Origin: a virus
IMG/VR virus record: IMGVR_UViG_3300032560_000106
Location: 1 to 25,695 of that record
Reading direction: 5' to 3' (one strand)
DNA: 25,695 bases
A program made the translations under genes and the position numbers. Below, one piece after another: positions 1 through 25,695 of this stretch. Below the pieces are notes generated by a model, which was given only the letters and a program-made list of their open reading frames with translations, was not told the origin of the DNA and searched no databases. Position 1 is the first letter of the stretch. Every line of letters starts with the position of its first letter.

Positions 1-700
1 GGGTTTCAACATATCCAGAAGGTCTTGCGTAAACAGTACCTTGAGCTGTACCAGTTGTTACTGTGCCTGTTAAGCTAGTGGCAAAAGTAAACTGGTTGGC
101 AGAAGGGATGCCAGTTACTACCCAAGCGCCATTTAAACCAGCAACACCAGTAGTGTTAGCAATGTAAATCAATGATCCAACAGACAAACCGTGTGCGTAT
201 GTAGTATTTACATAGGCTGTGCCAGAGTTCAAAATAATTGCAATAGTGCTAGATGGGGCTACTGCAATACCAGCATTGGTATAAAAATAGCCTTGGTATC
301 CGTAAGTAGCGGTAGGGTTGTATAAAGTGCCAGAAGCAGTGTTAGCAGTTGTTGTAGCAATAATTGCCGTAGCATTTGATGATTGTGTCCACCACCATCC
401 GTTAGCATTAGGATCTAAACATTCTTCCAAGAAAATTGGCTGATTAGCACCAATGTTTGAGGTAGAAGAAATGACAATTGTTGTTGTACCGTTACCAGCT
501 ATGTTGCTGATATTCAAAGGATTGTTGGTAAAGTAATAAACAGACTGTCGGTTGTTCTCTAACGCTAATTGTTCCCATTTAGTAGATTGTTGACCATATT
601 CAAAGTCAGTATCAATAAGCGATTGAGGTGTTGAAACCCTGTATTTGGCAACGGGATCGGTTTGTGCTGGCTGCGGTATGATTTGTATGCTATCTGGCAT
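1..700 (-). CDS. Large virion structural protein, N-terminal part (cut by window edge)
   Basis: Open frame of 233 codons from an ATG at 698-700, with no stop before the window edge, so the C-terminus is missing. It has a good ribosome site (AGGAAAT, 4-5 bases before the ATG). The N-terminus reads MPDSIQIIPQPAQTD and then carries RVSTPQSLIDTDFEYG, followed by KWEQLALENN. I recall this STPQ...DTDFEYG..KWE signature from the start of large virion proteins of marine and freshwater phages, but could not check it. After residue 60 the protein is Thr/Asn/Gly-rich and beta-like; a segment near residues 175-215 (HGLSVGSLIYIANTTG) resembles small beta modules repeated in long tail or fibre proteins. 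It begins 8 bases after the stop of the preceding small gene. A structural role is likely; its place in the virion is unknown. Confidence 0.7.
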   Translation of the reverse strand, partial: MPDSIQIIPQPAQTDPVAKYRVSTPQSLIDTDFEYGQQSTKWEQLALENNRQSVYYFTNNPLNISNIAGNGTTTIVISSTSNIGANQPIFLEECLDPNANGWWWTQSSNATAIIATTTANTASGTLYNPTATYGYQGYFYTNAGIAVAPSSTIAIILNSGTAYVNTTYAHGLSVGSLIYIANTTGVAGLNGAWVVTGIPSANQFTFATSLTGTVTTGTAQGTVYARPSGYVET

Positions 701-708
701 ATTATTTC

Positions 709-927
709 CTATTCAGTGTTAAGTTCAGTTTTAGCTTTCAGCCTGTCCTTAGTGTTAATGACAAGATAACTGAAAATGCTGAAAAAAGCCATCGTTACAA
801 GCCTTTCCCAACGTGGGTCGTACATTGCCCAACACGCCAGACCAAACGACAGACCGAGTGACAATATCACCAGCAAACGGTCTGAGATGATTTCTAACGC
901 TAGGCGAACAAGTGCTACAGCTTCCAT
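709..927 (-). CDS. Small membrane protein with two hydrophobic segments
   Basis: 72 residues with a strong ribosome site (AAGGGGATATTAAATG). Two hydrophobic stretches are visible, about residues 19-35 (LVILSLGLSFGLACWAM) and 45-58 (MAFFSIFSYLVI), joined by a short charged loop (DPRWERL), and the tail is charged (KDRLKAKTELNTE). That shape fits a small inner-membrane phage protein such as a holin or superinfection factor, but no family motif proves it and no endolysin lies next to it in this window. It sits between a small cytosolic-looking gene and the large virion gene. Confidence 0.7.
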   Translation of the reverse strand: MEAVALVRLALEIISDRLLVILSLGLSFGLACWAMYDPRWERLVTMAFFSIFSYLVINTKDRLKAKTELNTE

Positions 928-961
928 TTAATATCCCCTTAAAGTTAAACAAAAACATAGT

Positions 962-1168
962 TTAACCTTCCTCATCATCTACTGCAATAAATCCGCTACC
1001 CCATTCATCATCACTAATCTTCTGCTTTAGCTTTTCAATATTCACCATGCGGTCAATAACTTTGCATTTATCAGTAAGAGAAGCCTGTTCGTCAGCCATT
1101 ACTTCACGCAATAACTTAGCTACAGCATCCTCAAGATCGGGGTTTAATCCTTTTTGCTTTTTACTCAT
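962..1168 (-). CDS. Small conserved-type phage protein, function unknown
   Basis: 68 residues, highly charged and probably helical, ending in an acidic tail (AVDDEEG). The core LTDKCKVIDRMVNIEKLKQKISDDEWGSGF resembles short proteins I associate with the structural blocks of uncultured aquatic phages; no function is known to me. The ATG follows directly on the TAA of the upstream 630-residue gene (GAATAAATG), so translation is probably coupled. No catalytic motif or membrane segment is seen. Confidence 0.7.
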   Translation of the reverse strand: MSKKQKGLNPDLEDAVAKLLREVMADEQASLTDKCKVIDRMVNIEKLKQKISDDEWGSGFIAVDDEEG

Positions 1169-3061
1169 TTATTCACTAAACGCCTTAGTTGCCAAACCGC
1201 TGCCAACAGTAGCAGCAGCTCCATAACCCAACGCCCTGTAAACAAATAACTTAATTTTGTCTTTCATTTCGTTGGCATCCCTGACGGTCAACCTTACTTG
1301 CTCAATTTGACGTTGTAAGTCACGATATTGCGCTTGGTCAATTTGACCGTGTTGAAGCATCTTTTTAGCCAAGTTATTACTTGCAGCGGTAATTTTGGCT
1401 GGATCATTAGCAGCAACAGCAAGATCAGATTCAAAAGTTTGATAATCTTCCATCAACCTTTTCTTTTCTTGAGCAATAGCTTGTTCAGATTTAGCTGTTT
1501 TTCCTGCTGCTCCAGCACGTTGCTCATACTTTCTTAAATCAATAGCGTATTTCTCAGCCATTGGCAAAGAATTGGTTTCCTTAAGCATTGAACGGTTTTG
1601 ACGAATAAAGGTTTCCACTTCTTTAGCGGATGACTTACCCTCTAATTGGCTTGCAAAATAGCGTTTTGCTTCAGCTTCAGCCAATTTACGATCATTGCCA
1701 AAAGCAGAGATTAAAGCGTCAAAGTTCTCTCTTGACTTAAATACTCTGCCAGGAATGTCTTGTGCTGACACGCTGGCAAAGTTTTCACCTTTGCCTGGCA
1801 ATTGAACGTCTGTTAGCGCTTTACCGACTTTGCTTTGAAAAACACGCAACGGTTCAGAATCCTTAGCGTATTGCTTTAAAAACTTATCAAATCCCGGGGA
1901 AAACTCTTTTTGAATGTTTCCTACCAATTCAGCTAATCTTCCAGCTTGTTGTTGATTGATAGCGTCAAAACCAGTTTCAGGAAAGCCAAAAGCTCTATCA
2001 GACAATCTACGTCTGACGTTTTCTAAACCTTCAAAACTTGCAGGTCTGCCAGTGACAATACCAGTAGTAGGATCAACTTGACGTGGATTGATGTCACTTA
2101 AAAACTTGCTTAAAACATCCCTAGATTGCTGATTAGGCACGTCTGTCAAACCCGTTGCTGGGTTTTTAATAATTGCTTTAATTTCTTTTTCAGCAGCTTT
2201 ATAAGAATCAGATTCTACGGGTTTACCCTTAGCATCTAATACAGCATTGCCAGAAGCATCTAATTTATGAATAGGTTGAATACCTTTTGATTCTTTTTGA
2301 AAAGCGTCACCAAAGGCAACTTGTTTGTTTGTTTCAGCGTTAGCTGCACGTCTAGCTTTAAGGGTTTCCATTACCTTATTGGCAGATTCTTTAACCCTGT
2401 TTCCAATGTCTTGGAATGTTTGAGCTACTGGTTTAAATTTACCAGCTTCTTGTTCAACGCCTACGCCTGGCAATGGTTTTAAAGCGTAATCAGCGCCAGT
2501 TTGAGCTTTTTGTTCTGCTTTGTTGGCAATAGCAACACGTTGTTCAGCAGCGGTCATTTCCTCGCCAGTAGTTTTGGCGATTTCACCAGCTTTTCTTTCG
2601 CCAGTTGATCTTAACGATTCAGCTAATTCTTTAGCTGTTTTTCCTAATTTAAGTTGTTCAGCAAAACTTTTCCCAGCTCCATAAAGAGCTTTTCCACCTT
2701 TATACAAAGCAGTTCCAGTAGCAGCAACGGCAGGAGCTAGTTCACCAGCAGTAATATAATTTTTTACAGCAGGGTTTGGAGGTGGAGGCAAACCTAATTT
2801 AGTTAATCCTTCTCTAACATTCTCAGTCGTTGGAAATACTGTTTCGTGACCTTTTAATACGCCTTTTCCTTGAACCCCTACTTGAGATCCACCAGGCAAC
2901 ATGGTTTCAATATCTCCTAGCGTACCTGGAATACTGGTGGCTAAACCGTAAACAAAACCTTCTGCTTTTTCTGGAAAGCTGGCTTTATTAGGAACAAGGG
3001 CAGCGTATGGATCTGATCCACCGCTACTTTTTTTAGGAATTAGTGATTCGTAATCATCCAT
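1169..3061 (-). CDS. Probable internal/ejection virion protein
   Basis: 630 residues. The N-terminus holds two copies of a short motif, YESLIPKK (residues 4-11) and YAALVPNK (19-26), of a type I have seen at the start of podoviral internal proteins. Then comes a region with KVFP-like TVFPTTENVREGLTKLG and PPPPNP, a short hydrophobic Ala/Gly stretch (about 105-130), and a long charged helical body rich in Lys, Glu, Ala and Gln. The C-terminus has a weak hydrophobic segment (LGYGAAATVGSGLA). Its length, helical composition and place in a block of similar proteins downstream of the tail genes fit a protein packaged in the capsid and ejected with DNA, like T7 gp15/gp16 in role; homology is not shown. 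No lysozyme or transglycosylase motif was recognised. Its ATG overlaps the stop of the upstream gene in the minus-strand order (TAATG). Confidence 0.6.
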   Translation of the reverse strand: MDDYESLIPKKSSGGSDPYAALVPNKASFPEKAEGFVYGLATSIPGTLGDIETMLPGGSQVGVQGKGVLKGHETVFPTTENVREGLTKLGLPPPPNPAVKNYITAGELAPAVAATGTALYKGGKALYGAGKSFAEQLKLGKTAKELAESLRSTGERKAGEIAKTTGEEMTAAEQRVAIANKAEQKAQTGADYALKPLPGVGVEQEAGKFKPVAQTFQDIGNRVKESANKVMETLKARRAANAETNKQVAFGDAFQKESKGIQPIHKLDASGNAVLDAKGKPVESDSYKAAEKEIKAIIKNPATGLTDVPNQQSRDVLSKFLSDINPRQVDPTTGIVTGRPASFEGLENVRRRLSDRAFGFPETGFDAINQQQAGRLAELVGNIQKEFSPGFDKFLKQYAKDSEPLRVFQSKVGKALTDVQLPGKGENFASVSAQDIPGRVFKSRENFDALISAFGNDRKLAEAEAKRYFASQLEGKSSAKEVETFIRQNRSMLKETNSLPMAEKYAIDLRKYEQRAGAAGKTAKSEQAIAQEKKRLMEDYQTFESDLAVAANDPAKITAASNNLAKKMLQHGQIDQAQYRDLQRQIEQVRLTVRDANEMKDKIKLFVYRALGYGAAATVGSGLATKAFSE

Positions 3062-4299
3062 TAGAGATCCTTACCAGTTTTTTCCTTAAACATTGCTTTA
3101 ATTTTATCTTCTGGTGCGCCTTTTGCAATTGCCGCTTTAGCTCGACTGCGCTCAGAATCAATATCAATTTCACCATCTCCTTGAGGCACTTCGGCAACAC
3201 GACCTGTTTTGTCGTAAACAGATTCTAATTTTGGTCTTAATTGTTTAAAACCTGGATACACTTCTTCACTAATAGCAAGGTTATCCTGCAAAGTTTCTTT
3301 TACACCTTTAAGACGCTCCTCTAACGCTTGAGGTTTTAAACCACGCCAATTGTAAATTGGACCAAGAATTTTTTGTTCGCTTGCGGTCAAAGATTTGCCA
3401 CCAGTTTCAAATTCCATTGCTTGAATACGAGCTAATTTTTGAGAAAGCTCAGGAAAGTTCTCTTTTAAATTATTAAGCACGTCTGGCATATATTCAGTAG
3501 ATACATTGATTAACTGACGATATTTAGGATCTTGCAATAAAGACTCAATATCCTCCACGTTTTTAATCATTTGAAAACGTGTTGTGTATTTGTTAATTGC
3601 GTCTTTATCTTTTGGAAGAACAATACCAGTTACATTATGTTTAGCAGCCAATTCACGCATTTTAATAATCATGTCGCTATTGCGTTTGGCAATTTCAGCA
3701 GCCACATCATCACGACCTGATTGAACTAATTGAGCAATAACACCAGGGTTTGTAGAAGCAATTTCTTGCGCTTTTACTAAAGCAGCCTCTTTGTCAGTAA
3801 CTCTTAACTTTTGATATTGATCTAAATTTTTGATTAAACGATCATTTATTTCTTTAATTCGAGCCGTTTCTTTGTCAAAAGTTGCTTGCTCTTTAGTAAA
3901 CAAATCTTTACGACCTGCTTGATAACCTTTGAGCATACCGCCCATAGCGTTTAAAGCGTTTAAAGATGACAGCTTTCCGCTGCCACCTAAAGCAATACCC
4001 ATGGTAGCTACTAAACTAAACAAGCCACCAATATCCATCATATTGTCTTGCGTAGGCTTAAACTCAGGAGCAGGTTGCATCAAGCTCATGGTTTCATCGT
4101 ATTTAGCCTTATCTTCAGACGCAATTTTTTCTAAAGCCTCTCCTTTTTGCTTTAATACTTCACCTTCTTTAGCAGATTCCGCTTTGATTTTTGATTCAAC
4201 GGCTTTTTCCTTTGCTGCTTTTTCTTCTTTTAAAAAGGGAAATGGCTTTAAATCCGTACCAACGGCTTCTGCTAATTGTTCATTATTTGTTTCAGCCAT
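3061..4299 (-). CDS. Probable internal virion protein, helical
   Basis: 412 residues. Residues 15-75 are a Lys/Glu/Ala-rich coiled coil, 87-115 a Gly/Leu/Met-rich hydrophobic stretch (GGLFSLVATMGIALGGSG), and 125-190 another heptad-like helix. The segment GGKSLTASEQKILGPIYNWRG follows, then a C-terminal tail SRAKAAIAKGAPEDKIKAMF. Similar Ala/Lys tails end many phage virion proteins as far as I recall. The stop shares its last base with the next gene's ATG (TAATG), and the start overlaps the preceding stop in the same way, so the three genes are translated as a coupled set. Role inferred from position and composition: ejection or internal core protein. Confidence 0.55.
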   Translation of the reverse strand: MAETNNEQLAEAVGTDLKPFPFLKEEKAAKEKAVESKIKAESAKEGEVLKQKGEALEKIASEDKAKYDETMSLMQPAPEFKPTQDNMMDIGGLFSLVATMGIALGGSGKLSSLNALNAMGGMLKGYQAGRKDLFTKEQATFDKETARIKEINDRLIKNLDQYQKLRVTDKEAALVKAQEIASTNPGVIAQLVQSGRDDVAAEIAKRNSDMIIKMRELAAKHNVTGIVLPKDKDAINKYTTRFQMIKNVEDIESLLQDPKYRQLINVSTEYMPDVLNNLKENFPELSQKLARIQAMEFETGGKSLTASEQKILGPIYNWRGLKPQALEERLKGVKETLQDNLAISEEVYPGFKQLRPKLESVYDKTGRVAEVPQGDGEIDIDSERSRAKAAIAKGAPEDKIKAMFKEKTGKDL

Positions 4300-5327
4300 T
4301 ATGAAACCCTTATAGGTTGACCACCAACAATACTTGCCAATTGACTATAGAAATTGTTAGTAGATTGCTGTAATTGTTGATCCAGTTGCAAACCAGATTT
4401 AATAGCGCCCAAACTAATATTGTCACCAATTTGCATGACTTGCAATCCGTATTTATATTGATTATCTAATAATGTTTGATAAATATTGGATATTTGAGTT
4501 GCTGCTTGTTGCGCTCCTACGCCACCACGATTGGCGGTAGCTTGGGCTAATTGCGCTTTGGCAGCGTCTAGGGCTTGTTGGCTTGTGGGAGTTAATTGTC
4601 CAGCTTGTGCTTGAGCAATCAATTGCTGACCTTGTTGTTGATAAGGAGCGGCAATGGCTTGCTGTTGAGCAGTAGCAGCTTGAGTTTGTGCAGCGCCTTT
4701 ACGAGCTTGAGAAGCGCCATAAGCGCCCAAAGCACCAGCAAGACCTAATTTTCCTAAATCACCAATATTTAAACCTTTTAGCTGATCTGTTAAAGATTTT
4801 CCTTGATCGGTTTTTGCAGTTTTATCACCAGTATCTACTGTAGGTGTTGTTGGTTCTAATGCTGTTGCAGCGCCAGGCGCATTAGGATCAATTGTTGCGC
4901 CACCAGTAGCTCCAAATGCTGCTGTAGATGGCGCTCCAGATGCTATTTGACTGGTTGGTAAAGATGCGTCACCTTGATATGATTGACCGCCACCACCACC
5001 AAAACCACTGCTATAACTAAGCGGATCAAAAGTTTGAGTTGGCGCTTGTGCTGAAGTTTGATCTTGTGTTTGCGCTTGAACTGGAGCAGGTGCTTGATCT
5101 TGAACTGGAGCAGGTGCTTGGTCAATAGGAGTTTGATCTCCCGTGTCATCAAATTGGGGTAAACCCGTATCTGGGTTAATATCACCACTACCACCATGAC
5201 GTTTTAAAAGGGCGGCTTCTCTGGGGTTAATATGGGCAAGAATAGTATCTTTACCACGCCCTTTTGAGCGCAATAATTTAGCAATTGCAGCTAAATCCGT
5301 TCCCAATGTTTGTTCAAGTTTTGCCAT
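4299..5327 (-). CDS. Probable internal virion protein, gp14-like in composition
   Basis: 342 residues in three parts: a basic start (about 1-45, RSKGRGKDTILAHINP), a Gln/Pro/Thr/Ala linker with repeats of APVQDQ and APVQAQ (about 65-100), then a Gly-rich stretch (GFGGGGGQ) and an Ala/Gln helical C-terminal half that ends in NNFYSQLASIVGGQPIRVS. The C-terminal half (LAGALGAYGASQARKGAAQ, then long AQ-rich helices) resembles short internal proteins of podoviruses such as T7 gp14 in style only. The upstream gene's stop abuts the ATG (TAAATG) and the downstream gene overlaps by TAATG. Confidence 0.55.
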   Translation of the reverse strand: MAKLEQTLGTDLAAIAKLLRSKGRGKDTILAHINPREAALLKRHGGSGDINPDTGLPQFDDTGDQTPIDQAPAPVQDQAPAPVQAQTQDQTSAQAPTQTFDPLSYSSGFGGGGGQSYQGDASLPTSQIASGAPSTAAFGATGGATIDPNAPGAATALEPTTPTVDTGDKTAKTDQGKSLTDQLKGLNIGDLGKLGLAGALGAYGASQARKGAAQTQAATAQQQAIAAPYQQQGQQLIAQAQAGQLTPTSQQALDAAKAQLAQATANRGGVGAQQAATQISNIYQTLLDNQYKYGLQVMQIGDNISLGAIKSGLQLDQQLQQSTNNFYSQLASIVGGQPIRVS

Positions 5328-7409
5328 TTATATTCCTAACGCATTTTTAAGTGATTCGGTATTCCAAACATTTTTACGAGCTTCATCCGTACCGAGCAAA
5401 TAAGGTTCTGAGGTAGTTGATACGTCAGGTCTTGAGCTTAACGCACTTCCCAATAAAGCGCTAGATAGCGGGTCTGTAGAGATAAAAAAACCATTTAAAG
5501 CTGTTGTTGCAGGTGGCGCTGTTGGCGAAGTAGGCGCATTTGTCGTTGCAGGTGGCAAAATTGTAGTTGTATCCGCAGTGGTTGTATCCGCAGTGGTTGT
5601 ATCCGCAGTGGTTGTATCTGCGGGTGGCGCTGTCGTTGTGGCTGTTGGTGACGAAGTTGTATCTGCGGGTGGCGCTGTCGTTGTAGTTGTATCGGCAGTT
5701 GTTGCAGGGGGTGGCGCTGTCGTTGTAGTTGTATCGGCAGTTGTTGCAGGGGGTGGCGCTGTGGTATCAGTGGTTGTAGCAGGTGTCGTAGTCGTAGCTG
5801 TGGTATCAGTTGTGGTCACTGGAGGTGCAGTTGTAGTATCGGTTGCAGTAGTAGTTGGAGTTGTCGTATCCGTAGCAGCCGCAGTTCCGCCAGTTCCGCT
5901 ACTTGTTGCTGTGGTGTCTGCTGTGGTTGTTGATGTTTGTGTTTGCGCCTGTGTTTGAACAGCTTTATCCGCTGCTTCTTTTGCCATTGCATCAGCTACG
6001 GCTTGGTCTTGCGCTGCTTTAGCTGCTGCTGCGTCTGCTGCTGCTTTTGCTTGTGCATCTTGTGCAGCTTGTGCGTCTGCCTGTGCCTGTGCTGCTGCTT
6101 GAGCGTCAGCTTGCGCTTGCGCTTGAGCTTGGGCTGCAACTTGAGCTGCCATTTGATCTTGAATAATTTTTTCTTGTGCCGCTTGAGCATCGGCTGCCGC
6201 TTGATCCGCTGCTGCTTTGTCCGCTGCTGCTTGAGCTGCCGCTTGATCTGCTAAAGCCTTGGCTTGAGCGTCAGCTTGCGCTTGCGCTTGTGCTTGCGCT
6301 TGTGCTGCTGCTGCGGCGTCTGCTGCTGCTTTTGCTTGTGCATCTTGTGCAGCTTGTGCGTCTGCCTGTGCCTGTGCTGCTGCTTGAGCGTCAGCTTGCG
6401 CTTGAGCCGCCGCTTGAGCCTGAGCTTGCGCTTGTGCTTGAGCATCGGCTGCTGCTTGGGCTGCCGCATCTGCTTGAGCCTTGGCTTGGGCATCCGCTGT
6501 TGCTTGGGCTTGCGCCTGTGCTTGAGCCGCCGCTTGAGCCTGAGCTTGCGCTTGTGCTTGTGCATCGGCTGCTGCTTTTGCTTGTGCGTCTGCTTGCGCT
6601 TGTGCCGCCGCTGCTGCGTCTGCCGCTGCTTTATCTGCTGCTGCCTTATCTGCCGCCGCCTGAGCATCGGCTGCCGCCTTAGCTTGAGCAGCTTGTTGCG
6701 CTGCGGTAATGTCACCGTTAGCGGTGGCTACTGCACCTTGGTAATTGGTGTAATTAGCGTTATAAGTGCTAATAGCGGATTGCAATGCAGCAGAATTAGA
6801 TTGATAGGTAGATAAACTGTTGTTGTAATTAGTCTTTGCTGCCGCCGCTGCATTTTGATCGGCAGTATATTGATTTACTAAGGAACTTGTGTGACTTAAA
6901 GCGGCATTCCAACTTGCTCCCCAAAAATTAGCTGGAGAATACCCTCTAGATTGAGCCAAAGACATCATTTGACCAATTGTTAATGGGGAATTATTGTATC
7001 TGACTCCACTTTGAGTATTTAGCCACTGATTGTAAGTGTTTGCGTAGTTTGCTTCGGCAGTGTTGTAAGCCTGTGCATATTGATTAACTTGAGATTGTTC
7101 AGAAGTTAATTGTTGTACTTGTGTCTGAATTTGAGTTTGTTGTTGCAATAATGCATTTGACATATTCTGGATCTGAGCGCTTAGATCCTGAGGCAATATG
7201 CTTTGAAAATTAGGTATTTCTGATTGAACAGCTTGAATTTGCGGATCTTGGGAAGTAAACTCTTGAGCAACTGGAGCAGCTACAGTAGATGCAATATCAG
7301 AAGAAATCGGAGCAACAGTAGATGGGCTTGCATTTTGCAATCCCAATTGTTCATTTGATATTCCCTGTACGGTGACCGAGCCACCACCAGAGTCTAATTC
7401 ATCATCCAT
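5328..7409 (-). CDS. Ala/Gln- and Thr/Pro-repeat virion protein
   Basis: 693 residues. Residues 1-230 are Gln/Asn/Ser/Ala-rich and look helical, with a folded-looking stretch ([25 protein letters not shown], about 143-168). Residues about 232-490 are almost only Ala, Gln, Asp and Lys in dipeptide-like repeats ([14 protein letters not shown]), resembling the long TolA-type helix. Residues about 490-625 are Thr/Pro/Ala/Asp repeats ([12 protein letters not shown]). The last 40 residues ([25 protein letters not shown]) look ordered again. The ATG has an AGGTGAG site. The fibrous layout suggests a stalk, spacer or packaged extended protein; the neighbours suggest an internal or tail-associated role. 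Function not known. The coding DNA contains exact long repeats (listed separately). Confidence 0.65.
5575..5760 (-). repeat. Thr/Pro/Ala tandem repeats in the same gene
   Basis: A 15-bp unit (GTTGTATCCGCAGTG) is tandemly repeated near 5565-5615, giving TTADT units in the protein. A 42-bp unit spanning 5671-5712 and 5713-5754 is repeated twice in tandem, and its first bases occur again at 5755-5760. All units are multiples of three, so repeat number can change without breaking the frame. Confidence 0.85.
5942..6716 (-). repeat. Ala/Gln/Asp codon repeat tract with exact duplications
   Basis: The stretch encodes about 258 low-complexity residues. Positions 6031-6119 and 6316-6404 are identical over all 89 bases; the offset of 285 bp is a multiple of three, so the frame is kept. 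A second exact pair is 6400-6440 and 6520-6560 (41 bases, offset 120 bp). It is GC-richer than the surrounding genome, as expected for Ala codons. Confidence 0.9.
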
Positions 7410-7464
7410 TTCTCACCTGATTGTGCAATGCAAAAAACCGATTTTTTTTGGCGGTGGGGAACAT

Positions 7465-7800
7465 TTAATAAAGCCCCAAAGCTGAAGCGATTTGTTCATG
7501 AATGGTGTAATGAGTGCCTAGCCAGTCATAAAAATCATTTTCTTTATTAAAATCTACATCAAGCATATTAAATGGATTACTTAATCCAAGGATGTCTGCA
7601 AGCGCTTGATGCTCTACTTGGTGAGCCAATAACCAGTCATCTAGGTTGTCAATATTGGCATCTGTAATAGGGAATTTTGAGTAAGTTTGACCAGCATCGG
7701 TCAATGTTTCCCAAAATAACAGGTGTTGAGTGCCATTTTCAAACAAAAACTCTCCCAGGGAATCTTTATCCCCAAACTTCACGATTGAAAGAGTGTCCAT
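7465..7800 (-). CDS. Acidic small phage protein, function unknown
   Basis: 111 residues from the ATG at 7798-7800 (MDTLSIVKFGDKDSLGEF). A GTG two codons upstream (7804-7806) overlaps the stop of the preceding gene (GTGA) and is an alternative start giving 113 residues; neither has a clear ribosome site. The protein is acidic and has FWETLTDAG, ITDANIDNLDDWLLAHQVEHQ and a C-terminal DWLGTHYTIHEQIASALGLY. The two D-D/N-WL-x2-H blocks (DWLLAHQVEH, DWLGTHYTIH) may be a weak internal repeat. It resembles small unknown proteins common in aquatic phage structural blocks; it lies beside the membrane protein at 7803-8027. Confidence 0.65.
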   Translation of the reverse strand: MDTLSIVKFGDKDSLGEFLFENGTQHLLFWETLTDAGQTYSKFPITDANIDNLDDWLLAHQVEHQALADILGLSNPFNMLDVDFNKENDFYDWLGTHYTIHEQIASALGLY

Positions 7801-7802
7801 GT

Positions 7803-8027
7803 TCACGATTTGTCAGCTTTCATATCAATCTTGTCCAAAATACGGGCAAGAGTGCCTTTGATCTCCGCAATATCAATGCGGTAATCATCTTTCATGACAT
7901 AACCACGTTCAATCTCTTTAACATCCTCTTTAAGATCACGAATTGCATCCCAAAGGACTTTAAAAAGCCATCCAGCAATAGTTCCGACAATCGTTGAGGA
8001 AATGTTAAAGAGTAATTGAAAGTCCAT
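7803..8027 (-). CDS. XhlA-like small membrane-anchored protein (lysis candidate)
   Basis: 74 residues: an N-terminal hydrophobic segment (about 4-25, LLFNISSTIVGTIAGWLFKVLW) followed by a charged heptad-like helix (DLKEDVKEIERGYVMKDDYRIDIAEIKGTLARILDKID). A single membrane anchor plus coiled coil, with VMKDDYR.DI, is the layout of small phage proteins usually annotated as haemolysin XhlA-like or holin-associated. A holin or spanin-like role is therefore possible but not shown. The ribosome site is AAGG, inside the end of the upstream 54-codon gene. Confidence 0.6.
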   Translation of the reverse strand: MDFQLLFNISSTIVGTIAGWLFKVLWDAIRDLKEDVKEIERGYVMKDDYRIDIAEIKGTLARILDKIDMKADKS

Positions 8028-8030
8028 GTT

Positions 8031-8195
8031 TTAGCCTTGTGGTTGCTCTGGTTGCGGTTCTGCTGGTACTTGTGGATCAGCTTGAGTTTTAATTTTAGAC
8101 AAAACTACCCAAGCGCCAGTCTTAGTTGGCTGTTCACCTAAAAGTTGTAGCAAATAGTTAACTTCGTTAATTTCTAAATCTAATGCAATTGCCAT
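8031..8195 (-). CDS. 54-residue small phage protein
   Basis: A short frame, MAIALDLEINEVNYLLQLLG, ending in a Pro/Gln/Glu tail (PQVPAEPQPEQPQG). It has one of the best ribosome sites in the window (AAGGGGATTTACATG). The first 20 residues look like a small amphipathic helical fold I associate with tiny proteins near phage tail genes; function unknown. It is followed within 3 bases by the ATG of the XhlA-like gene. Confidence 0.75.
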   Translation of the reverse strand: MAIALDLEINEVNYLLQLLGEQPTKTGAWVVLSKIKTQADPQVPAEPQPEQPQG

Positions 8196-8205
8196 GTAAA
8201 TCCCC

Positions 8206-8529
8206 TTATGCTGTTGCCCAAGGCAGCGGTGTGTTAGAAGGTGACACGGGCGGAGTCACCAATGAAGAAATTTGTCCATCAATGTTGGCGTAATAATTAG
8301 CAAGATTGTCAGTTGCTTCGTTAATCCAGCCTAATACTTGAGCTTCTGTAAGTTGCTCGTATGGAGTAATATTTCCGCTTTCTGTTGGCGTAAACTGACA
8401 ATTGCCACCAATTGATGCGGTGTGAATGCCATCTGTACCTGATACAGTAAAAAGTACATTTACTACATATCCAGCAGGATTAGGCACTGTGTACATTGAA
8501 TTGATTTTTGTTGTGTATGTGTTTGACAT
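8206..8529 (-). CDS. Small tail-fibre-adjacent protein (DUF7936-like)
   Basis: 107 residues from the ATG at 8527-8529, chosen over an upstream in-frame ATG at 8560-8562 because it has a proper site (AAGGATAGTTATG) and starts after the fibre gene's stop. Layout: a beta-like N-terminal half (NTYTTKINSMYTVPNPAGYVV, GTDGIHTASIGG), then TPYEQLTEAQVLGWINEA and a C-terminal Pro-rich PPVSPSNTPLPW. The PY..LTE.QVLGW...A......I..Q and final PLPW pattern matches a small unknown family I recall next to phage tail fibres. It could be a fibre-associated or assembly protein. Confidence 0.65.
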   Translation of the reverse strand: MSNTYTTKINSMYTVPNPAGYVVNVLFTVSGTDGIHTASIGGNCQFTPTESGNITPYEQLTEAQVLGWINEATDNLANYYANIDGQISSLVTPPVSPSNTPLPWATA

Positions 8530-8537
8530 AACTATCC

Positions 8538-10181
8538 TTATGCTAAAGTGACTTTCTTCCAAGCACCGTTATAGATGTAGAAGGCGTTGTTAGTAGAATC
8601 GTAATACATTGGTACGTGACCAGTAATTGCAGTTGGAGTGCCACTTGGAGCGCCAGCAGCAGAGGGAATGTAATAAAATCCCGCTGTCATATTTGTTGCG
8701 GATGTTGCGTTTAAATACGCATTTCCATTGGGATCTAAAACTTCTCTAGTGTTACCAGCGCCATCTGATAAAACAATATAGTTAGAACCTGTTGCCGATA
8801 TTGGTGCGCCACCGCCTGTGTAAGCTCCAATGATGACATTATAAGAACCTGAAGTTACAGCGTATCCAGCGTTGTAAGTATTTAATGGATTAGCTCCACC
8901 AATAAAAGTATTTCCAACACCTGTTGTTAAACCATATCCAGTAAACCAACCTAAACAAGTATTTCCAGTTCCACTTGCAGTGTATCCAGCTTGATAACCA
9001 ATATAAGTGCTGTATGCTCCAGTAGTATTGGTATAACCAGCTTGATAGCCTACTGCGGTGTTGTTAGATGCGGTGGTATTGGAAACAAGGGCTTGATAGC
9101 CTATTGCGGTGTTGTTAGATGCGGTGGTGTTTGCTTGAAGTGCAAATGAGCCTATTCCAATATTTGCCGCACCAGTAGTATTTGAATAAAGTGCTTTATA
9201 ACCAATACCAACTATTTCATTACCAATTGTATTTGAATACACAGAATTTGAACCAACAGCAACTACATCGTATCCAGTTGTATTGTTATATGCAGAATTT
9301 GTACCTATCGCAACATTATTTCCACCACCTGCTGTATTTGAATAAAGGGAGTTATAACCTAAAGCGGTGTTATTAGAAATACTACCACCACCTAAACCAA
9401 CAGTAAGACCATGAATAGAAGCATCATTTACTGTGGAAAATCCTCCAGCAGCACTAAATGCGCCAACTAGAGTGCTATTTGTGTAAAAGCTAAGAGCATT
9501 GGAATTTAATGTACCAATAGCCAATGGTGTGCTAACAGATTGCAAATAAACAGTATTTGCGGTATTGATGATGTTTTGACCTGGCGTATTATAGTTTGAG
9601 CTAGTAATACCGAGGTCACCATAATAGGTGGATGCAGTACCGCTGTTGTTACTTACAATAAAATCGGCTGAAGATGCTGTGCCAGATCCAATGTTTTGCA
9701 AAATAGTTTGCGTATAAGCATTGGCAGATGAGGTGTAAGAAGCGTAAATGTTTACGTCTGAGTACCCTAAAGTTCCGTAACTGTACGCACCAGCGCTTAA
9801 AGAACCTGTAATTGTGGCGTTTGCAACATAAGTGCTAGAGTTAACGGTAGTAAATACACCAGTAGAAGGGGTTACGTTTCCTATTGGAGTGCCGTTAATA
9901 GCATCTAAAGTGAGTGCTACATTGCTTATAGTGCCACCAGTAATAGCTACATTTGAACTTGTAAGATTAGTTACAGTAGCATTTGTAGTTGTTACGTTGG
10001 TTAAAATAACTGATCCGCTAAGGATAGATACATTTCCAAGCGCTAAATTGTAAATAGTGCTGGTAGTATTGCCCAAATAAACAGCAGTATTGCCCAAAGT
10101 GATGGGCGTAGCAAAGTTAGTATCTAGCTGAGATAACGGTAGGGCTGTAGTAGCTGTTGCAAAAGTATAGGGTACTGTCAT
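8538..10181 (-). CDS. Tail fibre with YadA-like head repeats
   Basis: 547 residues. Residues 1-40 (TVPYTFATATTALPLSQLDTNF, then TPITLG) are a start typical of phage fibres that attach to the tail. Residues 55-125 are Thr/Asn/Val beta repeats. Residues 145-250 form a globular-looking domain. From about 268 to 432 there are 20-26-residue repeats of the type NNTAIGYQAL..NTT, as in YadA/Hep_Hag adhesin heads, which form trimeric left-handed beta-rolls. The end is NAFYIYNGAWKKVTLA, without an S74 chaperone. It should form the trimeric receptor-binding fibre. The ATG overlaps the hub gene stop (TAATG). Confidence 0.8.
   Translation of the reverse strand: MTVPYTFATATTALPLSQLDTNFATPITLGNTAVYLGNTTSTIYNLALGNVSILSGSVILTNVTTTNATVTNLTSSNVAITGGTISNVALTLDAINGTPIGNVTPSTGVFTTVNSSTYVANATITGSLSAGAYSYGTLGYSDVNIYASYTSSANAYTQTILQNIGSGTASSADFIVSNNSGTASTYYGDLGITSSNYNTPGQNIINTANTVYLQSVSTPLAIGTLNSNALSFYTNSTLVGAFSAAGGFSTVNDASIHGLTVGLGGGSISNNTALGYNSLYSNTAGGGNNVAIGTNSAYNNTTGYDVVAVGSNSVYSNTIGNEIVGIGYKALYSNTTGAANIGIGSFALQANTTASNNTAIGYQALVSNTTASNNTAVGYQAGYTNTTGAYSTYIGYQAGYTASGTGNTCLGWFTGYGLTTGVGNTFIGGANPLNTYNAGYAVTSGSYNVIIGAYTGGGAPISATGSNYIVLSDGAGNTREVLDPNGNAYLNATSATNMTAGFYYIPSAAGAPSGTPTAITGHVPMYYDSTNNAFYIYNGAWKKVTLA
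8826..9380 (-). repeat. YadA/Hep_Hag-type repeats in the fibre gene
   Basis: Codes for residues 268-452. About seven units with a G-Y/S-x-A/S...NTT core and a [NT]-x-A-[IVL]-G strand are visible, for example NTALGYNSLYSNT, NVAIGTNSAYNNT, NTAIGYQALVSNT and NTAVGYQAGYTNT. Two neighbouring units share nearly identical DNA around 9050-9130 (GCGGTGTTGTTAGATGCGGT occurs twice), which points to recent duplication. Confidence 0.8.
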
Positions 10182-12181
10182 TAGAATCTCACTCTTAGTT
10201 CATGTTCAAATTCAAAGCCGTTATAGACAAATCCCGCACTATTTGATGTTACAGTCAAACCAAGATATTTTCCATATTGGGAAGCATCCGATTTATATAA
10301 TTCGTAGCCCACAGAATCCCAGCTAATTGTTGATCCAAGATAATTTGTCCAAGGAATTGTGACAAACGAATTGTTTTGCCAAATAATTGCGCTAGACAAT
10401 GGATACACAGGGCTAGAACCAATTTCACTATCAACAGTAGCCGATAATGCGACCACATTACTGTTAGTAGCTTCAATAGCAAATTTTAACGCTTGTTTAG
10501 TTCTAATGGGGTCACCCATTGGCATTAAAGCAGTCTGAATACGGCTAGTAATAGTAGCGGTAGAGTTTGCATATAACTGGTACAAGTTTTGACCAGATAC
10601 CCCGTATAAAGTCACTTTACCGCCAACAGGTACAGAGGTAATATAAGCAAGACTATCGTTTTGACTAGTTAAAAACCATTTTTTCTCAAAAAATACTGCT
10701 TGAATATAGCGGTAGCTTTGAGTAAATACGGCATCGTAATATCTAAAATTAAATGCAGCGCAAAGAATGTTATTTAACAAAACCTGACCAGCGTAAACAG
10801 GACTAGTGAAGTCAATGTTAGGAAACATACCATCTAAACTGTCGGATAGTTTGGAAGTGGTAGAACCTACAAGGGCGTACACCCCATAATCGTTCATAAA
10901 CAGCACAGAACGAAAATACGGAAAGATGGCATTAGGGCGTTTAGATCCTACAGAAGCGCTTACGTTTGTGTTTGTAAATATAGTAGTACCACTAGTAGTA
11001 ACCCTAACATCCGAAAACACGTTGATTGAATCATCACCAAAAATATACAAAAAGTTATTAGCAGAAAGTAGTTGCTGTATATTTCCATGTAATGTCGAGT
11101 CTGTAAGGGTTACCGATCCAGCAGAAACGCTTGTAAAATCGCTATAAAGACCCGCAGCGCTGTAATAAACGGTTCTTCCTTGTGCTACCCACACCCTTCC
11201 CGAAAAAGTAGCTATTCCCACGTTTTGTGTGGTATTAACGATGCCTTGTAAAACGGCATTAGTTGTAGCTCCGCCACCGCTAATGGTTACCACTAAATTT
11301 GAAGTGTTTGTGTAGCCCGTTCCAGGATTTGTCATCACCACTTGTGTGACCACATTTCCACTAATTATGGCTGTACCAGCAGCATTTGTGCCGCCACCGC
11401 CTGAAATGGTGACTACAGTATTGGATGAGTTGGTGTAACCAGCTCCCCCGTTAATTACATTGATTGTGACCGTTCCAGTGGCAAAAGTAAGCAATCCCGC
11501 TACAGCTTTAGCGCCAGTACCACCACCGCCAATCAAAGTAACGGTCAGATTAGCTGCATTTGTGTATCCAGATCCAGCAGAAATCAAAGATATTGAACCT
11601 ACAGAATTTCCACCGCTAACTAATGATGTTGTAGCATTAGCTTGAGTGCCATTAGCATTGTCTGGTCCAGAAATGACTACAGTAGGAGCTGTGTTGTATC
11701 CTGATCCTGGATTAGTAATTGCTACAACACCTACAGAACCAATAGATACTACATTGTTTCCATCCCATGAGTACAAACCCTTAGATGGATCAATAATCAA
11801 CATTCTGTCGTTGTACCATTGAGCGTATTCCACGCCAACATTAGAGAATGTACCCGCTACCGCTACGTTTCCTTGTGTGGCAGTTTGAATGTTGAAATAT
11901 TGAGCAGATCCGTCTGCCAAAAATGCAACAATGTAATCGTTAAGACCAATATTGACAGAAGCTAATTGGCTTACGGTATTTGACCAAGTAACTGCTACAT
12001 TTGATGCGTTGCTGACTTGATTGTAAGTAGGAACGATTTTAATGTTGGCATAACCAACTGGCTGGGCATTTTCAATCCAAGAAAACTCATCTTCCTCAAT
12101 AGCGGTGCGGTTAGCCTTAGTGTTAAGCCCTTTAAATTGCTTAACAACTTGATATGATTTTTTCTGTTCCGCAGCAGCCAT
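10181..12181 (-). CDS. Tail hub/stabilisation protein (gp10-like) with GxGYT repeats
   Basis: 666 residues. The start (KSYQVVKQFKGLNTKANRTA followed by DEFSWIENAQPVG) and length fit the large tail-hub or DNA-stabilisation proteins that follow the gp4-like adaptor in P22-like and related podoviruses. Position directly after the adaptor supports this. Residues about 100-150 and 310-660 are beta-rich (WYNDRMLIID, FSGRVWVAQGRTVYYSAAG, FLYIFGDDSINVF), consistent with a propeller-like fold. Between them, residues 155-305 are four tandem repeats, interrupting the fold. Exact family is uncertain; T7-type tail tubular protein B is the alternative. Confidence 0.65.
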   Translation of the reverse strand: MAAAEQKKSYQVVKQFKGLNTKANRTAIEEDEFSWIENAQPVGYANIKIVPTYNQVSNASNVAVTWSNTVSQLASVNIGLNDYIVAFLADGSAQYFNIQTATQGNVAVAGTFSNVGVEYAQWYNDRMLIIDPSKGLYSWDGNNVVSIGSVGVVAITNPGSGYNTAPTVVISGPDNANGTQANATTSLVSGGNSVGSISLISAGSGYTNAANLTVTLIGGGGTGAKAVAGLLTFATGTVTINVINGGAGYTNSSNTVVTISGGGGTNAAGTAIISGNVVTQVVMTNPGTGYTNTSNLVVTISGGGATTNAVLQGIVNTTQNVGIATFSGRVWVAQGRTVYYSAAGLYSDFTSVSAGSVTLTDSTLHGNIQQLLSANNFLYIFGDDSINVFSDVRVTTSGTTIFTNTNVSASVGSKRPNAIFPYFRSVLFMNDYGVYALVGSTTSKLSDSLDGMFPNIDFTSPVYAGQVLLNNILCAAFNFRYYDAVFTQSYRYIQAVFFEKKWFLTSQNDSLAYITSVPVGGKVTLYGVSGQNLYQLYANSTATITSRIQTALMPMGDPIRTKQALKFAIEATNSNVVALSATVDSEIGSSPVYPLSSAIIWQNNSFVTIPWTNYLGSTISWDSVGYELYKSDASQYGKYLGLTVTSNSAGFVYNGFEFEHELRVRF
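11252..11728 (-). repeat. Four tandem GxGYT repeats in the tail-hub gene
   Basis: Units begin near residues 157 (NPGSGYNTAPTVVISG), 201 (SAGSGYTNAANLTVTLIGGG), 244 (NGGAGYTNSSNTVVTISGG) and 285 (NPGTGYTNTSNLVVTISGG), spaced 44, 43 and 41 residues. They form a beta-module seen in several phage structural proteins. Confidence 0.85.
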
Positions 12182-12183
12182 AG

Positions 12184-13068
12184 TTAATTAGGACTACTGT
12201 AAGCGCTTGGTATTCTCCTGGTGTAAACGGTATTGAGAACAGAAGCGATTTGTTTTTGATATTCCTGCTTAAATATTTCGGATTCACCAAAACTTTGCTC
12301 GTAAAACTTAGCAAGATAAGCAGCGTAGAATTTTACGCAAACTGTATAAGGATCGTTGATAGAGTCTGTTGCTGTTGAGGTATTTAAACTCAAGGCAGTT
12401 GGCAAAATGACAGTATCAATTTCTAATTGGTAAACCTGGTCTGGAACTGGTCCAAGATATATTTGGCTTTGCCCATAAATGGTAAAAGCCAAAGGTCTGC
12501 CAATGTAATTCTGCCAAAAACGCAAACGAGCATTAAAGTCAGACCAAGACAAATAATCAAGCGGTACACGAGTATTACCCCAGTACAAATTGATATTAAG
12601 AATGTCCAGTGTATTTGATCCTTGTGGCAATGCTGAATAGTAAATATTCTCGCAGTTACCTACATATTGCAATTTAGCCGTTCCGTCAGAAAACGGTGTG
12701 CTTGGCGGATAATTGCTTGCGTTAGAAGTTGTTGCGTTAGGATATGGAGGCGCAGAAGATCCTGATACTCCAGCCTGAGTATATTGATAAATATAAATAT
12801 TACTAAAAACAAAAGTGTTCAAAGACACTGTTGTATTTGCTACCCACTGCGTTGGGTTGGCTGGTGTAGCACCGTTAGCCGTTGCTGACGATGGTACTTG
12901 ATAAGGTGTTTGAGCTACTTGAATTGTGCGTAAGCACCCAGTATCTCTAACTGTTCTTTCTCTTGCAGAATTGATGTAATCCGTTAACTGTGTGTCGGTG
13001 TAGAAGTTAGCGTTAGCATCATGCAGCAATCTGCGTACATCAGTGATATAGCTTGAAAGGGTTGCCAT
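12184..13068 (-). CDS. Head-tail adaptor (gp4-like) with an inserted beta-module
   Basis: 294 residues, longer than a typical P22 gp4-type adaptor (about 165). Residues 1-55 (LSSYITDVRRLLHDANANFY, then TDTQLTDYINSARERTVRDT) and the C-terminal helices (YAAYLAKFYEQSFGESEIFKQEY) are typical of phage adaptors that sit under the portal. Residues about 70-138 read like the small W...V.LNTFV...IYQYTQAG.SGSSAPP...SDGTAKLQYVG module of fibre and tail proteins and look inserted. Downstream lies the tail hub (2 bases apart), upstream the 111-residue gene. The main call is fairly sure; the module name is not. Confidence 0.75.
   Translation of the reverse strand: MATLSSYITDVRRLLHDANANFYTDTQLTDYINSARERTVRDTGCLRTIQVAQTPYQVPSSATANGATPANPTQWVANTTVSLNTFVFSNIYIYQYTQAGVSGSSAPPYPNATTSNASNYPPSTPFSDGTAKLQYVGNCENIYYSALPQGSNTLDILNINLYWGNTRVPLDYLSWSDFNARLRFWQNYIGRPLAFTIYGQSQIYLGPVPDQVYQLEIDTVILPTALSLNTSTATDSINDPYTVCVKFYAAYLAKFYEQSFGESEIFKQEYQKQIASVLNTVYTRRIPSAYSSPN
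12655..12861 (-). other. Putative carbohydrate-binding-like module inside the adaptor gene
   Basis: Covers about 69 codons (residues 70-138). The pattern W-V-x-NT-x-V-x-LNTFV...YIYQYTQAGVSGSSAPPYP...FSDGTAKLQYVG matches a short module I recall from phage fibres, where it ends in a TDGT...W.YVG type motif. It splits an otherwise helical adaptor. Confidence 0.5.
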
Positions 13069-13082
13069 TTATTTGCCATAGT

Positions 13083-13418
13083 TCATGCTACCGCTTGAAG
13101 GACTTTTCCCCCTGCCTTTTTAACGGGCAAGGGTACTCTTTCCACCAACGGGGATAACGATTGGTTCTTTTTTGGTGGTTCAGTGGACAATTCCCATTTA
13201 GACAAATTCTCTAATGCTTTATCTAAATCATTGGAAGTAATCATCCATCCTAACCTTGCCAAGTAAGGCTCTTTATTATCCACTCCGTAACCAAATATGT
13301 GACGAGCAGCTTCAACAGGAATCTCTATTGTTTTAGCAGGTTCAAACACATAAAAGACACCAGCATAGCCATCTTTATGGGGTTTGTCGGTGTGATTGGT
13401 TACGAATATATTGGACAT
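13083..13418 (-). CDS. Small head-region protein, function unknown
   Basis: 111 residues. The N-terminal part MSNIFVTNHTDKPHKDGYAG then YVFEPAKTIEIPVEAARHIFGYGVDNKEPYLARLGW looks like a compact beta domain, and the C-terminus is basic and Pro-rich (LPVKKAGGKVLQAVA). I recall such E.P...A.H.FG.g...P...RLGW proteins beside phage capsid genes without known function. The ATG overlaps the stop of the upstream gene (TAATG), so it is coupled to it. Confidence 0.7.
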   Translation of the reverse strand: MSNIFVTNHTDKPHKDGYAGVFYVFEPAKTIEIPVEAARHIFGYGVDNKEPYLARLGWMITSNDLDKALENLSKWELSTEPPKKNQSLSPLVERVPLPVKKAGGKVLQAVA

Positions 13419-13888
13419 TAGAATTGGACTACATCGCCATATACAGCAAAGTTAACAGTGTTTGCATTACCTGCAACAGTGTTTACGTTAATGTATAGAG
13501 CTTGGGTTTGAAAACCAGTAACAGTTGTATTGGCGTTATAAGGCGCAGCAATGTTGAGGTCTTGATAAGTATTACCAGCGGTAATATTTGTCAACACTAC
13601 GTTTGCTACAACGGCATTAGAAATGTTTTGGTCGTTGCTAGTAGTAATGGAAATGTTGGCAAGCGACACATTTCCGCTAGATCCGTTAACAGTAATTCTG
13701 CGAAGAATTACAGCGCCAGATCCAACGGTTGCGTTTGCGTTTGTCAAGCCACCACTTAACAAAGGAATGGTAATGGTTGTTGCAGCATTACTGGTTACTG
13801 TGTTTAAAGCGGTAGCTTTGACAACTGCAAGTCGAGTATATCCAAAACTGTCTTGCAACAACGATGCGACTCTGTTTGCGCTAGACAT
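13418..13888 (-). CDS. Small beta-rich virion protein, possible head decoration
   Basis: 156 residues, nearly devoid of charged residues after residue 25, rich in Thr, Asn, Val, Ala; predicted to be beta-sandwich (TITIPLLSGGLTNANATV, RRITVNGSSGNVSLANISITT, ALYINVNTVAGNANTVNFAVYGDVVQF). Composition and position just downstream of the capsid gene suggest a decoration or head-fibre protein; a head-tail connector is the alternative. The ribosome site is AAGGGGTAATCTATG. Confidence 0.6.
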   Translation of the reverse strand: MSSANRVASLLQDSFGYTRLAVVKATALNTVTSNAATTITIPLLSGGLTNANATVGSGAVILRRITVNGSSGNVSLANISITTSNDQNISNAVVANVVLTNITAGNTYQDLNIAAPYNANTTVTGFQTQALYINVNTVAGNANTVNFAVYGDVVQF

Positions 13889-13898
13889 AGATTACCCC

Positions 13899-14240
13899 TT
13901 AGACGTTGTTAAATGTGCCAGTTACAGACTGACCACCGTTTACGGTCAACAATACCATTGTGGTGTTAGTGGTTGCGTTAGCAGCCATGTTTATACCATC
14001 AGAGATAATTACGCCACCAGAGTTAACTGGATATACGTTTGACCATGTGGCTACGTTAGTTGTGGAGTTATAAGCAGACACAGCGCTAATTACTACGTTA
14101 GACGTTGCGAAAGCAATATAAGTACCAGCAGGAATGACGTTACCAGCAGTAGTTACAGTTAAGTTTGTAAGTTGTACGTAAGCACCAGGAGTGTTAGCAA
14201 TGGTGCTTGATACTAGAATTTTATTTAAGCCGAGTGCCAT
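13899..14240 (-). CDS. Small beta-rich virion protein, possible head decoration
   Basis: 113 residues directly downstream of the capsid gene in the minus-strand order (12 bases apart), with site AAGGAGCTAATAACATG. Composition is Thr/Asn/Val/Ala-rich (ALGLNKILVSSTIANTPGAY, NLTVTTAGNVIPAGTYIAFAT) and beta-like, with no known motif. Similar in character to the next gene, so the two may be related decoration proteins, but they show no clear alignment by eye. Confidence 0.6.
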   Translation of the reverse strand: MALGLNKILVSSTIANTPGAYVQLTNLTVTTAGNVIPAGTYIAFATSNVVISAVSAYNSTTNVATWSNVYPVNSGGVIISDGINMAANATTNTTMVLLTVNGGQSVTGTFNNV

Positions 14241-14252
14241 GTTATTAGCTCC

Positions 14253-15263
14253 TTATAGTGAAATAGAGTTATAACCTGTCACCACAGTCATTGACTTAGG
14301 CTTGGTGCTTACTAATTCAGCAATCATCAAGACAGCGCCAACATAACCGATCTGCCAGTTAGGTAAAGTGGACTCAAAACCAGTAAATACGAAAGAACCT
14401 TGATCGTGAATATAGAGGTTCAAGTAGTTACTGTTGATGAAGTACATAGTACCTTCAGGACAGTATGGATCTGGGTAAACAGGAACACCAGCGACCATCA
14501 ATGCACGGAAAGCTGCCTGAGGACCGTTTGAATCGCCATCAAAAGCGCTTCCTGGGGTGATAACGTATTGTTCTTGACCAACGTAGTCTTGTGCCAAGAG
14601 TGTCCATGTACCAAAACCGCAAACGGCAAAGGTTGGGATTTCAGCACCACGTTTTACAGTACCAGAAATGTATTGCAGTACGTTTTGACGTGTTGGGTTG
14701 ACGTTTCCAGCGTTGTAACGCTTAGATTGCCACCATGTGTAGGTAGAACGATTGATGTTACCGTATGTTGCAAGGTTTGTACCATCATCAATTGCACCAG
14801 GCAAACCAATGAACTGTTGAGTATTGGTGTAGTTGGTGTAAAGAGCAGTAGCCATTGCATCCATCATTACGTTGGTCGCATCGTTCATACGAGCTTCAAT
14901 CAATGGAATAATGGCGTAATCTTGCTGAACTGCACCTTCCATACCTAAGAAAGGTACTGGGGCAATCATTAACTTCAAGTTAAATTCAGCGTTAAATGCA
15001 CCTTGCTGAACTGCTGGCTGGTTGAAAGAACCAGAGTAGTCAGACCATTGTGCGTTAACAAACTGAGCGCCTTGAACTGGCACGGTTACTTGTGACACAC
15101 CGCCTGAAGCCTGTTGACTGTTAGCAATCAAAGCAGCCATCAAAGGTGTACTGTTGTAAAGCTGTACGACCAGCTTGGGAATAAACGCTCTACGAGTTAC
15201 GTATGTAAGCTCGTTATACTGCGATGAACCCGAGGCTGGAACAATTCCTCCGCCTATTGGCAT
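14253..15263 (-). CDS. Major capsid protein (HK97-fold type)
   Basis: 336 residues, length normal for a short HK97-fold coat. The N-terminus (SSQYNELTYVTRRAFIPKLVVQ then LYNSTPLMAALIAN) looks like the N-arm and E-loop start; FLGMEGAVQQDYAIIPLIEARMNDATNVMMDAMATALYTNYTNT fits the long spine helix; the P-/A-domain follows with GQEQYVITPGS, GVPVYPDPYCPEGTMYFIN and a C-terminal STKPKSMTVVTGYNSISL. No protease gene or extended delta-domain was seen, so a separate scaffold (the upstream gene) probably does that job. A strong ribosome site (AGGAGTTTATTATG) and a hairpin upstream fit high expression. Confidence 0.85.
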   Translation of the reverse strand: MPIGGGIVPASGSSQYNELTYVTRRAFIPKLVVQLYNSTPLMAALIANSQQASGGVSQVTVPVQGAQFVNAQWSDYSGSFNQPAVQQGAFNAEFNLKLMIAPVPFLGMEGAVQQDYAIIPLIEARMNDATNVMMDAMATALYTNYTNTQQFIGLPGAIDDGTNLATYGNINRSTYTWWQSKRYNAGNVNPTRQNVLQYISGTVKRGAEIPTFAVCGFGTWTLLAQDYVGQEQYVITPGSAFDGDSNGPQAAFRALMVAGVPVYPDPYCPEGTMYFINSNYLNLYIHDQGSFVFTGFESTLPNWQIGYVGAVLMIAELVSTKPKSMTVVTGYNSISL

Positions 15264-15276
15264 AATAAACTCCTAA

Positions 15277-15297
15277 AGTAAATATCCCCTATTTACT
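15277..15297 (-). other. Hairpin immediately upstream of the capsid gene
   Basis: Perfect 7-bp inverted repeat AGTAAAT / ATTTACT around a 7-base loop. It ends only a few bases before the ribosome site of the major capsid gene and begins just after the scaffold stop. It could be an mRNA processing or stability element; it has no U-run, so it is not a terminator. Confidence 0.6.
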
Positions 15298-15299
15298 AC

Positions 15300-15821
15300 T
15301 TATTTAAAACCGATGGGTCTTGAGTTTTGTTTGCTCAGATCCGCCAGCGCTTTTTGTGCTTCATCTCTAGCACCCATTTGTGGGTTCTTCCAATACTTAG
15401 AAAGGTCAAACTTGTTCATTGGGCTAGAGCTGTATCCCATTGGAGTTGGAGTTGCTGCTTTCTTCATCCAATCGAAATATTCTGCTGCTGTTTCATGATT
15501 AGTCATGCCTTTTTCAAGCATTACTTTTTCAATCTCAGCAATTTCTTCTTCGCTACGACCTAATTTTGCTCTGCGCTTGTTTAATTCTTCAACTGCATCA
15601 CGCTCACGCAACTTAGCTTCCAAAGCCATTACCCGTTCTTCAGCAGCAGATACTTTTTTATTGGTGTAATCTTCAATATCAAGTTCTGGCACAGAAAGCT
15701 CAGGTCTGACCTGTTTGGTCATACGCAAAAATTCTTTACGTGTTTGTGGGTTGTCAGACAATTGCTTGGCTAACAGTGCCAACTCATCACGTTGTTCTAA
15801 TGATAAATCTTCTAAGCTCAT
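15300..15821 (-). CDS. Scaffolding protein
   Basis: 173 residues, highly charged and helical throughout (EERVMALEAKLRERDAVEEL, NKRRAKLGRSEEEIAEIEKV), with no folded catalytic motif; this and its position directly before the major capsid gene identify a typical phage scaffold. The C-terminal part (SSSPMNKFDLSKYWKNPQMGARDEAQ) is a basic or aromatic segment that could contact the coat protein. Ribosome site AAGGGGATAAATTATG. Confidence 0.75.
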   Translation of the reverse strand: MSLEDLSLEQRDELALLAKQLSDNPQTRKEFLRMTKQVRPELSVPELDIEDYTNKKVSAAEERVMALEAKLRERDAVEELNKRRAKLGRSEEEIAEIEKVMLEKGMTNHETAAEYFDWMKKAATPTPMGYSSSPMNKFDLSKYWKNPQMGARDEAQKALADLSKQNSRPIGFK

Positions 15822-15840
15822 AATTTATCCCCTTTCTGAG

Positions 15841-16026
15841 TTAGATTACTTTTTTGGTGTCACCTGGATGGCTCATAGTCATCATGTTCTTAAAACCTGC
15901 TTTAGAAGCAGAGGTTAAGCCACCAAACTGTGAGTAACGAGGTGTGTTGATAACTTGACCATTTTTTTGGTTGTTATCAGTTGGTCTGCGTGGTAACGCA
16001 GCGCCACGTGGTTTAAAAAGTTCCAT
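15841..16026 (-). CDS. Small basic protein between scaffold and portal block
   Basis: 61 residues, basic, with an RG-/Asn-rich sequence (ELFKPRGAALPRRPTDNNQK) and GQVINTPRYSQFGGLTSASKAG. Supported by AAGGAATCATTATG. No fold recognised. Together with 16845-17009 it is one of several short basic ORFs here; they may be minor capsid components or RNA/DNA-binding peptides, but this is only inference. Confidence 0.6.
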   Translation of the reverse strand: MELFKPRGAALPRRPTDNNQKNGQVINTPRYSQFGGLTSASKAGFKNMMTMSHPGDTKKVI

Positions 16027-16035
16027 AATGATTCC

Positions 16036-16536
16036 TTACATTTTTGGAGTTGCGGAAGGCATACCACCTGGCATACCGCCTGGTGCTGCTGGAGGCGGTG
16101 TTGGGGCAGACATACCTGGGATTTGTGGCGCTTGTTGCATTGCTTTTCCTTCAGCCGTTGCGCCACCAGCTTGAGGTAATGTTTGAAGCATTTGCATGAT
16201 CTCGGTTGGCTGAAGTTCATTAACCTTAGACTTTTTAGGACCGATGATTCCTGTCATGGTGCGAATAGCAGCAAGGAGCTTTTGACCTTCTGGGGATTCG
16301 CTTCCCAAGGCAGGAAGTGCTTGTTCGAGTAAGTCCATTGCCATCGAAATGTTAATCATTGAGGCTTCCCGATTACCCATTTTAGGTTCAGGGGTGGACA
16401 TTGGTGATCCCATTGGTGGAGCGGAATTATCAGAAATTCCACCACCGCCTTCTGGCATTGGAGGAATACCAGCAGGTGTAGCCCCATCTTTTTGGGACTT
16501 AATCATTTGCATTAGTTGGTCTGACGGTACGCCCAT
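16036..16536 (-). CDS. Met/Pro/Gly-rich protein between portal and scaffold
   Basis: 166 residues. Gly/Pro/Met-rich ends (MPEGGGGISDNSAPPMGSPM at 27-46; PPPAAPGGMPGGMPSATPKM at the C-terminus) surround one compact helical part (about 54-125, REASMINISMAMDLLEQALP, then GQKLLAAIRTMTGI). The layout resembles a protein common in uncultured aquatic phages at this position, of unknown role (scaffold-associated or minor head component). Confidence 0.65.
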   Translation of the reverse strand: MGVPSDQLMQMIKSQKDGATPAGIPPMPEGGGGISDNSAPPMGSPMSTPEPKMGNREASMINISMAMDLLEQALPALGSESPEGQKLLAAIRTMTGIIGPKKSKVNELQPTEIMQMLQTLPQAGGATAEGKAMQQAPQIPGMSAPTPPPAAPGGMPGGMPSATPKM

Positions 16537-16560
16537 ACATTTTCCTATGAATTTACGCTT

Positions 16561-16588
16561 ACTGTAATCTTAAACTAATAAAAGTCAA
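16561..16588 (-). promoter_or_regulatory. Candidate minus-strand promoter for scaffold and capsid genes
   Basis: TTGACT (plus positions 16583-16588) and TACAGT (16561-16566) are 16 bases apart. Matches to the sigma70 consensus are 5/6 and 4/6. It would start transcription about 20 bases before the 166-residue gene, just after the hairpin cluster. Suggestive only. Confidence 0.3.
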
Positions 16589-16611
16589 GTGGGGGGTATT
16601 ATTTTTGATTC

Positions 16612-16667
16612 CCTCCCCCCAAGGGAGGTTTATTCGGTCAAGTCCGAAATAATCCTGTTAGGGATTA
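16612..16667 (-). other. Cluster of three consecutive hairpins
   Basis: In minus-strand order: TAATCC/GGATTA (16650-16667, 6 bp, including the stop of the downstream micro-ORF); TTCGG/CCGAA (16633-16648, 5 bp); CCTCCC/GGGAGG (16612-16628, 6 bp, 5-base loop). All are perfect and lie in a gap otherwise without genes. No U-run follows, so this is not a standard terminator for the minus strand; a processing or stability element is possible. Confidence 0.6.
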
Positions 16668-16706
16668 CTTACGTGCTTTACGACCTTTGCGAGCTTTACG
16701 TGCCAT
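16665..16706 (-). CDS. 13-residue basic micro-ORF (MARKARKGRKARK)
   Basis: 14 codons including TAA, with a clear ribosome site (AAGGAGT, 7 bases before ATG). Eight of 13 residues are Arg or Lys. Lies between the other micro-ORF and the three-hairpin cluster, and its stop is inside the first hairpin. A second 13-codon basic ORF with its own site is found 77 bases away; two in a row make chance less likely. Function unknown; a nucleic-acid-binding or virion peptide is possible. Confidence 0.45.
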   Translation of the reverse strand: MARKARKGRKARK

Positions 16707-16783
16707 GTGAATGACTCCTTAAAAAGCGGTCACCTATTTCAAAGGGAAGGCAGCCACACCCTTTTTCCTGTGAAGGGAAACTA

Positions 16784-16825
16784 TTAACGACGTGATTTAC
16801 GTGATTTTTTATGGCTCTTACGCAT
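16784..16825 (-). CDS. 13-residue basic micro-ORF (MRKSHKKSRKSRR)
   Basis: 14 codons including TAA, ribosome site TTGGAG 7 bases before the ATG. Ten of 13 residues are Arg, Lys or His and the rest are Met and Ser. Same length and character as the micro-ORF at 16665-16706. Between them (16707-16783) are two weak stems (TTTCC/GGAAA and AAAGGG/CCCTTT) and no longer frame. Confidence 0.45.
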   Translation of the reverse strand: MRKSHKKSRKSRR

Positions 16826-16844
16826 TTTAAATCTCCAAGTTAAG

Positions 16845-17009
16845 CTATCCCCTAACTGAACGACCCATGTCCCTAGTTTTAGGGCTACGGTTAAAACTCT
16901 TTACTCCTTGAGTACGATACTGCAAATTTGGTGAACCTGCATCTCTTTTTAATTGCTCAGTAGTTACCCTAGGTTGATCTGCTTTTGGCGCTACGCTTGA
17001 TCTTGCCAT
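16845..17009 (-). CDS. 54-residue basic protein coupled to the portal
   Basis: Starts MARSSVAPKADQPRVTTEQL and ends KTRDMGRSVRG; strongly basic and Ser/Arg-rich, no fold recognised. Its ATG overlaps the portal stop (TAATG), so it is almost certainly translated after the portal. A CCCTA/TAGGG stem lies inside it (16871-16884). Function unknown; like its tiny neighbours it may be a minor virion or DNA-binding peptide. Confidence 0.65.
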   Translation of the reverse strand: MARSSVAPKADQPRVTTEQLKRDAGSPNLQYRTQGVKSFNRSPKTRDMGRSVRG

Positions 17010-18634
17010 TATCCTACCTCTGGTTCTTTCTTCCCTTTAGGTGCGGGAGCTTGTTGTTTAGGTTGAGCAGCTTCCATTTTCTCTCTACGTTTCAACTTGT
17101 CTTTCAACAATTGTTTCATCGGTGGTTCTGTCAAGTCAAGCAATGATTCGGCATCAATAGCTTTGGCTTTGAACAAATTAAACGCTAATTGTTTTAAATC
17201 TTCGGTAAAGATTGGGCTGTTAGAGTGAGCATCCACTTTAACTACAAAATCTTTAGTAAATTGCTCGGCAATAAAGGCTTTACCATCTTCATCTTTAAAG
17301 TGAGTGTCATCATAGGCTTGCAATAACTTGAGATATAAGGTTGCTACCTTTTCCAAGCTATCTTCCACAATCAAAGCCCGTTTTTTAGCTCTTGAACTAC
17401 CAAGACGAGCTAATTGGCTTGCATGACCTTGACTTCTTACGCCTGATTCGCCTTTACCGCTTAATACGTTGCTAATACCTGATACTTCAGCAAACATATT
17501 GTCAATTTCATGCAATACCTCAAACAAATCAGGTGGCATTTCAGGCGATAGGCGATCTACCTTACCGCCAGGCATATCTGAGGCAATCAATGATCCAGCA
17601 CGTTGCATAGCAAAGTATTTTTCATCGGTAATACCGCTAAATCCGCTAAATGCCGTTGGTGGCGCTACCTGCTTAGAAAGAAGATCAAGAATCTCAGTCA
17701 TGCGAGTGTTACGCAACTCTTGCAACAAAATCAATTGCTGCGCTTCTGAAGCACCCCAGTAATAATCGGGCAATGGATTAGGTGTAATCTGCACAAAAGG
17801 ACATTCACCTTTTAAGAACAGGCTTGCACCAGGTCTGTCATAAATGATGATGTCAGGAGCAGCCATTGTGACCACTTGATAATCCTCAGTATCATCATTC
17901 CACAGCCACAACTCAGTCATTTCAACGGTATCTTCGGCTACCTGAGCTTTGTAACGGTTCATGCCGTACAGATCAAGGTTAATGTTGCCGTAGATAGTGG
18001 GATTGGTCTGGCTCATCACAATACGGTTTACCGCATCAGGTATTTCAGAATCGGATACTTTTGTGCCTGAAGTAATGCGGGAAACAATCTGTTCACGCTT
18101 TGGATGGGAATACAGACGGGCGTATAGCTCCGACTTAGTAATGTAGTAAGTTTGTGTAATGGCTTCTTGCCTGTCTGTATAAGGGGTATCTTCACGCAAC
18201 ACGCCAATCGATGACGGTTCAATCATGTAAGGATGAATACCTTTGTTGTACACCAGCTTAATAAAGGTGGTGTTGTACACAAGCGCCCATGTCAACGCAG
18301 TAGAAAATACTTGATCTGCATTGGAATTAAGCCACTCATCATTGAGCGCTTGGGTTAAGACTGGTGCTTTGTGATGCTCTGCGTTATGGACAGATGCGCC
18401 TAATGCAATAGAAAATCTTGTTGTTTCGGCTGAATATAAAAATGAAGTTAATTGATCTAAGTGCGGGTGAATTTTATTAAAATACGCTGGTGGTTGCTCT
18501 GGACCAGCGCCAAATAAATAATATGCTCTTAGTGTCGTGTAATCACCCTTTCTAGCTTCTTTGGACACCATACATTTATTGATGATGTCCAAATATAGTT
18601 CTTCTCTAGCTTCGGGTGCTGACGGAATTTTCAT
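17009..18634 (-). CDS. Portal protein
   Basis: 541 residues. Position after the terminase block and before scaffold and capsid, length, and sequence style identify the dodecameric head portal through which DNA is packaged. N-terminal part (RKGDYTTLRAYYLFGAGPEQPPAYFNKIHPHLDQLTSFLYSAETTRFS) and C-terminal GVRSQGHASQLARLGSSRAKKRALIVEDSLEKVATLYLKLLQAYDD are typical of portals from pelagic and freshwater phages as I recall. The C-terminus is Lys/Pro/Gln-rich (QPKQQAPAPKGKKEPEVG), a flexible tail. ATG overlaps the upstream stop (ATGA). Confidence 0.85.
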   Translation of the reverse strand: MKIPSAPEAREELYLDIINKCMVSKEARKGDYTTLRAYYLFGAGPEQPPAYFNKIHPHLDQLTSFLYSAETTRFSIALGASVHNAEHHKAPVLTQALNDEWLNSNADQVFSTALTWALVYNTTFIKLVYNKGIHPYMIEPSSIGVLREDTPYTDRQEAITQTYYITKSELYARLYSHPKREQIVSRITSGTKVSDSEIPDAVNRIVMSQTNPTIYGNINLDLYGMNRYKAQVAEDTVEMTELWLWNDDTEDYQVVTMAAPDIIIYDRPGASLFLKGECPFVQITPNPLPDYYWGASEAQQLILLQELRNTRMTEILDLLSKQVAPPTAFSGFSGITDEKYFAMQRAGSLIASDMPGGKVDRLSPEMPPDLFEVLHEIDNMFAEVSGISNVLSGKGESGVRSQGHASQLARLGSSRAKKRALIVEDSLEKVATLYLKLLQAYDDTHFKDEDGKAFIAEQFTKDFVVKVDAHSNSPIFTEDLKQLAFNLFKAKAIDAESLLDLTEPPMKQLLKDKLKRREKMEAAQPKQQAPAPKGKKEPEVG

Positions 18635-19182
18635 GTTTTAATTTTTAGGTTATCTGGATCGGGCATATAACTTGCAGTCTTAGGTCCTGAGTTTATACCA
18701 GCCTGTTGTGGTGTCAAGCCCACCTGCTCACCCATGACAGGTTGTGCAAATCTTCCAGCAAGAATGGACTGCATATCCATTCCTCTCATTCCTCCGCCCC
18801 AGACCGCTGCATCCCCTGGGCGGCTTTCTTTTTGCGCTTGCTGATCGGGAATTTGGGGTTTGATTTTGTCTTTGTTGACGCCTTTTTTGCGGGTAGCGTA
18901 CTTTTCTGCGTCTGCGTAGTCTTTTTCTTTGAACTTGTTTTTACGGGTAAGGTATCCGCTTTGGTTTTCACCTTCTCTTGTGGACTTGATGTCGGACATA
19001 TCGAACTCCATTGCGAGTTGCTTTGTTGACTTGTCGGTGAACTTGGTTTTGTTGCTGATAAGGTTAGGAGCTTGCAAAAATACGACCATAACTTCTTCAT
19101 GACAATCCTTCATAGGACACTGCGGTTTACGGGATTCGAAATATCCATGTTTAGGACATTTGTAATCGTTTACTACTGCCAT
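18631..19182 (-). CDS. Zinc-ribbon protein of the packaging block
   Basis: 183 residues. The N-terminus YKCPKHGYFESRKPQCPMKD then CHEEV carries a CPxHG...CPxxxCH cluster (Cys9, His12, Cys22, Cys27, His28) that can bind zinc. The middle is Lys-rich and charged, the C-terminus Gly/Met/Pro-rich (GGGMRGMDMQ, GLTPQQAGINSGPKTASYMP). It stands between the HTH gene and the portal and overlaps the portal by ATGA. A DNA- or terminase-binding role is possible. Family not known to me. Confidence 0.65.
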   Translation of the reverse strand: MAVVNDYKCPKHGYFESRKPQCPMKDCHEEVMVVFLQAPNLISNKTKFTDKSTKQLAMEFDMSDIKSTREGENQSGYLTRKNKFKEKDYADAEKYATRKKGVNKDKIKPQIPDQQAQKESRPGDAAVWGGGMRGMDMQSILAGRFAQPVMGEQVGLTPQQAGINSGPKTASYMPDPDNLKIKT

Positions 19183-19184
19183 TG

Positions 19185-19580
19185 TTATCTCCCCTTCAAT
19201 TGTTCGTCAAGTGTTAAAACAGAATAATCAGACCTATTGGTAATACCCAACTTAATCTTAATCTCTCCATTAACTAATTGCAATCCCGCACTTTTTGCCA
19301 TATCAGGCTTTGGTTCTTTGCGATATTGCACAAATCTAGTGTTATCTCGGTTTTGCATAATGGCTACTTCGCCATTTACCCACTCTGTATAGGCTTTACT
19401 AACTCGTCTTTGCATATATTCGGTCAATGGTTCGGATTCATCTAAGAAAACATCCCGTATATGCGCTTCAGACACGCCAGCCAAGTCAGAAAACAATTTA
19501 ACGGATATTCCACGATTTTTGTCTTGTAAAAAGCGTTTCATAATCCGTTTTAGTTCCATTTTTGGTATTGCAGACCTCAT
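19185..19580 (-). CDS. HTH DNA-binding protein, possible small terminase
   Basis: 131 residues. Residues about 26-45 (SVKLFSDLAGVSEAHIRDVF) look like a helix-turn-helix, followed by a basic helix (LTEYMQRRVSKAYTEW) and a short beta-rich C-terminal part (VNGEIKIKLG). An HTH protein coupled to the large terminase (ATGA overlap with it) could be the small subunit that recognises the packaging site, or a regulator. A small terminase usually precedes the large one, so the order is unusual. The internal ATG at 19557-19559 is an alternative start. Confidence 0.6.
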   Translation of the reverse strand: MRSAIPKMELKRIMKRFLQDKNRGISVKLFSDLAGVSEAHIRDVFLDESEPLTEYMQRRVSKAYTEWVNGEVAIMQNRDNTRFVQYRKEPKPDMAKSAGLQLVNGEIKIKLGITNRSDYSVLTLDEQLKGR

Positions 19581-21340
19581 TTACCGTAAACCCCAATACG
19601 TTTTAAGTAATCGCTCACATTTCTGCCAACGGTAAGCTGCTCTGGCGTAAAGTCATCTTGCATACGGGACATTGGGCGAGTGAGCTTGGCAGTAATCAGT
19701 CTTGGTTGCACCTGTTCTGCAAAAGCAGCGCAAGCAAGAGCCGTAGCAATTACCCTATCGTCTTTATTGCGACCTGAAGCCTCAATTGAGCTGCCGTCAC
19801 GGATAGTGGTTTTCATTTCTTCAATCGTATCCATATCCCAAATGTCCATCATCCCACGCTCAAAGTAATCTTTCATGTAGGTAAGCATCCGCTCTTTGGT
19901 TGCTGCTGTGGTCATCCAGCCAATTGAGTTGGACACCCCGCCAAGCGTATCGTTTCTGCGCCAAATGTAATTTTGCATATTGCCGTACACGTCAAGCAGG
20001 TCTTTGCCTAGGGCTGTACCCATGCTGGCAGCTTGGCGCTTGAGGTTACGCAATTCATTGATAACTGCCTGACCTGGACCATTGATTTCAAGGTTCAAAG
20101 TCGAGTTTTTATACGCACCCGCTAGGTGGGCAATGATCCAAGCAAACTGGTAGGTGTTTAATTCTGAGGTGGCAAAGGAAGCGACTTGCTCTAGTCCATC
20201 TGCGTAGCACCTAAAGACTTGAATACAAAATCTGTCAGCCCAATCGCTAGATCCATAAGCAGGATCAGCGCCAATAACATAGTAAGCCGTATCAACTGGT
20301 TCTTCCCAGACTTTAAGGGTTGCCAGGCGCTCTGTTGATTTAAGAACTTCAGTATCTTGAAAGTTAACACCAAAGCTATAGCGGTAAGAATCATAAGTAC
20401 GTTTCTTTAGTTTTTTAACTGCATCGGTACACCTAGCGTTAGAAAAAAACGATGTACCTGTCATCACAAAGGCATAGTCCTCAGTAGGCGGAAACTCTTG
20501 ATACATGAGGCTATCGTCTTTAATACCTTCGTACAATTTCCAGCGCCACCACGCTATTTGACGGGAATTGATTTCAAAGTTATACAACTTTTTAATATCT
20601 TTGACCCATTCTTTTTCTTCGCCTGTCAGCTTGCCATCCCAATACACTTCATAGGTTTTGCTTTTAGGATCAAGCATATACAGCTCGTTACGCCACCAGC
20701 CACAAAAGATGGCACGTTGCGTACGGGCTTTTTTAGCTGTCACGTACATATCGTGAAACATATTAAAGCCACGTGCCGTTGATTCAAAGGTGTACAAGCG
20801 ATCAGGGTTAGTCTCAGCCAAAGATGCTAAGAGAGATGCAAGTCCTTCTTCGTCACCCCAGGATGATGTTTCTGTTCCATGTAGGTATGTAATAGCCTTA
20901 CCACGACCCAAACTTCCTTTTGCTCTAAGCCCAGCGACTTGATAAAAGAGACGGCTTCGGTTTTTGAGGGAAAGCTGATTTCGGTTGTGAGCAAGGAGCG
21001 GGATTTTATACTCTTTGGGCAAACCATCCATATACATGGCAAGGGTTGATCGGAACATATCCCGATTTTCTTCCGTATCCGTTGTGAGTGTGCCTTGAAG
21101 CCCTGGGTGCATGAAGTGCCAGTAGAGGTCAAGTGCGAGGGAGATTGTGGTGATTCCAAGTTGCCTTCCTTTCAGAATGACGAAAAAATGGCAGCCATCT
21201 GCCAATCCTTTGTTGATCTCATCCATGACATAGGTTTGCGTACCCAGAAGATTGTCCATCTTCCGCAAGCCTTGCTCTTTGGTCTCAATCTTGAGCTGCT
21301 TACAAAAATTGTAAAAATGTTTGAGATTGAATTGACTCAT
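19577..21340 (-). CDS. terL: Terminase large subunit
   Basis: 587 residues from the ATG at 21338-21340; the frame is open upstream only to a TTG, and the ATG gives an ATGA overlap with the glycosyltransferase stop. ATPase: Walker A-like KGRQLGIT (57-64 of this start) and a Walker B-like ITYLHGTE (about 151-158), then the coupling-type FESTARGFNMFH (about 185-196). RNase H-fold nuclease: IGADPAYG with Asp359 near 356-363, Glu418 in LEING, and a C-terminal KDDRVIATALA with Asp527/528. So both the packaging motor and the DNA-cutting centre look intact. It drives DNA into the prohead through the portal. Confidence 0.92.
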   Translation of the reverse strand: MSQFNLKHFYNFCKQLKIETKEQGLRKMDNLLGTQTYVMDEINKGLADGCHFFVILKGRQLGITTISLALDLYWHFMHPGLQGTLTTDTEENRDMFRSTLAMYMDGLPKEYKIPLLAHNRNQLSLKNRSRLFYQVAGLRAKGSLGRGKAITYLHGTETSSWGDEEGLASLLASLAETNPDRLYTFESTARGFNMFHDMYVTAKKARTQRAIFCGWWRNELYMLDPKSKTYEVYWDGKLTGEEKEWVKDIKKLYNFEINSRQIAWWRWKLYEGIKDDSLMYQEFPPTEDYAFVMTGTSFFSNARCTDAVKKLKKRTYDSYRYSFGVNFQDTEVLKSTERLATLKVWEEPVDTAYYVIGADPAYGSSDWADRFCIQVFRCYADGLEQVASFATSELNTYQFAWIIAHLAGAYKNSTLNLEINGPGQAVINELRNLKRQAASMGTALGKDLLDVYGNMQNYIWRRNDTLGGVSNSIGWMTTAATKERMLTYMKDYFERGMMDIWDMDTIEEMKTTIRDGSSIEASGRNKDDRVIATALACAAFAEQVQPRLITAKLTRPMSRMQDDFTPEQLTVGRNVSDYLKRIGVYGK

Positions 21341-22056
21341 GTAATGATCCAAGGCAATTTGCCATTAAACCGTTGTAGTAGGGCATGGTTGCCCATTTCA
21401 AAGAATTCTTTTTGTACGCCACATTCCCCGCCTAACCTAAAGTTAAACGTATGCTTTTTGGTAGAGGTAAAGTTTGGAAAAATATGCTTGGCAGCGTCAT
21501 AAAACTGACGATCCACCTGCGGACTAGGTTGATTTAAGATGATGGCTAATTGCTTGAGGTATTCGGTTTTCATACCCCACATACACCAGTCAACAAAATG
21601 ATGACCAGGGATATTCCATGAGTCGTGCAGCTCTCCTAAGGCTTCGCAATTGTCCTCAAGCAAAAAGTTACCCTCCTTGTCATAGATTGACCTAAGGCTA
21701 TAAGCCCAATCATATCCTTTTTCAGTAATCAATCCCATGATCGATGCCACATGATTTTGACTAAACCAATCGTCATCGTTGCAAAAGAAAGTGACATTCT
21801 CTGTAACCAGTTGAGGAGCAGCAGCTAACCAACGCTGTCCTGCATATCCGTTGCCCCCAATCTTGGCATCCCAATAACAAACCTTGGTGTGCTCATCCCA
21901 GTACAGCTTACGAATGTCTGCAAAGGTTTGATAATCCCCGTCACACAAAATGTAATGAGTGCAAGGGTGATACTGCGCTTTAATTGAAGCAACGCAATTG
22001 GATAGCTCCCAAGGGCGGTCACCTCTAGTTACGGTCACTACGGCTGCGGTTTTCAA
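21337..22056 (-). CDS. Glycosyltransferase family 2-like, TTG start
   Basis: 239 residues. N-terminal AAVVTVTRGDRPWELSNCVAS is the nucleotide-binding start of a GT-A fold; IGGNGYAGQRWLAA and the acidic motif FFCNDDDWF (Asp94-96) match the DxD site that binds metal and sugar nucleotide; the C-terminal part has HHFVDWCMWGMKT. It probably transfers a sugar to a phage or host target. The start is TTG (22054-22056), overlapping the preceding stop (TTGA), with TAGGT upstream; no in-frame ATG exists before residue 106. It overlaps terL by ATGA, an odd place for a modification gene. Confidence 0.7.
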   Translation of the reverse strand: MKTAAVVTVTRGDRPWELSNCVASIKAQYHPCTHYILCDGDYQTFADIRKLYWDEHTKVCYWDAKIGGNGYAGQRWLAAAPQLVTENVTFFCNDDDWFSQNHVASIMGLITEKGYDWAYSLRSIYDKEGNFLLEDNCEALGELHDSWNIPGHHFVDWCMWGMKTEYLKQLAIILNQPSPQVDRQFYDAAKHIFPNFTSTKKHTFNFRLGGECGVQKEFFEMGNHALLQRFNGKLPWIIT

Positions 22057-22304
22057 TTGTGTTTACCTAATCGTTTGGTTTCAAAGTCTGGGATGTCCCA
22101 GTACGCCACTTTAAGTCTAGCGGTATGGTTTTTAGCAAGGCTGATTAACCCGTCATAGGTCATTTGACTAAACCGTTCTTTCCATTCTGCCGCTAGTTTT
22201 ATCTTTTGTTTTTTGGTTTTGCAGGAAATAGCTCTTAACATTTCTGTCTTGTACATCAGCCGTTCTTCCCGCAATCTTTCTAAATCAGTGGACTGCGTCA
22301 CCAT
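22053..22304 (-). CDS. Small charged protein, function unknown
   Basis: 83 residues, Lys/Arg/Glu-rich, mostly helical (ERLREERLMYKTEMLRAIS, KTKKQKIKLAAEWKERFSQM) with an aromatic C-terminus (VAYWDIPDFETKRLG). Overlaps the gene before it by 20 bases and the glycosyltransferase by 4 (TTGA). No motif recognised. A regulatory or adaptor role in the early part of the operon is only a guess. Confidence 0.6.
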   Translation of the reverse strand: MVTQSTDLERLREERLMYKTEMLRAISCKTKKQKIKLAAEWKERFSQMTYDGLISLAKNHTARLKVAYWDIPDFETKRLGKHN

Positions 22305-22515
22305 CTTCAGGCTCTAGCAGTTTTTTAAGGTGCAAAATTTCTGCCTCAGCCATCATTAGAAGTTCAGATGACTTAGCATGAACACGCATCAGCTCATGAA
22401 AAATGTCATCCTTGCTCATAGCCCATACTCTTGTCATATATTCCTTTTTGGCAAGGTCACCTGCCTTTTCAATATATTGCTGGACTGATATAGCGTTCTT
22501 TATTCCGTTCTCCAT
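22285..22515 (-). CDS. Small helical protein, function unknown
   Basis: 76 residues: ISVQQYIEKAGDLAKKEYMT then MSKDDIFHELMRVHAKSSEL and LLMMAEAEILHLKKLLEPED. Charged and coiled-coil-like, no known motif. It overlaps both neighbours (16 bases with the upstream gene, 20 with the downstream one), typical of a coupled phage cluster. Confidence 0.6.
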   Translation of the reverse strand: MENGIKNAISVQQYIEKAGDLAKKEYMTRVWAMSKDDIFHELMRVHAKSSELLMMAEAEILHLKKLLEPEDGDAVH

Positions 22516-22715
22516 ACTCGCACTCCTTCACTTTCTTTTCTGGCTATAAATTTTTTGCCTAACTGTTTGCCTGTGCGGTAGTTTGCATTACAGACAATCT
22601 GAATTTTCCCCGTTGGCACAAAGAATGACTCTCCGACTTCCAATTGTTTATATGGGTACACATTGCGCTTTTTCTCAGGGGGTATCGGTATATTTTTTTC
22701 TACCTCAATACTCAT
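22500..22715 (-). CDS. Small basic protein, first gene of the left operon
   Basis: 71 residues from the ATG at 22713-22715, preferred to an upstream frame start because AAGGAGAATATCATAATG is a clear ribosome site; the upstream extension would run across the promoter. It reads MSIEVEKNIPIPPEKKRN then GESFFVPTGKIQIVCNANYRTGKQLGKKFIARKESEGVRVWRTE. The Y.t.Gk.lgkkF..R.e..GvRVWR ending resembles small single-domain phage proteins whose function is not known; a nucleic-acid contact is possible from the basic face. Confidence 0.65.
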   Translation of the reverse strand: MSIEVEKNIPIPPEKKRNVYPYKQLEVGESFFVPTGKIQIVCNANYRTGKQLGKKFIARKESEGVRVWRTE

Positions 22716-22742
22716 TATGATATTCTCCTTATAACTTAACTC

Positions 22743-22770
22743 ATCATACCACCATGATACACACATACAA
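22743..22770 (-). promoter_or_regulatory. Candidate sigma70 promoter of the left operon
   Basis: Minus-strand -35 TTGTAT (22765-22770), 16-base spacer, -10 TATGAT (22743-22748) preceded by TGG, an extended -10. Predicted start is about 20 bases before the ribosome site of the first gene. It lies inside the start of the divergent plus-strand gene. It is the only obvious promoter in front of the packaging genes. Confidence 0.5.
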
Positions 22771-23470
22771 CGAATATCGTCTAGGGGATAACCTAGTTCA
22801 TCTTAATTATTTACGCAAGGTTTGCAAAGAGAACCCCGATCTGGAGTTCACCCATCATGTCAATCCTGCGTATATCGACCAACTCGCCCCTCTCGTAGAG
22901 GATACTGCTATTGGCTTGCAGGGGCTAAGTATCCCGCCTGGCGCTCATAACGCTTGGATCGGTAGGGACAATTACTTTTATAACCATCCATTGCAGCATG
23001 ATTGGGTGGCGTTTTACTTGGAATGGTTCGATCACCTATCTAACATCCTTGAAGTTTCCAATCCTATGGCTTGCAAGGAGGACTTCTTATTCGATTACCC
23101 CGCTTTAAACGAGCCCTATGACATGGAGTTTGATGTATTGGTCATTAACTCTGCCCCGTCATCTGGGCAACTACCAGACTTTAACCCCCAATTCTTTGAA
23201 AAACGGGTACGGGAATTGGCAAATCAAGGGCTAAAAGTAGTCACAACTGCCCCTACAGGGATGGTTTCTTGCACCTTAGATTGGGATTTAGACGTGACTG
23301 GCATAGGCGCAATATCAAAATACTGCCAGCACATAGAGGGTGTGGCTACTGGTCCTATGTGGACTACGTTCAATATCTTCAATCAAAACAATATCTTGAG
23401 TCGTAAGTTCTACTGCGGACATCAAACGGTGAATCTTACCGACAATACGGTAACGATAAATAAACTGTAA
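22754..23470 (+). CDS. GT-B (GT9-like) glycosyltransferase or related phage protein
   Basis: 238 residues. TYNEYRLGDNLVHLNYLRK (4-22) resembles the GT9 heptosyltransferase start LGDxLLxxPxLRxL, and the C-terminal HIEGVATGPMWTTFNIF sits where GT9 proteins have a DSGPxHLA-type sugar-nucleotide site; LVINSAPSSGQLPDF and VVTTAPTG fit the interdomain strand and loop. I recall similar proteins in cyanophages and pelagiphages. No good ribosome site precedes this ATG; the message may be leaderless. With the GT-A gene on the other strand it forms a pair of sugar-transfer candidates at the divergent point. Confidence 0.55.
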   Translation: MIHTYNEYRLGDNLVHLNYLRKVCKENPDLEFTHHVNPAYIDQLAPLVEDTAIGLQGLSIPPGAHNAWIGRDNYFYNHPLQHDWVAFYLEWFDHLSNILEVSNPMACKEDFLFDYPALNEPYDMEFDVLVINSAPSSGQLPDFNPQFFEKRVRELANQGLKVVTTAPTGMVSCTLDWDLDVTGIGAISKYCQHIEGVATGPMWTTFNIFNQNNILSRKFYCGHQTVNLTDNTVTINKL

Positions 23471-23478
23471 TTTTTTTT

Positions 23479-23506
23479 GGGGGGAGCTGCGAATGGGGCT
23501 CCTCCT
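23479..23506 (+). other. Strong hairpin downstream of the GT-B gene
   Basis: GGGGGGAGC (23479-23487) pairs with GCTCCTCCT (23498-23506), nine pairs with two G-U, around a 10-base loop. A T8 run precedes it (23471-23478) instead of following it, so it is not a standard terminator on either strand; a structural 3' end is possible. Confidence 0.55.
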
Positions 23507-23837
23507 ACAACAGGTCCATGCCCATCTCAAAGGGCGCATTGTTTATGCTGATTTAATCTAATCTGTCCTGCCCATATTCCCTTATAGATCAATCAGTTAT
23601 GGCGTATTGTTAATGTAATACTACCCATTGCACCCATATTGAAATTGTAAGAGGGCATTGTGTAGGTAATCTATCCCCCATTTGGTTACCCCTACTGACT
23701 ATATATACATCTATTTACTAAGTACCTATATAAACTAACTTTAAATAGATGATAGCTATATATCTATCATTGTATATATATAACTATAGACTATAGACGA
23801 TAGCTATGCAATAACTAAAAGATATAAAAATAAGTTG
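23507..23837 (+). other. Non-coding, very AT-rich control region
   Basis: No gene is supported here. The left part has mixed sequence with a weak GGTAA/TTACC stem (23665-23690). From about 23690 it becomes strongly AT-rich, with TATATA runs and the palindrome and repeats listed separately. It leads into the ardC promoter. A replication origin is possible in such a region but nothing proves it. Confidence 0.5.
23749..23770 (+). promoter_or_regulatory. 22-bp near-palindrome, operator candidate
   Basis: ATGATAG and CTATCAT arms around an 8-base TA-rich centre, with one mismatched pair. It lies about 70-90 bases upstream of the ardC -35. A dimeric regulator site is the simplest reading. Confidence 0.45.
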
Positions 23838-23876
23838 TTGACATCATCAAACTAATGTCTATAATCTAGCTATGCA
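23801..23876 (+). repeat. Direct repeat of TAGCTATGCA flanking the ardC promoter
   Basis: The 10-mer TAGCTATGCA occurs at 23801-23810 and 23867-23876; the second copy covers the expected start of transcription. A direct repeat ACTATAG also occurs twice near 23784-23796. Binding of a repressor to both copies would block the promoter. Confidence 0.45.
23838..23865 (+). promoter_or_regulatory. Consensus sigma70 promoter of ardC
   Basis: TTGACA (23838-23843) and TATAAT (23860-23865) are both perfect matches, 16 bases apart. Predicted start near 23872, about 70 bases before the ardC ATG. An early-type promoter read by host RNA polymerase is the natural interpretation. Confidence 0.8.
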
Positions 23877-23885
23877 CTACTAATT

Positions 23886-23922
23886 AAGTGTATGTTTTGC
23901 AGGTGAGAACCCTGCACTTTTT
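23886..23922 (+). terminator. Leader hairpin with T-run before ardC (attenuator candidate)
   Basis: TGCAGG (23898-23903) pairs with CCTGCA (23911-23916), a 7-base loop, followed by CTTTTT. AAGTG upstream (23886-23890) can alternatively pair with CACTT. It lies between the promoter and the ardC ribosome site, so it could act as a weak terminator or translation brake. Confidence 0.4.
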
Positions 23923-23941
23923 AACAGAAAAGGAAATTAAA

Positions 23942-24808
23942 ATGCAAAACGCAATCTATCAAGAGGTAACCGATCAAATCATCGCAGAGATGGAAAAGGG
24001 CGCTGCACCTTGGATTAAACCTTGGAAATCTGACTCTAGCGTAGAAAAAAACATTGTTTCAAAAAAAGAATATAACGGCATCAATCGTCTAATTCTTGGA
24101 ATGATGACTCACTTTAAAGGTTACCAGTCACCTTACTATGGCTCATTCAAACAATGGCAGGATCTAGGCGGTACTGTTAAAAAGGGCGAAAAGGGCATTA
24201 AGATTGTTTTTTATAAGCCAGTAGTTAAGACTGAGGAAAACAAGCAAACAGGCGAAAGTGAGAGTTTTGCCTATTCATGCCTAAAAACCTATTATGTATT
24301 CAATGCCGATCAAGTAGAGGGCGTTGAGTTTGAAAAGCCAGCGATCTCGCCTAGAGTTTATAACCCTGCACCTGCCTTAGATGATCGCATCATTAAGACT
24401 GGCGCTAATATCAAGCATGGCGGAGGATCTGCGTTTTTCTCGCCAATGGGTGATTTTATCGGGATGCCTAATCGTGACACCTTCAATGATGACTCTAGTT
24501 ATTACGCTACTGTATTGCATGAGTTAACACACTGGTCAGGCGCTAAACATCGCCTAGATCGTGACATGAGCGGAAAATTTGGCAATGCAAAATATGCCTT
24601 TGAGGAATTAGTAGCAGAATTAGGCGCTGCGTTTCTCTGTCAGGATTACCAGATACAGGGTGAATTGCGCCATGCTGGATACATTCAAAATTGGCTCACT
24701 TGCCTAAAAGAAAACAATCAAGCAATTTTCAAGGCTGCAGCACTTGCTCAAAAGGCAGCCGATTACATCAACGGCTTAGATGCTCTCACTAATCAGCAAG
24801 CGGCTTAA
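23942..24808 (+). CDS. ardC: ArdC-type antirestriction protein
   Basis: 288 residues from the ATG at 23942-23944 (site AAAAGGAAATTAAAATG), preferred to a GTG 54 bases upstream which would run through the leader hairpin. N-terminal ArdC domain, about residues 3-95: YQEVTDQIIAEMEKGAAPWIKPW, EYNGINRLIL, SPYYGSFKQWQDLGGTVKKGEKGIKIVFYKP. C-terminal zincin-type domain: HELTH (His193, Glu194, His197) and YAFEELVAELGAAFL, giving the expected third acidic ligand. Such proteins bind single-stranded DNA and protect incoming DNA from restriction; the protease-like site is a known family trait. Early expression from the strong promoter fits a role just after DNA entry. Confidence 0.85.
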   Translation: MQNAIYQEVTDQIIAEMEKGAAPWIKPWKSDSSVEKNIVSKKEYNGINRLILGMMTHFKGYQSPYYGSFKQWQDLGGTVKKGEKGIKIVFYKPVVKTEENKQTGESESFAYSCLKTYYVFNADQVEGVEFEKPAISPRVYNPAPALDDRIIKTGANIKHGGGSAFFSPMGDFIGMPNRDTFNDDSSYYATVLHELTHWSGAKHRLDRDMSGKFGNAKYAFEELVAELGAAFLCQDYQIQGELRHAGYIQNWLTCLKENNQAIFKAAALAQKAADYINGLDALTNQQAA

Positions 24809-24814
24809 GTGTTA

Positions 24815-24884
24815 ACTAGCAGGGCGTTAGGAATAGCGCCTTGCTGGATTAGCATTTTGCTAGTCAATACCTAACTATTGGAGG
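24815..24884 (+). promoter_or_regulatory. Structured RNA leader with alternative pairings
   Basis: AGCAGGGCG (24818-24826) pairs with CGCCTTGCT (24837-24845), nine pairs, one G-U. TAGCA/TGCTA (24850-24862) makes a second hairpin. Competing with both, ACTAGCA (24815-24821) can pair with TGCTAGT (24858-24864). The first hairpin's loop base set TTAGG (24827-24831) also matches CCTAA (24870-24874), next to the GGAGG ribosome site (24880-24884). Confidence 0.5.
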
Positions 24885-24888
24885 TTTT

Positions 24889-25080
24889 ATGTTATTAAGC
24901 AAACAAGTTGACAGCATTGCTCAAGGCATTGCGTGGAATGATCGCACCCTAAAGGATGCAATGAATACGGGGGTGTTATCCCCCGATGATGTAGCTACCC
25001 TTGCTCTGGCATTGCAGGGGGTTTCAAAATTTCACAGGTTGCAAGATGTAGCGATCAAATTACATATGGCGGGTTTATGA
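24889..25080 (+). CDS. Small helical protein downstream of ardC
   Basis: 63 residues, MLLSKQVDSIAQGIAWNDRT then LKDAMNTGVLSPDDVATLAL and LQGVSKFHRLQDVAIKLHMAGL; compact helical, no known motif. Very strong ribosome site (GGAGG, close before ATG) directly after the structured leader. Its stop overlaps the next ATG (ATGA). Likely an early host-interaction gene, which is inference. Confidence 0.7.
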   Translation: MLLSKQVDSIAQGIAWNDRTLKDAMNTGVLSPDDVATLALALQGVSKFHRLQDVAIKLHMAGL

Positions 25081-25241
25081 ATAGGAATGATACTCAGGAA
25101 ATTTTAGAAACAATCTGGCAAGCACTTGAGGGTTATAGGGAAAACTGTATCCCTGAGGGTGACTCTCAATATGATGAGCAATGGAGCGATATTTGCACCG
25201 CTATGGCGTGGATCACAGAAGATATAGAAAACGCACAATAG
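25077..25241 (+). CDS. 54-residue acidic protein, function unknown
   Basis: MNRNDTQEILETIWQALEGY at the start and DEQWSDICTAMAWITEDI near the end; acidic and Trp-rich (three Trp), probably helical. ATGA overlap with the preceding gene. Small acidic phage proteins of this kind are sometimes DNA mimics or inhibitors of host proteins; nothing here proves it. Confidence 0.65.
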   Translation: MNRNDTQEILETIWQALEGYRENCIPEGDSQYDEQWSDICTAMAWITEDIENAQ

Positions 25242-25252
25242 AGCGGTTTTAT

Positions 25253-25284
25253 GGGTTAGGTGCTGTATAGGTATTACCTAACCC
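25253..25284 (+). other. Nine-base-pair hairpin between small genes
   Basis: GGGTTAGGT (25253-25261) pairs perfectly with ACCTAACCC (25276-25284) across a 14-base loop. It follows the stop of the 54-residue gene by 11 bases. Only TTAAAA follows, so a factor-independent terminator is unlikely. The CCTAA/TTAGG core also occurs in two other right-arm hairpins. Confidence 0.65.
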
Positions 25285-25378
25285 TTAAAAACGTCTTAGC
25301 GCTTGTTTTAATCAGTTTTAAATGGATGTTTTAACACTTAATTATTTTTTTATTTCACTATTTCGGGAGTATTTCAAA

Positions 25379-25531
25379 ATGAATGATATTTATACAAAAG
25401 AACGTCAGCGCTTTGTAAAGAGTAGATTTTCCCCCATGCGTGTGCAAGGCGTGATGAGTAAAGATCAGTTAATTGATTGTTTTAGCGTGGTCGGTGGTTT
25501 GCTGCTGGTTTGGGTATTGCTGTCACTATGA
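25379..25531 (+). CDS. Small tail-anchored membrane protein
   Basis: 50 residues from the ATG at 25379-25381 (site GGGAGT, chosen over an upstream ATG at 25322). Basic N-terminal half (MNDIYTKERQRFVKSRFSPM), then one hydrophobic segment at the C-terminus (CFSVVGGLLLVWVLLSL), so the basic part should face the cytoplasm. Possible superinfection or membrane factor; no motif recognised. Confidence 0.65.
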   Translation: MNDIYTKERQRFVKSRFSPMRVQGVMSKDQLIDCFSVVGGLLLVWVLLSL

Positions 25532-25695
25532 TTACCCCAAGAGCTAAACCCCTAACCCGCTTAGGGCGGATGACCTTAAAAAAGGGTAGCTATCGTTTAT
25601 CTTGCTGCTTAACTAAGAGGGTGCGATCCTGTAAGAGTCCCCCAGATACTAGCCAGCTTGTTTATTCCCTTTGGCGCTACACCATGCGGGAGGGG
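25528..25695 (+). CDS. Partial basic ORF running off the right edge
   Basis: 56 open codons from an ATG that overlaps the previous stop (ATGA); no stop before the window ends. The start MITPRAKPLTRLGRMTLKKG is strongly basic, with CC and SC pairs later. Coupling suggests it is real, but the composition is plain and the frame is short; read it as tentative. Confidence 0.4.
   Translation, partial: MITPRAKPLTRLGRMTLKKGSYRLSCCLTKRVRSCKSPPDTSQLVYSLWRYTMREG
25550..25566 (+). other. CCCTAA/TTAGGG hairpin near the right edge
   Basis: CCCTAA (25550-25555) and TTAGGG (25561-25566), a 5-base loop CCCGC. It lies in the partial ORF but shares its core with the hairpins at 24826-24875 and 25253-25284. 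Confidence 0.5.

Follow-up and report, generated by a model that had tools for sequence, protein, structure and literature searches.

Protein J of phage phiX174 and the core peptide mu of adenovirus are small, basic virion proteins that condense the viral genome. A precedent of another kind is provided by gene 32 of phage T4, whose autogenous operator includes an RNA pseudoknot located 5' of the Shine-Dalgarno (SD) sequence (PMC535899). Here we describe a locus of a freshwater phage with similarities to both. The window analyzed, the whole 25,695-nt stretch of IMG/VR virus record IMGVR_UViG_3300032560_000106, carries two micro-ORFs, termed A and B, beside the genes for the phage head. The explanation that best accounts for the entire body of observations, and that we regard as fairly probable, is that A and B encode ultra-small polybasic proteins of the head module that would serve as polycations in trans, with B under the control of a pseudoknot and with A and a further copy, C, being paralogs.

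Two basic micro-ORFs in the window

Both micro-ORFs are located on the minus strand, as are all other features of the head block described below. Micro-ORF A (16784..16825) codes for MRKSHKKSRKSRR and micro-ORF B (16665..16706) codes for MARKARKGRKARK, each consisting of 13 residues followed by TAA. The SD sequence of A is TTGGAG (16833..16838), and that of B is AAGGAGT (16714..16720). An earlier note on this DNA had reported two 13-residue ORFs here, with two ribosome sites at good spacing. The coordinates, length, and sites are all borne out by reanalysis, and the strand, which the note omitted, is minus for both ORFs.

Apart from A and B, no ORF of 9-20 residues in the window combines an Arg+Lys content of 45% or more with an SD sequence. 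When the limits are tightened to 10-20 aa and 60% or more Arg+Lys, again with an SD sequence, the window holds 2 such ORFs, compared to 0 in 200 dinucleotide-preserving shuffles.

Conservation among relatives

Relatives were gathered in several ways. A portal protein search of IMG/VR provided a best 80 loci, and most of those with enough downstream sequence show one to three basic micro-ORFs in the same place. Two degenerate DNA patterns were also run over all IMG/VR viral contigs without use of the portal. Among the matches listed, these scans returned almost exclusively the lineage of the window, and the few others were mostly chance-like or the tails of other frames. Two contigs without a match to the lineage carry basic ORFs of their own. 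On one (no match to the lineage's portal or coat), an ORF at L296:7494-7544 (plus strand) encodes MYRRKTRKRKARKSRR and has the ribosome site AGGAGG. It fits exactly between an ORF stop at 7492 and an ORF start at 7548 and is possibly a separate basic micro-gene. On the other, which is 43 kb long, MRQRRGGKRRKGRR is encoded with an SD sequence between two ORFs at L257:3283-3327 (minus strand). This single case may be due to chance.

IMG/VR contigs are fragments, and the frequencies given here hold for loci among the matches listed. Upstream regions were deduplicated solely by an exact 500-base stretch, and SD sequences and promoters were recognized by simple motifs. When anchored on the portal gene, at least one micro-ORF is found no more than 750 nt from the portal end in 172 of 178 distinct loci among the matches listed, and the remaining six (27-29% portal identity) have a micro-ORF elsewhere in the head block. 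Searches anchored on the coat gene extended to more distant relatives. In the 2.8 kb preceding that gene, we looked for the outcome named beforehand as speaking against the micro-ORFs, namely relatives that keep the flanking genes and lack or frameshift the ORFs, and the micro-ORFs withstood this test. Among the matches listed, 230 of 240 distinct loci keep at least one sense-strand micro-ORF with an SD sequence, as opposed to 0 of 240 on the antisense strand. Sorted by coat identity to the window, a micro-ORF is present in 141/142 loci at 85% or above, 17/19 at 60-85%, 8/9 at 45-60%, and 64/70 below 45%, and conservation extends down to approximately 35% identity. Of the ten exceptions, L086 is an outgroup phage, and some four others yield a candidate once the criteria are relaxed. 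An ORF of this type is apparently missing from four or five loci that belong to the lineage (L312, L305, L307, L310, and perhaps L448).

Start, stop, and ribosome site are likewise conserved in relatives. An SD-like motif precedes 168 of 170 A-type and 134 of 143 B-type ORFs, and all 143 B-type ORFs end in TAA (ATG starts alone were searched). Judged by these comparisons, A and B are real genes, kept beside the head genes by nearly every relative found.

The suggestion that gene callers drop such ORFs proved correct for the two complete GenBank relatives, the Manatee Spring environmental genomes MW202753 and MW202825 (77% and 76% portal identity), in which both micro-ORFs are present and unannotated. 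Their records instead place hypothetical antisense CDSs over the micro-ORF block (L082:4740-5038, minus strand; L083:25683-25943, plus strand), and these are probably spurious. No convincing ORF of this kind was seen in the head blocks of Mx8, BUCT555, and SU10, which have a related coat or portal, or in that of MW202803. Our search for relatives found no cultured phage. Prokaryote assemblies gave no host assignment, as relatives occur in bins of unrelated phyla and are probably stray phage contigs. No description of this micro-ORF family was found in the literature searched.

Selection on charge

Purifying selection is evident in the ORF frame alone for both A and B. Among pairs at least 70% identical, pN/pS for B is 0.242 in the ORF frame versus 2.8 and 5.8 in the other frames, and for A it is 0.257 versus 1.7 and 3.3; these values are descriptive because pairs share ancestry, and they include noise from the alignment of such short, repetitive codons. 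Across all pairs, dS is 0.83 and dN is 0.18 for B, and A is saturated at synonymous sites.

The equal length of the two ORFs had also been regarded as a telling feature. This point did not survive the comparison, because A- and B-type peptides in relatives range from 9 to 20 aa (mostly 12-16) and occur in one, two, or three copies. The median length is nevertheless 13 in each of the three groups (near, mid, and far), and the basic fraction is 0.57-0.60 across groups, although the search itself demanded at least 40% basic residues. Acidic residues make up 0-1.5% of the peptides and hydrophobic residues 2-5%, and the net charge is +7 to +8. A hydrophobic toxin or lysis peptide was rejected as a candidate on the basis of this low hydrophobic content.

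In a set of 210 distinct peptides, R/(R+K) tracks GC content (rho 0.57, P 4e-19) and the basic fraction is independent of it (rho 0.08, P 0.26). Length and basic fraction hold steady as the Arg/Lys ratio shifts with GC, which points to charge as the selected property. Selection seems, from these sequences, to keep positive charge rather than particular codons or one amino acid. Outside the basic tail the sequence drifts, as illustrated by the far-lineage forms MARRHRRGKRK, MARHKGRKGRRK, and MIERNRRGKRKHRK, and no residue-specific motif beyond charge and the basic tail is evident in the peptides compared.

Gene neighborhood and the predicted promoter

A 54-aa basic gene (16845..17009) lies just upstream of A and is preceded by the gene for a 541-aa SU10-type portal protein (17009..18634; Pfam SU10_portal). 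B is followed by a 166-aa gene (16036..16536), a 173-aa gene that is a probable scaffold by position (15300..15821), and the gene for the 336-aa major coat protein (14253..15263; PHROG 9953, E 2e-37). The 54-, 166-, and 173-aa products have no Pfam or PHROG match. The predicted structure of the 166-aa protein is helical and of low confidence (mean pLDDT 68, pTM 0.35). This acidic neighbor was considered as a partner for the peptides and rejected, its median net charge being merely -3. Elsewhere, the window encodes a 693-aa protein of low complexity, enriched in Ala, Gln, and Thr (5328-7409, minus strand), and an ArdC-type antirestriction protein (23888-24808, plus strand; Pfam ArdcN and MPTase-PolyVal).

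Members of the near clade mostly have two micro-ORFs and sometimes three. Beside the third, C (...RKGRKSCK), the end of the 54-aa gene is repeated together with its SD sequence (L045, L047, L007, L035), as would be seen after tandem duplication. A and C look like tandem paralogs gained in nearer clades. A single micro-ORF is usual in far lineages, and its common position is some 100 nt or less upstream of the 166-aa homolog, which is followed by a gene of about 60 aa, the scaffold, and the coat. L129 and its relatives have the portal gene in inverted orientation, with the micro-ORF remaining on the coat side.

A small hairpin (TTTCC/GGAAA, 16764..16780), identified by eye in relatives, directly follows the stop of A. 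Between B and the 166-aa gene there is a sigma-70-like promoter motif, TTGACT-16-TACAGT (16561..16588); this match alone is within chance, and the evidence for the predicted promoter is its conservation. TTGAC occurs within 140 nt downstream of the last micro-ORF in 132 of 141 near-clade loci versus 1 of 72 far loci, and in many near-clade loci the site reads TTGACA-16-TACGAT. In near relatives, a G-rich hairpin with an A-rich loop (16588-16640, minus strand) directly adjoins the TTGAC of the putative promoter, and by eye both of its arms vary (GGGGAGG/CCTCCCC, GGGGGG/CCCCCC).

These observations bear most directly on the strongest rival to our explanation, a rival that we judge to be unlikely. 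A cis-acting leader peptide would be a polybasic nascent chain that slows the ribosome and thereby tunes expression of the downstream head operon, with the released peptide having no role. Several features of far lineages suit this proposal. The micro-ORF there is often positioned just upstream of the 166-aa homolog, TTGAC precedes it in 27 of 72 loci, and a hairpin follows it in 47% versus 16% of shuffles. Placement on the same transcript upstream of a regulated gene fits some far lineages, but for the near clade it would not fit if transcription begins at the predicted promoter, which would separate B from the 166-aa gene; two or three peptide copies are nevertheless kept. An attenuator specific for one amino acid is opposed by the interchange of Lys and Arg with GC at a constant total, and codons for a single amino acid are not enriched. 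With a promoter-like site after the micro-ORFs in near relatives and ahead of them in some far lineages, a role in cis is not preserved. To the extent that motif matches identify promoters, this change in position between clades favors a peptide acting in trans over a leader peptide acting in cis.

A pseudoknot in the leader of B

Comparative analysis of the near clade revealed that the leader of B, between A and B, contains an H-type RNA pseudoknot (16728..16762). Stem P1 pairs 16762-16759 with 16746-16743, and stem P2 pairs 16755-16748 with 16735-16728. In 72 distinct sequences, 93.0% of cells are standard pairs versus 82.0 (sd 0.6) when shuffled, and there are 86 double-change cells versus 19.2 (sd 3.4) in shuffles; because the stems were drawn from the same 72 sequences, the percentage paired leans toward the pseudoknot, and the double changes are the stronger part of this evidence. 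Two-sided changes occur in 10 of the 12 pairs, and pairing falls to 41-61% in slid registers. Minimum-energy folding of the whole block gave no signal (z -0.79), and the structure was revealed by comparative analysis alone. Rfam has no family for this pseudoknot; even at E 5, the search returned one chance-level miRNA match, elsewhere and on the other strand.

The pseudoknot accompanies B specifically. It is present with 131 of 143 B-type ORFs against a background of 17/489, in 18 of 18 loci where B is alone, and in 0 of 4 where another type is alone. Four ORFs classed as A, C, or other also have it, and these resemble B in sequence and position. Most often the pseudoknot ends about 20 nt before the ATG of B. 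It was not found in the lineages below 60% coat identity, and its role as a general companion of the micro-ORF was thus rejected in favor of confinement to the near clade. Since far lineages keep the peptide without the pseudoknot, the peptide appears to be the older of the two. From its distribution, the pseudoknot looks like a clade-specific control of B.

A pseudoknot at this position might also hint that the peptides are regulators that bind phage transcripts, in the manner of arginine-rich motifs such as that of lambda N, with the B pseudoknot as one target. Their composition does resemble that of arginine-rich RNA-binding motifs, and the structure preceding B covaries. We nonetheless consider this improbable, because the peptide is kept below 60% coat identity, where the pseudoknot is missing, and because the peptides lack an evident residue-specific motif.

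Proposed role in the head module

Less probable still are peptides directed at a host enzyme, defense system, or membrane, for which the position in the head block would be incidental. In general, small phage proteins are known to act on host targets (PMC11323111), but the linkage to head genes is strict even across deep divergence and argues against this proposal, and the scarcity of hydrophobic residues is not typical of a membrane-acting peptide. Chance ORFs in a structured noncoding region, a notion encouraged by the surrounding RNA hairpins and pseudoknot, are ruled out for practical purposes by the shuffles, the antisense control, and the selection confined to the ORF frame, as the earlier note anticipated in calling the pair hard to explain by chance.

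We return to polycations of the head module in a phage lineage that is large and uncultivated. The A and B peptides (mostly 10-16 residues) would act in trans and, as heads are assembled or packaged, would bind packaged DNA, RNA, or an acidic surface. Our likeliest guess for their role is nucleic-acid binding during head assembly. A virion or nucleic-acid-binding peptide, as proposed in the earlier note, would be consistent with charge-only conservation and linkage to head genes. The pseudoknot may set the translation of B, plausibly through autogenous feedback by a nucleic-acid-binding peptide, by analogy with T4 gp32. A more far-reaching proposal is that a near-universal, directly encoded polycation of about 13 residues might be a dedicated part for head assembly or DNA packaging throughout an entire phage lineage, selected for charge only and equipped in one clade with pseudoknot feedback that would match its level to free nucleic acid. 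We offer this version tentatively and would not expect it to hold in full.

Genes of 10-16 codons are shorter than annotation usually allows, and trypsin would reduce a protein in which every second residue is Lys or Arg to very short pieces. Standard genomics and proteomics would therefore both miss such genes. If these peptides are true head components, a class of polycations may be absent from inventories of tailed-phage particles. The leader pseudoknot and the conservation of charge alone provide direct handles for tests.

Comparison with known systems

Like phiX174 J and adenovirus mu, the micro-ORF peptides are very small and very basic, as genome-condensing virion peptides are; their association with the head is read from gene position alone. 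J is about three times longer than they are. Mu is cut from a precursor, whereas the micro-ORF peptides are directly encoded by 10-16 codons in a tailed-phage lineage.

The leader of B resembles that of T4 gene 32 in having a pseudoknot 5' of the SD sequence, of about 28 nt in T4 and about 35 nt here, and the one upstream of B covaries. However, gp32 is a full-size ssDNA-binding protein whose operator has UUAAA-type repeats, whereas B encodes a 13-residue peptide. Leader peptides of attenuated operons are similar in having about 14 codons, an SD sequence of their own, and hairpins nearby. Unlike those leaders, the micro-ORFs are conserved for charge, and in the near clade the predicted promoter is downstream of them. 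Small proteins of phages and microbiomes have also been cataloged (Fremin et al. 2022, cited in PMC11323111; GMSC, PMC11364881), and A and B fall into the same broad class of unannotated small genes.
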